Assembly: GCA_026399735.1 (NCBI GenBank)
Contig: JAPLQK010000110.1
Location: forward strand, 1-59,517
Direction of reading: 5' to 3'
Length of the DNA stretch: 59,517 nucleotides
Source: Pseudomonadota bacterium
GTDB taxonomy: Bacteria; Pseudomonadota; Gammaproteobacteria; Burkholderiales; Gallionellaceae
Shown in pieces: positions 1 through 59,517 of the stretch. The first letter of the stretch is position 1; every line of letters begins with the position of its first letter. A program made the translations under genes and the position numbers. The notes under the pieces were generated by a model. It ran no database searches. It saw only the letters and a list, made by a program, of their open reading frames with translations, and was not told the DNA's origin.

Positions 1-129
1 AAATTAGGTGCAGAGGTCGCCGCATGGCAATCGCACCGCGACCAGATTCACGCAAAGGTGAACTGGCAATTCACAACGGAAGATGCCCGCATCAAACTCA
101 AACGACTCTATCCGACATTTGATGCGTGA
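1..129 (+). mobile_element. IS630-family transposase, C-terminal end (cut by window edge)
   Basis: An open frame enters from the left edge and stops with TGA at 127-129. Its last 42 residues include the segment WQFTTEDARIKLKRLYP, which resembles the C-terminal tail of IS630-type DDE transposases that cut and paste at TA dinucleotides. The catalytic DDE residues and the left end of the element lie outside the window, so activity cannot be judged. A TA at about 137-138, just after the stop, could be the target-site edge. The stop codon of the opposite-strand gene at 108-428 lies inside this transposase end, which suggests the element landed in that gene's 3' end. Confidence 0.7.
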
Positions 130-428
130 CATGACACTAGATACTTTTTAAACTCCTTAATCAGTGGGTCAAATGAACAAAGGTCAATTGCTTCTAATTC
201 ATTGTCTGGGTTACTACCCTCTTCGTTATAATGAAATTCTTCATCCTCTAAAATATCTGTTTGAATGTATATAGCTTTTACACCAAGTACCTGAGCTATT
301 TCAAAATACTCTTCTATGTCACCAATAAAATTTTCGGTCGAATATTGTTTTTCCAACGGGCTACCGCCAATATGGATTGGATGAATATTAACCAATCTAA
401 GTTTATTTTTTAGCTCTTGAAGTGTCAT
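108..428 (-). CDS. Hypothetical AT-rich acidic protein, 106 aa
   Basis: I do not recognise this family. The protein is acidic, soluble and without a signal peptide, with an acidic stretch around residues 60-85. The gene is clearly more AT-rich than everything to its right, which suggests recent acquisition. ATG at 426-428 follows an AAGG six bases upstream. The final residues (VSCHASNVG) are read from DNA that appears to belong to the neighbouring IS630-type element, so the natural C-terminus may have been replaced by the insertion. It could be a cargo or immunity-type orphan; no function can be assigned. Confidence 0.55.
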   Translation of the reverse strand: MTLQELKNKLRLVNIHPIHIGGSPLEKQYSTENFIGDIEEYFEIAQVLGVKAIYIQTDILEDEEFHYNEEGSNPDNELEAIDLCSFDPLIKEFKKYLVSCHASNVG

Positions 429-494
429 AAAAAACCTTATGAGTATTTAACTTAGGAGGCATCTCGTTACCAAAAACCATCTCTCTGACATGAC

Positions 495-1904
495 TCATTT
501 TGCATCAGAAGAACCAGTATATTTGAGCTCAGCGAAATTTGCGGCCATTGTGGGGTTGCCTCTGGTCAGCTTCTTGACGGTCAAGTCCTCGGCTTTGTTG
601 TTGGCAAGACGGAGGTTGTTTTCTGAACCGAGAAGGGCTTCCTTAGTCTTCTGGAGATGGTCGATGGTCTTGTCGATCTCATCAATAGCCGTCTTAAATT
701 TCTTGGACGCCAGCTCGTAGTTACGGGAGAAGCCAGTCTTGAACGCATCGAGCTCGCTTTCGAAGTTCGTTATATCAATATTCTGTGCTTTCACCAGCGC
801 GAGCTCGGTTTTGTACTTAAGTGAGTTCTGGGCGGCATTTCGCAGCAGAGTAATAATCGGGATGAAGAATTGTGGCCGGACAACATACATCTTCGGGTAA
901 CGGTGAGACACATCGACAATGCCGGAATTGTAAAGCTCGCTATCAGGCTCAAGAAGTGAAACGAGCACGGCGTATTCACTGTTCTTCTCAGTGCGGTCTT
1001 TGTCGAGCTCTTTGAGAAAGTCTTCGTTTTTCTTCTTGGTCGCTGTTTCGTCGCTTTCGTTCTTCATCTCGAACATGACTGAGACAATCTCGGTGCCAGC
1101 TTCATCAGAGTCGCGAAAGATGTAGTCGCCCTTGCTGCCGGTACGCGCGTCGTTGTCCTTCTCAAAATATGCCCTTGGAAACGCCATCGCCCGAATGCGG
1201 TTGAACTCGGTCTCGCAATGCTGCTCGAGGGTTTCCCCAACCATTTTGGTCGACAGGCGGGCCTTCATATCACGGAGGCGTTCAATCGACTCATCACGAT
1301 CCTTGATTTGCGTCTCGTACTTGTCCCTGAGCGACTTCTCGGCGAGTTGCTTCTCAAGTTCTACTCGCTCGAGGCCATTCTTCAGCTGGTCGCGTTCCTT
1401 CTCGACTGTACTTACTGCTTCGGTGATTGCGAGCTTCTGTGCAACCTCGATGGCATCGAGAGTGGCTTTCAGACCTTGAATCTCCGCATCCTTCGTTGCG
1501 GCAGCCATCTGTAGTTCACTCAAGAGCTTCGCGTCTGCTAGCTCGGAAGCGGCTCGTTTTTCATGCTTCGTCTTCTCTAGTTCGTTCGCGAGCGCGTCAC
1601 GTTCTTTTTCCACTGTTTTTAGGGCCTCGGTTACAGCGAGTTTTCGAGCTATCTCACCGGCTTCGAGCTTGGCCTTCAGCTCCTGAATTTCGGCTTCCTT
1701 TGTTGCGGCAGCTTTCTGTGATTCATTGGCGGCTTTGGTTTTAGCGAGTTCAACAGCATTCTGTTTGTCCTGCTCGGCCAACTCAAGCCGCTCGTGCAAC
1801 TGTTTCTCGAAGTCAGTATCGCGTATCTGCTTCAGGATGTTCGCGTATCCAGCCTCGTCAATTTTGAATGCTTTCCCGCAGTGCGGGCATTTAATCTCGT
1901 TCAT
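495..1904 (-). CDS. DUF2130 coiled-coil protein
   Basis: A 469-residue protein with the DUF2130 layout. It has an N-terminal Cys pair in CPHCGKAF (probably zinc-binding), then a long charged coiled coil rich in Ala, Glu and Lys with two internally similar blocks (KDAEIQ/KEAEIQ and 'ITEA..TVEKERD' segments). The C-terminal globular domain includes [19 protein letters not shown] and [22 protein letters not shown]. The family is widespread and poorly characterised; the C-terminal domain has been likened to restriction-type nuclease folds, and the coiled coil recalls RmuC or SMC-like proteins. I chose the internal ATG at 1902-1904 because AGGAG lies just upstream and CPHCG then sits at the N-terminus. 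A longer reading would begin at 1973. It is probably an accessory gene. Confidence 0.8.
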
Positions 1905-2481
1905 ATCCGCTCCTGCCGCCTTAGTCAAATCTGTTTGAAAGAAATTAAATGGGTCAACTGAAGCTGAGCCCATACTATTTTTTGTCTCTGTTTAATTAGT
2001 CTGCGTAGCCCTCAGTGACGAGGTTCCCGCGTTCGCTGGAGGTGAGCGGATTCTGATTGTGTGCTTGCGGTTGAGACAAGTGCTTCTCCCTTCAGTCATG
2101 AACTGGCTATGCTACCGCCTGTGCGGGAACTCGTTTGCGCCAGCTCCTAGTCCAGGGAATTCTGCCTTTAGCCTCGCACCGTACTTGCTGTGCGTGTGCT
2201 GTGGGCAGTTTTGCAAGTCTTCGGACTGTAATCGACGCGGTGGTATGTGTCAACACGCCGCTCACCCATGAAGGTTGCGAAATCATGTGTGTTTTATGAA
2301 TGACCGCAATTGGCACCTTGTTGCTGTCTGCGAACAGCTGGTTTCTGGAAGCAAATTTTCAACCTCAATGGACCGCAATTGGCACCCGCTCGGCTATGCA
2401 AACTGCCTGCCGTAAAGCTGCATGTCGTGGAATTTTCCGGGTTCAAGGCTCAGGAAAGTCACAGCGATCAGTTTTTTGGTT
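1905..2481. other. Gene-poor region with remnants and repeats
   Basis: No convincing gene is visible here. Short frames on both strands have no recognisable motifs and no good ribosome binding sites. The region contains two direct copies of GACCGCAATTGGCAC at 2302-2316 and 2371-2385. The surrounding ~50 bases recur in diverged form at 3270-3324, on the other side of the toxin-antitoxin pair. It probably represents decayed mobile DNA. Confidence 0.5.
2302..2352 (+). repeat. Diverged direct repeat, copy A
   Basis: About 51 bases beginning GACCGCAATTGGCACC and ending CTGGTTTCTGGAAGC. A related copy lies at 3270-3324 in the same orientation, with a 3-base insertion after GACC and scattered substitutions. 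The 15-base head recurs a third time at 2371-2385. The two copies bracket the TumE/TumA pair. Confidence 0.55.
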
Positions 2482-2829
2482 TCAATTCAAGCTAACTGTT
2501 GCCTGAACAGAGTCATATAGTGTCCTGATTCCTTGAGCATCCCGCTCAATCAATCCAGCTGCAGCAAGCGCTTCCACATCGGTATGAACTCTTTTGTAAT
2601 CACGATTAAGAACGCGCGCCAAAGTAGCCACATTTTTTTCTTGATGACGATGCAGGTGCTTCAGAATCTCCAGGCGCTTTGGTGACAAGGTCGTCATCAT
2701 GGCATCCAGGCTGAAAAAAGACAGGTGGCGTTCTTCCACTTTCTGGCCATTTTCCAATCGTTTCCAGGCGTCAATGAAACGCTTTCCCATGTCATTAATA
2801 TCACCAACATGCAATTTAACTTCGTTCAT
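2482..2829 (-). CDS. TumA-type antitoxin, HVO_A0114-like winged-helix protein
   Basis: 115 residues. The second half reads as a winged helix-turn-helix (LSPKRLEILKHLHRHQEKNV, then YKRVHTDVEALAAAGLIERD), typical of the HVO_A0114/MarR-like putative DNA-binding proteins that pair with TumE-type toxins. The expected role is to bind the toxin and repress their shared promoter. The ATG overlaps the toxin stop by four bases (ATGA), indicating translational coupling in the order toxin then antitoxin, which is typical of this family. The N-terminal ~50 residues have no recognised motif and may bind the toxin. Assignment rests on family resemblance and gene pairing. Confidence 0.75.
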   Translation of the reverse strand: MNEVKLHVGDINDMGKRFIDAWKRLENGQKVEERHLSFFSLDAMMTTLSPKRLEILKHLHRHQEKNVATLARVLNRDYKRVHTDVEALAAAGLIERDAQGIRTLYDSVQATVSLN

Positions 2830-3113
2830 TCTTTGCTCCTTTCCCTGGCAACATCACTCAGAAAATCTGCGACAAGCTGTTCGACTGTCGTAAATAAATA
2901 GGCTTCTTCATCTTCGCCGATATGTTTGTGGTCACCTTTGCCGCGTTCGTTGTCATACCCAACGATGCGTGTTCCGGGTGAGCCATAAAACAGGCTGTAT
3001 TTCAGCATGTGCCTACTACCGGCAACAGAGCCTGACAATTCCCATATCGTCATTTCAATGATTGAACCATCAGGGTAAACAGCCTTGTCGTGGAATGCGA
3101 GATGAGATTTCAT
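2826..3113 (-). CDS. TumE-family (DUF6516) toxin
   Basis: 95 residues with the TumE/DUF6516 signature: YPDGSIIEMTIWEL near the start, KYSLFYGSPGTRIVGYDNER in the middle, a GDHKH motif, and VEQLVADFLSDV at the end. Family members are proposed toxins of type II toxin-antitoxin loci. The exact target is not evident from sequence. I chose the ATG at 3111-3113 because family members begin MK just before the first beta strand; an in-frame extension to a TTG at 3152 is possible but lacks a good ribosome binding site. It is the first gene of the pair, followed by the antitoxin with ATGA overlap. Confidence 0.75.
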   Translation of the reverse strand: MKSHLAFHDKAVYPDGSIIEMTIWELSGSVAGSRHMLKYSLFYGSPGTRIVGYDNERGKGDHKHIGEDEEAYLFTTVEQLVADFLSDVARERSKE

Positions 3114-3269
3114 AATATGGCGCAGGTTGCCATAAATAATCAGAGGCGTCAATAATTCTTTCGTGCGTTGGCTGCGAAAAATTCCGACAAGGATGCCAAT
3201 GATTTTTTACTATTTCGATGTCCAATCTGACCTGATCAATTTGAAAACCACCTATGGAAGAACATCCGT

Positions 3270-3324
3270 GACCATCAGCAATTGGCACCTTGCTGTTACA
3301 CGCGACTGACTGGTTTCCGGAAGC
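3270..3324 (+). repeat. Diverged direct repeat, copy B
   Basis: Starts GACCATCAGCAATTGGCACC and ends CTGGTTTCCGGAAGC, matching copy A at 2302-2352 in order and orientation. It lies in the 285-base gap between the toxin start and the ParA gene, where no gene is evident. Confidence 0.55.
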
Positions 3325-3398
3325 TGAATATCCTGCCTCGACGAACTGCATTTCGTTCCGTCATGAAATTTCATGGCACTGAGATCCGCGCTATCGCC

Positions 3399-4163
3399 TC
3401 AGGCAAAAAAATCGGTATCCCACAACTCCTGGGCCAGTGCCCGATAGTCATAAGCGCCGGGGCTCTTGGGCGCAAACGCAAAAATATCCTGCCCGTGCAT
3501 CGGACTGGTCGCAAGCCCCACGGTCTCGCTGATGCGCGTCGTGCAGACGATATTGCCAAATTTAAATTTCAGCTTCTCGTATATCTCGAATGAAAGCTTG
3601 CGCCGCGAATCGAAACGCGTCACCACGATGCGGCGCTCAATCTTGCGATTCAGTTTGGTTTCCAGCACATTCAGCGCGCTGTCCAGCCGGTGCACACCTT
3701 GCAGCGACAGGAAGTCGGCGGACACTGGAATCAACACGCGATCGCATGCCAGCAGGGCATTCAATGTCAGCACCCCCAGCATCGGACAGCAATCGATCAT
3801 GATCGGCGCACCCGTCAACGCCAGATCCTCATTTAAACCGCGTTTCAATAAATTGGCAGCCTTTGGATCACTGCCCAGCAGCGCATCTATCTTGGCCAAT
3901 TCCAAAACGGCCGGAATGGCTTGCCAGCCTCGCGCTGTATCGCACAACAAACTGGCCAGCGGCGTTTTATGTTTGAAAAAACCGGCCATACTGTTTTCCG
4001 AACGGACATTCTTGATGCCGCTGGCCAGCGTCAGATGTCCCTGAGGATCAAGGTCGAGCGCGATAGGCGACAGCTCCGCGATACTCAGCGCAGCGGTGAC
4101 ATTCAGACAGGTGGTGGTTTTACCCACGCCACCCTTTTGATTAAATACGGCGATAACCGCCAT
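3399..4163 (-). CDS. Orphan ParA-family ATPase
   Basis: 254 residues with a deviant Walker A (KGGVGKTTTCLNV, residues 10-22), a Walker A' LDLDPQGHLT and a Walker B-like MIDCCPMLG, all typical of ParA/Soj/MinD-type ATPases that dimerise on ATP and position DNA or protein cargo. No ParB, parS cluster or replication gene is adjacent, so it is an orphan. It may position another cargo or be left over from a mobile element. ATG follows AAAGGA closely. It lies downstream of the PLP/ATP-grasp operon on the same strand but is separated by about 220 bases. That gap holds a short inverted repeat (CGTAAAAGT...ACTTTACG, about 4276-4305) that may be a weak terminator. Confidence 0.85.
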   Translation of the reverse strand: MAVIAVFNQKGGVGKTTTCLNVTAALSIAELSPIALDLDPQGHLTLASGIKNVRSENSMAGFFKHKTPLASLLCDTARGWQAIPAVLELAKIDALLGSDPKAANLLKRGLNEDLALTGAPIMIDCCPMLGVLTLNALLACDRVLIPVSADFLSLQGVHRLDSALNVLETKLNRKIERRIVVTRFDSRRKLSFEIYEKLKFKFGNIVCTTRISETVGLATSPMHGQDIFAFAPKSPGAYDYRALAQELWDTDFFA

Positions 4164-4382
4164 TTGCTATCCTTTTTTCGGGTAATCCCGTTCAACCGTG
4201 ACTGCCGGTTTTAGTTCAATCTGCCCCAGATTATGGTCACTTGGCGCAATATATTTCCGCTGTTAAGGATACCTCGTAAAAGTGCTTATTCCAAGAACTT
4301 TACGCGGTTTGGCGGATGGCTGCCTGTCCTGCCATGACTTCAGTGAGGACGACCAGTCCGGCAATGATTTCCCGTGAACCGA

Positions 4383-5726
4383 TCAAATCAGCCGCGCTGC
4401 TTTGTCCAGTGCAGCCATGGCATCGGTAATCACTCTGGAAATTCCATCTTGTGCAGCCGCATCGCTGATTTGTCGCGCGCTGATACACAGACGCAATGCG
4501 CTCACCGCGACACCCTCGCGCGTGCCACAGGCGACCGGCTGCCCGAGCTGGCAGCGTATGCTATCCGAACCAACGTTTTGCGACAGTTGACGGTAGACCC
4601 GCAGCGTTTCACTGCGACTGAGCGGAACACGCCCGAGCGATGTTGAGTGGTAAAGCAAAAACGGAAAAATGGTCTGAATATGATCCCAACTCTGCTGCAT
4701 CTGCAACGGCTGACGATCAAGTCCCGGCACGGCTACAGGCTCGAAGTGGGAATCGTTCAGCAGACGATATTGAATGGCCCGGGCAAAAGTGTCCAGATAA
4801 TCAATGATCGTCTCTTGCGGCAAGGCACGAAACCGGCGCAATTCGACCAGCGCCGCTTCCCAGCGCAGCAGCAGGCCAAAGCCCACAAGTTCATCCCTCA
4901 TGCATTGGCTTTCCGGCAACAGCAACGCAGCAGAAAATGACGGGCCGGCAAGGAATTTTGAGCCGGTCAGCGCAACCATGAATCCCTGTTGCAAATAGGC
5001 GCGCAAAGTGGATGGTGCAATGCGAAACTGACAGGCATCCACCAGCACCAGCACCTGATCCGGATGGCGCCGGTGCAATTGCATCACGCAGGCCGGACTG
5101 GGCGCGATCAGCCCCGTCTTGGATTGATCCGCCATAATCAGCAGGATGCGCTGACCCGACGCTACGGCCTTTGCAACCAGATTCGTTGCATCCGCATCGA
5201 TGTCAGCTATCGGGCGCGGCTCACCATCGGCCGTTCGCAGTATCACCTTCGCACAATCAAAAGCCGACAAGGCGGCTGCCACACCGCTGCCAGTTTCATC
5301 CTCTTCCACCATGACCACCTTCAGCAGCTGACCGGCAGCAGTATGGCGTGCCGCGATGAAATGCGCATGTGTACCCGATGTAGCGAATACCAGTCGGACG
5401 TCCAAATCGGACACCTGTGCCAGGTCCAGCAATTCCAGGCGGATGCGCTGCATTTCGCGCGCACAGACCGCATCCGGCGTATCCGTACATGCCTGTAGCA
5501 ACTCCCGCAACCTGTCTGCCGCTGCAAATCCCGCCTGCGAAATCGTCGTTGCCGTAGAAGAGCCAAAAGCCAGCAATTCAGGATCAGGAACAGGACTGCA
5601 ACCGTACTTGTTCAAGCCGCTGACAGGGTCGAGTGCAATACGCGCATCGCCACCGGATACCAGCAGCTGCTCTGTCGTTGGAAATTTTTGAGTGTTGATC
5701 AAAACGTCAGGCTTGCTGCATGGCAT
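4383..5726 (-). CDS. Fold-type I PLP enzyme, aminotransferase class V-like
   Basis: 447 residues. PLP-enzyme landmarks are visible: phosphate-cup ATSGTHAHF (about 115-123), the Asp that pairs with the pyridine nitrogen in VDACQF (D230), and a probable Schiff-base lysine K257 in TGSKFLAGP, which resembles the HK(F/Y)-GP motif of class V aminotransferases, cysteine desulfurases and kynureninases. The usual His before the lysine is replaced by Ser, and overall similarity to named families is weak, so the substrate is unknown. It is the last of three genes and its start overlaps the ATP-grasp gene by 20 bases. It could be an aminotransferase, a lyase or a C-S/C-N bond enzyme. Confidence 0.7.
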   Translation of the reverse strand: MPCSKPDVLINTQKFPTTEQLLVSGGDARIALDPVSGLNKYGCSPVPDPELLAFGSSTATTISQAGFAAADRLRELLQACTDTPDAVCAREMQRIRLELLDLAQVSDLDVRLVFATSGTHAHFIAARHTAAGQLLKVVMVEEDETGSGVAAALSAFDCAKVILRTADGEPRPIADIDADATNLVAKAVASGQRILLIMADQSKTGLIAPSPACVMQLHRRHPDQVLVLVDACQFRIAPSTLRAYLQQGFMVALTGSKFLAGPSFSAALLLPESQCMRDELVGFGLLLRWEAALVELRRFRALPQETIIDYLDTFARAIQYRLLNDSHFEPVAVPGLDRQPLQMQQSWDHIQTIFPFLLYHSTSLGRVPLSRSETLRVYRQLSQNVGSDSIRCQLGQPVACGTREGVAVSALRLCISARQISDAAAQDGISRVITDAMAALDKAARLI

Positions 5727-6957
5727 GAATCAGCATCTGGCGAAAGGCCGCAAATACCTTGTGCATCTGCGGCTGTTTATATGGAAAAATATCAATAGAA
5801 TCAACAGCATGAACAACCATACAACTATCGACTTCAAAAATCAGCAGACGTCCGTCCGCCGACTCGGCGCAATCGATGCCGACATAGTTCAGGCCCAGTC
5901 GTGCGTTGATCTCGTTAAAGGCTGCCGCATGACGAACGGCAAAACCCGCATCGAAATCGGCCATGAATTGCGCTTCTTCAGCCCGCTTATCCGCGCTGTC
6001 CGCCATGCCCGCATTCAAATAATGAATCATCCAGTGTTCGGATATACCCATGTGGCAAATAAACGGCCGCCCTTCGATCAGCACGATCCGGTATTTGCGG
6101 AATAGTCCGTCAGCGCTGCGATAATCGACAAAGCGGGAAACATAAAACTCGCTGTTTGTCATCCGGTTCAGGTAACCGGCAATCTCGCCCGCATCCGCCA
6201 GTTTTTCCAGCCCCTGACCCGCATGAGAATCAACCGGACGGACGATCACCGGAAAATCCCCGTCGTCAAGAATTGCAGCGATGCCAAGTTCACCGCATGC
6301 AACCCGTTCCAGCTCCTCTCTGGCAATTTTCGCGGTCGTCGGCATATCCAGACCCGGCACGGATTTGAGTCGCGCACCGTTGTTATCGCGCGACAGTGTG
6401 GCGATGTGTTCCGGCCGGTTAAGCACCGGGCATGGCCATGCAGCAATCGCCGTCTGAATTTTACCGAGCAAAGGGAGGTTCTGTTCGGATTCGGCAATGG
6501 CCACAAACAGTACATCGTGTTCCGGCAAGCGTTGAGGCAGATCCAGCGCTTGCGTCACATAGACGATATCCAATGCGACATCCACATCTTCAAGCAGGAA
6601 TTCAACCGGGGAATTGGCCATTAAATCCCCTTCCCCCATGATGGCGAGCAGGCGCAGGGTCGCCGTATTTCTATCCGGCAGACCTCGGCCCATCGGCGGC
6701 GAATATATTTGCTGCAGCGCCAATGCCTGACGCTGGATATCCAGTCCCAATTCACGATCGCCGCGCAGTTGCAAAATCGTCGACAAGTCCATCAGCGCAT
6801 TCGCATCCGCCGTGTGCGGGTCAGCGCCTGCCCGTGCGATCAGTTGCAACCCCAGCGTGCCCATGTCTTCTCCGGTGATGGTCATGCGCATCAGCGCGGG
6901 CAAGCCAATGAGATGATGGTCTTGCTTCAAATCGTGCTGTTCAACCGTAATATCCAT
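5707..6957 (-). CDS. TPR-linked ATP-grasp ligase (RimK/glutathione synthetase-like)
   Basis: 416 residues. Residues ~45-90 resemble a short tetratricopeptide segment (NALMDLSTILQLRGDRELG). The C-terminal half looks like an ATP-grasp fold: FPVIVRPVDSHAGQG (nucleotide-binding lysine position occupied by Arg), FRKYRIVLIEGRPF, and a metal-binding end YVGIDCAE...LLIFEVD. ATP-grasp enzymes join a carboxylate to an amine or thiol through an acyl phosphate. The start codon overlaps the decarboxylase stop by one base (TAATG), so the two are coupled. A plausible role is to ligate an amine made by the upstream decarboxylase, but this is inference. Confidence 0.75.
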   Translation of the reverse strand: MDITVEQHDLKQDHHLIGLPALMRMTITGEDMGTLGLQLIARAGADPHTADANALMDLSTILQLRGDRELGLDIQRQALALQQIYSPPMGRGLPDRNTATLRLLAIMGEGDLMANSPVEFLLEDVDVALDIVYVTQALDLPQRLPEHDVLFVAIAESEQNLPLLGKIQTAIAAWPCPVLNRPEHIATLSRDNNGARLKSVPGLDMPTTAKIAREELERVACGELGIAAILDDGDFPVIVRPVDSHAGQGLEKLADAGEIAGYLNRMTNSEFYVSRFVDYRSADGLFRKYRIVLIEGRPFICHMGISEHWMIHYLNAGMADSADKRAEEAQFMADFDAGFAVRHAAAFNEINARLGLNYVGIDCAESADGRLLIFEVDSCMVVHAVDSIDIFPYKQPQMHKVFAAFRQMLIHAMQQA

Positions 6958-8405
6958 TATTTGCTTTGTCCCTTGTTCCGTTCGATATCCGCACCGATTG
7001 CCAGCGTGGCCGTTATCAGCGCGTCGATATCACAAGCCTGCGTGCGATGATTGACGATGGCCGCCCGAATCGCGAGTTGTCCGTTGATTCTGGTGGAAGA
7101 AGGTGCCGCGATGCCCGACTCTTGCAGTGCGACCACAATATCCGCGTTTACGCTGTCGCTGCTGCGATAACGGAAACACACAATATTCAACGCAACAGGT
7201 GCCAGAAGTTCCAGCATGGGTTCTTCATCGATCCGTTGCCGCAGATACCGGGCGAGCGCACAGGTATTCGAAATAATCCTTCCCAGTTTTTCCGCACCAA
7301 ACACCTGCAAGGTAAACCAGGTCTTTAACGCACGAAATCCCCGCGATAAATCCGGGCCGTAGTCGCACGGCCAGGGCGAACCTGCCGCCATACCGCGTGT
7401 CTCACGCTGCAAATAGGCGGCGGGAGAGGCAAATGTATTGTGGTGCAATTCACCGTCGCGCACCAGCACGAACCCGGCATCGTAGGGCACCTGCCCCCAT
7501 TTGTGAAAATCGAAAGCGATGGAGTCGGCACGCTCGATGCCCTGCAACAGCGGCGCAATATCGGCAGCCAGCATCCCCAGCGCACCGCAAGCGCCATCCA
7601 CATGAAACCAGAGTCCTTCCTGCTTTGCAATGTCGGCAATTGCAGGCAACGGATCGATGGCACCGACATCGACAGTACCTGCCGTAGCCGCAATCAGAAA
7701 AGGCGTCAGACCAGCCAGCTTATCGACTTTGATGGCGCGTTCAAGTTCAGCCGTGTCCATCTGGAATTGCGCATTCAGCGGAATTTTGCGCAAAGCCTGC
7801 GTGCCGATACCGGCCATATCCATCGCCTGTGCCATGCTGATATGGGCACTGACTGAGGTATACCCAACCAGATGGCGTTCCGGACTCAAACCCGCCTCGC
7901 GCACCACACGGCCCATAACCGCAGTCCTGGCAACCAGCACGCTGATCAGATTGGCCATTGACGTGCCCGTGACAAACAACCCGCTGGCCGTTTGGGGAAA
8001 ACAAAATAGCTCGCGCACCCAACCCACCAGTTGACGTTCAACTTCCACCGGAATTTGCTCGCGCCCGCCCAGATTGGCATTAAGGCCTGCTGCGAGCATT
8101 TCGGCCAGCATCCCGACAGCGGTGCCGCCGCCATGCACCCAGCCCATGAAGCCAGGATGCGCATTTCCAATGGCATAAGGCAGCACATCCTGCATAAAGG
8201 TCGCATGTGCCGATGCCAGATCGCCAGACTCTGTCGGCAACGGCGTCCGGAACACCTCACGCACCTCGTCGGGGATCGGTTGCCAGACAGGTCGTTCACG
8301 CAGATTTTCGATGTAATCGAACATGTCATCCAGCATGCGATGTCCTTGCAGCCGGAATTTTGGCCAGTCTTCCGGATCAAGCGTTTCTTCTGTTGTGTCT
8401 AACAT
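6957..8405 (-). CDS. Group II PLP-dependent amino acid decarboxylase
   Basis: 482 residues from the chosen start. Features of the glutamate/aromatic amino acid decarboxylase family: GFMGWVHGGGTAVGM near residue 90, TGTSMANL at ~146-153, a PLP-stacking His in SAHIS (H188), HVDGACG (D270) and the Schiff-base lysine in DFHKWGQVPYDAG (K302). These enzymes remove the alpha-carboxylate of an amino acid to give an amine, though some catalyse oxidative or aldehyde-forming variants. The ATG at 8403-8405 is preceded by AGGAGAGG; a start 12 bases earlier would place the ribosome binding site inside the gene. It is the first gene of the operon, divergent from flgM. The substrate cannot be read from sequence. 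Confidence 0.85.
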   Translation of the reverse strand: MLDTTEETLDPEDWPKFRLQGHRMLDDMFDYIENLRERPVWQPIPDEVREVFRTPLPTESGDLASAHATFMQDVLPYAIGNAHPGFMGWVHGGGTAVGMLAEMLAAGLNANLGGREQIPVEVERQLVGWVRELFCFPQTASGLFVTGTSMANLISVLVARTAVMGRVVREAGLSPERHLVGYTSVSAHISMAQAMDMAGIGTQALRKIPLNAQFQMDTAELERAIKVDKLAGLTPFLIAATAGTVDVGAIDPLPAIADIAKQEGLWFHVDGACGALGMLAADIAPLLQGIERADSIAFDFHKWGQVPYDAGFVLVRDGELHHNTFASPAAYLQRETRGMAAGSPWPCDYGPDLSRGFRALKTWFTLQVFGAEKLGRIISNTCALARYLRQRIDEEPMLELLAPVALNIVCFRYRSSDSVNADIVVALQESGIAAPSSTRINGQLAIRAAIVNHRTQACDIDALITATLAIGADIERNKGQSK

Positions 8406-8570
8406 GCCTCTCCTCATGTGCGTGTCGGTTGCGCGTACAGAAGGCTAACATAACCCGGCAAACAGCTGTTTGTTTTTCGGAACAGCGAGCAAAATCACCG
8501 TTTATTCACCAGCACAACTGACCGTTTCTTGTTAATGTAACGATACTTTCACAAATAGTGTAAATTACGC

Positions 8571-8597
8571 TAAAGTTTTCCAGCTTCCATCCGATAT
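8571..8597 (+). promoter_or_regulatory. Sigma-28 (FliA) promoter of flgM
   Basis: TAAAGTTT at 8571-8578, an 11-base spacer, then TCCGATAT at 8590-8597. This matches the sigma-28 consensus TAAAGTTT-N11-GCCGATAA perfectly at -35 and at six of eight positions at -10. It lies 44 bases upstream of the flgM ATG. Confidence 0.8.
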
Positions 8598-8641
8598 AGA
8601 TAATCAACGACCACAAGTTTTGCCCGATTGAGAGGACTACC

Positions 8642-8944
8642 ATGAAAATTGATAAACCCGGTAACGCGCTGCCCGCCGGACTGTTGAATGAAAGCACTGC
8701 GCGCACCACGAACACCAAAACCAGCCCGGCACCACAGCAGTCCAGCACCAGTGTATCGCTGGGCTCGACTGCAACCCAGCTTTCCAAAATGGAAGCCAGC
8801 ATGGCGGGTACGCCTGTTGTTGACGCCAACAAGGTAACCCAGATTAAACAAGCGATCAGTGACGGACGTTTCCAGGTTAATTCCAGCGCGGTGGCTGACG
8901 GTCTGATTCAGTCCGTACGAGATCTCATCCGCAGCCAGGCGTAA
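8642..8944 (+). CDS. flgM: Anti-sigma-28 factor FlgM
   Basis: 100 residues with a Ser/Thr/Pro-rich disordered N-terminal half and a C-terminal sigma-binding region (VDANKVTQIKQAISDGRFQV, then VADGLIQSVRDLI). FlgM binds FliA (SigF/sigma-28, encoded at 11050-11760) and blocks late flagellar transcription until it is exported through the completed hook-basal body. The start ATG follows GAGAGGAC. A sigma-28 promoter lies directly upstream, giving the usual feedback. It is followed three bases after its stop by flgN. Confidence 0.92.
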   Translation: MKIDKPGNALPAGLLNESTARTTNTKTSPAPQQSSTSVSLGSTATQLSKMEASMAGTPVVDANKVTQIKQAISDGRFQVNSSAVADGLIQSVRDLIRSQA

Positions 8945-8947
8945 ACC

Positions 8948-9424
8948 TTGTTACCTATTATCTGCCCGGAATTATTAACTGCCCTGAAAAACGAGCAGAC
9001 GGCAGTACGGGGCTTTGTTGAACTGTTGCAGCAAGAGCAAACACTGCTGATGGAAAACAGCATTGATCAGTTGCCGTTGCTTACCGAAAAAAAATCAGCA
9101 GATGCGCTGCGCCTGAACGAATTGACTGAGATTCGCCGTCAGCTATTGGCTGGATTTGTGGCAGGATCAGACAGTGCCGCTATCCTTATCTGGCTTGAGG
9201 CCAACAACAAAGAATGTTTATCACTTTGGCATGCAATCAGTGACCTGGCAGAACAGGCCAGAGTGCTTAATCACATCAATGGCGAACTGGTACAAATGAA
9301 GTTGCGTCACAATCAGCAGTCACTCACCACACTTACCCGCGCTGTCAGCCAGGCCAATTTATACGGCCCGAACGGACAAACCAGCTTCTCGCCCGGTAGC
9401 GGAAGATCGCTCGGCAACGTCTAA
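8948..9424 (+). CDS. flgN: Flagellar export chaperone FlgN
   Basis: 158 residues, mostly helical, with the FlgN pattern: an N-terminal helix LTALKNEQTAVRGFVELLQQEQ, a middle segment around EKKSADALRLNEL and a C-terminal tail ending in a disordered Gly/Ser region. FlgN is the cytoplasmic chaperone of the hook-filament junction proteins FlgK and FlgL and also affects FlgM translation in enteric bacteria. The best start is TTG at 8948, three bases after flgM; the near-absence of a gap suggests coupled translation. It converges with motD, leaving a 19-base gap without an obvious terminator. Confidence 0.88.
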   Translation: MLPIICPELLTALKNEQTAVRGFVELLQQEQTLLMENSIDQLPLLTEKKSADALRLNELTEIRRQLLAGFVAGSDSAAILIWLEANNKECLSLWHAISDLAEQARVLNHINGELVQMKLRHNQQSLTTLTRAVSQANLYGPNGQTSFSPGSGRSLGNV

Positions 9425-9443
9425 TTAATTGATTTAACTGGAT

Positions 9444-10304
9444 TTATTTCAAAACAGGCACTTTGACCGGCACAGGCACCTTGAGCGGCTCAGGTTTGAC
9501 CGGCTCGGAGACCGGCGCTTCGACAGGCCCGCTGACAGGCAGAGCCGACACATCATCGTTCAATACCGCACGATCGAATTCGGGTGACAGAATCGTAATC
9601 GACACCCGGCGATTTTTGGCTCTGTGCTCCGGGGTATCGTTCGTCATCACAGGCTGATTCGCCGCCATACCCACTGCGGCCAGACGTTTCTCCGGCACCC
9701 CATACGAGACGAGCATTCTGACGACGCTGCTGGCACGCCCGGCAGACAGCTCCCAATTGGATGGAAATTGCGCAGTCTTGATCGGCACATCGTCGGTATG
9801 CCCTTCCACTTCGACCGACTGACTCTCCCGGCTCAACACGATGGCAACTTGTTGCAAGGTTTCCTGTGCGCCGGGTTGCAATTTCTCCTCGCCTTCCCTG
9901 AACAAAGTGCTGGCGCTGATATCCACCACCACACCGCGCCTGGTTTGGTGAACGCCGACCATACCCTGAGCAATCAGCGGCCCCATCACCTGGCGCAGGC
10001 TTTCGTCCACAGCCTTCATTTGTTCCTGCACCCGGCGCTGCTGCTCAACCAGTTCTGCAGCATGCTTATCAACCATAATCTTGTTGCGGCCTTGCACAGA
10101 CTGATTAGCGATTAAGGATGCGTTGGCCGACTGGTCAAATGCAATATTCAACGAATTGCTGAAGGTTTTGTATTTACCTTCATTCACCGAAGAAATGGAA
10201 TACATCACCACAAAAAAGGCAAACAGCAACGTGACAAAGTCAGCGTAAGAGATCAGCCAGCGCTCGTGATTATCATGCTCATCGCGTTTCCGTCGGCGTG
10301 CCAT
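9444..10304 (-). CDS. motD: Flagellar motor stator protein MotD (MotB family)
   Basis: 286 residues. One membrane segment near residues 17-38 (ISYADFVTLLFAFFVVMYS) carries the proton-binding Asp (D22). It is followed by a periplasmic linker and an OmpA-like peptidoglycan-binding domain with VEVEGHTDDVPI and NWELSAGRA...KNRRVSI. The C-terminus is a Pro/Val/Glu-rich tail. Together with MotC upstream it should form a stator unit that couples ion flow to flagellar rotation. The name MotD follows from linkage to motC and fliA, as in Pseudomonas and other proteobacteria where this pair supplements MotAB. It begins five bases after the motC stop. Confidence 0.9.
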   Translation of the reverse strand: MARRRKRDEHDNHERWLISYADFVTLLFAFFVVMYSISSVNEGKYKTFSNSLNIAFDQSANASLIANQSVQGRNKIMVDKHAAELVEQQRRVQEQMKAVDESLRQVMGPLIAQGMVGVHQTRRGVVVDISASTLFREGEEKLQPGAQETLQQVAIVLSRESQSVEVEGHTDDVPIKTAQFPSNWELSAGRASSVVRMLVSYGVPEKRLAAVGMAANQPVMTNDTPEHRAKNRRVSITILSPEFDRAVLNDDVSALPVSGPVEAPVSEPVKPEPLKVPVPVKVPVLK

Positions 10305-10309
10305 ACCCG

Positions 10310-11050
10310 TTAGTCCAGGTAACTTTGCAGTTTAAGCTCGATAAAACGCGGATTTTCACCGTTGGCAATCGCACCCAGACCATCCACGATCATATCGCGC
10401 AGATGCGTCTGTTGCATGATGATGGCTTTGAGTTTGTTCGCAACCGGCAAAAATATGAAGTTTGCAAATGACACGCCATAAATGGTCGCGACAAAAGCGA
10501 CCGCAATCCCGCTGCCGAGTTTGGCAGGCTCGGACAAATTCTGCATCACGTGCATCAAACCCAATACCGCACCGACAATGCCCACCGTGGGCGAATATCC
10601 CGCCGCCGCTTCCCAAACGCGCGCGCCCTGCCAACGCAACTGCTCCCAGGAATGAATATCGATTTCAAGCACTTCCTGTATCTTTTCAGCACTCTGACCA
10701 TCCACCAGCAACTGCATTCCTTTTTGCAGGAATGGATCTTTTATGCCTGGAATTCGTGCTTCAAGGGCCAGTATGCCTTCCTTGCGCGCCAATGTACCCC
10801 ATTCGGTTAACTGTCCGATCAGCGCGGGTCCCGCTGGCTTGGGCGGGATAAACGCCCAGCGCCCCATCTTGAGCGCCGTGATAAAGACTTTAGCCGAACT
10901 TTGCACCATCACTGCGCCCATTGTGCCGCCGAACACAATCAGGAACGCCGTTCCCTGAAATAACACGGACAGATTGCTGCCTTCCAGTATCTGTCCGGTC
11001 ATGACGCCGACCAATGCGACCAGTAAACCGAGTAACGTCAGCTTGTCCAT
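10310..11050 (-). CDS. motC: Flagellar motor stator protein MotC (MotA family)
   Basis: 246 residues with four predicted membrane segments (about 4-20, 29-50, 148-172 and 180-205) and a large cytoplasmic loop between the second and third, as in MotA. The SPTVGIVGAVLGLMHVM stretch at the third segment contains the family's conserved Pro and Gly. It pairs with MotD to form the ion-conducting stator. The start overlaps the fliA stop by one base (TGATG), indicating translational coupling. Confidence 0.9.
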   Translation of the reverse strand: MDKLTLLGLLVALVGVMTGQILEGSNLSVLFQGTAFLIVFGGTMGAVMVQSSAKVFITALKMGRWAFIPPKPAGPALIGQLTEWGTLARKEGILALEARIPGIKDPFLQKGMQLLVDGQSAEKIQEVLEIDIHSWEQLRWQGARVWEAAAGYSPTVGIVGAVLGLMHVMQNLSEPAKLGSGIAVAFVATIYGVSFANFIFLPVANKLKAIIMQQTHLRDMIVDGLGAIANGENPRFIELKLQSYLD

Positions 11051-11760
11051 CAGTAACCCTTCAGCGAACCGCGCAGGCGTGCCACCGCCTGGCTGTGCAG
11101 TTGTGAAATGCGTGACTCGCTGACACCGAACACTTCACCCACCTCACGCAAATTCATCTCCTGTTCGTAAATCATACCCATCAGCATGCGTTCGCGTTCA
11201 GGCAAAATATCGATCGCTCTCACCAGCTCCGCCTTAAAACGTTCGTCCTGCAACAAAGACAACGGATCACTGTCATTGGAAAATTCAAACCGCTCGAAAA
11301 AATCATCGTGATCTTCGTCCTGAAAGTCTTCATAGTAGATCAGTTGCGCACCGCGCGCCTCCTGCAACATCTGCTGATACTCGACGAGCGGCACTTCAAG
11401 TTCAGTTGCAATCTCGGTTTCATTCGGCGCTCTGCCCAGTTTTTGCTGCAATCGACTGACCGCCTGTTCAATTCGCCGCATATCGCGACGCAAACTGCGC
11501 GGCAACCAGTCGGCACTGCGCAACTCGTCCAGCATCGCACCGCGAATGCGTTGGGTTGCATAAGTCTCAAACTGTGCGCCGTGAATTTCATCGTAACGAC
11601 TCGCCGCATCCAGCAATCCCATCATGCCGGCCTGAATAATATCGTCTATTTGCACGCTATAAGGCAACCTGCTCATCATTTGATGAGCAAGCCTTTTGAC
11701 CAGCGGGGCATAATCCCGCAGGCACTGATTTTTATCCTGCAATCCGGCAGCGTTATACAT
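11050..11760 (-). CDS. fliA: Flagellar sigma factor FliA (sigma-28)
   Basis: 236 residues with sigma-70 regions 2, 3 and 4: the region 2 core DDIIQAGMMGLLDAASRYD, region 2.4 ATQRIRGAMLDELRSADWLPRSLR, and a region 4 helix-turn-helix near the C-terminus, LREVGEVFGVSESRISQLHS. It directs RNA polymerase to late flagellar and chemotaxis promoters such as those at 8571 and 44277. FlgM, encoded nearby, is its antagonist. No strong ribosome binding site is visible before the ATG. It follows flhG by 34 bases on the same strand. Confidence 0.93.
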   Translation of the reverse strand: MYNAAGLQDKNQCLRDYAPLVKRLAHQMMSRLPYSVQIDDIIQAGMMGLLDAASRYDEIHGAQFETYATQRIRGAMLDELRSADWLPRSLRRDMRRIEQAVSRLQQKLGRAPNETEIATELEVPLVEYQQMLQEARGAQLIYYEDFQDEDHDDFFERFEFSNDSDPLSLLQDERFKAELVRAIDILPERERMLMGMIYEQEMNLREVGEVFGVSESRISQLHSQAVARLRGSLKGY

Positions 11761-11794
11761 AGGCTATTAATTGCAAATTATTAATTGATAACGA

Positions 11795-12724
11795 TCAATT
11801 GTGCATTGATTCAAACGCCATTTTATGTTGTCGCACCAACTGTGCAATCAGGTTTTTCATAATCTGCGCAATCCCGCCTTCCATTTCGTCCTGCTGCATG
11901 GTCCTTTGCAACGCGCTTTGCGCCAATACCATACAGGACTTGGCTGAATTGGAAGCAGGATAGGCTTCCACCACGGATCGACCCAATTGCGTCGCCCGTT
12001 TCAACCTGTCATCCAACGGAATACAACCCAGATATTCGAGACGTGCGGCAAGTTTACTCCTCGCCACTTTTTCCATATTCCCAAATGCCAGCCTGGCCAC
12101 CTGTTCATTTGCCACTTTATTCACCACGATTTCAAATCTCAGGCGCGCATTCTCCAGCGCCAGGCGTTTAATCAGTGCGTAACTTTCAGTAATGCCGCTG
12201 GGCGTTGCCTCCATCACCACCACCAGCCTGACCCCTGCGGCCAGACTGGTGGATACAGCCGCCGCCCCTGTCAGCATCGCAGCGTCCACCAGCATCACAT
12301 CCACACCGGCACTCACCCCGGACAACACTTTCTCCAGGTTATGTTGCTCAGGCTGATTCAGGTTTTCCAAAGCGCGCATCAAACGCGCCACAGGCAGAAT
12401 CGCGTACCCCTTGCCGGACAACAGCGCATCCTGAAGCTGACATCTGCCTTGCACGACGTCCAGCAAATCATGCCGCGCAAACAACCCCAGACTATCCGTT
12501 AAGTTATGCGGCGCAGGATTTTCATCCAACACCAGCACATCGCGTCCGGCGCCTGCCAGAGCAGCGGCCAGATTGAGCGTCACGCCGGTGCGTCCCACTC
12601 CCTGCTTACCCGCCACCAGCGTAATGACCTGAGTTTGATTGCTCACCAGCATGCGGCGCAAGCCTTCAGCCTGATCGTCCGCACCCAAACGCTGCGGCGA
12701 AGTCTGAGATAGCGCGGCCATCAT
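11795..12724 (-). CDS. flhG: Flagellar number regulator FlhG/FleN (MinD-like ATPase)
   Basis: 309 residues from the chosen start. It has the DQAEGLRRML activation-helix motif seen at the N-terminus of FlhG, followed by a deviant Walker A region GKQGVGRTGVTLNL in which the usual second lysine is Arg (R45). Further MinD-like segments are VLVLDENPAP and VDVMLVDAAM. FlhG controls flagellar number and acts on FlhF. I chose the ATG at 12722-12724 because GAGGA lies just upstream and the DQAEGLR helix then sits near residue 17, as in relatives. In-frame starts at 12778 or 12802 would overlap flhF. The Lys-to-Arg change may reduce ATP turnover. Confidence 0.85.
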   Translation of the reverse strand: MMAALSQTSPQRLGADDQAEGLRRMLVSNQTQVITLVAGKQGVGRTGVTLNLAAALAGAGRDVLVLDENPAPHNLTDSLGLFARHDLLDVVQGRCQLQDALLSGKGYAILPVARLMRALENLNQPEQHNLEKVLSGVSAGVDVMLVDAAMLTGAAAVSTSLAAGVRLVVVMEATPSGITESYALIKRLALENARLRFEIVVNKVANEQVARLAFGNMEKVARSKLAARLEYLGCIPLDDRLKRATQLGRSVVEAYPASNSAKSCMVLAQSALQRTMQQDEMEGGIAQIMKNLIAQLVRQHKMAFESMHN

Positions 12725-12767
12725 TTCTTCCTCAAAGAACAGCTCGTTGGCAGATAAATCTTCAACA

Positions 12768-13982
12768 TCAAAGCGCATAAGCCGGCTCAGCCTGCACCGC
12801 ACCCGCCATTATCATCGGAAATTCCAAAGCACCCAGCGTATAAGGCGTTTTTTCTTCTGCGGGTTTAAATGCGCGGTGCAACAATATATCGATATTGACC
12901 AGATGCAAGTCCTCCGGCACGCGCTGTCCATTCGCCATAAAGTGCATCTCCAGACGATGACGCACCACGACATCCAGTACCGCACCCAGATTAGCCGCTT
13001 CATCCAGCTTGGTCGCAATGCAGCCGATTACCTTGTTGCTGTGGTACATGCGCACCACATCTTCGAGCGTATCACCGCCGCTGGTAGAGTTCAACAGCAG
13101 CAGGCGCTGCACACCGGCCGCATCGAACATGGCACTTTGCTCGGCAACCCGTTCATCGCGCTGCCCCATCCCCACCGTATCGATCAACACCAGATGTTTA
13201 TGACGCAGCGCAGCAAGCGTCCTGCGCAAGTCGTCAGCGCCCTTCACTGCATACACCGTCACGCCCAGAATCTTGCCGTAAATTTTGAGTTGTTCATAGG
13301 CACCAATCCGGTAGCTGTCTGTCGTGAGCAACGCCACTTTATCCGCACCATAACGCACCACGGCGCGTGCCGCCAGCTTCGCGGTTGTGGTCGTTTTTCC
13401 GACGCCGGTAGGCCCGATCAGCGCATACACGCCGCCTTTAACCACGATATCATCGTCAGCCCCGACCACACGCACATTGCGTTTCAATACATTTTTAATC
13501 CAGGATTCGCCCTTCTCGTTCCCGGCGGGCATTTTGTCCAGCAATTGACGGGCCAGCAGCGTACTGAAACCTGCGTTGAGCATTTTGCGCAACAAACCGG
13601 CACGCTGCGGGTCGCGCTGTTGCACATTATTCCATGACAAGGTTTCAATCTGCTTCTGCAACATACTGTGCATGGATTTGATTTCACCCAGAATCGCAGC
13701 CTCTCCGGCCGGCGTAGTCATCACAGGGGGCGGGATTCGCGCTTCAGCCACAGGTGTACGCACGGCCTCAGGCTTTGCCGTATAGACGGATTCGGGTATC
13801 GCGGGGTGTTTCAAAGCCGGCACAGCGGACAGTCGCACCATTTCATCATTCGCCATCGCGTGAATTTCAACGCCCTGTTCGGTTTTGCGATTCGACAGAA
13901 TGACGGCCTCTTCGCCCAATTCACTGCGTATCTCTTTTAAAGCCTCACGTGCTGTCGGGGCGGTGAATTTTCTGATTTTCAT
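12768..13982 (-). CDS. flhF: Flagellar placement GTPase FlhF
   Basis: 404 residues. A short N-terminal basic domain (MKIRKFTAPTAREALKEIRS) is followed by a Pro-rich linker and an SRP-type GTPase domain with P-loop GPTGVGKTTTTAKLAAR (190-206), LLTTDSYRIGAYEQL, VLIDTVGMGQRD and ATKLDEAANLGAVLD. FlhF is a signal-recognition-particle paralogue that marks the pole or site where the first flagellar components assemble; FlhG stimulates its GTPase activity. The ATG overlaps the flhA stop by four bases (ATGA), so flhA and flhF are translationally coupled. Confidence 0.93.
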   Translation of the reverse strand: MKIRKFTAPTAREALKEIRSELGEEAVILSNRKTEQGVEIHAMANDEMVRLSAVPALKHPAIPESVYTAKPEAVRTPVAEARIPPPVMTTPAGEAAILGEIKSMHSMLQKQIETLSWNNVQQRDPQRAGLLRKMLNAGFSTLLARQLLDKMPAGNEKGESWIKNVLKRNVRVVGADDDIVVKGGVYALIGPTGVGKTTTTAKLAARAVVRYGADKVALLTTDSYRIGAYEQLKIYGKILGVTVYAVKGADDLRRTLAALRHKHLVLIDTVGMGQRDERVAEQSAMFDAAGVQRLLLLNSTSGGDTLEDVVRMYHSNKVIGCIATKLDEAANLGAVLDVVVRHRLEMHFMANGQRVPEDLHLVNIDILLHRAFKPAEEKTPYTLGALEFPMIMAGAVQAEPAYAL

Positions 13983-16066
13983 GCGTTTCCTCCTACCAGT
14001 GCCGTCACACGGATGGTCTTAAAGTCCGGTACTTCATCATGCGAAATAACTCTTAAATTGGGTACTGTGCGCTTTAAAAAACGCGCCAGCAAATCGCGCA
14101 ATTGCGCGGGAACCAGCATCACGGTCGGCAGCCCCATTTGTTCCTGCCGCTGCACGGCCGCGCGCGATTCATTCAGCACGGTATCGGCCAGGCCCGGTTC
14201 TATGCCCATGCCGTTCTGACTCGCCTGCATCGCCTGCATCAATACATGTTCCAGCTCTTTATCCATGCCGATCACCTGCAATTCCTGGGTTGCAGGATAA
14301 AACTGCTGCACGATGGCAGGACCCAGCGCAACTCTCACCAGCACCGTCAGCTGAAAAGGATCCTGCGTTCTTTGTGCATTATCGGCCAGCGTTTCAACTA
14401 TGGTGCGCATGTCGCGAATGTGCATCCCTTCATCCAGCAGATTTTGCAACACCTTCTGCACGGTGCCCAGCGGCAAGGTCTTGGGTACCAGATCCTCCAC
14501 CAGCTTGGGTGCGAACTTACCCAGATGATCGAGCAGCTGCTGCACTTCCTGGCGTCCCAGCAACTCGGCAGATCGGGTGCTGAGCAAATTGCTCAGGTGC
14601 GTTGCCACCACCGTTCCCGGATCGACGACGGTATAACCCATGATCTGTGCCTGATCGCGCAGCGCAACATCGATCCACACGGCAGGCAGGCCAAAAGCGG
14701 GGTCTTTTGTCGGCGTGCCGATCAGGTCCCCGGTCACACTACCCGGATTGATCGCAAGCAGTTGCTGCGGATAAGCCTCGCCGCTGCCGATTTCCACGCC
14801 TTTTAGCGTAATGCGGTAGGCATTCGGGCGCAGATCGAGATTGTCACGGATATGTACCGAAGGCGGCAAAAAGCCGATATCCTGAGTAAATTTTTTACGT
14901 ATCCCCTTGATTCTACGCAATAAATCACCATCCTGCGCCTTATCCACCAGTGTAATCAGACGATAACCCACTTCCAGCCCCAGCACATCGACCTGCGCAA
15001 CATCTTCCCAGCTCGCATCTGCAGCTTCCGCAATAATCGGCGTTGCAGCCACCTCGGTTTTTTCCTGCTCTGCAGCTTGCACTGTTTTTTGCGACAAGTG
15101 ATACGCCAGCCAGATCATGCCGCCCGCCAGCAGCAAAAATGAAAAATGCGGCATACCGGGGATCATGCCCATCATGCCGATAATCGCAGCGGTCAACATG
15201 ATGATCTGCGGCTGTTTGAACAACTGCCCCATCATTTGCTCGCCGATATTCTCATCTGTGGAGACCCGACTCACCACCACACCGGCTGCGGTCGAAATCA
15301 CCAGCGCCGGGATCTGCGCCACCAGACCGTCACCGATCGCCAGCAAGGTGTAATTCTTGGCGGCCATTGCGATATCCATATTGTGTTGCAACACGCCCAC
15401 AATCAGCCCGCCGATCAGATTGATGAACAGAATCAGTATGCCGGCGACCGCGTCCCCGCGCACGAACTTGGAGGCACCATCCATCGCACCGTAAAAGTCC
15501 GCCTCCTGGCCGATTTCGGCACGCCGTTTGCGCGCCACATCTTCACCGATCAAACCTGCATTCAGATCGGCATCGATCGCCATTTGCTTACCGGGCATTG
15601 CATCCAGCGTGAAGCGTGCGCCGACTTCGGCGATACGTCCGGCACCCTTGGTGATGACCATAAAGTTGATGACCACCAAAATCGCAAACACCACGATACC
15701 CACGGCGTAATTGCCGCCGACCAGAAAGTGGCCGAATGACTCGATCACCTTACCCGCCGCATCAGGACCGGTATGACCTTCCAGCAACACAACGCGGGTT
15801 GAGGCCACGTTGAGCGACAGACGCAGCAAGGTGGTGATCAGCAAAATAGTCGGGAAGGACAGAAAATCCAGCGCCTTGGTGGTATTCATGCTGATCAGCA
15901 GCACCATTACGGCTACGGCAATGTTGAAGGTAAAGAGAATATCCAGCAACATCGGCGGCAGCGGCAGCACCATCATCGCCAGAATCATCACGATCAGGAT
16001 CGGGCCTGCCAGAGAACGCAGCTTCACGCTCTCTTTAAGAAAATTCATGACAGCGTTCATGTTCAT
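13979..16066 (-). CDS. flhA: Flagellar export gate protein FlhA
   Basis: 695 residues, normal length for the family. The N-terminal ~330 residues contain about eight membrane segments and the conserved FHIPEP-type cytoplasmic loop (ARFTLDAMPGKQMAIDADLNAG). The C-terminal cytosolic domain binds export chaperones, including FlgN-substrate complexes. FlhA is the main ion-conducting component of the flagellar type III export gate. Both ends overlap neighbours by four bases (flhB stop / flhA start, and flhA stop / flhF start), so flhB-flhA-flhF form a coupled unit. Confidence 0.95.
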   Translation of the reverse strand: MNMNAVMNFLKESVKLRSLAGPILIVMILAMMVLPLPPMLLDILFTFNIAVAVMVLLISMNTTKALDFLSFPTILLITTLLRLSLNVASTRVVLLEGHTGPDAAGKVIESFGHFLVGGNYAVGIVVFAILVVINFMVITKGAGRIAEVGARFTLDAMPGKQMAIDADLNAGLIGEDVARKRRAEIGQEADFYGAMDGASKFVRGDAVAGILILFINLIGGLIVGVLQHNMDIAMAAKNYTLLAIGDGLVAQIPALVISTAAGVVVSRVSTDENIGEQMMGQLFKQPQIIMLTAAIIGMMGMIPGMPHFSFLLLAGGMIWLAYHLSQKTVQAAEQEKTEVAATPIIAEAADASWEDVAQVDVLGLEVGYRLITLVDKAQDGDLLRRIKGIRKKFTQDIGFLPPSVHIRDNLDLRPNAYRITLKGVEIGSGEAYPQQLLAINPGSVTGDLIGTPTKDPAFGLPAVWIDVALRDQAQIMGYTVVDPGTVVATHLSNLLSTRSAELLGRQEVQQLLDHLGKFAPKLVEDLVPKTLPLGTVQKVLQNLLDEGMHIRDMRTIVETLADNAQRTQDPFQLTVLVRVALGPAIVQQFYPATQELQVIGMDKELEHVLMQAMQASQNGMGIEPGLADTVLNESRAAVQRQEQMGLPTVMLVPAQLRDLLARFLKRTVPNLRVISHDEVPDFKTIRVTALVGGNA

Positions 16067-17202
16067 GCAGCAACCCCGGGATCAAGCTCGGCCGGCACAG
16101 GCAAATTACCGGGCGCATCGGGGCGGGAGCCGCCTTCTGTTTTGTAGCGTTTCAACTGATAAACGTAGGCCAGCACTTCGGCGACCGCCGTGTACAGGGC
16201 TTCAGGGATAGAGTCACCGATCTCGGTATGCTTGTGCAACGCACGTGCCAGCGGTGGCGCTTCAAGTATCGGCACATGATTTTCAATTGCGATTTCTCGT
16301 ATGCGTTGCGCGATCAGGTGAGAGCCCTTGGCCACCACGGTCGGCGCACTCATCCCCTTGTCGCTGTATTTGAGCGCCACCGAGTAATGCGTAGGATTGG
16401 TCACCACCACATCGGCGGTCGGAATCGCACTCATCATACGACGCCGTGCCGCTTCACGCTGCATGCTGCGTATGCGCCCCTTGACCTCGGGGTTACCATC
16501 GGTTTCCTTGGATTCCTGACGCACCTCTTCCTTGGTCATCATCAGTTTCTTGTTGTGATCCCAAAGTTGAAACGGCACGTCTACCATCACGATCAGCAAC
16601 ATCGCGCCGACAATCGCCATGAAGCTGCCCGCTACCAGATAGCCCATCTGGGAGATCGCCGTTGTAGTTGAGAGTGTCGCCAGTTGCAGCACATCATCGC
16701 GATGGTGCCAGATCACCCAGGTTGCGATTCCGCCTACCAGCGTTGCCTTGCCCATCGCCTTGGCCAGTTCCACCAGGGCATGGGTAGAAAACATGCGCGC
16801 AATGCCAGCCATGGGGTTCATACGGGAAAACTGTGGTGTTAACGCATCGGTACTGAACAGCCACCCGTTCAGAATCAGCGGCGAACCCAAAGCCGCCAGA
16901 AACAGCATCGCCAGCACAGGCGCAAAGGTGATCAGCATATCCGCAGACAGATCATACAGATGATGGATCAGTAATTCTGGTTTAAAAACAAGGTCTTGAC
17001 TAATCGTCATACCATCGTGCAACAGCTTCACCATATGCGAACTGAGCGAGGCGCCCATGAACCAGAGCGTACCGCCACCTGCCAGCAATATGGAAAAAGT
17101 GGACAACTCATGCGAGCGCGCGACCTGACCCTTTTCTTTCGCCTGGTCAAGTCGCCGCTGTGAGGGTTGTTCTGTTTTTTCTAGATCGCTGTCTTCTGCC
17201 AT
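16063..17202 (-). CDS. flhB: Flagellar export specificity switch FlhB
   Basis: 379 residues with four membrane segments in the first ~210 residues and a cytoplasmic domain containing the autocleavage motif NPTH (269-272, in VVTNPTHYSVALKY). Self-cleavage between Asn and Pro switches the export apparatus from rod-hook to filament substrates. The N-terminus DSDLEKTEQPSQRRLDQAKEKGQ is typical. A C-terminal Pro-rich tail extends beyond the enteric core. It is the first gene of the coupled flhB-flhA-flhF set and is separated from the upstream diguanylate cyclase by 165 bases holding a possible promoter. Confidence 0.95.
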   Translation of the reverse strand: MAEDSDLEKTEQPSQRRLDQAKEKGQVARSHELSTFSILLAGGGTLWFMGASLSSHMVKLLHDGMTISQDLVFKPELLIHHLYDLSADMLITFAPVLAMLFLAALGSPLILNGWLFSTDALTPQFSRMNPMAGIARMFSTHALVELAKAMGKATLVGGIATWVIWHHRDDVLQLATLSTTTAISQMGYLVAGSFMAIVGAMLLIVMVDVPFQLWDHNKKLMMTKEEVRQESKETDGNPEVKGRIRSMQREAARRRMMSAIPTADVVVTNPTHYSVALKYSDKGMSAPTVVAKGSHLIAQRIREIAIENHVPILEAPPLARALHKHTEIGDSIPEALYTAVAEVLAYVYQLKRYKTEGGSRPDAPGNLPVPAELDPGVAA

Positions 17203-17225
17203 GATGGGCTCCGCTGATAATGCGG

Positions 17226-17231
17226 ATTATA
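17226..17231 (-). promoter_or_regulatory. Possible -10 box upstream of flhB
   Basis: Read on the minus strand, an exact TATAAT lies 24 bases before the flhB ATG, centred in the inverted repeat ATGCG-TATAATC-CGCAT (17220-17236). No strong -35 hexamer is visible at 16-18 bases. It may mark a secondary promoter for flhB-flhA-flhF with an overlapping operator. Confidence 0.35.
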
Positions 17232-17367
17232 CGCATTAAAGCCGAATTCAATCAGAAGAATAACGAGGGAATTAGCTTGCTTTTCAATACGTTCAAGGCA
17301 AGACGTAAAGTAAATACACAAGTTGATCCGGATAAATTCCGGCCTGCAGACCGGCGTTCAGGTCAAA

Positions 17368-18657
17368 TCACGTCAAAACGATGCGATTACGTCCGGACTC
17401 CTTGGCGGCGTAGAGATTTGCATCGGCAATTTTAAGCATGTCATCGAGACTGCCGGACGCCAGCCGGGTAATGCCGATACTGATGGTAAAAACGATCACG
17501 GCATCGTTAAATTTGACAGCAGAATGCGCCACCCGCTCGCGAAACGCTTCGCACTGACCCGCCGCCTTGTCCGCATCCGGGAACAGCAGAAAAAACTCCT
17601 CCCCGCCTACGCGTCCCACAAGTTGCGCATTGAAATACTCATCCAACAGGCGCGCAAAATGTTTGAGCACCACGTCACCCCCATCGTGACCGTAAAAGTC
17701 ATTGATTTTTTTGAAGAAATCGATGTCCATCACCGCAGCGGCCAACGTTCTGCCTGCACCGGCGGTCTCCTCAAACAACTTAACTCCTTGTTCGAAGAAG
17801 GCACGACGGTTATAAAGCCCGGTCAGATAATCGTGGTAGGCGATATAGCGCACCGACTCTATGCTTTCCTGCATTTCCAGGTTCTGAGTCACGCGACAGA
17901 CCAGTTCCTCATAACTGAACGGCTTGCAAATAAAATCATTCGCACCCAGCTTGAGAAACTGCGCGGACATCCGTGAATTTGCAGCACCTGACATACCGAT
18001 CACTGCAAGCCTGTCGCGAGCGTGCTTGCGGCGCACATTCGACAGAAAAGTGAAGCCGTCCATCACAGGCATTTCGTGATCGACCAGCACCAGTTTGATA
18101 TCCGGCTGCTGCGCCAGCTGGGCCAGCGCTTCCGCACCGTTACTGGCGGTAAGAACATTCAAGCCCTGTATCTGCAACATGCCTGAGATTAATCCACAAA
18201 AAGTTTGCGAGTCATCGACCACCAGCACCTTGACGTGCAGATTTCTGAACAGACGACCCACCAGTTCAACGACATACTCGTACGCATTGATACTGTCCTT
18301 GAGTACATAATCAACGACACCCCGACTCATGATCTTGTCGTGCATCGACTCATCGTACATACCGGTGATGGCGATCACCTTCAATTTGGCGGCGATCAGC
18401 ACATCGACCACCTCGCCATGCGAAGCATCGGGCAGATTCAGATCGCTGACCGCCACAAAGAACTGATGTTTGCCCTCATCGATAATAGCGCGCACCTGTG
18501 CCAGACTGGTGGCAATCAGCACACGACAGCCCCAGCGCTCATACAGCATTTTAGCCGCCATTTGCGCCAGCGAGCGCTGATCTTCGATCAGTAAAACCTG
18601 CAAATCCATCTCACCGTGCCTGGCGGATCGACGGGAGTTTGTACGCGTAATGGCCAT
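17368..18657 (-). CDS. REC-REC-GGDEF response regulator diguanylate cyclase (HsbD-position)
   Basis: 429 residues. REC1 spans about 18-135 (D72 as phospho-acceptor candidate, in SDLNLPD). REC2 spans about 142-260 (D193 in LVDHEMPVMDG). The GGDEF domain spans about 270-428 with active-site GGEEF at 351-355. It should make c-di-GMP in response to phosphorylation. No RxxD inhibitory site precedes the GGEEF motif, so product inhibition of the usual type is unlikely. REC1 lacks some acidic residues of the pocket and may be degenerate. It follows the REC-PP2C-HATPase gene by 17 bases, suggesting it is the c-di-GMP output of that partner-switching pair. An alternative start lies at 18609. Confidence 0.88.
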   Translation of the reverse strand: MAITRTNSRRSARHGEMDLQVLLIEDQRSLAQMAAKMLYERWGCRVLIATSLAQVRAIIDEGKHQFFVAVSDLNLPDASHGEVVDVLIAAKLKVIAITGMYDESMHDKIMSRGVVDYVLKDSINAYEYVVELVGRLFRNLHVKVLVVDDSQTFCGLISGMLQIQGLNVLTASNGAEALAQLAQQPDIKLVLVDHEMPVMDGFTFLSNVRRKHARDRLAVIGMSGAANSRMSAQFLKLGANDFICKPFSYEELVCRVTQNLEMQESIESVRYIAYHDYLTGLYNRRAFFEQGVKLFEETAGAGRTLAAAVMDIDFFKKINDFYGHDGGDVVLKHFARLLDEYFNAQLVGRVGGEEFFLLFPDADKAAGQCEAFRERVAHSAVKFNDAVIVFTISIGITRLASGSLDDMLKIADANLYAAKESGRNRIVLT

Positions 18658-18674
18658 TTATATATTTCCGTGCC

Positions 18675-20387
18675 TTATGCAGGCTTAGACAAGCCGACGT
18701 AAGCTTCCACTTCCGATCCGTTTCCGGAATATTGCAAGGCACTGCACATGCCCGACAGCAAGGCAATACCCCGTCCATGCCGCTGCTGGTTAGTTTGCAG
18801 ATCAGTAGTCAAACGCGTAGCGCAATCGAAACCTTCACCGCTGTCCTTCATTGAGACTTTCACGCAGCCGCAATCCAATTTATCCAGGCGCATCAGGATA
18901 TTTCCATCTTGCAACTCGGCCAGACGCGCAGCGCGCTCGGCAAAATAGAGTTCCATGCCGTCCGTTTGATTCTTCAGGGTCGAATCGAGTTTCAACACAC
19001 CATGATCCAGCGCATTGTTAAACAATTCGGACAACACCAGAAACAGTTTGCCGTCGGCTCTTCCGCCTTCGATCTGCCCGGCAATGTTGAGCAGAAAAGG
19101 CACCACATCCAGATATTTGAGTTGCTGTTCGGTGAGCAGCAGTGAAAATTTCCACAACGATTTCTCAGTCTCGCCATGAATGCATCCATCGCCGGCAACG
19201 CTACTCTGATTGATTCGCTCCTGGCTGATCAGAGGCGCACTCTTTTCAATAGCCGGAAAATCCACCACAATCAGCGCAATATCATCCACCGGCGGCAAGC
19301 CGCCCAGATGACCATCAAGCACATCGACCACACGGTCAAAAAATGCACCTGCATAAGACTGCACGGCGCCTGACAAGATGCCATCCTGCCCCAACGCCTG
19401 ACCATCGCCCAGACTGATTTCGCTCGCCCCGTCCGAGCACATCAGCAAACATCCAGGCGCCCTCCCCAATGTGTAATATTCCAGGCTCGCATCCATTTCA
19501 GTCGGCGTGACCACGCCCAATGGCAAATGCCTGGATTTGAAACGATGCACAACATCCGCGCCATCTGCACTTAGCAGCAACACCGGCGGACAACCACCGT
19601 TCCATACCTCCACGATTCCCGTTGCAGGATCCAGCGACAGCATCGCTGCGGCGACAAAACGCGGCAGCGGCAAATATTCGCGCACCCGCCGGTTGATTTC
19701 CCGGACAATCGCGGGAATATCAAAGCCCTTTGCGGTCATTTGATAAAACGGCTGGGTAATCGGAATCACTGACAAAGCGGCCGTCAGCCCATGCCCCGCG
19801 CTATCGGCCAGCAACACGTGCAGACAATTGTCCGGTCCGCGCGCCACCGCAATCAGGTCACCGCTGAAGCTTTCTGCCGGCTTGAGAATGAAACGTACCA
19901 ATGGATCATGGATTTTATCCAGTGCCGTGAACTGCTTGATAAAATCACGTGCAGTATCGGTTTCTTCATCAATGCGTTCCCGGTAATCCAGCAAACTCCG
20001 GTTCTGCTCGATGCGAACCTGAAAATTATGAATTTTCGCCTGCAAGATCTCATAATTAACCGGTTTGAACAGATAGTCATCCCCGCCCGCATGCATCCCC
20101 TCAATCACCTCCGCATTGCTGGTTTGTGCGGACAGAAACAGAATGGGAAACCAGTCAGGGTAGCGGCGGCGCATCTCGATCACCGTATCAAATCCGCTCA
20201 TCACGGGCATCGCCACATCCATCAACACCAGATCCGGCAAATTTTGCTCACACAAGGCGAGCGCATGGACGCCATCCTCTGCCAGCGTCACACGATGCCC
20301 CATTTTCCTGAGCATCGCCTGTATCAACTGACGATTGGTATTGGAGTCATCCACCGCCAGCACGTGAAGTGAAGTGTATGTACTCAT
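18675..20387 (-). CDS. HsbR-like REC-PP2C phosphatase-HATPase switch protein
   Basis: 570 residues from ATG at 20385-20387. The N-terminal REC domain has D57 in LMDVAMPVMSG. A SpoIIE/PP2C-type phosphatase (about 165-385) has ADSAGHGLTAA and MCSDGASEI. A C-terminal HATPase of the anti-sigma kinase type has ELFNNALDHG. This architecture matches HsbR of Pseudomonas aeruginosa, which controls the phosphorylation state of the STAS protein HsbA. Here the STAS gene lies 16 bases upstream and a GGDEF response regulator lies downstream. The predicted role is to phosphorylate or dephosphorylate the STAS partner depending on the REC state, adjusting flagellar gene expression and c-di-GMP. No HptB-like gene is present in the window. 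Confidence 0.85.
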   Translation of the reverse strand: MSTYTSLHVLAVDDSNTNRQLIQAMLRKMGHRVTLAEDGVHALALCEQNLPDLVLMDVAMPVMSGFDTVIEMRRRYPDWFPILFLSAQTSNAEVIEGMHAGGDDYLFKPVNYEILQAKIHNFQVRIEQNRSLLDYRERIDEETDTARDFIKQFTALDKIHDPLVRFILKPAESFSGDLIAVARGPDNCLHVLLADSAGHGLTAALSVIPITQPFYQMTAKGFDIPAIVREINRRVREYLPLPRFVAAAMLSLDPATGIVEVWNGGCPPVLLLSADGADVVHRFKSRHLPLGVVTPTEMDASLEYYTLGRAPGCLLMCSDGASEISLGDGQALGQDGILSGAVQSYAGAFFDRVVDVLDGHLGGLPPVDDIALIVVDFPAIEKSAPLISQERINQSSVAGDGCIHGETEKSLWKFSLLLTEQQLKYLDVVPFLLNIAGQIEGGRADGKLFLVLSELFNNALDHGVLKLDSTLKNQTDGMELYFAERAARLAELQDGNILMRLDKLDCGCVKVSMKDSGEGFDCATRLTTDLQTNQQRHGRGIALLSGMCSALQYSGNGSEVEAYVGLSKPA

Positions 20388-20403
20388 CAATGTGCCGTCC
20401 GGC

Positions 20404-20718
20404 TCAGGAAATAATCGAGAACAACTTACTGAAATTGGCGATATCAAGGATTTGCGCAACCGTGCTGCTGGGACGGCTTAAAACGACGGTCTTGCCCGCC
20501 GCCTGTGCGCGTTCACGCATCAGCATCATCATGCCCAGCGCAGAACTGTCGAGATATTCAATCCCGGCCATATCGATTTCCACCGTTTTTAATCCCGCCT
20601 GTTGCAACAACGGCTCATAAGCGGCCTTAAAAGTGCGGTGATCGTTAAAATCAAACCTGCCAGCCAGCCTGATGACCGCCCTGTCGCTCATACTTGTTGT
20701 ACTGATCTGCATTGCCAT
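20404..20718 (-). CDS. HsbA-like STAS anti-anti-sigma protein
   Basis: 104 residues, a single STAS domain. The phospho-acceptor loop reads IDMAGIEYLDSSALGMMML, with a Ser pair after the Asp as in SpoIIAA/HsbA. In P. aeruginosa, HsbA switches between binding FlgM (freeing FliA) and stimulating a diguanylate cyclase. Gene neighbours here (cheB upstream, HsbR-like and GGDEF downstream) support the same type of role. ATG at 20716-20718 follows AGGAG by nine bases; a longer frame to 20736 would swallow that site. Confidence 0.85.
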   Translation of the reverse strand: MAMQISTTSMSDRAVIRLAGRFDFNDHRTFKAAYEPLLQQAGLKTVEIDMAGIEYLDSSALGMMMLMRERAQAAGKTVVLSRPSSTVAQILDIANFSKLFSIIS

Positions 20719-20799
20719 AAAAACGCTCCTGTTCAACCCTGATTAACTGATACCCAACCCTTGTCCACGAAAATCACGAACAAAATTGAATTCGTAACT

Positions 20800-20827
20800 A
20801 TAGTACCCATTCGGTATCCACCTACAA
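20800..20827 (-). promoter_or_regulatory. Possible sigma-70 type promoter for the STAS operon
   Basis: On the minus strand TTGTAG (20822-20827) and TACTAT (20800-20805) are separated by 16 bases, in the 180-base gap between cheB and the STAS gene. This is the largest gap in this part of the array. The match is modest. Confidence 0.3.
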
Positions 20828-20898
20828 CTTGTTTCTCGTTGAATATATTGTATTTTTCGTGCCTTTTCGAGCTGCCGCTTTGTGAACAGATTGATTTT

Positions 20899-21975
20899 CT
20901 ATAACCGGTTTCTGACCGCTCCGCTTATCACACGCGCCAGCACGCGTCGCGCCATCTCACCAATCGGCGCTGACTCATGCGTTGCACCGATTTCGACCGC
21001 CGCGCGCGGCATGCCGTATACCACGCAGGTCGCCTCATCCTGAGCGAAGTTGTACGCACCTGCCTGGCGCATCTCCAGCATACCCACCGCGCCGTCTTTC
21101 CCCATACCGGTCAGCATCACACCGATGGCGTTCGCACCCACACATTGCGCAGCGGAGCGAAACAGCACCTCTACCGAAGGCCGATGATGATTCACCGGTG
21201 CCAACTGATTCAGTTCAATCACATAATTCGATCCGCTGCGCCTGACCAGCATATGCGAATGTCCGGGCGCGATGTACGCATGCCCCGGCAACACCCGTGC
21301 ATTATGCACACCCTCTGCCACCGTCATTTTGCTCAAGCCGTTCAGTCGTTCTGCAAACGATTTGGTAAAGGCTTCCGGCATATGCTGGGCAATCAGGATA
21401 GCCGGCGCATCGGCTGGCATAGGCAGCAGAAATTCCTTGAGCGCTTCCGTTCCACCGGTGGATGAACCTACAATAATCAGTTTTTCGGTACTGGACATGC
21501 GACTACCTAACATCGGCAAACTATCCGCAGGTGCGGCAACAGGTCTGCTGCCTTTTACCCGCGCCTTGGCAGCGATACGAATTTTTTCAGCAATGTCATC
21601 GGCATAAGCCTTCATGCCCTCAGCCACACCCAGCCTTGGTTTCGCCAAAAAATCCACCGCCCCCAGCTCCAGCGCTCGCAAAGCCGCTTCTGATCCGCGT
21701 TCCGTCAGCGTGGAAATCATCAATACCGGCATCGGCCGCAGGCGCATCAACTTTTCAAGAAAAGTCAGGCCATCCATTTCAGGCATCTCGACATCCAGCG
21801 TCAGCACGTCAGGATTGAGCGTCTTGATCATTTCGCGCGCCTGCAAGGGATTGATCGCTGCACCGACCGCCTCCATATCAGGCTGACTGTTTACCACCTC
21901 TTTGAGAATACTGCGAATCAACGCAGAATCATCAATGATCAGCACCCTGATTTTCCTGTTCATTTCATTCTGCAT
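20899..21975 (-). CDS. cheB: Chemotaxis protein-glutamate methylesterase CheB
   Basis: 358 residues. The N-terminal REC domain has phospho-acceptor D61 ([11 protein letters not shown]). The C-terminal methylesterase/deamidase domain has the catalytic Ser in [10 protein letters not shown], the His in AQHMPEAF and the Asp in [12 protein letters not shown]. CheB removes receptor methyl groups added by CheR and is activated by CheA phosphorylation. ATG follows AGGGTAAG. It is in the order cheR-cheD-cheB, typical of proteobacterial chemotaxis operons. Confidence 0.95.
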
Positions 21976-22014
21976 GGACTCTTACCCTGATTTACAGCGA
22001 CAAGTAACTGATTT

Positions 22015-22626
22015 TTAAAATAATTCAACATCGCCCTGAACTTCAGATGCGCGGATACGCGCAATGTACTGCTGTTCGCGCTGAACGATCGTGTCGTTAT
22101 GCACGTTGCGTAATTTTTTCACCAGTGTGCGTCCGGTAGCAGGAAAGTAATAAACCTTGCGCGGATAAATATCCAGCATATCCTTCGCTATCAAGGCAAT
22201 ATTTTCTGTCTGCAAATAGTCGATCACAAAATCGGCATTGCGCTGCCCGACATTGGTTACCGTAAAGCCGCGCAACACATTACCGCCGCCGAACACCTTG
22301 GCCTCTAAATTGCTGCGTTTGGCTCCTGCCTTGAGCATCTGATTGATCATCAGCTCCATCGCATAAGTGCCATATCGTCCGGCCAGACCGACCGGGCCGC
22401 CGTCATCGCTCAGGTTATCCGGCAACATGAAGTGATTCATCCCGCCGATACCGGTCTGCTTATCGCGTATGCACGCCGCGACACACGAACCCAGCACCGT
22501 GACCAGCACCATGTCGCGCCCAGTCACATAATACTCACCCGGCTGTATTTTAACCGCATCGACATTGAAGTTCCGGTCAAAGTACTTGTTGGGTGAGAGA
22601 ATTTCTTCGTAGTCGTGATCTGGCAT
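22015..22626 (-). CDS. cheD: Chemoreceptor glutamine deamidase CheD
   Basis: 203 residues. The catalytic Cys (C48 in VTVLGSCVAACIRD) and His (H65 in GGMNHFMLP) of CheD deamidases are present. CheD converts receptor glutamines to glutamates and in some species works with CheC; no cheC is visible here. It starts six bases after the cheR stop, so the two are likely coupled. The C-terminal extension with YYFPATGRTLVKKL is usual for beta- and gammaproteobacterial CheD. Confidence 0.94.
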   Translation of the reverse strand: MPDHDYEEILSPNKYFDRNFNVDAVKIQPGEYYVTGRDMVLVTVLGSCVAACIRDKQTGIGGMNHFMLPDNLSDDGGPVGLAGRYGTYAMELMINQMLKAGAKRSNLEAKVFGGGNVLRGFTVTNVGQRNADFVIDYLQTENIALIAKDMLDIYPRKVYYFPATGRTLVKKLRNVHNDTIVQREQQYIARIRASEVQGDVELF

Positions 22627-22632
22627 GGCCCG

Positions 22633-23526
22633 TCAGGATTTCCCGGTTTGACCCGCTTTCATCTGCGAGGATAGCTCATACACGGTTTTACTGCGCAGTT
22701 TGAAATACGCTTCGGCATGATAAAAATTCTCCGAATGACCGGCGTATAACAAGCCCTCCGGGCGCAACAACGGAGCCATTTTCTTCAGGATGGCCAGTTG
22801 AGTTTCTTTATCGAAATAAATCATCACGTTACGACAAAAAATCACATCCGCTTTGTCGCGTATCGGCCAGGTGGCATCAAGTAAATTGAGCTTGCGGAAG
22901 GTAATCATATTCTGCAATTCCGGACGCACCTTGACAAATCCTTCCTGCGCCCCGCTCCCCTTGAAGAAAAAACGCTTGATCAACGCGTCATCCAGTTTCT
23001 CGACCCGATCCATCGAATAAACACCCCGGCGTGCGGTATCCAGCACATTGGTATCAAGGTCGGTGGCGATAATTTTAACCGGTGGCGTAAAGCTGTTGAA
23101 CGCATCCACTGCAGTCATGGCGATCGAATAAGGCTCTTCACCCGTTGAACTGGCAGAACACCAGATCACGATGGGGTGATCATTACCGATTTTTTTAAGC
23201 TGCTCAGCCAGCAGCGGGAAATGATGGTGCTCGCGAAAAAACGAGGTCAGGTTTGTGGTCAGCGAATTGGCAAATGCCTCCCACTCCGCTACGTCGTTTT
23301 GTTCCAGCAACTTAAGATATTCGGCAAAAGTCCTGATACCCGTCGCCCTCAGGCGGCGCGACAGACGACTGTATACCAACTCCTGCTTACTGGCGTTGAG
23401 CGAGATGCCGGCGTGATCGTATATCAGCTTGCACACGCGCTGAAAATCTTGCGCAGTAAAATAAAACTCACGCAGGGAAGGATCTTTCATTCCGGTGCCG
23501 GGACTGTTGTTTTGCGTATCGGCCAT
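22633..23526 (-). CDS. cheR: Chemotaxis protein methyltransferase CheR
   Basis: 297 residues. An N-terminal helical domain (FQRVCKLIYDHAGISL, YSRLSRRLRATG) is followed by a Rossmann methyltransferase domain with IVIWCSASSTGEEPYSIAM, ATDLDTNVL and VIFCRNVMIYFD. CheR uses S-adenosylmethionine to methylate receptor glutamates. Its beta-subdomain normally binds the C-terminal xWxxF pentapeptide of receptors, and the receptor encoded directly upstream ends in DWQEF. Confidence 0.95.
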   Translation of the reverse strand: MADTQNNSPGTGMKDPSLREFYFTAQDFQRVCKLIYDHAGISLNASKQELVYSRLSRRLRATGIRTFAEYLKLLEQNDVAEWEAFANSLTTNLTSFFREHHHFPLLAEQLKKIGNDHPIVIWCSASSTGEEPYSIAMTAVDAFNSFTPPVKIIATDLDTNVLDTARRGVYSMDRVEKLDDALIKRFFFKGSGAQEGFVKVRPELQNMITFRKLNLLDATWPIRDKADVIFCRNVMIYFDKETQLAILKKMAPLLRPEGLLYAGHSENFYHAEAYFKLRSKTVYELSSQMKAGQTGKS

Positions 23527-23562
23527 ATTATTTTCAGGATTCAGGATTGATAAACAAAAGAA

Positions 23563-23667
23563 AAGGGTGAAAAGAACGCACCTTCGGTGCTCAAGGGAAA
23601 GAGTTCGAAGAGTTTAGGTTACCCTTCCCCCTTCACGCTTATCCCTTCTCAAATCCCCTTCACCCTT
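23563..23667. repeat. G/A-C/T-rich hairpin repeat, copy 1 (mcp-cheR gap)
   Basis: An imperfect palindrome with outer arms AAGGGTGAA (23563-23571) and TTCACCCTT (23659-23667). It contains the module GCACCTTCGGTGCTCAAGGG, which is also found in copy 3. It lies between a chemoreceptor gene and cheR on the minus strand. Confidence 0.7.
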
Positions 23668-23674
23668 CCTGTTC

Positions 23675-26506
23675 TTAGAACTCTTGCCAATCCCCGTCTT
23701 CAGAATCAGGCTGTTTGAGAGGTCGCGCGCGAGTGACCGGTGCTGCTTTCTGAGCCACCAATTTACGAACCGGCTGCGGCGAACGTACTGCGCTGCGTTT
23801 AGGTGCACTCAGCACCATCCCGTCATCCGCCAGTCTGAAGGTACTCATCAGGACTGCCAGATCCTGCGCCTGCTCTTCCAGCGATTCGGCCGCCGCCGCA
23901 GCCTGTTCTACCAGCGCTGCATTTTGTTGCGTCACGTCATCCATTTGCGTAATGGCGGTATTAACCTGCTCGATACCCTGGCTTTGCTCAGTCGAAGCCG
24001 CCGTAATTTCGGCCATGATGTCGGTCACGCGTTTTACCGAGTTGACCACTTCATCCATCGTTTTTCCGGCTTCATCCACCAGACGTGTCCCTGCGCTCAC
24101 TTTTTCAACCGAGTCGCTGATCAATTCCTTAATTTCCTTGGCTGCCGCTGCACTGCGCTGCGCCAGATTGCGTACTTCGGAGGCAACGACCGCAAAACCA
24201 CGCCCCTGCTCACCGGCACGCGCGGCTTCCACAGCCGCGTTCAGCGCGAGAATATTAGTCTGGAAGGCGATCCCGTCAATGACGCTGATGATGTCAACGA
24301 TTTTCTTCGAGCTGCCACTGATCGACGACATGGTATCCACCACCTGACCGACCACACGACCGCCCTTCACCGCGATGTCGGATGCGGATAGCGCCAGCTG
24401 ATTCGCCTGTTTGGCGTTCTCGGCGTTCTGTTTAACGGTAGAGGTCAGCTCTTCCATACTGGCGGCGGTTTCTTCCAGGCTGGAGGCCTGCTCTTCGGTG
24501 CGCGACGACAAATCAGTGTTGCCGCTGGCAATCTCTTTGGAAGCCGTGCTAATGGTATCTGCCGCCTCCTTGATACTCCGCACGGTTTCAGTCAGACGTT
24601 CTATCGTCAGATTGGCGTTATCCTTGATCTCACCAAACGAACCCTGATATTCGGCTTCAATTCTTTCCGAGAAATCTCCCTTTGCAATCCGATCCAGCAC
24701 ACTTACTGTTTCACCAATCGCAGCTTCAGTCGCTGCCACCAGGCCGTTGATACCCTGACCCAGGCTCAGGAAGAAGCCTTCCTTGCCGTTCAGATCCAGG
24801 CGTTTGCTCAAGTCGCCATTGGCAGCAGCGCTCACCAGTCCAGCCACTTCTTTCTCGACCGCGACTTCCAGCGTACGATCTATCCATTCTGCCACCACGC
24901 CCAGACGTTCACCCTTGTCGTTAATCACCGGATTGGCAGTGACCACCAGAGAGCGCCCGCCTATCAACAGTGGTGCGCTATAGTTGGTTTGCAAGCGTGC
25001 CAGCAACCCTGCCTGATGAGCCGGATTTTTGTGGAAGGTATCGATATTGGTGCCGACCAGATTGGCCGCATTGAAGTTCGGTAACTGTTTACGAATGTCC
25101 GCTTCAGCTACACTCAGAATATTAACCACTGACTTGTTCACGTAGATGATATTGCGGTCGTTGTCCGCGATCATGCAGCCGGTGCTGACGTTATCCAGCG
25201 CGATCTTGATGCGCAGATTTTCATCTGACATCCGTTTGGATTCAGCCACATCAAAACCCATGCGAGTCGACAATGCACGATAAGCCAGGAATACCGCGTT
25301 AATTTCATCCTTGCGGGATTTGGCCTCACCATGCTGATTTGATTCGCCGTGTGCTGCACGCTCAATCTGCATTGCAACACTGCGGATACGTGGCACCACG
25401 GCGCGGAACAGCATTACACCCAGCAACACCACCAATGCCATGCCTGAGCAGAACAGCGCCAACATGATATTACGCGTGTCCTGATAACGCGCCTCAGCTT
25501 CGGCGACATCCTTTTCCATCGAAGCGTGTTGATGATTGATAATCTCAGTCGCACGGCCATCAGCCACATTGAACAGTGTGCCGACAGATTTAACCAGAAA
25601 CATGTTGGCCTCGGCGAATTTACCCTCAAGCAGCAAGGCTGTTTCAGGCTTAACGCCTTCCGTCACAAATGCGGCGTTTTCCCTGGAAAACGCATCCGCC
25701 AGTTCCGTCCCCTTGGCGCTGCGTTTGCTCGAATTGTAGTCTTTCCAGATTGCGTTAATTTCATTCTCATTGACGATGATCGCATCCAGATGCTTGGTAA
25801 TGGGATGCTCGTGAAGTTTACTTTCCGGCAGGCGCGGATCGTGCATCGAAGCCAGCTGCAACTGGCGCATATTCTCGCGCATCAACGCATCAATTCGCGA
25901 AATCTGATTGGCCGATTTTGCCTTATGATTGACGACATACTCGAACCGCTCATTGGCAAGTTGCAGTTGATATATCCCGTAAAGGCCCACAACAGTGAGC
26001 AACACCGCCACCAGAATATTATTAAGCACAATTTGCTGCTTGATCGTGATATGTCTGACAGCATCAATCAGACCTTTCAGGCCGCCATTGGGGTTCTTGC
26101 CCTCCTTCAGCATCGCGTAAAGCGCGCTGGCTTCGCTGATCTGCTGCTGTGTCGGTTTACGGCGCACCGAAACATAACCCGTCAATTGCCCCGCTTCGCG
26201 CATCGGCGTCACATTGGCATCTACCCAGTAATAATCCCCGTTCTTGCAACGATTCTTGACGATGCCGTTCCAGCTCGTACCGCCCTTGATGGTCTTCCAC
26301 AAATCGGCAAACGCTTCCACTGGCATATCCGGATGACGCACAAGGTTATGCGATTGTCCGACCAGTTCCGCTTCGGTAAATCCGCTGATATCGATAAAAT
26401 CCTTATTGACATAGGTGATGACGCCCTTCAGATCCGTCTTGGTGACGATCATCGAACCTTCCTGCATCTGACGCTCGTTGCTGGTGACCGGTGTATTGAT
26501 ACGCAT
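23675..26506 (-). CDS. PAS-containing chemoreceptor with C-terminal CheR-docking pentapeptide
   Basis: 943 residues. An N-terminal Aer-type PAS domain (about 15-120; [29 protein letters not shown]) is followed by a membrane segment near 175-195, a ~150-residue periplasmic four-helix region and a second membrane segment near 350-370. Then come a HAMP region, a second PAS ([19 protein letters not shown]) and a signalling domain with the hairpin tip [21 protein letters not shown]. The last five residues DWQEF fit the xWxxF tether bound by CheR and CheB. The Aer-like PAS suggests redox or energy sensing, but cofactor binding is not proven. It is the only receptor of the seven here with this tail. 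Confidence 0.9.
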
Positions 26507-26554
26507 GTGTTTCTCCTCGATTGACGCTATATTTTTAAATCGCTCTGCAACAAC

Positions 26555-27037
26555 TTATGCCAGCGCTTCATCCACCAATTCCATCTCACGGCCCAGCATC
26601 AGCTTCTCGATATCAACCAGAATCAACATTCGATCATCAACCGTACCCAGCCCCAGGATGTAGCGCGTATCCAGCTTTGCAGATAACTCAGGCACGGCGC
26701 GTATCTGCTCTGATTTAAGTGTCAGCACATCGGATACGCTGTCCACCACAATGCCCATCACGCGCGTACCGAGATTGAGAATGATCACGACGGTAAACGC
26801 GTCGTAACTTACATCCGGCAAACCGAATTTGATGCGCAAGTCCACAATCGGCACGATGATGCCGCGCAAATTGACCACACCCTTGATGAATTCAGGCATA
26901 TTGGCAATACTGGTCACCGCATCATAACCGCGTATCTCCTGCACCTTGAGGATATCGATCCCGTACTCTTCATGCCCCAGAATGAAGGTCAGAAATTCAT
27001 TATTGGTTATTCCGGATGTTGCCTGTTCAATTGCCAT
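26555..27037 (-). CDS. cheW: Chemotaxis coupling protein CheW
   Basis: 160 residues, one CheW SH3-like double barrel: [42 protein letters not shown] and [11 protein letters not shown]. CheW bridges receptors to the CheA P5 domain. I chose ATG at 27035-27037, preceded by GAGGTGA; the frame extends to 27106 without a better site. It sits between the disrupted cheA and the PAS receptor. It is the only single-domain CheW in the window. Confidence 0.94.
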
Positions 27038-27201
27038 ATTCACCTCACCGCCATTAAAACCGTCCACTAAAGACACTAAAGAACACGAACAAAAAATACA
27101 GATCAAACTCTGGCTTAATCACTGCGCGCTATAACCAGATTTTATTAATACATTCAAATACTTATCTCTTTTATTTTCATGTAACGCGGACAGCGAATTT
27201 G

Positions 27202-28931
27202 TTATGCCACCAGCTTATTTTGTCTGGACGGCGCCATGCACAAAACAGACACATCCAGAATCATGGCCACCTTGCCATCGCCCATAATCGTCGCACCCGA
27301 AATACCCGGCAACTTGCGGAAATTGGATTCCAGACTCTTGATCACCACCTGATGCTGGCCTATCAATTCATCAACCAGCAAGGCGATCTTTTTGCCATCC
27401 GCTTCGACAATCACCACGATACGAGAATCGATTTCCTTGTTGCGGGGCAGACGAAACAACTCATGAAGCGCGACGACCGGCAGGTATTCACCGCGCACAT
27501 GCACCATATGCCCGCCTCCGCTGACGGTGCGCATATCACTGTCGGCCATTTGCAAGGACTCGATAATATACGCCAGCGGAATGATATAAGTTTGCTCACC
27601 GACCCCCACCGACAATCCGTCCAGAATCGCCAGCGTCAAAGGCAGACGGATCGAGATGCGCGAGCCCATCCCCTCAACAGATTCAATATCAACCCGCCCG
27701 CCCATTGCAGCGATATTGCGTTTGACCACATCCATGCCGACTCCGCGACCCGAAACATCGCTGACCACGTCGGCCGTAGAAAATCCCGCCTCAAAAATCA
27801 ACATCCAGACTTCCGCATCGGTGATGTCATCACGCACGGACATGCCACGTTCGCGGGCTTTGGAAAGAATTTTTTCCCGGTTCAATCCTCCGCCGTCATC
27901 CGACACGTCGATCACGATGCTGCCGCCCTGATGCGATGCTTTCAGCGTAATCGTGCCTTTAGCCGGCTTACCCTTTGCGATACGTTTCTCGGGCGACTCG
28001 ATGCCGTGATCCAGACTATTTCGCACCAGATGGGTGAGCGGATCGGCAATTTTTTCGATCAGACCTTTATCCAGTTCAGTGCCTTCACCCAGCGTTTTTA
28101 ACTCGACCTGCTTGCCCAGTTTACCTGCCAAATCACGTACCACACGCGGAAAACGGCTGAACACGAAGGAGATCGGCAGCATGCGCACCGACATGATCAC
28201 TTCCTGCAAATCCCGCGTATTGCGTTCCAGTTGATGCAGCCCGGCTTGCAGTTTTTCGGATATCGCGCCATCGATACCTGCTGCCGATTCCGCAAGCATT
28301 GCCTGTGTGATCACCAGTTCACCGACCAGATTGATCAGCTGATCGACTTTCTCAACATTGACGCGGATAGAAGTTTCAGCTGCGGCAGGGGCTGCCTTGT
28401 CTGCGGCACGCCGACTCGTTTCAACAACGACTGCGGGCGCAGACTCCACCACGGGTACAATTTTCTGGAAGAAACCATATCCCTGATGCACCTCCTGCTG
28501 GGATTGCTGCGGCGTGGAAGGAAACTGCGTCGGTTCATCCACGAACAAACCGTAACCCTGATCTGTGACGGAAGGGTCGTCGCAAAGCGACGGGGACCCA
28601 CCGGGCATACCCCTTGCGGGCACGACGGGTGCTGCCGGTTCGTCGTCAAAGAAGCCATAGCCTGAATCACCATCTCGTCGGTCAACTTCATTTCCTGCTT
28701 GCGCAGGCGGTCGAGCAGGTTTTCCAGGATATGCGTCACCTGAGTCATATCGTCAAAACCAAATGTGCCGCTACCCCCCTTGATCGAATGCGCTGAACGA
28801 AAAATTGCGTTCAGTTCATCCAGACTGGGATCAGACACGTCCAGCCCCAGCAACAGCGACTCCATCGTAGCCAGATGCTCTGCAGCTTCCTCAAAGAAAA
28901 CCTGATAAAACTGAGTAATATCAATGCTCAC
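27202..28931 (-). pseudogene. cheA: Chemotaxis histidine kinase CheA, frameshifted with truncated HPt domain
   Basis: Two overlapping frames together spell one CheA. Frame one (from ATG 28929-28931) gives an HPt domain with the phospho-accepting His (H48 in SAHSIKGGSGTFGF) and runs sensibly to KLTDEMV. Near 28668 the coherent frame changes and continues as DSGYGFFDDEP with two more GYGFF-type linker repeats, then the dimerisation, HATPase (LVRNSLDHGIE, VSDDGGGLN, GRGVGMDV) and CheW-like domains to 27202. The last HPt helices and any P2 domain are missing at the junction, so a deletion rather than a single-base slip is likely. It is either a pseudogene or an assembly error. The downstream frame could be translated alone as a kinase without HPt. 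The intact paralogue is at 31820-33691. Confidence 0.85.
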
Positions 28932-28947
28932 GGGGCGCTTTCAGGAT

Positions 28948-29313
28948 TTAGCCGATAACCTTTTTAACCACTTCAAGCAATTTCTGCGGGTCAAACGGCT
29001 TGACGATCCAGCCAGTCGCACCCGCCGCCTTGCCCTGCGATTTCATCACATCTCCCGATTCAGTGGTCAGCATCAGAATCGGCACACTGCGGTAACTGGG
29101 CATGGCGCGCAACGATTTGATCAGCGTCAATCCGTCCATGCGCGGCATGTTCTGATCGGTCAATACCAGATCCACCGTCTTTTGTTTTGCCTTATCCAGT
29201 CCGTCCTGCCCGTCAACCGCTTCAATCACGGTATAACCGGCACTTTTCAAGGTAAATGAAACCATCTGCCGAATAGATCCTGAATCATCAACACTCAGAA
29301 CTGTTTTTGCCAT
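28948..29313 (-). CDS. cheY: CheY-like single-domain response regulator
   Basis: 121 residues, one REC domain with acidic pocket VDDSGS, phospho-acceptor D53 (VLTDQNMPRMDG), LTTESG and the conserved Lys in WIVKPFDP. It lies just upstream of the disrupted cheA and is of the type that accompanies CheA in receptor clusters. ATG at 29311-29313 follows GGAG; an upstream in-frame start at 29373 has no site. The paralogue at 34516-34905 is closer to the motor-binding CheY of enterics. Confidence 0.92.
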   Translation of the reverse strand: MAKTVLSVDDSGSIRQMVSFTLKSAGYTVIEAVDGQDGLDKAKQKTVDLVLTDQNMPRMDGLTLIKSLRAMPSYRSVPILMLTTESGDVMKSQGKAAGATGWIVKPFDPQKLLEVVKKVIG

Positions 29314-29388
29314 TTTTAAATCTCCAGATAGTATTAAACTTATTGCTGCCACACAGTCCGCTGCCGGACACATGCCTACTCAAAACCC

Positions 29389-30549
29389 TCAGAACAACTC
29401 AATATCGCTGCTCTCCATTTTATCCTGACGTACCGGACTGCGCGCGCTGACCTGTTCTGCGCGGGAAAAGACCTCGGCAATTTCCCGGCTTACCTGCTCA
29501 ATTTCATCTGAGGTCAATTTCCCGCCTGCCTGTTCACGTTTAGCCACATTATCAATATGCTCCCAGGCAACTTGCATGGTATCCAGACGCAGACGGGAAT
29601 GCCCGAGTAATTGCCCCACCATATCCTGAAATTGCAAGGACGTCACCGCCGCACCGACCACCTGATCAACTTTACCCGATATTTCATTCTGATGAATAAT
29701 GGCCTCGGACATTTTCTGGTTAGCTTGCTGAATCTGCAGCAAGGTATTGTCCAGTCTGTTTTTGGAATCCAGCGCAAACTGCATATCCATCGACGCCATT
29801 TTGCTGATGAAAGACTCGGTTTCGCTGATTGCACCATGCACATGACTGATATTGCTACGGATTTGATTACTGAAATGCGACGCGCGTCCCGACAGTTTGC
29901 GAACTTCATCCGCCACAACGGCAAATCCACGCCCGGACTCACCGGCACGCGCCGCTTCAATGGCCGCATTCAATGACAGCAAACTGGTCTGCTTGGAAAT
30001 CGCATCAATCTCGCCCAACACATCGAGTATCCCTTTGACCTGGTCGCTGACAACTTCCATCTTCTCAATCAACTCAACGCCCGCGCGACTGTTATTGACG
30101 ACACTGCCCACCAGCATTTTTAAAGTCTCGGCCGTCTCGCTGAGCTGATTTGACATCAACATTTCCGGATCATCGCTTGATGAGACTTTGTTGCCGACTT
30201 CGCGCTGTTCATCAATCAAATCATGCATGCCGGTGAAACTCGACAGCAATTTCCCGATGGCATCACCGAGCAAGTTTTGTACCTGCGCCAGATCTTCATT
30301 CGCCCCGTTGAAATGCGTGGAGAATTGCGCATGGGTTTTGATTAATAAACTGTCTACCGATTGATTGCCTCCGGCGTTCGAATCGATAACGCCGACAGCT
30401 TTGGCAGAAGGTTTTTGCAGATAGACCAATGACACGGCTGCCAGTGTCACCACGCCATGCACCAGCAAAGCACCATTGCCGGACACCAAACTGCCACACA
30501 GCCAGTGCAACAGCATGGCGATGAATACAATGATGATTACAACCGGCAT
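29389..30549 (-). CDS. Short membrane-anchored methyl-accepting protein
   Basis: 386 residues. Two membrane segments at the very N-terminus (about 2-18 and 25-42) leave almost no periplasmic part, so there is no extracellular ligand domain. The signalling part keeps the hairpin core [30 protein letters not shown] but with SKQTS before it and GES instead of GEQ, and is shorter than in canonical receptors. It may sense a membrane or cytoplasmic cue or modulate the array. It lies between a cytoplasmic CZB receptor and cheY. Confidence 0.85.
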
Positions 30550-30624
30550 AACAAAACCCCCTGTACTTGACTGTATTTCAGATGCCTGTGATAGGGTCAG
30601 TCAGGATAATACCACCCATTTAAT

Positions 30625-31752
30625 TTATTTTGACGAGTGGCACAACAGACTGGCGTCACCCTCACCCGCCACAGCGATTCGTTCCAGCCCCGCGAGCACG
30701 ACCATACTATCCGCCTCCAGCTTCTTGACAAACTCCATGCCGCGCAGTGCGTCACCTGCCCGAAATGCCGTGACGGCTTCGCGTCCATGCTGGTGAAATG
30801 CCTGATGGGGAGCGGCAATCGCCGTATAACCGTCCAGTTTTGCATAGCAATCCCGGCCTTCTCCCTCGAAGTACCACTTACCCAGACGACAACTGTTATG
30901 GGAAGAAAAATTCTCGGCGGAGCGGTCAGAAATCCCCATGAATACCTTGTAGATATCAAATTTATAGAGGATATGGTCGATCTTGGCAACCTCAACAAAA
31001 CTGCGCAGCGCTGCCGCCGAAATGGTGCCTTCCATCATATGCGACAGATCAAGCACATGTTTCATGTTGTTCATCACACTACCCACATCATGACCGAACT
31101 GATGCGACTTTTCCGCCAGACTCTCCATCTGTATCCTGGCCTGCTCTGTTTCACCCTGGATCGCGCTCACGATCGTCGAGATTTCGCTGGTCGCTTTTGC
31201 AGTGCGCTCAGCCAATTTGCGCACTTCGTCCGCCACCACGGCAAAGCCCCTGCCTTGTTCTCCTGCTCTGGCAGCCTCGATGGCTGCATTCAGTGCCAGC
31301 AAGTTGGTCTGATCAGCGATTTCCTTGATCATTTTCACGATACTGCCGATTTGCGCAGCACGTTGCGTCAGTCCTTGCACATTGTGCGAGGTTTGCAACG
31401 TGTCACCCGACATCATCTCCAGGGTTTCTGCAATCTGCACCACGGCTTCACGGTTAGCCGCTGAAGCCGTCGCTGCCTCAATGGCATGCTCCTTTTCACC
31501 GCGCAACGATTCTGCCGCTGCCGCCTGCGATCCCTGCAAGGCAATAAATGACTCGCCAAATCCCTGCAAACTGCTGTAAATTTGCTGGTCAAGTTTGCAA
31601 GCTTGCTGCGCTGTCTGAGTCTCCTCACGCGACATTTCACGTTCGCTATCCGCCTGACTCAATGCACTGCGTAACCTTTCCACCTCCTGCTCAGACTGTA
31701 CGAGTTTGTTTAACGCTTCCTGATATTGCTGTCTTAATTTTCCGCAAAACAT
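30625..31752 (-). CDS. Soluble chemoreceptor with C-terminal CZB zinc-binding domain
   Basis: 375 residues without membrane segments. An N-terminal coiled coil ([16 protein letters not shown]) leads into a canonical hairpin tip [21 protein letters not shown]. The C-terminal ~120 residues form a CZB domain with the expected zinc ligands: His in AKIDHILYK, Cys in [12 protein letters not shown], and two His in [13 protein letters not shown] domains bind zinc very tightly and can sense hypochlorite or zinc through the cysteine. CZB fused to a receptor core recalls TlpD of Helicobacter. It is encoded directly downstream of the intact cheA. Confidence 0.9.
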
Positions 31753-31819
31753 TGTATTTCCCTGATTTTGTTGGCTGGCTAATGTCGGACCGAAACCCGC
31801 ACCGCTCTTGTTATATTAT

Positions 31820-33691
31820 TTAGTTTCCGCGCACATCGCTCAGTAGTTCCTTGATATCGAGAATCAGCACGATATCGCCTTCGCTGGACATGGTCACGCC
31901 TGCCACGCCCTTGGGACGGAAGGTATCCAGCGATTTGATCACCACATCGTCATGCCCGGCGAAACCATCTGCCGACAAGATAAAACTGCTGCTGCCAAAT
32001 TGCATCAGCACGCCCACTTCAGGCTCCTTATCCGAAGCTTCCCAACCGATCAGCTGGGCCAGCGGCAATACCGGCAACACTTCGCCTCGCACCACCATGG
32101 TGGCACGACCCGAGATTTTTTGTAATTGCCCGGGCGTGACAGATAGAATTTCGCGAACCATAGACAACGGCACGGCAAACGACTGGTCTCCCAGACGCAG
32201 GATCAGCACCGGCAATATCGCCAGCGTCAGCGGCAGCGAGATGGTAAACACACTGCCCTTGCCGGGAATGGAATCGATATTGATCGAACCGTTGAGTTTC
32301 AGAATATTGGTTTTAACCACATCCATACCCACACCGCGCCCTGACACACTGGATATTTCATCCTTGGTGGAGAAGCCCGGCAGGAAAATCAATTCCAGAC
32401 ATTGATTCTCGTCCAGCGTATTCGCCACTTCATTGGTGAGCAAGCCCTTTTCAATGGCTTTGTTGCGTATCACCTCAGGACGCATCCCGCGCCCGTCATC
32501 GGCAATCGTAATCAGAATATGATCCCCTTCATGACGCGCACTCAACTCCACCTGACTCTTCTCAGGCTTGCCTGCTGCAATACGACCTTCAATGGTTTCC
32601 ACGCCGTGATCGACCGCGTTACGCACCAGATGGACCAGTGGATCGTTCAGATCCTCGATCATGGTCTTGTCCATCTCAGTCTCTTCACCGGTCAATACCA
32701 GTTCGACATCTTTTCCAAGCGAGCGCGCCAGATCGCGTGCCAGCCGGGGATATTTTTTGAACAGACGGCCAATCGGCTGCATGCGCGTCTTCATCACCGC
32801 ATTTTGCAGATTCACTACCAGCATGTCGAGTTGTGTGACCGATTGATCCAATTCACGCAAGGTATCCACATCGTGCCGCCCTTGCAGAATGTCGGAACGC
32901 AGATGATTGAGGCGATTTTTGGTCAATCCTATTTCACCTGACAGATTCAGCACCTGATCCAGGCGTTCGGTATCAACACGAATCGTGGTCTCTTTCGCCT
33001 CCTTGGCCATCACATCGCCATCCCGACGACCGACCGTTGCGCCCGGCACATCGTTGGTACGACGACCAAAAGCCTTTCTGGTAGATTCCTCTTCCGATAC
33101 CGCCTCGGCTATCTTTTCCGGGTCGCGCGTCGCACCCACCGTGGCAACGATGTCGGTGCCGGTCAGCGCGCTATACAACGCATTCCAGTCCACATTGGAG
33201 GCATGAGGGGCCTCATCAGATGGCTGAGCAAAAGCATTCGTGGTCGACGGTGAGACGGCAGCCTGACCCGGCCCTTTCACCCCGGCACTTTGCACGGGCT
33301 TCCCCTCCAGCGCCGCTTTTAAATTCTCAAGCATTTCTGCCGGTGCTGCCTGTGGTTGCTGATTCTTCTGCAAATCACCGAACATTTTCTTCACTTCTGC
33401 GGTCGCGGCGAAAATCACATCCATCAACTCGGCACTCAGGGTCAGTTCGCGATTACGTAACTTGTCGAACAGATTTTCAGTGAGATGACACAGCGTGACC
33501 AACTCGGTTGCATTGAGAAAACCTGCACCGCCTTTGATGGTGTGAAAACCACGAAACACCTCGTTGAGCAGATTGCTGTCATTCGGGCGTTTTTCCAGCT
33601 CCATCAATTTACTATCAACATCGGACAACATTTCACCCGCTTCGAGTAGAAAGTCGCTCAGTAATTCTTCCATGCCAGCAAAATCGCTCAT
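31820..33691 (-). CDS. cheA: Chemotaxis histidine kinase CheA (intact copy)
   Basis: 623 residues with all core domains: HPt (1-~110; phospho-accepting H50 in GFHTIKGGAGFL), a ~100-residue linker, dimerisation domain (RLDQVLNLSGEIGLTKNRL), HATPase (LVRNAVDHGVE, IADDGRGM, GRGVGMDV, GKGSVFTISLPL) and a C-terminal CheW-like regulatory domain (SFAVPLSMVREIL). A typical P2 CheY-binding domain is not obvious. It lies between cheZ and the CZB receptor with no CheW of its own; two CheV genes upstream could supply coupling. This is the only CheA here that can be read through in one frame. Confidence 0.95.
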   Translation of the reverse strand: MSDFAGMEELLSDFLLEAGEMLSDVDSKLMELEKRPNDSNLLNEVFRGFHTIKGGAGFLNATELVTLCHLTENLFDKLRNRELTLSAELMDVIFAATAEVKKMFGDLQKNQQPQAAPAEMLENLKAALEGKPVQSAGVKGPGQAAVSPSTTNAFAQPSDEAPHASNVDWNALYSALTGTDIVATVGATRDPEKIAEAVSEEESTRKAFGRRTNDVPGATVGRRDGDVMAKEAKETTIRVDTERLDQVLNLSGEIGLTKNRLNHLRSDILQGRHDVDTLRELDQSVTQLDMLVVNLQNAVMKTRMQPIGRLFKKYPRLARDLARSLGKDVELVLTGEETEMDKTMIEDLNDPLVHLVRNAVDHGVETIEGRIAAGKPEKSQVELSARHEGDHILITIADDGRGMRPEVIRNKAIEKGLLTNEVANTLDENQCLELIFLPGFSTKDEISSVSGRGVGMDVVKTNILKLNGSINIDSIPGKGSVFTISLPLTLAILPVLILRLGDQSFAVPLSMVREILSVTPGQLQKISGRATMVVRGEVLPVLPLAQLIGWEASDKEPEVGVLMQFGSSSFILSADGFAGHDDVVIKSLDTFRPKGVAGVTMSSEGDIVLILDIKELLSDVRGN

Positions 33692-33710
33692 TGTTTTCTC
33701 CTGACCGGTG

Positions 33711-33780
33711 AAGGGTAAAGAGGGAAGGGGGAAGGGAAAAACCTTCGTGCCACCCTTCTCACTTCTCCCTTCTCCCTTAT
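33711..33780. repeat. G/A-C/T-rich hairpin repeat, copy 2 (cheZ-cheA gap)
   Basis: A G/A-rich arm (four G-tracts of at least three) is followed by a complementary C/T-rich arm, filling the gap between cheZ and cheA. The plus strand could form a G-quadruplex or the transcript a long hairpin. Confidence 0.7.
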
Positions 33781-33784
33781 CTAT

Positions 33785-34507
33785 TTAAAATCCCAAACTT
33801 TCCAGCAAGTCATCCACCTGATCCTGGCTGGTCACCACATTCCGCCCGTGCGGATCGATGACAGGGCCATTCAACAATCCGGAATCGTATTCGGCCTTGA
33901 CTGCAGCAGGTGCGTTATCCAGCAGCAATGTCAACAACTGCTTCTCCATTTGCTGCGTCACTTCAATGATTTTCTTGATGACCTGGCCGGTCAAATCCTG
34001 AAAGTCCTGTGCCATCATGATTTCCATCAGATAGGAATTGGTCATCTTGGTCTGCTTCGGGACAATATCCAGAAAAGCCTGGGTTTGCGTGACCAGCATT
34101 TTAAATTGATCGACACTCAGTTGCCTGTCAAACAGTAACTTCCACTGCCCACCCAAACGATGCGCCTCACCCTCCATATTCTGTACCAGCGGCTGCGCCG
34201 CTTCTGTCGCATTCAACACCCGCTCAGCCGCTTGCTGTGTCAGTGTCGCCACATAATTCAAACGATCACGCGCATCCGGAATGGAAGAGGCCGCCTTCTC
34301 GATCTCCTTGTTCAGTCCCAGCTCACGCAGGGTGTCATGCAAGGTTCGGGTCATCTGCCCCAGCTGATGAAGCACCTTGTCCGAATTCACGGCCACCACG
34401 TTTAACACCTTATTTGCAGGTGGTTCTTCAATGGCATTCGCTGCAACGATGCTGTCAAACAGCGATTCCAGATCGTCGCACTCTTGGATTGCAGTATGGG
34501 AAGCCAT
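33785..34507 (-). CDS. cheZ: CheY-P phosphatase CheZ
   Basis: 240 residues, mostly helical. It has the catalytic segment MMAQDFQDLTGQVIKKI, whose Gln inserts into the CheY active site, and the C-terminal CheY-binding tail DQVDDLLESLGF. CheZ speeds loss of phosphate from CheY-P and ends the tumble signal. ATG at 34505-34507 is preferred; a GTG at 34519 overlapping the cheY stop is possible. It follows cheY within ten bases, the usual cheY-cheZ arrangement. Confidence 0.94.
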   Translation of the reverse strand: MASHTAIQECDDLESLFDSIVAANAIEEPPANKVLNVVAVNSDKVLHQLGQMTRTLHDTLRELGLNKEIEKAASSIPDARDRLNYVATLTQQAAERVLNATEAAQPLVQNMEGEAHRLGGQWKLLFDRQLSVDQFKMLVTQTQAFLDIVPKQTKMTNSYLMEIMMAQDFQDLTGQVIKKIIEVTQQMEKQLLTLLLDNAPAAVKAEYDSGLLNGPVIDPHGRNVVTSQDQVDDLLESLGF

Positions 34508-34515
34508 GTCAGTTC

Positions 34516-34905
34516 TCACTTATTCATGTTTTGAAATATTTTTTTCAGTTTCTCGTCCAGCGTGGCCGCCGTAAAAGGCTTGACCACATAGCCGGAAGCA
34601 CCCGCCTGCGCTGCTTCGATGATATTTTCGCGCTTCGCCTCGGCTGTTACCATCAATACCGGCAAAGTTTTCAGCCTGGCATCCGCCCGTATCGCCCGCA
34701 ACAACTCGATCCCCGTCATGTTCGGCATATTCCAGTCGGACACGACAAAATCAAATGTATCGGCGCGCAGTTTAGCCAGTGCCTGAACACCATCCTCGGC
34801 CTCCTGTACATTGACAAAACCCAGCTCCTTGAGAAGATTCCGCACGATGCGTCGCATTGTTGAGAAATCATCCACCACCAAAAACCGCGTACTCTCTATT
34901 CCCAT
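34516..34905 (-). CDS. cheY: Motor-binding chemotaxis response regulator CheY
   Basis: 129 residues, closely resembling enteric Che[21 protein letters not shown], phospho-acceptor D57 ([13 protein letters not shown]), [11 protein letters not shown] and [12 protein letters not shown]. Phosphorylated CheY binds FliM and reverses flagellar rotation. Immediately followed by cheZ. GGAG lies close before the ATG. Confidence 0.95.
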
Positions 34906-34928
34906 GAAAATCTCCTAATAAACCAGAT

Positions 34929-35015
34929 AAGGGGCGCGCCTTTTGCGCTCAAGAGGGAAGGGATCGCACCGTTGGTGCTCAAGGGTTTGCCCCTTCCCCC
35001 TTCTCCCTTTCCCCT
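34929..35015. repeat. G/A-C/T-rich hairpin repeat, copy 3 (cheV-cheY gap)
   Basis: G/A-rich left arm with GAGGGAAGGG, the GCACC-GGTGCTCAAGGG module shared with copy 1, and a C/T-rich right arm. It occupies nearly the whole gap between the first cheV and cheY. Confidence 0.65.
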
Positions 35016-35023
35016 TTTCGCTC

Positions 35024-35971
35024 CTAAGTCAACAACGGCCTGAGCGTTGAGGACAACACTGCCGAATCAAATTTTGGCACATAATAATCGACTCCCACGC
35101 GCTTGCCCATCGCCCGGTTCGCATCCGATGACAGCGACGAGTGCATCACCACCGGAATTTCATCAAAACGTTGATCCGCCTTGATGTACTGGGTCAATAC
35201 ATAGCCATCCATTTCAGGCATCTCCGCATCGGTCAGAATAACCTGTATCTGGTCATGCAAAGGAATCCCCGAGCTCTGTGCTGCGTCAGCCATGGTTTTG
35301 AGTCTCTCCCATGCCTCCCTGCCACTATTGGACTGAATGTGTTTGACGCCCATCTTATCGAGCACTTCCGCGATCTTTCTGCGCGCAACCATCGAATCGT
35401 CGGCGAAGAACACACACAGTTCATGTTCAGATTCAACACGCTCAACATTACCGACAATCGCCTCGCCGAATGCGTTTGACAGGATCTGCTCGACATCCAG
35501 CAAGGAGACCAGCGACCCATCCGGCAATTCCGTGATCGCGGTAATTAAAGCCCCCTTATCCGACAACATGCCTTCGGCAGCACGAACTTTGTCCCAATCC
35601 ACGCGAATGATGCGATCAACACCTTCCACCAAAAAGCCCAGTATATGCGTGTTGTACTCTGCCACCATCATGGTCTGATGCTTGGTGGCCGGCCTCATGC
35701 CCATAAATTCAGCCAGATTCAGCACCGGCATCACATGACCGCGCAAGGATACGATGCCGTCGACCCCACGCGGCATATTCGGCGTACGGGTGATCTTGCC
35801 GGCCTGGCTCACTTCCTTGACCTTGAACACGTTAATGCCGAATTTTTCATCGCTGCCCAGACTGAACAACAGGATCTCCATCTTGTTCGTCCCGGCCAGA
35901 TTGGTTCTGGCATCGATACTATCGAGCAAACCGTCTTCGCTGCTGTTCATCATTTCATCTGAATATGACAT
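35024..35971 (-). CDS. cheV: Chemotaxis coupling protein CheV (CheW-REC), copy 1
   Basis: 315 residues. The N-terminal CheW-like domain (KFGINVFKVKEVSQAG, GIVSLRGHVMPVLNLAEFMG) is followed by a C-terminal REC domain (about 185-313) with FADDSMVARRKI and the phospho-acceptor Asp in VILTDAEMPEMDGY. CheV couples receptors to CheA and its phosphorylation tunes adaptation. About half identical by eye to the next gene, so the two are a tandem duplication. AGGAG precedes the ATG. Confidence 0.93.
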   Translation of the reverse strand: MSYSDEMMNSSEDGLLDSIDARTNLAGTNKMEILLFSLGSDEKFGINVFKVKEVSQAGKITRTPNMPRGVDGIVSLRGHVMPVLNLAEFMGMRPATKHQTMMVAEYNTHILGFLVEGVDRIIRVDWDKVRAAEGMLSDKGALITAITELPDGSLVSLLDVEQILSNAFGEAIVGNVERVESEHELCVFFADDSMVARRKIAEVLDKMGVKHIQSNSGREAWERLKTMADAAQSSGIPLHDQIQVILTDAEMPEMDGYVLTQYIKADQRFDEIPVVMHSSLSSDANRAMGKRVGVDYYVPKFDSAVLSSTLRPLLT

Positions 35972-35989
35972 GTATTTCTCCTAAATCTG

Positions 35990-36035
35990 GTAGGTCGGGA
36001 TTCATCCCGACTTGTCGGGTTAAAACCCGACCTAC
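35990..36035. repeat. GTAGGTCGGG palindromic repeat, copy 1
   Basis: A 46-base palindrome beginning GTAGGTCGGGATTCATCCCG and ending CCCGACCTAC, between the two cheV genes. A close copy lies at 51181-51226 behind dctP. It looks like a REP-type interspersed palindrome. Confidence 0.8.
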
Positions 36036-36047
36036 GTTCCACGCCTA

Positions 36048-36992
36048 TTAAGCCAGCAATCTCGCCAATGTTTGCGACAGTTTTTGTGGTTCGAATTTCG
36101 GCACATATTCATCCACGCCGACGGTCTTGCCCAATTGCTGGTTCGAGGTGCTGGACAATGACGAATGCATCAGCACCGGAATGCCATTGAAGCGTTTATC
36201 TTCCTTGATCTTGCGCGTCAGCATATAGCCATCCATCTCAGGCATTTCCACATCGGTCAGAATCACCTGCACCATGTCTTTCAACGGGGTATTCGCGTTT
36301 TCAGCATAGCTAGCCATTTTTGACAATTCGACCCAGGCCTGACGACCATTGATCGCCGAGATATGTTTGACGCCCATCGCATCGAGTGTGCGTGCTATCT
36401 GATTGCGCGCCACGGAAGAATCATCGGCAAAAAATACGGTGCGATTTTCACGGCCCAGCGGTTTGACGGCGTTAAAGATCATCTCGTCAGTACCGAAATG
36501 ACCGGTCTCTGCCAATACCTTCTCCACGTCTATCATCATGACCAGACGTTTATCCTTGAGTTCGGTAATCGCGGTCACCAGCCCACCCAACTCCGCCACC
36601 AGCATCGCGGGAGGAACGCGCATCGCCGACCAGTCCAGACGCAGAATATTATCGACCGCCTTGACCAAAAACCCCTGAGTATGGCCGTTGTATTCGGTGA
36701 CAATCATAATTTCCGGCTTGACATCGGTGACCAGACCGATATATTTCGCCAAATCGATCACCGGCACCAGCGCACCGCGCAAACTGACCATACCCTCAAC
36801 GGCCGCAGGCATTTCGGGTGCGCGGGTAATAGCGGGTATGCGCATCACCTCACGTACCTTGAACACGTTGATCCCGAAGGTTTCTTCGCGATCGGTGCGC
36901 ATATCCTTGCCCAGCGAGAACATCAAAATTTCAAGTTTGTTCGTTCCCGCCAGCTTGGTTCTGGCATCGATGTTTTTTAACAGATCCGACAT
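36048..36992 (-). CDS. cheV: Chemotaxis coupling protein CheV (CheW-REC), copy 2
   Basis: 314 residues with the same plan as the neighbouring cheV: CheW-like domain (ETFGINVFKVREVMRI, GMVSLRGALVPVIDLAKYIG) and REC domain with FADDSSVARNQI and [15 protein letters not shown]. The REC domain keeps the phospho-acceptor Asp and the TS/K positions (LMHSSLSS, YVPKF). Paralogous CheVs often serve different receptor subsets. AAGGAGCAAGAA precedes the ATG. Confidence 0.93.
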   Translation of the reverse strand: MSDLLKNIDARTKLAGTNKLEILMFSLGKDMRTDREETFGINVFKVREVMRIPAITRAPEMPAAVEGMVSLRGALVPVIDLAKYIGLVTDVKPEIMIVTEYNGHTQGFLVKAVDNILRLDWSAMRVPPAMLVAELGGLVTAITELKDKRLVMMIDVEKVLAETGHFGTDEMIFNAVKPLGRENRTVFFADDSSVARNQIARTLDAMGVKHISAINGRQAWVELSKMASYAENANTPLKDMVQVILTDVEMPEMDGYMLTRKIKEDKRFNGIPVLMHSSLSSTSNQQLGKTVGVDEYVPKFEPQKLSQTLARLLA

Positions 36993-37010
36993 TTCTTGCT
37001 CCTTGTAAAG

Positions 37011-37122
37011 GAAAAGTGAAGAGGGAAGGGAGAAGGGAAAAACCTTTGCACTGTGGTCACCCTTATCCCTTATCCCTTATCCCTTATCCGCTTAAACCTT
37101 AGCCCTTATCCGCTTAAACCTT
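37011..37122. repeat. G/A-C/T-rich hairpin repeat, copy 4, with tandem duplication
   Basis: A G/A-rich arm and a C/T-rich arm with TATCCCT iterations, then two direct copies of CCCTTATCCGCTTAAACCTT (37081-37100 and 37103-37122). The second copy covers the stop codon of the receptor gene, so the 3' end of that gene is duplicated in the spacer. Confidence 0.75.
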
Positions 37123-38766
37123 GAACCTGCTCACTGCGCCCTGCAATTCACGGGCTAATTGTTCCAGCCGCACAATCTCATGTGTATTCGATTCTACCGC
37201 AGCATAGTTTTCTTCAGACATCTGTGCAATCTTTTCTACGTTGCGCGCTATCTCGTTGCTGGCCAGACTTTGCTCATTGACTGAGGCGGCAATATCGCTC
37301 ACGCCACCACTGGATTGCTCAACCAACAAACCCGCTTCAGTCAAGACACTGGCTACGCGCTCCACCTGCTCGGAGGTTGCCTGCAAGGAACGCAGGCCGC
37401 TTTGCACGGTGGCCTCGACATGCGTTGATTTCTGATTCAGCGAATTGGTTACACGATCGATTTCGTTGGCTGACTGTGCAGATTTTTCAGCCAGTTTGCG
37501 CACTTCATCCGCCACCACCGCAAATCCCCTGCCCTGTTCGCCTGCGCGCGCCGCCTCAATCGCTGCATTCAATGCCAGCAGATTGGTCTGATCGGCAATA
37601 TCCTTGACCTGCTGCGTCATGCCGGCAATCGCCCGGGTACTGTCAACGAACTCTTTGACGGAGCCTGCAATTAACTGGACTGCATCCTGTACGCGCCCAA
37701 TCTCTCCTATCATGCCGGTCACATTCTGATTGCCAAGCCGGGTTTGCTGCAAACTTTTTTCTGACAATTTGCGCACATCTTCGGTATTGCTAGCCACCAG
37801 ATTGATACTGACGGTAATTTCTTCAATCGCAGCCGCAGTGGAGGCGGCCGCTTCTGTCTGAGTCTGAGAGCCTTGCGATATCTGCCTGGAGGCATCGGAA
37901 AGATTGACCGCAGTACTGGAAACCGTATTGGCGCTGTTCCCCACCTGGCGGATGATATTCGCAAATCCGTCGATCAGGCCGTTATAGGCGATCGAAGCCT
38001 GCGCCACCTCGTCGCTGCCATGCACTGTCACACGGCGGGACAAATCGCCATCCGCCGCCGTGCGTGTCATCGCATCGCGCATGTCGCCGGTGGAACGAGA
38101 TACCCCGGCAATGATGGAATATCCCAGGCCAGACGCTGCGGCCAGCATAAACAACACGCCGCCGAACAGCATTATTTCCGCGTTGTGCGCGGATTCCATG
38201 GCGGCTTCATAAGCCTGTTTCGCTTTTTCGTTCTCATGCTCGGCCACCGCATGGCCTTTCACCATGGCGGCATCCAAAAGCGGGTTAACCTTTTTCGACA
38301 ACAGCACCCCGGCTTCTTCAAACTTGCCATCCTTGACGGCCTGAATACCCAACAGCAAGCCATCGTTGGAGTATGCCGCGCGCGCTTCTTTAAATTCGGC
38401 TAAAGTCCGCTTGCCTTCTTCGCTGTGGGTGTCTTTTTCCATCTCGGCAAATAACTCGTCTATCCTGGTCGCATTCTCTGCGATGGCTTCCAGATGCCTG
38501 GCGGTAGGATGGTCGTGCAGTTTCGAGGCAGGATTGGCGGGGTCATGCTGCATCGCACGCATCAGTTGCGCGCGATTATCTGCGATGGCATACATCAGCT
38601 TATTGACTGAGCGTATCAGGTGGATGCGCCGCACTGCAATGTCTTCAGTGGCGGCTTGCAGATGGGCAATCCCCATATAGGCAGCAGTCGCAACGAGGAC
38701 GCCGATCACCATGATCACACTCACCAGCATCGTTAAACGCGCCTTGATCGTCATATTGCCTAACAT
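37114..38766 (-). CDS. Transmembrane chemoreceptor, four-helix-bundle type
   Basis: 550 residues. Membrane segment near 10-30, periplasmic ~160-residue helical domain of the 4HB_MCP type ([45 protein letters not shown]), second membrane segment near 195-218, HAMP, and a signalling domain with the standard hairpin [21 protein letters not shown]. No C-terminal pentapeptide; it ends in AVSRFKV. Its signalling half is nearly identical to the next receptor, indicating tandem duplication followed by divergence of the sensor. The ligand is unknown. AAGGAG precedes the ATG. Confidence 0.92.
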
Positions 38767-38780
38767 TTAAATCTCCTTGT

Positions 38781-38837
38781 AAAGGAAGAGTGAAGGGAGA
38801 AGGGAGAAGCCCTTGCACTCCCTTATCCCTTATCCGC
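38781..38837. repeat. G/A-C/T-rich hairpin repeat, copy 5 (mcp-mcp gap)
   Basis: Starts AAGGAAGAGTGAAGGGAGAA, then AGCCCTTGCACTCCCTTATC, filling the gap between two receptor genes. The TTATCCCTTATCCGCTTAAA end matches the tandem unit of copy 4. Confidence 0.7.
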
Positions 38838-40460
38838 TTAAACCCTGAACCGGCTCACTGCAGTTTGTAACTCGCGTGCCAACTGCTCCAACCGCACGAT
38901 GTCCTGCGAATTGGATTCGACAGCGGCGTGATTTTCTTCAGACATCTGCGCAATTTTTTCGACATTGCGCGCGATCTCGTTGCTGGCCAGACTCTGCTCG
39001 TTGACCGATGCCGAGATATCATTGACACCATGACTGGACTGCTCGACCGCTACGCCCGCTTCAGTCAGCACCACAGAGACACGCTCGACTTGCGCCTGAG
39101 TAGCCGCCAGGGAACGCAGCCCACTTTGCACGGTCGCTTCCACATCGCCCGATTTTTGATTCAGAGAATTGGTGACACGGTCGATTTCGTTGGCCGACTG
39201 TGCAGATTTCTCCGCCAGTTTACGCACCTCATCCGCCACCACCGCGAAACCGCGTCCCTGTTCACCGGCGCGCGCCGCCTCAATCGCCGCATTCAAGGCC
39301 AGCAGATTGGTCTGATCGGCAATGTCCTTGACCTGCTGGGTCATGCCGGCAATCGCACGGGTACTGTCGACGAATTCCTTGACCGATCCTGCAATCTGAT
39401 TGACCGCCTGCTGCACCCGTTCAATCTCGCCTATCATGGCAGTCACATCCTGATTTCCCAGCCGGGTTTGCTGCAAACTCTTTTCAGAGAGTTTACGCAC
39501 ATCCTCGCTGTTGCTGGCCACCGAATTGATGCTCACAGTGATTTCTTCAACCGCAGCGGCGGTTGAGGCGGCAGCTTCACTTTGCGCCTGTGAACTCTGG
39601 GCGATCTGCAATGATGAACTGGACAAGTTGGCTGCCGTGCCGGACACCGTGCCGGCGCTGCTGATAACCTGGCGAATGATCGCTGCGAATCCCTCGATCA
39701 ACCCGTTAAAAGCGGTGGCGGCCTGACCGATTTCGTCCGTACCATAAACTTTAGCCCGCGCACTCAGATCGCCATCTGCGGCCATTTTCACCATCACGCC
39801 GCGCAATTCGTCCACCGAGCGGTTGATTCCCGATATGACTGAATAAGCAAAGAAACCTGCCAGCAACGCACCCAGAATCAGCACACCCACCGACACCTTA
39901 TGCGACAGCGCTTCATCCGCCAGCGCCTCATCGTACAACTTCACCGCCTCGGTCTCCTGCAGCTTGAGCAATGCATCCAGCGATTCCTTCAAAGGGCCAT
40001 ACAAAGGGCGGATAGACTGCACCTGAATGCGTTTGATCGCCTCCACATCATTCGCTTTCATCGCCGCAAGCGCCGGCTTAATGCCCTCATCAACAAAGCG
40101 GGTGCGTGCTTCAACAAAATTCTTGGCCAGCACCTTTTCCTCTTCAGTCAGATAGGTTGCCATATAGGCATCCCACAACTTATTGATTTCATTGCGGTTA
40201 TCTTCAATCTCCTGAATACCCTTTTGCATGGTTTCCGGTTGAATGATGCCGTTGCCGATCGCGATACGGTTACGCAGATTTTTTCGCGCGATGCCGTTCA
40301 GTTGCTCTACAGGGATCATCCGGTCTTGATAGACCGAATTCAACGCATTGAGCGTCTTGTTGCTGGTGTAATAATCGATCCCCGCAACGATCAACTGAAA
40401 CACAAACAAAGACATCAGCAGCGTCACCAGCCTGGTTTTAATTTTCATATCATTCAACAT
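38838..40460 (-). CDS. Transmembrane chemoreceptor, four-helix-bundle type (paralogue)
   Basis: 540 residues. First membrane segment near 10-30, periplasmic helical sensor ([37 protein letters not shown]), second segment near 188-210, HAMP and a canonical signalling domain ending AVSRFRV. The periplasmic domain differs from the 550-residue neighbour although both have the length and helical pattern of 4HB_MCP sensors. No pentapeptide tail. The signalling regions of the two genes share long identical stretches, which could recombine. AAGGGGGA precedes the ATG. Confidence 0.92.
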
Positions 40461-40493
40461 CTCAATCCCCCTTATATAAACAATCGCTGGCAG

Positions 40494-42563
40494 CTATTTT
40501 TGCGCGCACTTAGTCAACGGATAACCGGCTCTGCTCAACTCATCGGCAGATTTCGCCAGTTCTTTAGCAGCCGCCCTGGCATCCTGCACTGACTGCACGT
40601 TGTGACTGACGAGGCCGGAAATACGTTCCAGGCTGTGCGTAGCCCCCTCACCGGCCGCCGACTGATCGCGAGAAGCATTCGCAATATGCTCGACGCGTTG
40701 CGCCACATTGACAGCCGCGCCCATGATTTCCTTCAAACCTTCACCGTTTTTGCGTATCAGCGCAATGCCGGTCTCCACCTCGCCGACGGCACTGTGCATC
40801 GAATTCACTGCCGCATTGGAAATAGCCGTGATCTCGCCAATCGTCGTGGCAATATCCCGCGTGCTGGTGGCTGTGCGCTCCGCCAGTTTACGCACTTCAT
40901 CGGCCACTACCGCAAAACCACGCCCCTGCTCGCCGGCGCGCGCTGCCTCGATCGCAGCATTCAACGCCAGCAGATTGGTTTGTTCTGCGATATCCTTGAT
41001 GGCATTGGCGATGCTGCCGATCTTCTGGATAGATGCGCCAAGATCAGCGATCGCCCTGCTGGATGCGTCCACGGTTTGCGCCACTTTGCCGGTTGCCGTA
41101 ATACTCAGCTCCATGTTCTTATTATTTTCCTCGACGATGCTCTGCATCGCCCTGGCATCGTTAAGCGAATCCGCAGCCATGCGTGCGACTTCCGCGACGG
41201 ATTGACTGAATTGCTCCATCGTGGCGGCGATACTCTGAATATGGTCCTGCTCAGTCACGGCATTTTCAGCCACGCCAGTCACCCGGCCATCCACGTCGTT
41301 GATGCATCCCTGAATGTAAGCGACAGGGGTGACAATTTCATCCACCATGGTGCGCAAATAACATTGCATGGATTGGATTTCGCACAGCAACTTGCCCATC
41401 TCATCCTGTATCGTCACGTCAAGTTCGGTTTCAAGATTACCTTCCATGATATTGCGAAACTCTCTGTCTACATCAGCAAGTGGTTTGCGTATAAATTTAT
41501 CTACACAAAAACCGATGAAGAAATACAGGAACACCTGCAACAGCAACTGCCCTGTCACCATATGCAGCTCCATACGGTGAACACGTGCAAAGTCCGGTTT
41601 GAGATCGATCACAATATCGGATGCGCCCAAAACAACATGCTCCGCCACGAGATGGCAGGAAGTGCAATCCGTGCCGTGGAAATTTTTACTGGCCAGATAA
41701 GGCGTCACCACGCGCAGCTCGGGATCCCCCGCCGTATCAATCACAATTTTCTGCTGTTTACTCGCCAGAACCTGACGTTGCACATCATCAACCACCCCTT
41801 CTTCGGGCGATCCGGCACCGAATTGTGCAACCAGCTCAGGCGCACGAACCACGCGCGCCGACTTGACGTTGCCTGACGAAGTGACCTTTTCGATCATCAA
41901 CTTGCGATTGTTCACTTCGCTAATCTGCCCGGTCACCATCAACATATTTGCGCTGTCGATGATCTGATTGGCGATTAAATCGCCTTTTGCAGCGGAATTG
42001 TTTAAGACATCCTGCTTTTGCGCATCGGTCACGTACATTTGCGCCAGCGTTAAAATCACCAGCAGCGGGATTTGAATCGCGGTCTGCAACTTTCCTTTCA
42101 TCGACCAGTTTTTAATCTTGAAGCGTTCATATTTGGAGACGATCTGGCGACCCGATTGATTCAGTTCGCGATACAACGTTTCCGCCTGAGCAATCTGATT
42201 ACGCGTGGGCGCTTTGCGCACCGATACATAACCAATAATTTTACCGCCTTCGATGACAGGTGAGACGGTTGCACGCACCCAATAGTGATCACCACTCTTG
42301 CAGCGGTTCTTCACCATACCGCGCCAGGGGCGTTCAGCTTTCAGCGCATCCCACAGCCATTTGAATGCCTGCGGCGGCATGTCAGGATGGCGCACGATGT
42401 TGTGGCTTTTGCCGATCAGTTCGGCACGTGTATAGCCGGATATCCCGGTGAACGCATCATTGGTATAGGTGATAATGCCACGAGTATCGGTTTTGGTGAT
42501 CAACACCGTACCATTCGGAAAAAGCACTTCCTTTTGTGTCACGTGAGCGTGCTTGTTTTGCAT
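40494..42563 (-). CDS. Chemoreceptor with cytoplasmic PAS and periplasmic CxxCH haem domain
   Basis: 689 residues. Aer-type PAS (15-118; [19 protein letters not shown]), membrane segment near 160-178, periplasmic domain 180-335 with a c-type haem motif CTSCH (C300-H304), second membrane segment near 337-354, HAMP, a longer signalling domain with the standard hairpin tip. The periplasmic part resembles DUF3365/Tll0287-type haem sensors seen in histidine kinases and receptors. It should be exported and loaded with haem by the cytochrome c maturation system. Two sensing inputs (cytoplasmic PAS and periplasmic haem) suggest redox, oxygen or NO taxis. Its haem domain is related to the next gene's. 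Confidence 0.88.
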
Positions 42564-42604
42564 AAATGTTCCTGTTTACAGTTTCCGGTTTCCGGTTTCC
42601 TGTG

Positions 42605-44239
42605 TTAAACCTTGAATCTTCCCACCGTTTTGGAAAGATTTTCTGAAATCAGTTTCATCTGACCGGTTTCTTCCACCGAGCGCTTAACCACTTGATTGCT
42701 GCTGTTTGCCATACTGGCGATGCGTTCAACATTGCGGGCGATTTCCTGACTGGCATCACGCTGCTGATTGATAGAACCTACGATTTCCTCCAGACCGCGA
42801 TTGACGCCATCAACTGAATCACTGGAAGCGTTCAGCACGCCCGTGACCTCACTGATATGCGCCTTGCTGCCTTGCAAGGCAACGATACCGCGCTGTATGG
42901 TTTTATCAACCTGCACCGATTGCACACCTATGGTTTGCGTTACTTCATCAATCTGCGATGCGGACAATGCGGACTTTTCAGCCAGCTTGCGCACTTCATC
43001 TGCCACGACGGCAAAGCCACGCCCCTGCTCACCGGCACGCGCAGCTTCAATTGCAGCATTCAATGCCAGCAGATTGGTTTGCTCGGCAATGTCGCGTACT
43101 TGCTGGGTCATATTGGTAATACTCTGAGTATTGCTGACAAACACACTGACTGAACTGGCGATTTCATTGACGGCACGCTCGACCTGTTCCAGCTCATGCA
43201 TCATCTCTTGCAGACTGCGCTGGCCTTGATGTGCGCGCTCAGCACTTTCCCCGGATAACTTGGCGACATGACCGGCACTTTCGGCCACGCGATTGATGCT
43301 CTGACTGACCTGACTCACCGCGCTTGAGGTACTGGATGCCGCATCGGTTTGCAGTTGCAATCCGTGCGCGATTTCTCCGGCATTTTCAGCCAGCCGCTGC
43401 GCTGACGAGACAACCTGCCCGGCATGGCCTTCGACCTGACTTACGATAACCTGGAAACTCTGCGCCAGATCGTTAAATGCCTGCGCCGTTTTGCCGATTT
43501 CATCCCCGCTATGGACAATGGCACGCTTAGAAAGATCACCGCTGGTCTGCATGGCCTGCATCGTGAGTTGCAACTCAAGCGCAGGGCGCGTCATGAAACC
43601 GATCAGCCAGCCGATAATGAAATACAGGAACACTTGCACGACCAGCTGAGCACCCCACAACGCATAATTTGCGCGGTGTATCATCGCAAATTCATCCGAC
43701 AGGTCAAACGTAATACTTGCCGCGCCATTCACCGTTCCCTCGGTGACGTTATGGCACATCAGGCAATTGGTGCCGCGAAACTCCTTGAGTGCAATAAAAG
43801 GCACAACCACACGCAGGGAACGTTTTTCGCTATTTTCAGATAATCTGGTTTGTACGCGGGCGGTGTCGAGCGCGGCATGATCCATCGCGTCGGTCGCTTG
43901 TTCCGAGGGCATTCCCGGACCGAATTGATCCTGAACGGGCTTGTTGCGTATCACACGCAATTCATTAACCTTATCCGATGCGGCCATTTTCTTAATGTAT
44001 AAGGCGCGCTGCTCGGTGTCGCTGATAATACCGTTAATCATCAGCATGTTAAGGCCATTCAATACGCCGTCCGCCGACACCAGCGCCTTTTGCTTTGCCT
44101 GTTCGAGCACCTGATTTTCGAACTTATCCAACGCTGTTTGCTGAGCGATGGACATCACCACCAGCAGGATAAATTGTATGGGAAACTGTAATTTGTTCTT
44201 AAGGGAGAGACTACTCCACCAATTGTTCATATCAAGCAT
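42605..44239 (-). CDS. Chemoreceptor with periplasmic CxxCH haem domain
   Basis: 544 residues. Membrane segment 16-34, periplasmic domain ~35-190 with c-type haem motif CLMCH (C159-H163), second membrane segment near 194-214, HAMP, and signalling domain with [21 protein letters not shown]. The sensor resembles that of the adjacent 689-residue receptor (shared [19 protein letters not shown] / [13 protein letters not shown] pattern), but it has no PAS domain. It is the first gene of the long minus-strand chemotaxis array and has a strong sigma-28 promoter 38 bases upstream. Expected role: redox or dissolved-gas taxis through periplasmic haem. Confidence 0.9.
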
Positions 44240-44276
44240 CCCCTGAAAAACTGTTATTTTTGTGCCCTATTGTACG

Positions 44277-44303
44277 GTAACGGCAAAAAATGACACTTCT
44301 TTA
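44277..44303 (-). promoter_or_regulatory. Sigma-28 (FliA) promoter at head of the chemotaxis array
   Basis: On the minus strand TAAAGAAG (44296-44303), an 11-base spacer, and GCCGTTAC (44277-44284). This fits TAAAGTTT-N11-GCCGATAA with correct spacing; GCCG and most of TAAAG are exact. It lies 37 bases before the ATG of the haem receptor. Confidence 0.75.
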
Positions 44304-44713
44304 GGGGGATATGGAAAATAAATATTCCCCCCAAAAAAAACCTGACATGCGCAAGCCGATGCCAAGCGCCCCCGGCGGATTTCTCACGGTGCCGACTGAC
44401 AAGTTTCCTGCAACAATCCGGTCATTTCAGCCAGGCAGCCGATACCGGAAAACAGATTAGCCGTTAAACATGGAAGTCCCGCTGCTTTTGTGCCATGATT
44501 CACTGCCTGTTTTGTGTTGCTTCGAAGGTTTTGCCTGGCACATCATGCTTATATAAATATTTTCCAATAAAATCAAAGTATTGCATTTTTTCAGGCTTCC
44601 TGATACCCGAAGCGGCGGCATAACAAAAAATAACACTGAATATCGGTGAGCAGTTGCATGGCAATCTTAAAGCTGTTGATACAAAGTCCAACTAACCAAA
44701 TAGACGGGGTGCT
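44304..44713. other. Divergent intergenic region; possible weak sigma-28 site for the GGDEF operon
   Basis: No gene is visible in these 410 bases; the only frame (44500-44691, minus) has no recognisable content or ribosome binding site. Toward the right end, TAAAGCTG (44668-44675), an 11-base spacer and TCCAACTA (44687-44694) form a weak sigma-28-like match 19 bases before the GTG of the GGDEF gene. An AT-rich stretch at about 44550-44590 could hold another promoter. Confidence 0.35.
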
Positions 44714-45703
44714 GTGAAATCAATCGAACTTCTGAGAATGGATTTAGCAATCGAATCCGATTTGCAGAATTTCGTCTGCTTTCTGATGGAAAGTGTAGAA
44801 CGCCTCCAGGGGAATGTTTTTCGTGCTTCACTGGCCTGTCTGAAATTGAATCAGCGCTTTCGTCTGGCGGGCGCCTGTTGCGGCCAAACCTTCCCGGTCA
44901 GCGCGCACCTGAAAAATCATCGTTTGCTGGTTCATTGGGATGAAAATGAGTATCCAATCGTTCAACTGGATACGGCAGAACCACCTATGATCGACCAGTT
45001 GCGTGATTACCTGCGCAAATCCACCGAATCCATCGATCCGGAAATTCTGATTCAACGCAATGAGGCGATGGCGCACCATTTGCATGAAACGCAGGTGCGC
45101 GCCGAACAGGAATTGGCCGGTTTGGAAGCCAAATTATTGCATCGTCAGACCCAGTTACAGATTTCAATACGTCAGGCTGAAACAGATCCGCTGACCGGCT
45201 TGCTCAACCGCCGTGCTTTTGACGAAAAACTGGATCTGGCGTTTCGCCACACCATGCGGCAAAAAAGTTCGCCGCTGTCGCTCATGATGCTGGATCTTGA
45301 TTATTTCAAGGACATCAACGATGAACATGGGCACCAGTATGGTGATAACTATTTGATTAAAATGGCAAAAATTATACTCAGCGTCATTCGCGAAGATGTG
45401 GATTACGCATTCCGTTTTGGCGGAGATGAATTTGCCATGATGATCCACTCCGACTATGTCACTGCCTGCGATAAAGCAAGACAAGTGATACAGCAGATGG
45501 ATGGCCGTGTCAGCATAGGCATCTCGACCATAGGGTCACACAGACATGACGATCTGACTCTGGAAGCGTTTATCCATCAGGCGGATAGCTCCCTGTACGA
45601 GGCAAAGCATCGGGGACGCGGTCGCGCAGTGGTGGGCGGATGCAGCATAAATGATGCCAAACTTTGTGGAACCGTATGCGCAATGAAAGAGTCCGGTGTC
45701 TGA
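44714..45703 (+). CDS. Diguanylate cyclase with uncharacterised N-terminal helical domain
   Basis: 329 residues. The N-terminal ~150 residues are soluble, have no known sensor motif and end in a coiled coil (QVRAEQELAGLEAKLLHRQTQ). The GGDEF domain follows from ~155 with TDPLTGLLNRRAF, LDLDYFKDINDEHGH and active-site GGDEF (236-240). It should make c-di-GMP. A canonical RxxD inhibitory site is not present at the usual position. The GTG start follows GGGG. Its stop overlaps the start of the RsbT/X-like gene, so it is coupled to a partner-switching module and is the likely output enzyme. Confidence 0.88.
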   Translation: MKSIELLRMDLAIESDLQNFVCFLMESVERLQGNVFRASLACLKLNQRFRLAGACCGQTFPVSAHLKNHRLLVHWDENEYPIVQLDTAEPPMIDQLRDYLRKSTESIDPEILIQRNEAMAHHLHETQVRAEQELAGLEAKLLHRQTQLQISIRQAETDPLTGLLNRRAFDEKLDLAFRHTMRQKSSPLSLMMLDLDYFKDINDEHGHQYGDNYLIKMAKIILSVIREDVDYAFRFGGDEFAMMIHSDYVTACDKARQVIQQMDGRVSIGISTIGSHRHDDLTLEAFIHQADSSLYEAKHRGRGRAVVGGCSINDAKLCGTVCAMKESGV

Positions 45704-46733
45704 CGTATTCGACAGTGCAGTTGATTGCAAACTGCTATTCAATAACGCAACGCAAAGCGAAAGCGCCCTGATTCTGCTGCGCTCGAAACTGACTGCGATC
45801 ACCCGGCGTCTCGGCGTGAGCAGCCTGAAGCGAGAAAATTTACTGCTGGTTGCTTCAGAGCTGGTCAGCAATAACGTCAAACACGCCGCCGGGAGAGGCA
45901 TGGTGCAACTATGGCAACAGCCGGGGCGCGTACTGGATCTGCTTTCGCTGGACTACGGCCCTGGCATCCCTGATCTTTCAACAGCCGAAGCAGATGGATA
46001 TTCGACGTCCAGCACATTGGGCAAGGGCCTGGGTGCAATCCGCCGTTTGAGCGATGAATCGTATATCTATACACAACGCTCAGGTCAGCTGAAAAAATGG
46101 ACCGGCACGGTGATACTTGCCCGCTTCTATCTGGACCAGGAATGCAAGGAAGCAAAGTCAGGTTTCAAATTCGGTTTGTACTCACGCGCGCTGTCTGACG
46201 AACGTTACAACGGCGATCGAATCTATCTGCAAAGAACCGGAAAATTATTGCGCTGGCTGCATCTGGACGGGTTGGGACACGGCGAAGAGGCGCAAGAGGC
46301 AACGGCCGACCTGGCGGCTCACCTGATCAACTACGAATCACCCGAGAGCATCCTGTCAACGGTGGACAGGCAACTCACAACCACGCGCGGCGCTGTCGCC
46401 ATCACCGGCGAAATTGATCTGGCTAAATTTACGCTACGCCTGTCCGGGGTGGGCGATATGAGTGCGCATATATACAATCAGGAACAGATTCAGCAAATCA
46501 CATTTGCGCCCGGAATTCTGGGTCGGGAACATCGTTCTGCGACAGTATTTCAGACCGATTTTGGCAAAAAATCTGTCATCGTCACCGCGAGCGATGGCAT
46601 ACGCAGAAATTGGGACATGGCCAATTTTTCCGGCTTGTTCAACCAGCATCCGCAGTTGATTGCGTATACGCTGGGTAATATCATGGGGCGGATCTCGGAT
46701 GATCAGTCAGTTTGCGTTTGTACAATAGGATAA
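45696..46733 (+). CDS. RsbT-like kinase fused to RsbX/SpoIIE-like phosphatase
   Basis: 345 residues. Residues ~20-140 form a small HATPase of the RsbT/RsbW type: N-box ELVSNNVKHA (N60), G1 DYGPGIPDL, G2 GKGLGAIRRL. Residues ~150-345 form a PP2C-like phosphatase with LDGLGHGEEA and TASDGIRRNW, as in RsbX and SpoIIE. In Bacillus stressosomes, RsbT phosphorylates RsbR and RsbS and RsbX reverses this. Here both activities would be in one chain. The start is GTG at 45696, overlapping the GGDEF gene stop by eight bases. RsbR- and RsbS-like genes follow. Confidence 0.82.
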   Translation: MSDVFDSAVDCKLLFNNATQSESALILLRSKLTAITRRLGVSSLKRENLLLVASELVSNNVKHAAGRGMVQLWQQPGRVLDLLSLDYGPGIPDLSTAEADGYSTSSTLGKGLGAIRRLSDESYIYTQRSGQLKKWTGTVILARFYLDQECKEAKSGFKFGLYSRALSDERYNGDRIYLQRTGKLLRWLHLDGLGHGEEAQEATADLAAHLINYESPESILSTVDRQLTTTRGAVAITGEIDLAKFTLRLSGVGDMSAHIYNQEQIQQITFAPGILGREHRSATVFQTDFGKKSVIVTASDGIRRNWDMANFSGLFNQHPQLIAYTLGNIMGRISDDQSVCVCTIG

Positions 46734-46752
46734 TCGGATAAAGGAAAAAATA

Positions 46753-47616
46753 ATGACGCAAGAGTTCAGCGAGAAATTGGTCACATTGTTCAGTTTGAAA
46801 ATCGGCAATATTTCCGGGCAACTGGAAGAAACCGGGCGGGAATTCTTCTGTGCGGATAATAAACTGATGGATGAGGACGAAATCGCCGATCTCTCCTGCG
46901 AATTCGTCAACCTGATCGTCGGCTTGCTGAGCGCCAAAGATCCGAATAAACGCACCTCGCCGCAATTTCACGCGCTGGAGATGTTCTTTTCGGGGTTTGC
47001 GCAACGCATGTTGATGCGCGGCGGCAATGTGGAAGATGTGGTGCGTTATGCGCAGCAGTTGCAATACAGCCTGATTACCGCACTGGAAAGCGACAGCGGA
47101 ATCATCTTTACCCAGTCGCGTTCGGTACTGCTGTATTTCGCGCAACTGTTCGACGAACTGATCATGGCAATCTTTCGCACCTATCTTGGCGAGCGTGAAA
47201 GAACGCTCAAAGCGCAGGAAGCCGAATTGCGCGAGACCTCCACCCCGATTACTGAAATATGGGATGGCGTGTTGACGCTACCCATCATCGGCACATTAGA
47301 CTCAAGTCGAACCATGCTGGTCATGGAGGCGTTGCTTAACCGCATTGCCAAAGACCATGCACGCGCTGTCGTGATGGATTTAACCGGCGTGAAGAATATC
47401 GATTCACAGGTTTCGCACCACCTGATTCAAATGGTGCGAGCCGTGCAATTGATGGGCGCGGATGCGATCATCACGGGCATCCACCCGGAAATCGCGCGTG
47501 CGCTGGTCAGCCTGAACATCGATTTGACCGGCATCACAACCCGCGCAAGCCTGTCTGACGGCCTGAAGGAAGCCTTTTTGCGCATGGGCATCCAGGTCAG
47601 CCATAAAGCCGTCTGA
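46753..47616 (+). CDS. RsbR-like stressosome protein (N-terminal sensor plus STAS)
   Basis: 287 residues. A non-haem, globin-like helical N-terminal region (~1-155) precedes a STAS domain (~165-285): PIIGTLDSSRTMLVMEALL, MDLTGVKNIDSQVSHHLI, ITGIHPEIARALVSLNIDL. Positions equivalent to the two RsbRA phosphorylation sites are kept as S218 (IDS) and Thr at 262-263. RsbR proteins build the stressosome core with RsbS and sense input through the N-terminal domain. AAGGA precedes ATG. The stop overlaps the next start by one base (TGATG). Confidence 0.85.
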   Translation: MTQEFSEKLVTLFSLKIGNISGQLEETGREFFCADNKLMDEDEIADLSCEFVNLIVGLLSAKDPNKRTSPQFHALEMFFSGFAQRMLMRGGNVEDVVRYAQQLQYSLITALESDSGIIFTQSRSVLLYFAQLFDELIMAIFRTYLGERERTLKAQEAELRETSTPITEIWDGVLTLPIIGTLDSSRTMLVMEALLNRIAKDHARAVVMDLTGVKNIDSQVSHHLIQMVRAVQLMGADAIITGIHPEIARALVSLNIDLTGITTRASLSDGLKEAFLRMGIQVSHKAV

Positions 47617-47951
47617 TGAGTATTCCAGGCATACACCTGACCTGTATCGGCCGCGGCAATTACCTGCTCGAGCCGCTGCGCAGCCTGAATATTCAAAATA
47701 GCGGGCAGATAATGCAGGATGTCGTTGCGCTGTTACAACAGGAAAAGGCGAGGCGACTGTATTATGACCTGAATGGGCTACCTGTCATTGACCCTGCATA
47801 TTACGACTGGCTGGACAAGCTGGCGCGCATTTGCCTGACGGTAAACATCAAAATGATCTGTATCAATATGCAACCGACAGCAGCATTCACCTTATCCAGT
47901 TTTCTTGCCGGCAAACCGGCATTCGCAACCGCGCTGGGGGTTCCGGACTAA
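47616..47951 (+). CDS. RsbS-like single STAS protein with Pro at the phospho-site
   Basis: 111 residues, one STAS domain that aligns end to end with Bacillus RsbS by eye (YYDLNGLPVIDPAYYDWLDKL against the VIDLTSVDMIDSFIAKVL region; NMQPTAAFTLSSFLAG against GIQPAVAVTLIELG). The serine that RsbT phosphorylates in RsbS is replaced by proline here (P60). It therefore cannot be switched in the classical way. It may be a structural partner of the RsbR-like protein or use another site. Coupled to the rsbR-like gene by TGATG. Confidence 0.78.
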   Translation: MSIPGIHLTCIGRGNYLLEPLRSLNIQNSGQIMQDVVALLQQEKARRLYYDLNGLPVIDPAYYDWLDKLARICLTVNIKMICINMQPTAAFTLSSFLAGKPAFATALGVPD

Positions 47952-48022
47952 CGCTCTATTTATTCAGCCGGCGCAAGCCAGTTTGCGATACCATCACGGC
48001 TGATTTTTTGCCAGCCGATACC

Positions 48023-49993
48023 ATGACCACCGAAGTAGCCCGTTTCTTTTCCGAACAAAGCCCGCTTGCCACCGAGGTATCGTCGTTCCGTCCGCGCGCG
48101 CAGCAGCGGGAAATGGCGCTGGCCGTCGCAGATGCAATTAAAAACAACGCAATTTTGGTCGCAGAAGCCGGTACCGGCACCGGCAAGACCTTTGCCTATC
48201 TGGTGCCCGCCTTGCTTGGCGGCGGAAAGGTGATCATTTCCACCGGCACCAAAAACTTGCAGGATCAGCTGTTCCAGAAAGATTTGCCGATGGTGCGCGA
48301 TGCACTGAAAGCGCCCGTTTCAATCGCATTGCTGAAGGGTCGCGCCAACTATGTATGCCACTACCATCTGGAACGCACCGCAAGTGACGGACGTTTCGCC
48401 ACGCGTGAAGACATCAAGCATCTGGGCAAAATCAAAAAATACGCCAAAGTAAGCAATACCGGCGACAAGAGCGGTGTGGCCGATGTGCCGGAAAATGCAC
48501 CGATCTGGCTGCAGGTGACGTCGACGCGCGACAACTGCCTGGGCCAGGAATGCCCGAACCACAAGGAATGTTTCGTACTCCACGCCCGCACCGAGGCGAT
48601 GAAAGCCGACATCGTGGTGGTCAATCACCATCTGTTTTTTGCCGATGTGATGTTACGCGACGAAGGCGTGGCTGAACTGTTACCCGCCTGCAACACGGTG
48701 ATCTTCGACGAGGCCCATCAATTGCCCGAGACCGCCAGCCTGTTTTTCGGCGAAAATCTGTCAACTTCGCAACTAATTGATTTAGCTCAAGATACCAGAA
48801 TAGAAGCGCTGACTTCCGCCAAGGATTTTGCGCAATTACCCAAAGCCTGCGATGAACTGGACAAGGCCGCGCGCGATTTGCGTCTGGTATTCAAGAAGGA
48901 AGGCCGGATGCCGGCGATTGCGACCGAGAGTTTCAGGGAGTTTGCACCTGCCCTGAAGAATCTTGGCGAAAAACTGGCTCAGATCGGCAGCATGCTGGAA
49001 AAACAAGCGGAGCGCAGCGAAGGACTGGAGAATTGCTGGCAGCGCGCGCAAGCCTTCGCGCAACAATTAAAAAACTGGGTAGGGATTTCACCCCCACCCC
49101 AACCCTCCCCCTCAAAGGGGGAGGAAGATGGTTTTGTACGCTGGCTGGAGGTGTATCACCACTCGCTGCAACTGAACGCCACGCCGCTGTCCATCGCCGA
49201 TATCTTTGAAAAACAAATCGAAAGCACCGCACGCGCCTGGATCTTCACCTCCGCCACACTGGCCGTGAAACAGGATTTTTCCCATTACCAGAGCGAGATG
49301 GGCTTACTCAAAGCCACGACCGCCTGCTGGGACAGCCCGTTCGACTATGAAAAACAGGCCTTGCTGTATGTGCCGGGCAACTTGCCGGAACCGAACAGCG
49401 AAGGCTATACCGAGGCGGTGATTCAAGCCGCCCTGCCGATGCTCGAAGCCAGTCGCGGGCGCGCCTTTTTGCTGTTCACCAGCTTACGTGCGATGCAGCG
49501 CGCTTATGAAATACTGCTGGCCGAGTTCGACCGCAGAGGCTGGAACTACCCGCTGCTGTTGCAAGGTGAAGGTTCGCGCAACGAACTGCTGACGCGTTTT
49601 CGCGAACACGGCAATGCGGTGCTGCTGGGCAGCCAGTCGTTCTGGGAAGGCGTGGACGTCAGAGGCGAAGCCTTGTCGCTGGTGATCATCGACAAACTGC
49701 CGTTCGCACCGCCGGATGATCCGGTGCTGGCCGCGCGCATCGCACAAATCACCAAGCAGGGCCGCAACGCCTTCATGGAATACCAGTTGCCGCGCAGCAT
49801 CATCACGCTTAAACAAGGCGCGGGACGTCTGATCCGCGACGAAAACGACCGGGGCGTGCTGATGATCTGCGACCCGCGCATCATCACCAAGCAATACGGC
49901 AAACGCATCTGGCAAAGCCTGCCGCCGATGAAACGCACCCGGGTGGAAGCGGAAGCTGTAGCATTTTTTGATACCCAAAAGACCATCGAATAA
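48023..49993 (+). CDS. DinG/YoaA-type ATP-dependent DNA helicase (XPD family)
   Basis: 656 residues from ATG at 48023. Walker A EAGTGTGKTFAYL (49-61), four Cys spaced for a 4Fe-4S cluster (C112, C172, C177, C183), DEAH box VIFDEAHQLPET, and C-terminal helicase motifs FLLFTSLRAMQ, GSQSFWEGVDV and GAGRLIRDENDRG. It is a 5'-3' superfamily 2 helicase linked to repair and to unwinding R-loops or G-quadruplexes. A palindromic repeat inserted in frame gives residues ~356-370 (SPPPQPSPSKGEEDG). An upstream frame extension to 47831 would overlap the RsbS-like gene and lacks helicase homology. Confidence 0.92.
   Translation: MTTEVARFFSEQSPLATEVSSFRPRAQQREMALAVADAIKNNAILVAEAGTGTGKTFAYLVPALLGGGKVIISTGTKNLQDQLFQKDLPMVRDALKAPVSIALLKGRANYVCHYHLERTASDGRFATREDIKHLGKIKKYAKVSNTGDKSGVADVPENAPIWLQVTSTRDNCLGQECPNHKECFVLHARTEAMKADIVVVNHHLFFADVMLRDEGVAELLPACNTVIFDEAHQLPETASLFFGENLSTSQLIDLAQDTRIEALTSAKDFAQLPKACDELDKAARDLRLVFKKEGRMPAIATESFREFAPALKNLGEKLAQIGSMLEKQAERSEGLENCWQRAQAFAQQLKNWVGISPPPQPSPSKGEEDGFVRWLEVYHHSLQLNATPLSIADIFEKQIESTARAWIFTSATLAVKQDFSHYQSEMGLLKATTACWDSPFDYEKQALLYVPGNLPEPNSEGYTEAVIQAALPMLEASRGRAFLLFTSLRAMQRAYEILLAEFDRRGWNYPLLLQGEGSRNELLTRFREHGNAVLLGSQSFWEGVDVRGEALSLVIIDKLPFAPPDDPVLAARIAQITKQGRNAFMEYQLPRSIITLKQGAGRLIRDENDRGVLMICDPRIITKQYGKRIWQSLPPMKRTRVEAEAVAFFDTQKTIE
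49091..49124. repeat. Palindromic repeat inserted in frame in the helicase gene
   Basis: A C-rich lead (CCCCCACCCCAACC) and a perfect 9-base stem CCTCCCCCT / AGGGGGAGG with loop CAA (49104-49124). It is translated in frame as part of the helicase between two conserved regions. Elements of this type are common in intergenic proteobacterial DNA; a related C-rich/G-rich palindrome lies at about 51230-51250. Confidence 0.75.
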
Positions 49994-50058
49994 AATATTT
50001 ATTAACTTTCTGTTCTTTGGGGGTAGCGCCAAAACGCCAACCCTCGTATATTTCTTCT

Positions 50059-50078
50059 CCTGACGATCAGGCTTTTTT
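50059..50078 (+). terminator. Rho-independent terminator after the helicase gene
   Basis: CCTGA-CGA-TCAGG stem-loop (50059-50071) followed by C and six T. The stem is short. It lies between the helicase stop and dctP. Confidence 0.5.
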
Positions 50079-50119
50079 ACGCTGCCGATAAAATCATAAT
50101 TCATTCAGGGAAGACCATC

Positions 50120-51178
50120 ATGAAATTACGCACCGCAATGATATTTGTACTGGCAATGGGCATCAGCGGAATGGCGAATGCCGCCGGTGAAATCATCGTC
50201 AAATTCAGCCACGTGGTCGCCCCTGACACCCCAAAGGGACAGGCAGCTGAAAAATTCAAGCAACTCGCCGAAAAGCTCACCAAAGGAAAAGTCCGCGTCG
50301 AGATTTATCCGAACAGCCAGCTCTACAAGGACCGCGAAGAAATCGAAGCGTTGCAAAGCGGCGCGGTGCAAATGCTCGCGCCTTCGATGGCCAAATTCGG
50401 CCCGATGGGCGCACGTGAGTTCGAATTGTTCGACATGCCTTTCCTGTTCCCCAATCAGGAAACCCTGCACCGCGTGATGGACGGCGAAGTGGGCAAGAAA
50501 TTGTTCGCCAAACTCGACACCAAAGGCGTGACGGGTCTGGCCTTCTGGGATAACGGCTTCAAACAGATGAGTTCGAACAAACCGATGCACTCGGTGTCCG
50601 ACCTGAACGGTCTGAAGATGCGCATTCAATCCTCCAAGGTGTTGAGCGCACAAATGAAGACGCTGGGTGCCAACCCGCAAGTGATGGCGTTCAGCGAAGT
50701 GTACACGGCCCTGCAACAAGGCGTGGTGGATGGTACGGAAAATCCGGTATCCAATTTCTACACCCAGAAAATGAACGAAGTGCAAAAGCACATGACGATG
50801 TCCAACCACGGCTATCTGGGCTATGCAGTGATTGTAAACAAGGCATTCTGGGAAGGCTTGCCCGCCGATGTACGTGCCGGACTCACTCAGGCCATGAAGG
50901 AAGCCACTGCCTTTGAGCGCGAAATCGCACAAAAGGATAACGACGATGCACTGGCCCGCGTGATTGCCGCGAAGACCACCACCGTTTATCAACTCACCCC
51001 GGCGGAACGCGCCGAATGGCAAAAAGTATTGCTGCCCTTGCAAAAGGAATTTGAATCCGTCATCGGTGCAGATCTGATTCAAAGTGTGAATACCACAGCC
51101 GCCCAAGTCGCAAAGGAACAAGCCGCCGCGACTGCCGCTCCCGCCAAACCTGCTGCCAAAGCCGCTGCAAAGAAATAA
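50120..51178 (+). CDS. dctP: TRAP transporter substrate-binding protein DctP
   Basis: 352 residues. Signal peptide of about 21 residues (MKLRTAMIFVLAMGISGMANA). The mature part is a DctP-type periplasmic receptor: FSHVVAPDTPKGQAAEKF, VEIYPNSQLYKDREEIEAL, MRIQSSKVLSAQMKTLGANP and the family Arg in that segment that binds the substrate carboxylate. The C-terminus has an unusual Ala/Lys/Pro-rich tail (AKPAAKAAAKK). Together with DctQ and DctM it imports organic acids, probably C4-dicarboxylates, using an ion gradient. The substrate is not proven. Confidence 0.92.
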   Translation: MKLRTAMIFVLAMGISGMANAAGEIIVKFSHVVAPDTPKGQAAEKFKQLAEKLTKGKVRVEIYPNSQLYKDREEIEALQSGAVQMLAPSMAKFGPMGAREFELFDMPFLFPNQETLHRVMDGEVGKKLFAKLDTKGVTGLAFWDNGFKQMSSNKPMHSVSDLNGLKMRIQSSKVLSAQMKTLGANPQVMAFSEVYTALQQGVVDGTENPVSNFYTQKMNEVQKHMTMSNHGYLGYAVIVNKAFWEGLPADVRAGLTQAMKEATAFEREIAQKDNDDALARVIAAKTTTVYQLTPAERAEWQKVLLPLQKEFESVIGADLIQSVNTTAAQVAKEQAAATAAPAKPAAKAAAKK

Positions 51179-51180
51179 CC

Positions 51181-51226
51181 GTAGGTCGGGATTTATCCCG
51201 ACATGTCGGATTGAAACCCGACCCAC
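51181..51226. repeat. GTAGGTCGGG palindromic repeat, copy 2
   Basis: Begins two bases after the dctP stop. It matches the copy at 35990-36035 (GTAGGTCGGGATTTATCCCG...CCCGACCCAC) and is followed by a second short C-rich/G-rich palindrome (CTCCCCCTTGCCGGGGAAGG). Both lie between dctP and dctQ, and may reduce transcript reading into the membrane genes. Confidence 0.8.
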
Positions 51227-51271
51227 GCTCCTCCCCCTTGCCGGGGAAGGAACTGATAAGCCCAACCGGGA

Positions 51272-51790
51272 ATGGCAATGATCAATCGTTTTCTGAATCA
51301 CTTCGAGGAGTTTCTGATTGCCAGCTTCATGGCAACCGCGACGCTGGTCACCTTTGCCGCCGTGGTGATGCGCTATACCACCGGATCAGGGATAGACTGG
51401 GCGCAGGAACTCACCATTTATCTGTTCATCTGGATGGCCAAATTCGGCGCGGCTTACGGCGTGCGCACCGGCATCCACATCGGCGTGGATTTTCTGGTCA
51501 ACTGGGTGCGTCCGTCGATACGCCGCAAGATGATCATCACAGCCCTGTCACTCGGCATGATATTCACCGGGTCGATTGCCTTTTTCGGCGCGCGTTGGGT
51601 GATCTTCATTCACGGCACAGGACAAACATCGCCCGATCTGGAAATGCCGATGTGGATCGTCTATCTGGCAATCCCGTTCGGCTCAGGACTGATGTGCTAC
51701 CGCTTCATACAGGTACTGACGGCTTTTGTTAAAACCGGCGAACTGCCCACGCACAGTTTCGGCGGACATATCGATGAGGCGACAGCATGA
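51272..51790 (+). CDS. dctQ: TRAP transporter small membrane subunit DctQ
   Basis: 172 residues with four membrane segments (about 13-35, 50-68, 88-110 and 130-152) and the family pattern WAQELTIYLFIWMAKFGAAYGVRTGIHIGVD. DctQ forms the transporter with DctM. The ATG overlaps none, but the 3' end overlaps dctM by four bases (ATGA). The PFGSGLMCYRFIQVL segment near the C-terminus is typical. Confidence 0.9.
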   Translation: MAMINRFLNHFEEFLIASFMATATLVTFAAVVMRYTTGSGIDWAQELTIYLFIWMAKFGAAYGVRTGIHIGVDFLVNWVRPSIRRKMIITALSLGMIFTGSIAFFGARWVIFIHGTGQTSPDLEMPMWIVYLAIPFGSGLMCYRFIQVLTAFVKTGELPTHSFGGHIDEATA

Positions 51791-53076
51791 CCGCGCTGCT
51801 CATCATCAGCATCCTGCTGGTATTGCTGCTCACCAGCACACCGATCTCCATCGCACTCGGCACCACGGTGCTGATTTATCTGCTGGGGTTTTCCTCGTTT
51901 TCCATCGACACGGTCAACATCATCTCCCAGCGCCTGTTCACCGGTTTAGAGAGCTTTTCGATCATGGCGGTGCCGTTTTTCGTGCTGTCCGGCCAGTTCC
52001 TGATCGACGGCAAGATCGCGTCCCGCATCGTGCGTTTCGCCGGCAATCTGGTCGGCTGGATGCCCGGCGGCATGGCGATGGCCGCAGTGCTGGCCTGCGC
52101 TTTCTTCGCCACCATCTCCGGCTCCAGCCCGGCCACGGTGATGGCGATCGGTTCGGTGATGTTGCCTGCAATGATCAAGGCGGGTTATCCAAAGCGCTTT
52201 TCCATAGGCGTGATCACCTCGGCAGGTTCGTTAGGAATATTGATTCCGCCTTCCATCGTGATGATCATCTATGCGGTCGCTACCTCGGAGAGCGCGGGCA
52301 AACTGTTCATCGCGGGTATCGTGCCGGGCATCATGCTCGCCGTCATCATGATGTCGCTGGTATTCATACAGGCGAAGCGCAAGAACTTCCCCGTTGCGCC
52401 CAAACCCACCTCCGCCGAGTTCTGGCACTCGTTCAGGGATGCCTGGGGCGGGATATTCATGGTGATACTGGTCATCGGCGGGATTTACGGCGGTCTGTTC
52501 ACCCCCACCGAAGCCGCAGCGGTCGCGGCCGTCTATGCCTTTGTCGCCGCCAAGTTCTTCTACGGCGATCTCGACTGGCGTCAGGTTCCCAAAACCATAC
52601 TGAGCGCGGCGAACACCAGCGCCATGCTGCTCTACATCATCACCAACGCGATCCTGTTCTCGTTCCTGATGACATCAGAACAAATCCCGCAGGCAATGTC
52701 GGCGTGGGTCGTGGCGCAGCATCTGCAACCGTGGATGTTTCTGCTGATGGTGAATCTCTCACTGCTCGCCGCCGGACAATTCATGGAGCCGACTTCCATC
52801 GTGCTGATCCTGGCACCGCTGTTCCTGCCGATCGCCAGAACCATGGGCATCGACCCGATCCACTTAGGCATCATCATGGTGGTGAACATGGAAATCGGCA
52901 TGATCCATCCGCCGGTGGGACTGAATCTGTTCGTCGCCAGTCATCTGGCAAAGGAAGGTTTAACGGAAGTGTCGATTGCCACCTTGCCTTGGGTCGGCGT
53001 GATGCTGGTCTATCTGGGTCTGATTACCTATGTTCCCGCCATTTCCACCTGGCTGCCGCACCTGCTTTACAAATAA
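51787..53076 (+). CDS. dctM: TRAP transporter large membrane subunit DctM
   Basis: 429 residues with about 12 membrane segments and the DctM signatures VPFFVLSGQFLIDGKIASRI, ATISGSSPATVMAIGSVMLP, SAGSLGILIPPSIVMIIYAV and GMIHPPVGLNLFV. It is the ion-coupled transport channel. Translation is coupled to dctQ by ATGA. It converges with the Tgl-like gene only eight bases after its stop. Confidence 0.93.
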   Translation: MTALLIISILLVLLLTSTPISIALGTTVLIYLLGFSSFSIDTVNIISQRLFTGLESFSIMAVPFFVLSGQFLIDGKIASRIVRFAGNLVGWMPGGMAMAAVLACAFFATISGSSPATVMAIGSVMLPAMIKAGYPKRFSIGVITSAGSLGILIPPSIVMIIYAVATSESAGKLFIAGIVPGIMLAVIMMSLVFIQAKRKNFPVAPKPTSAEFWHSFRDAWGGIFMVILVIGGIYGGLFTPTEAAAVAAVYAFVAAKFFYGDLDWRQVPKTILSAANTSAMLLYIITNAILFSFLMTSEQIPQAMSAWVVAQHLQPWMFLLMVNLSLLAAGQFMEPTSIVLILAPLFLPIARTMGIDPIHLGIIMVVNMEIGMIHPPVGLNLFVASHLAKEGLTEVSIATLPWVGVMLVYLGLITYVPAISTWLPHLLYK

Positions 53077-53083
53077 CAGAAAA

Positions 53084-54274
53084 TCAGGGTTCTGCCAAAA
53101 CCGGCAGATCTTCAAATGCAAAGAAATACGGAGTTACCCTGAGCGTTTTAAGCAGGCCGCCCTTTGCGGGTGGCCGGCTTAAACGCTCAAGGTCTTGTGC
53201 CATCAAAGGCTTGATCTTTTGAAAATCGCGCGACCGGCTGAAAACACCGTTACGCCACTGATACACTTCATCGAGTTTCTGAAAATAGCTGTAGGAATGA
53301 TGGTTATCGTTATAGTAATCGTCGAATTTGTTTCGCCCCAGATAAATTGCATTTGAACCCTCATAGCCGGTTTTTGCATTGCTGACCGGGTCGGTATTCA
53401 ACAAATAAATCCAGTCTCCCGGAACGAAATTCATCGGCATGACATCCTGTTTTATTTTCAGCAGCTTACCCGGCAGATTCATGTCCTGCGGATCAAAACC
53501 TTTTTCAAAAGCCCACATTTTTGCAGGTTCAATACTCACCAATGGATCCTTATCAAAGGTAATCCTGTCCTCAACCAGTTCCAACTGATCAGGGGATCGC
53601 TTGATGCGACGGTAATAATCCAGTACGCCCTGCATCACCACCAGCTTGGTCGCCGTATAACAACCAATGGAATATTTGTGCTGATTCATGAATACATCAT
53701 TGAGCGCCTCATGCAGCGGATGGTTTGTCCTGGGTGTGCCGTTTTGCCAGTACCTGTTGTTCCATTTCGCATAACCGCCATCGGGCCAGATCCACGTCAA
53801 ATTCTCCGCCCATGCCACAATATTCTGACGGATCGCGACGTGATCCCGCACCGCTTCAATATCGCAGGCTTCATCTTTGAATTCAGTCAAACGGCCATGC
53901 TGAAGCAACGCCAGCATGATCTCTTTTCTGGAAACGGTGCTGAGCTTTTTGCGTCCGTTTCCGGCGGGAAGCGTGACAATTTCATCGTGAATTTGCAGCT
54001 CCGGACGTTGATTGAAGTCCAGCGTATTGGAATCATCAACGGGGCTATTCAGGGTATAAAGCAGGGCGCCGCTACCCGCCTTTTTGACAACCAGATTTGC
54101 TCTGATTTCCAGCGAAGACAGATAAGCATCCATGCCGGATTCAATCTTCGCCAGTCTGCCTGACGGGCAGGCAAAACGGATACCTGAATCTGCCGCCTGC
54201 GCAATTAAATCGGGCAGCGGGCCGGCAACAGCGAACCGGATAAAAAACATAAGACCCAACATTATTCTCAACAT
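53084..54274 (-). CDS. Secreted protein related to Tgl-type transglutaminase
   Basis: 396 residues with an N-terminal signal peptide (MLRIMLGLMFFIRFAVAG). Residues ~200-345 resemble by eye the Bacillus spore coat transglutaminase Tgl: a Cys in YSIGCYTATKLVVMQ (C205) against FECATAIVIIY, FVPGDWIYLLNTD against the GDCLYFKNPE strand, then GSNAIYLGRNKFDD and a His pair (H325-H326) against GENVILLGEDKYFAHG. The Glu next to the second strand in Tgl is Ser here. If functional it could crosslink or deamidate extracytoplasmic proteins. Assignment is tentative, as are the catalytic residues. It stands alone, convergent with dctM. Confidence 0.5.
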   Translation of the reverse strand: MLRIMLGLMFFIRFAVAGPLPDLIAQAADSGIRFACPSGRLAKIESGMDAYLSSLEIRANLVVKKAGSGALLYTLNSPVDDSNTLDFNQRPELQIHDEIVTLPAGNGRKKLSTVSRKEIMLALLQHGRLTEFKDEACDIEAVRDHVAIRQNIVAWAENLTWIWPDGGYAKWNNRYWQNGTPRTNHPLHEALNDVFMNQHKYSIGCYTATKLVVMQGVLDYYRRIKRSPDQLELVEDRITFDKDPLVSIEPAKMWAFEKGFDPQDMNLPGKLLKIKQDVMPMNFVPGDWIYLLNTDPVSNAKTGYEGSNAIYLGRNKFDDYYNDNHHSYSYFQKLDEVYQWRNGVFSRSRDFQKIKPLMAQDLERLSRPPAKGGLLKTLRVTPYFFAFEDLPVLAEP

Positions 54275-54300
54275 TTGTCACCTCTGTTTACAGCCTGCTG

Positions 54301-54576
54301 CTATCCTGTCCAGTTCCCCCCTTCCAGCACAAACCCGTTTCCGATCAGAGCCAGCTTTTCCATGCGCGTCAGTTTCTTGATCTCCATCTCGCGCCTGGAG
54401 GCAACCGACCTGTCCGTACAATCTTCCACATACACCAGCACTACCGGCCCGCGCGCCCGGGTGTACTTGGCCGCCGTGCCTGCATTATGCGCCGCAACGC
54501 GCTTCACCAGGTCGTTGGTGATGCCGCAATACAGCGTATTATCGGCGCAGCGCAGCAGATAGCAGACCCAGTTCAT
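54301..54576 (-). CDS. GIY-YIG domain protein (YhbQ-like)
   Basis: 91 residues, a bare GIY-YIG domain: YLLRCADNTLYCGITNDLVKRVAAHN, then RARGPVVLVYVE and REMEIKKLTRMEKLALI. Small YhbQ/UvrC N-terminal-like proteins of this kind are common; a DNA repair nuclease role is suggested by fold but mostly untested. The first strand has YLLRC and YCGIT in place of GIY/YIG, which is normal for this subgroup. It begins four bases after the lnt stop and may be co-transcribed. Confidence 0.85.
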   Translation of the reverse strand: MNWVCYLLRCADNTLYCGITNDLVKRVAAHNAGTAAKYTRARGPVVLVYVEDCTDRSVASRREMEIKKLTRMEKLALIGNGFVLEGGNWTG

Positions 54577-54579
54577 ATG

Positions 54580-56094
54580 TCAGCGCGCTGCATTCCTGAT
54601 GTACATGGATCCCGAAAGCATCAGTGCGATCAGCAGCAACACGGCCGCATTGCCCCAACGCACATAAGGCGTACTGCCGTTATAACCCTGCACCTGCCCT
54701 TGCAACACGCCCAACTGGTGTTGCGGCAATTGTTGCAGCACATGACCATTCACCCCGATGATGGAACTCACGCCGGTATTGGTGGCGCGCAACATCATAC
54801 GGCCGGTTTCCATCGCGCGAAACTGCGACATCTGATTGTGTTGAGCTGCCGCGAAAGAATTCCCGTACCAGCCGTCATTGGTCACGTTCACAAGCAGCGT
54901 GGCTGCCGGCAAGGCCGTAATGATTTCTTCGCCGAACACGTCCTCATAGCAGATGTCCACCGCCACGCGCTGCCCTGCCACGGAGAGAGGCGCTTGGCTG
55001 ATGTCGCCGCGCGCCAGATCGCCCATCGGGATATGCAGCACTTCGTTGATCAGCCAGCCGAACACCGGCCGTAACGGGATAAACTCGCCAAAGATCACCA
55101 GATGATGTTTGCGGTAGTGCGGCTGTTCTGCCGCGAAAGCATCTTCGGATGCGCCCAGCGCAATCACGCTGTTGTAATAGCCGCCGCTGTCGTGTTCGAA
55201 TACACCTGTCAGCACATCGCCGCCGTTGCGCTTCGCATGTTCGCGCAACTGTTCAACGAGAGCCTGAGGCATTTCATCTCGCATCATCGGCAACGCAGTT
55301 TCCGGCAACACGGTCAGCCGCGCCGGATTCTGCAAAACTTGCCGCCGATAGGCATCCAGCGTGTCATTCAATACATCAGGGTTGAATTTGACGTCCTGCC
55401 CGATATTGCCTTGCACCAGCGTCACCGTGAAGGGCGCACCGAGCGGCTGCGTCCAGGCAACATTGCGCAGCAGCGCGCCGCTCCCCCACAACATGGCAAA
55501 CGCCGCCAGCGCGATCTGTCCCTGTTTGTTCCAGCGCTCACGCCACAACACCGCCAGCAGTCCCGCACCTTTTGCCGCCACCAGCGACACGCCGTAAACC
55601 CCCAGCAAAGGCGCGTAACCCGCCAGCGGGCTGTCGCTGTGCGCATAGCCTAAAGTCAGCCACGGAAAACCGGTAAAAATCATGCCGCGCAGCCATTCGA
55701 TCAGCACCCATACCGCCGGCATCACCAGCAACGGGCGCACAAAACGCGGCGCGAATTTCACGTTAAAAAACGCCTGTAAGTAGCCCGCCAGCGCAGTGAA
55801 CAGGGAAAGAAACGCGGCAAACAACAGTGTGGCAGGGGCGGCCAGCCACATCGGCATATCGCCGAAATCATGCAGCGCGATATAAATCCAGGCAATGCCC
55901 GCACTGAACAGCCCCAGGCCAAAAGCAAAGCCCAGGCGCGCCGCAGCGCGCGGTGTATCAGCCCCCCCCCACAACACGAACAGCACCGCGAGTGCCAATA
56001 CAGGGATCGGAAAAAGCCCGAGCGGCGCAAAACCTGATACGCAGGACAATCCGGCCAGCAAGGCTAAACCGTTTTCTTTATTAAATATGCTCAT
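54580..56094 (-). CDS. lnt: Apolipoprotein N-acyltransferase Lnt
   Basis: 504 residues from ATG at 56092-56094. Six or seven membrane segments in the N-terminal half, a nitrilase-like periplasmic domain with the catalytic Glu in VLPETALP, the Lys region in KHHLVIFGEFIPLRP and the Cys in VAVDICYEDVFGEE. There is a C-terminal membrane segment. Lnt adds the third acyl chain to lipoproteins. A longer frame to 56142 lacks a ribosome binding site. A GIY-YIG gene follows closely. Confidence 0.94.
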   Translation of the reverse strand: MSIFNKENGLALLAGLSCVSGFAPLGLFPIPVLALAVLFVLWGGADTPRAAARLGFAFGLGLFSAGIAWIYIALHDFGDMPMWLAAPATLLFAAFLSLFTALAGYLQAFFNVKFAPRFVRPLLVMPAVWVLIEWLRGMIFTGFPWLTLGYAHSDSPLAGYAPLLGVYGVSLVAAKGAGLLAVLWRERWNKQGQIALAAFAMLWGSGALLRNVAWTQPLGAPFTVTLVQGNIGQDVKFNPDVLNDTLDAYRRQVLQNPARLTVLPETALPMMRDEMPQALVEQLREHAKRNGGDVLTGVFEHDSGGYYNSVIALGASEDAFAAEQPHYRKHHLVIFGEFIPLRPVFGWLINEVLHIPMGDLARGDISQAPLSVAGQRVAVDICYEDVFGEEIITALPAATLLVNVTNDGWYGNSFAAAQHNQMSQFRAMETGRMMLRATNTGVSSIIGVNGHVLQQLPQHQLGVLQGQVQGYNGSTPYVRWGNAAVLLLIALMLSGSMYIRNAAR

Positions 56095-56252
56095 ACACCA
56101 TCCAAATTGCAAAACGCGCGCAGCATAACCGATCCTGAGCACGCACTGCCAATCATGAAGAACAACCGGTGCGACAATATGTCGCAGGGCATACAGAAAA
56201 CTCTCATATAAAATGGCCCGATTAAAATAAAATCCATTAAGGGAGCCTTACC

Positions 56253-57254
56253 ATGCAATATCTTCGCACCACACTCAGCGTAGCGCTGGCATTCGCCGCC
56301 TTATCTATCGGCAGCGAAGCACAAGCTTGCGCCGCTTGCGGCTGCACACTTTCCACCGACTGGGGCAGCCAGGGCGTCAGCACTGAACCTGGTTTCTCGG
56401 TCGATCTGTCCTACGCTTATCTCAACCAGAACCAGCAACGCTATGGTTCTGCTAAGGCCTCCGGCGCACTGATCAACACCCTGAACGCCGCAGGTCAGGA
56501 AATCGAGGCCTATACCAGGACGCAAACCGTCACCGCATCGCTGAACTATACCGGCGACACCTTTGGGATCGGCATCCAGATTCCATTTGTGAACCGGACA
56601 CACGGCACCTATGGCAATGGTCCGGGTTACAACTATTCCACCTCTTCCGATAACAGCATCGGCGATGTACGCGTAATCAGTCGTTATACCGGTTTTTCTG
56701 CGGAAAAGACTTCCGGCATCATCGCCGGAATCAAAATGCCGACAGGCAACACCGGAGCCAACTTCAGCACTGGAATTGCAGCCCCCGGCCCCCTTGATTC
56801 CGGCCTGCAAATCGGCACCGGCTCCACCGATCTGATTTTCGGCGGCTTCACTTCCGGCCTGATCAGCAGCTATGGCTGGTTCGCCCAGGGTACCGTGCAG
56901 CGCGCCGTTGCAACAGATACAGCAATGACTGGAACCTATCGCCCGGGCGATGCTTACACACTGAATGCCGGCATCCGTTATGCCGAATATGGCGCAAAAA
57001 TCACGCCAATGCTGCAGCTTAACATCATCAAGCGCCAGGCCGATACCGGCACCAGCGTGCCTTTAGATCAACTGAATTTCAGTACACCCGTCAGCGGCGG
57101 AACGCTCGCCTATCTGGCACCGGGCGCCTCGGTACGTTTGGGCGGCGGCGCATCGGTCTACGGTTTTGTCCAGTTGCCGGTTTATCAGAAAGTCAATTCA
57201 CTGCAGATCAGCCCCCAATACACATTGACGCTCGGTGTGAGACAATCCTTTTAA
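56253..57254 (+). CDS. Outer-membrane beta-barrel protein with CxxCxC N-terminus
   Basis: 333 residues. Signal peptide of about 24 residues ending SEAQA, immediately followed by the mature N-terminus CAACGC. The rest has alternating polar/apolar strands, Gly- and Ser-rich turns and a C-terminal Phe (LGVRQSF), as in outer-membrane barrels of ~12-14 strands. The Cys cluster could bind a metal or form a disulfide, and the thioredoxin-like gene 24 bases downstream could act on it. I do not recognise a named family; it could be a transporter or porin linked to metal or small-molecule export. An AGGGAG lies before the ATG. Confidence 0.75.
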   Translation: MQYLRTTLSVALAFAALSIGSEAQACAACGCTLSTDWGSQGVSTEPGFSVDLSYAYLNQNQQRYGSAKASGALINTLNAAGQEIEAYTRTQTVTASLNYTGDTFGIGIQIPFVNRTHGTYGNGPGYNYSTSSDNSIGDVRVISRYTGFSAEKTSGIIAGIKMPTGNTGANFSTGIAAPGPLDSGLQIGTGSTDLIFGGFTSGLISSYGWFAQGTVQRAVATDTAMTGTYRPGDAYTLNAGIRYAEYGAKITPMLQLNIIKRQADTGTSVPLDQLNFSTPVSGGTLAYLAPGASVRLGGGASVYGFVQLPVYQKVNSLQISPQYTLTLGVRQSF

Positions 57255-57278
57255 TCATTTTTTCTGAAGGAAATATTT

Positions 57279-57749
57279 TTGATATACGCACGCAGTCTGC
57301 TCGCCGTCCTGCTTCTGGCATCAATCTCCGCCTTCGCAGACGGCTGGTCGCTGAAGGACAAGGACGGCGTGCGCTATACCCTGTCCGGCCTGCAGGGTCG
57401 CTGGGTGCTGGTCAACTTCTGGGCGCCCTGGTGTCCGACTTGTCTTCAGGAAATACCTGAATTCGTCTCACTGCAGAAACAGCACAAGGATTTACAGGTG
57501 ATCGGCGTGGCGGTAATGTACAAAAACCGCCGGGAAGTAACGGACATCGCGCAAAGTCAGGCGATTTCCTATCCCGTCGTGTTCGGCAGCGAAGATACCG
57601 CCGCCGATTTTGGCGGCATGGTCGGCATGCCGACCAGCTTCCTGTATACCCCTTCGGGTAAACTGGTCGGCAAACATTCAGGACCGCTGACTCAAAACGA
57701 AATCGAGCAAGCCATCGAAGGAAAAGCTGCGGCGCTGTTTACCCGCTGA
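57279..57749 (+). CDS. TlpA-family periplasmic thioredoxin
   Basis: 156 residues from a TTG start preceded by GAAGGAA. N-terminal signal peptide (LLAVLLLASISAFADG) and a thioredoxin fold with active site WAPWCPTC and cis-Pro GMPTSF. TlpA/ResA-type proteins reduce disulfides in the periplasm, including those of cytochrome c maturation and copper proteins. It follows the Cys-rich barrel gene and probably shares its transcript. Confidence 0.88.
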   Translation: MIYARSLLAVLLLASISAFADGWSLKDKDGVRYTLSGLQGRWVLVNFWAPWCPTCLQEIPEFVSLQKQHKDLQVIGVAVMYKNRREVTDIAQSQAISYPVVFGSEDTAADFGGMVGMPTSFLYTPSGKLVGKHSGPLTQNEIEQAIEGKAAALFTR

Positions 57750-57899
57750 CACGGCCTGTTGGCACCGATGCTCTCACACAGCCCTGTGCGAAATTTCCAC
57801 CACGCACTGCGGCTCACAACCAATAATATGTAACATATTGATTATATTGTTATTTTTAATAAATTCATCGCGCACAATAACCGCAGCAGGGAGCATATC

Positions 57900-59291
57900 T
57901 TGAAACTGTCTTTTCATGGTGCCGACAGAGGGGTAACCGGATCGTGCCATTTAGTTGAATGTGCGGGACGCCGTATTCTGATCGACTGCGGCATGTATCA
58001 AGGCGGACGGGCAGCTGAGGAAGAAAACGCTAAGGCATTCGGTTTCGATCCAGCCCAAATTGACTATGTGTTGCTCACCCACGCACATCTGGATCACTGC
58101 GGACGACTGCCGTTGCTCGGCAAGCGCGGATTCAGGGGCGAAATCGTGACCACCGCCGCCACGCGCGAACTATCTCGGTTAGTCATGGTGGATTCCGCGC
58201 ATCTTCAGGAAGAAGAAGCGCGCAAAATGGCGCTCAGATCAAGACATCATCGCAGGCACTCACCGCCTGACACACCTTTGTATTCGATCCTGGATGCGTT
58301 CAATGTGCTGGACGCGTTCGGACGAACTGCCGTTTATAACCTGCCTGTTGAACTGGCACCCGGGATACGCGCCACCTTCTTCGATGCCGGTCACATATTA
58401 GGATCGGCCAGCATCTTCCTGGAACTCGAGGAAAACGGGCGGCATCGCAGTGTCTTATTTTCAGGCGATCTCGGTAACAGCGGCCGCCCTTTGTTGCGGA
58501 ATCCCGTAACGCCGCAGCAAGCGGATGTCATCGTGATGGAAACCACTTACGGCGATCGTCTGCACAAACCCTTTAATCCTTCGGTGGAGGAGTTCTACGC
58601 TGCGATCAAAGACACTTTCAGACGCGGCGGCAATGTGGTCATTCCGACCTTCGCGCTGGAAAGAGCTCAGGAACTGCTGTATTTCCTCCGTGAAGGCGTG
58701 GAAAGCGGTGCGCTGTCGCGTTCAACACAGGTGTTTCTGGATTCTCCGATGGCCATTTCGGCAACGGAAATCTTCGGACGCCATCCTGAGTGCTATGAAC
58801 CGGAAACGGCAGAACTGTTCCGCGAGGGTCGCGACCCGTTTCATTTGCCCGGACTGCATTTTACGCGCGAGACCATCGATTCAATCGCCATCAATCAGAT
58901 TGTCGGCGGGGCGGTGATCATGGCGGGGGCGGGCATGTGCACCGGCGGACGCATCAGGCACCACCTCAAACACAATCTGGCAAGGCATGACAGCAGTGTG
59001 ATCCTGGTGGGTTTCGCGGCCACAGGCACGCTGGCCCGCGAGCTTATCGACGGCGCCAAATCGATCAAAATTCACGGCGAAGAAATTCCGGTGCATGCCA
59101 GAATTTATACCATCAACGGCTTTTCTGCCCATGCCGATCAGGCAGAATTACTGGCATGGCACAAGCAGATCGGCGGTGAAAAACGCACTTTCCTTGTCCA
59201 TGGCGAGGAGCAGACCATGAATCATTTTGCCACGTTGTTAGCGGAAACTCAGCTCGAAAGACCTGCACTCAACGAAGTGTTCGAACTGTGA
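57900..59291 (+). CDS. Beta-CASP metallo-beta-lactamase ribonuclease/hydrolase
   Basis: 463 residues from TTG (GGGAG upstream). MBL motif HAHLDHCGRLP, later metal-binding and beta-CASP motifs GDLGNSGRPLL, METTYGDRLH, VVIPTFALERAQELLYFL, GAGMCTGGRIRHHL and INGFSAHADQAELLAW (RNA-specificity His). Bacterial members resemble eukaryotic CPSF-73 and act in RNA processing or an unknown hydrolysis. It is separate from the thioredoxin gene by 150 bases with an AT-rich segment (57830-57880) that may hold its promoter. Confidence 0.9.
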   Translation: MKLSFHGADRGVTGSCHLVECAGRRILIDCGMYQGGRAAEEENAKAFGFDPAQIDYVLLTHAHLDHCGRLPLLGKRGFRGEIVTTAATRELSRLVMVDSAHLQEEEARKMALRSRHHRRHSPPDTPLYSILDAFNVLDAFGRTAVYNLPVELAPGIRATFFDAGHILGSASIFLELEENGRHRSVLFSGDLGNSGRPLLRNPVTPQQADVIVMETTYGDRLHKPFNPSVEEFYAAIKDTFRRGGNVVIPTFALERAQELLYFLREGVESGALSRSTQVFLDSPMAISATEIFGRHPECYEPETAELFREGRDPFHLPGLHFTRETIDSIAINQIVGGAVIMAGAGMCTGGRIRHHLKHNLARHDSSVILVGFAATGTLARELIDGAKSIKIHGEEIPVHARIYTINGFSAHADQAELLAWHKQIGGEKRTFLVHGEEQTMNHFATLLAETQLERPALNEVFEL

Positions 59292-59342
59292 GCGACTGCA
59301 TTGCAGAACATTTTCATCGTGCCGGATATAAATTGAAGATTG

Positions 59343-59480
59343 TTAAGGAAGCGCTGATTAAATCGTCTTTGCGAGGAGCGTAGCGACGTGGCAATCCAGA
59401 ATTCGTTTTAAATCAACAGGCTGGATTGCCGCGCTTCGCTCGCAATGACAGTTTGAGTGAATAAATCAGTATTTCCTTAA
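59343..59480. mobile_element. MITE-like palindromic element
   Basis: A 138-base element with terminal inverted repeats TTAAGGAAGCGCTGATTAAAT and (reverse of the right end) TTAAGGAAATACTGATTTATT. The inner palindrome runs TTTGCGAGGAGCGTAGCGAC-GTGGCAATCCAG and CTGGATTGCCGCGC-TTCGCTCGCAATGAC. No coding capacity. The outer TTAA at each end may be a target duplication. It lies 51 bases after the beta-CASP gene. Confidence 0.75.
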
Positions 59481-59517
59481 TTCCATTTTAGACACAAGTA
59501 CTTTCAAAACTCTCTGC

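Follow-up and report, generated by a model that had tools for sequence, protein, structure and literature searches.

Four adjacent genes at positions 44714-47951 of the window, the 59,517-nucleotide stretch of Gallionellaceae DNA analysed here, encode a diguanylate cyclase (DGC), a HATPase joined to an RsbX-type PP2C phosphatase (KP), an RsbR-like protein (R) and an RsbS-like protein (S). R retains Ser/Thr at the position of a stressosome phosphosite, S has lost its own, and no separate RsbT is present. We somewhat favor the view that these genes form a self-contained partner-switching module, derived from a stressosome and serving a single DGC, in which R is the phosphoswitch.

Results

All four reading frames are stop-free and have the coordinates originally claimed for them, and each part of the set described at the outset (GGDEF cyclase, HATPase-phosphatase fusion, RsbR-like and RsbS-like STAS proteins) is present. 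The genes and every feature given below lie on the forward strand. The DGC gene (44714..45703, GTG start, 329 aa) gave a Pfam GGDEF match at 3.6e-35, and its end is overlapped by 8 nt by the start of KP (45696..46733, GTG start, 345 aa). These are followed by R (46753..47616, 287 aa), which comprises a helical N-terminal part, a linker helix and a STAS domain, and by the single-STAS protein S (47616..47951, 111 aa), whose gene overlaps that of R by 1 nt. The original prediction had made its reading depend on finding the four genes together in other genomes. The order DGC-KP-R-S was identical in 27/27 loci, the window included, and in the further locus L122, which excludes chance; the four genes thus do co-occur, and the reading stands on this point. 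Among the 27 loci, the genes frequently overlap or almost touch.

The module occurs with the same gene order in various environmental bacteria. When 369 genomes of the class were searched, a close KP (a match better than 1e-90) and the DGC N-terminal domain were common to the same 16 genomes, which span 12 families. S was present in 15 of the 16, the exception (G414) being a locus cut by a contig end. The KP search returned one further match, an ordinary module, and the N-domain search one further match, an evident chance match of 21.3 bits in genome G125 to a protein that to us reads like HypF; single matches of about 20 bits are therefore weak. No family recurred in more than 4 of the 27 loci among flanking open reading frames of at least 100 aa, so that the conserved unit is just the four genes, and the flanks give no clue to a target. 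Promoter and terminator scans found sites no more numerous than in shuffles, and matches of P0003 in a search against plasmids were all below 60% identity. The same genome carries further HATPase and STAS genes, some of them in a module at 17-21 kb of the window. This separate module (17.4-20.7 kb) is Hsb-like in appearance.

Pfam recognized a HATPase_c_2 domain in KP (residues 25-124, 45768..46067) at 5.6e-8, and the family profile placed an RsbX-type PP2C domain at about residues 153-340 (46152..46715). Taken alone, the Pfam SpoIIE/PP2C match is weak (2.2e-4, 21.7 bits against a cut-off of 25 bits); the assignment is settled by the family profile, which matches the SpoIIE-type chain 3zt9 at 7.5e-21 and RsbX (3w40) at 5.4e-11. 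By these sequence matches, the phosphatase half of KP is of the RsbX type. Kinase and phosphatase were confirmed to share one polypeptide, with the checked catalytic residues of both kept in 27/27 members: E55, N59, K62, D86, G88, G90, G109, G111 and G113 in the HATPase, and G173-D174, D191, G194-H195-G196, D300-G301 and D335-D336 in the PP2C half.

The description of KP as a fused RsbT-RsbX held for the RsbX half, by its profile match, and was not supported for the RsbT half. The KP HATPase was considered as an RsbT and rejected as such, as it forms a clade of its own (support 100/99) apart from RsbT in a HATPase tree that also does not cleanly separate RsbT from the second HATPase carried by ordinary modules. 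It stands at nearly the same distance from both, with a mean identity of 28.5% to RsbT and 28.8% to that second HATPase. A separate RsbT-like gene was absent from 28/28 module stretches, where KP is the sole HATPase of such kind. The fusion had been regarded as a distinguishing feature, a view that does not survive the comparison with ordinary modules: a HATPase-PP2C fusion adjoins a separate RsbT in 11 of 20 mapped ordinary stretches, a count that is an existence proof and not a frequency, because all 11 were retrieved by searching with KP.

The identities proposed for the two STAS proteins were borne out. R has a Pfam STAS domain (2.5e-14), its profile finds the solved stressosome RsbR 7o0i as best match (1.4e-39), and the best fold match of its model is the Listeria stressosome 7b0u (2.1e-12), with a full-length TM-score of only 0.42. 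The Pfam STAS match of S is weak (1.9e-4, 21.6 bits against a cut-off of 22.6 bits), and its assignment is settled by the family profile, which matches RsbS at 3e-6. These results support R and S as stressosome-type STAS proteins.

The two proteins differ in their phosphosites. S218 of R (codon 47404..47406, located by alignment and read from the codon) occupies the column that we take to be T171 of Bacillus subtilis RsbRA. This putative phosphosite holds Ser in 24 of the 27 members and Thr in the other 3, and the D-S/T motif is kept in all 27. In S, the column that we take to be S59 of B. subtilis RsbS, the phosphoserine, is filled in the window by P60 (codon 47793..47795, alignment and codon read). 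Ser is found there in 0/27 and Thr in 2/27 members, and L122 has Asp; ordinary RsbS proteins have 18 Ser and 1 Thr (n = 19). With no phosphorylatable Ser at this position, S cannot undergo the S59 step of RsbS in its textbook form. The missing phosphoserine had been overlooked in the original prediction. The RsbS phosphosite of Vibrio brasiliensis is said, in an excerpt of PMC4976288, not to be conserved, so the S59 site may not strictly define the RsbS family.

The GGDEF signature of the DGC (residues 236-240, 45419..45433) is invariant in 27/27 members, as are K199 and D203, which we take to be its neighbors in the catalytic site, and the protein is predicted to be an active cyclase. An upstream RxxxD motif is present in 27/27 DGCs; RxxD at canonical spacing, presumably the inhibitory-site motif of GGDEF domains, is found in 0/27. 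The N-terminus had been described as a helical domain of unknown type. In the AlphaFold model (mean pLDDT 88.5) it is instead an alpha/beta domain (residues 1-105, 44714..45028; strand, two helices, three strands, helix) followed by one long predicted helix toward the GGDEF domain (residues 109-156, 45038..45181), which from the model is probably a coiled coil. The second half of the description stands, as the domain belongs to no recognized family: residues 1-106 gave no credible sequence match in Pfam or the PDB, and RsbU_N was not matched by Pfam in the 27 DGC members, whether full-length or N-terminal part. A zinc finger was considered and rejected; the C2H2 matches were weak and confined to 1/27 members, and the cysteines are lost in distant members. 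A fold search with the DGC leaves the identity of the N-domain aside, because the 50 best of 955 matches were all cyclase structures or GGDEF-domain fusions. One of the best fold matches is 7e6g, SiaD together with its activator SiaC, a match that probably arises through the GGDEF domain and helix.

We also considered that, with S not phosphorylatable at the RsbS site, the cyclase N-terminus is a degenerate, nucleotide-free RsbT-like domain that competes with the KP HATPase for the R-S core; the output enzyme would then be the switching partner itself. HATPase domains start with a strand-helix-helix-strand-strand-like topology, which the predicted order of the N-domain resembles, and the DGC N-domain profile gave a single HMM match, at 3.4e-5, to a stressosome output kinase (L130), in its HATPase. 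A profile-profile match (P 8e-4) was obtained with the linker included, the matched region being the helical linker. With the linker removed, hhalign comparisons of the N-domain with the HATPase of KP, with RsbT and with all HATPases were null. Against output-kinase HATPases, column shuffling reached the observed score in 5 of 60 cases, and in reciprocal HMM searches shuffled sequences ranked as high as real ones. On these grounds a degenerate HATPase was rejected as the identity of the N-domain, and we consider the competition scheme unlikely.

Discussion

In the partner-switching mechanism that we favor, the helical N-terminal domain of R would sense a cue, the HATPase of KP would phosphorylate S218 in the R STAS domain, and the PP2C domain of KP would remove the phosphate. 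S would be a STAS partner with a scaffolding role and would not undergo switching. Whether R is phosphorylated would select what the R-S core binds, either KP through its HATPase or the DGC through its N-terminal domain and coiled coil, and this choice would set c-di-GMP synthesis. We infer phosphotransfer, complex formation and partner exchange with its direction; by analogy with SiaC-SiaD and HsbA-HsbD, the cyclase-activating form would be expected to be the unphosphorylated STAS protein. The conserved order and co-occurrence, the invariant kinase, phosphatase and GGDEF residues, the stressosome matches of R, an R site kept where the S site is lost, KP as sole HATPase of its kind in the module stretches, and the precedent of partner switches on DGCs argue for this mechanism. 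Against it count the DGC N-domain, with neither an RsbU_N match nor a recognized relative, the Thr at the S site in 2/27 members and the other HATPase and STAS genes of the genome. The Moorella kinase is reported, in an excerpt of PMC7647112, to bind the cyclase and attenuate it, which counts against the Sia/Hsb-like direction.

The Moorella thermoacetica stressosome (MtR-MtS-MtT-MtX-MtG), in which kinase and phosphatase are separate proteins, is among the closest known systems; we take 3zt9, the best match of the KP phosphatase half, to be MtX. It likewise has RsbR, RsbS, a HATPase and an RsbX-type protein, and its output is a diguanylate cyclase, according to portions of PMC7647112, PMC4976288 and PMC12143880, the first of which cites entry 3zt9 for MtG. 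The same part of PMC7647112 has MtS phosphorylated, whereas the S site is absent from the four-gene module. RsbU_N, the docking domain of the Moorella-type cyclase, mediates the action of RsbT on RsbU and reportedly also in Moorella (PMC12143880, in part); Pfam did not match it in the 27 module DGCs. The c-di-GMP output, put forward as a novelty, is already known from MtG, and an excerpt of PMC9237108 predicts it for stressosomes of Vibrio, Chromobacterium and Herbaspirillum. Proteobacterial rsbRSTX modules (Vibrio and others) likewise place a STAS core and an RsbX-type phosphatase beside outputs that include c-di-GMP proteins (PMC9237108, in part); unlike the present module, they have a separate RsbT, the order R-S-T-X then output, and the RsbS Ser/Thr in 19/19 copies examined.

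Other partner switches act on cyclases. The SiaABCD system of Pseudomonas aeruginosa, which has SiaA and SiaB as two distinct proteins, likewise ties the phosphorylation of a partner protein to a GGDEF cyclase, with the single partner SiaC in place of an R-S pair. HsbR carries kinase and phosphatase in one chain together with a receiver domain. SypE also carries a receiver domain, and both the SypE and Hsb systems are without an RsbR-RsbS pair. Judged by sequence, all SiaABCD/HsbRAD-type parts (kinase, phosphatase, STAS partner, DGC) appear to be present in the module, with RsbR/RsbS-like partners. Excerpts of PMC7647112 and PMC12826045 describe HsbR-HsbA-HsbD of P. aeruginosa and SypE-SypA of Vibrio fischeri as systems whose kinase and phosphatase act on a STAS protein, with a DGC output in Hsb; as in KP, the two domains share a single chain. 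The known switches on DGCs are summarized in PMC7647112 as far as that excerpt extends.

A stressosome-type release is a less probable but plausible alternative to the R phosphoswitch. The R-S core would sequester KP via its HATPase until a signal frees KP to bind the DGC N-terminal domain and change its activity; R phosphorylation and allostery, and not S phosphorylation, would drive this release, comparable to MtT acting on MtG in Moorella. R and S are indeed stressosome STAS proteins, and in B. subtilis, according to an excerpt of PMC3944199, signaling under strong stress persists in stressosomes with the S59A change, so that kinase release from a core lacking the S site would still be feasible. 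Such release is at odds with the unmatched RsbU_N in the DGC and with a KP that has a tethered phosphatase and falls outside the RsbT clade. It is quite improbable that KP targets another STAS protein, or that the DGC is controlled otherwise, with the operon a mere co-expression unit: other STAS and HATPase genes exist in the genome, including those at 17-21 kb, but co-occurrence and order are strict across the 12 families of the class sample, and the lack of a recurrent flanking family leaves the four genes as the conserved unit. The least probable reading, an ordinary rsbRSTX module whose gene order is merely unusual, draws on the homology of the R, S and X parts; it is already disfavored given the lost S site (Ser absent in 27/27, against Ser/Thr in 19/19 ordinary copies) and the lack of an RsbT-like gene in 28/28 stretches, and the separate KP clade also speaks against it.

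Overall, stressosome control of c-di-GMP is already known, and the module is a variant that has lost the RsbS phosphosite. RsbS S59 phosphorylation has been suggested, in the excerpt of PMC3944199, to be an evolutionary addition to an older stressosome mechanism; a module that retains the RsbR site but has no RsbS site, and that spans 12 families in the class sample, would offer a natural system for testing this idea. Its read-out would be enzymatic and direct, through c-di-GMP, as opposed to a sigma-factor cascade, which makes the four genes a compact candidate for linking a cue to c-di-GMP in Gallionellaceae and other bacteria.

Conservation and distribution of the four-gene module

The four predicted genes at 44714-47951 were confirmed as clean reading frames that encode, in order, a diguanylate cyclase (DGC), a HATPase-PP2C fusion (KP), an RsbR-like STAS protein (R), and an RsbS-like STAS protein (S). 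They are tightly packed, with an 8-nt DGC/KP overlap, a 19-nt KP-R gap, and a 1-nt R/S overlap, and lie between an upstream chemoreceptor gene on the opposite strand and a downstream helicase gene that we take to be DinG-like. Four of the five named KP matches come from metagenome-assembled genomes (MAGs) labelled Gallionella sp. or Gallionellaceae (81-84% identity) and the fifth from a MAG labelled Proteobacteria (79% identity), which makes the window's genome a relative of Gallionellaceae.

Among loci gathered with KP or S as bait, and hence selected on those two genes, all 27, the window included, carry the four genes on one strand in the order DGC-KP-R-S. A further S match in genome G015, a fragment at a contig end, was excluded from this set, and a 28th locus (L122) came from a later search. 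Given that selection, a class sample of 369 genomes provides the fairer test. In this sample, S was found in 15 genomes, KP in 17 at E 1e-25 or better (16 of these better than 1e-90), and the DGC N-terminal domain in 17. The 16 genomes with strong KP matches are the same 16 that have a credible N-terminal domain, and they span 12 families; co-occurrence outside the window, on which the original prediction depended, is therefore borne out. The 17th KP (G371) and a PP2C-only match in G086 both come from ordinary modules, that is, stressosome gene sets with a separate RsbT, while the 17th N-terminal domain match (G125) was rejected as a chance match to an unrelated protein. One strong-KP genome (G414) has no S; its DGC and KP run off the contig end. 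Within the window's genus, S occurs in 9 of 37 genomes, counting the G015 fragment, and the distribution of the module is patchy.

In three loci (L041, L045, and L046), the module is flanked by genes that, judged from their sequences, are presumably ferredoxin-like and MutS-like. In the window, two minus-strand chemoreceptor genes (40494-42563 and 42605-44239) carry CxxCH motifs in their sensor parts (CTSCH and CLMCH), as in c-type haem proteins; from sequence, these receptors could be redox-sensing. The Pfam scan covered the second of them (42605-44239).

KP forms its own clade, and the fusion also occurs in ordinary modules

KP consists of a HATPase followed by an RsbX-type PP2C, and all catalytic positions checked are invariant in 27/27 members. 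The HATPase had been read as a fused RsbT. In a tree of 42 HATPases (27 KP, 10 RsbT, and 5 second HATPases), however, all 27 KP fell into one clade (support 100/99) apart from the other two groups, which does not bear out that reading. In the 28 module stretches (for the window, a 20 kb part), no HATPase other than KP was recovered at 1e-3, whether the search profile was built from KP or from the RsbT and second-HATPase sequences.

The module was compared with 20 stretches (L085, L086, L098-L105, and L123-L132) holding ordinary stressosome genes or pieces and recovered with an RsbT or KP as bait; a HATPase was all that L102 showed, and no R lay in L103 or L104. KP matched 17 genomes of the phylum, that of the window included; from this group, 10 ordinary ones and L122 were examined. 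Complete ordinary modules run R-S-T, followed by a PP2C, by separate HATPase and PP2C genes, or by a HATPase-PP2C fusion. The fusion stands beside a separate RsbT in 11 stretches (L085 and L123-L132), all recovered with KP as bait, and is thus also a feature of some ordinary modules. Kinase and phosphatase are indeed one polypeptide in the window, but this is not the special feature it was thought to be. The proposed reversal of gene order does hold (DGC-KP-R-S versus R-S-T). The module differs from the ordinary ones in having no separate RsbT, an S that has lost its site, a reversed gene order, and a cyclase of its own.

In 6 of the 11 fusion stretches, the gene after the fusion encodes an N-terminal HATPase_c_2-like domain (L085, 7426-9597; L127, 6620-8461; L128, 6200-8602; L130, 6383-7618; L131, 6444-8270; L132, 6402-8222). 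Beyond a linker, which in some of them carries a QNREL-like motif, all six proteins look like histidine kinases. They read like an RsbT-like domain built into an output protein.

R retains a putative phosphosite, and S has lost the RsbS one

The STAS domain of R is closest to solved RsbR; its fold match is accompanied by a low TM-score when the whole length of the protein is counted. A helical fold is predicted for the N-terminal part of R (mean pLDDT 78.8), and RsbRD_N matched 12/27 members (best 5.8e-5), the window's own R being without a match. S is a STAS protein; the profile of its family has its best match in RsbS (3e-6) and is also related to the STAS of R.

Phosphosites were read from alignment to RsbR and RsbS chains, in the columns taken to correspond to T171, T205, and S59. 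At T171, R has D-S in 24/27 members and D-T in 3/27; at T205, it has Ala in 24/27 and Ser in 3/27. At S59, the residue after D in the 27 S proteins is Pro (9), Gln (7), Glu (3), Arg (3), Thr (2), Asn (1), Lys (1), or Ala (1), and L122 has Asp. In the control, RsbS of ordinary modules, this residue is Ser in 18/19 and Thr in 1/19. Directly after the lost site, S residues 62-66 (window numbering) read Y-Y-x-W-L, with Y62, W65, and L66 each kept in 90% or more of S proteins; the motif may mark a rebuilt binding face.

According to PMC3944199, RsbT of B. subtilis phosphorylates RsbRA T171 and then RsbS S59, RsbT release is tied to S59 phosphorylation, and signalling persists in an S59A mutant under strong stress. 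The B. subtilis RsbS sites are stated in PMC4976288 to be not conserved in V. brasiliensis, so a non-conserved RsbS site has precedent there.

The cyclase and a proposed partner switch

The GGDEF domain of DGC is intact and is preceded by a long helix and an N-terminal domain; the latter, expected to be helical, is predicted to be alpha/beta. Neither Pfam nor the sequences in the PDB yielded a credible relative for it, and the 50 matches listed in a fold search with DGC were cyclase structures. Before GGDEF (45389-45433), 27/27 members carry RxxxD instead of RxxD, the usual inhibitory-site motif, and product inhibition may therefore differ. Three spaced cysteines in the C-terminal tail (45641-45700; C-x7-C-x3-C in the window) are present in the window and closer loci and missing from more distant copies; they are a possible metal or redox site.

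An enzyme able to act both ways, the R site, a site-less S, and the DGC N-terminal domain fit a partner switch. KP would write and erase phosphate on its own, R would carry the single conserved phosphosite beside S as a site-less STAS scaffold, and the phosphorylation state of R would set what the R-S core binds, with DGC as the output cyclase and its N-terminal domain dedicated to this role. Judged from these sequence features, the module probably works as a partner switch governed by R phosphorylation. The cyclase may be bound by the R-S core, in a Sia/Hsb-like manner, or by KP, in a Moorella-like manner.

Related systems

A second partner-switch module, HsbR-HsbA-like in appearance, lies at 17368-20736 on the minus strand of the window. 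It encodes a REC-REC-GGDEF protein (17368-18657), a REC-PP2C-HATPase protein (18675-20459), and a single-STAS protein with a D-S site (20404-20736), and its adjoining genes are presumably cheB, cheD, flhA, and flhB.

Partner switches acting on cyclases include HsbA-HsbD, BgrV-BgrR, and MtT-MtG (PMC7647112) and SiaC-SiaD (title of PDB 7e6g). PMC7647112 cites entry 3ZT9 for the cyclase MtG; the PDB listing gives a 193-residue SpoIIE-type protein. PMC9237108 predicts c-di-GMP outputs for stressosome modules of Vibrio, Chromobacterium, and Herbaspirillum, and PMC12143880 cites a Moorella c-di-GMP stressosome case; such an output is thus not new. Among the matches listed in an open-access literature search, with subscription papers mostly outside it and hence no proof of novelty, no title or abstract start pointed to the four-gene module.

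Two genomes contain both module types: G086 (DGC module L038, ordinary module L086) and G142 (DGC module L037, ordinary module L100). These genomes would permit study of cross-talk between the DGC module and an R-S-T-X module.
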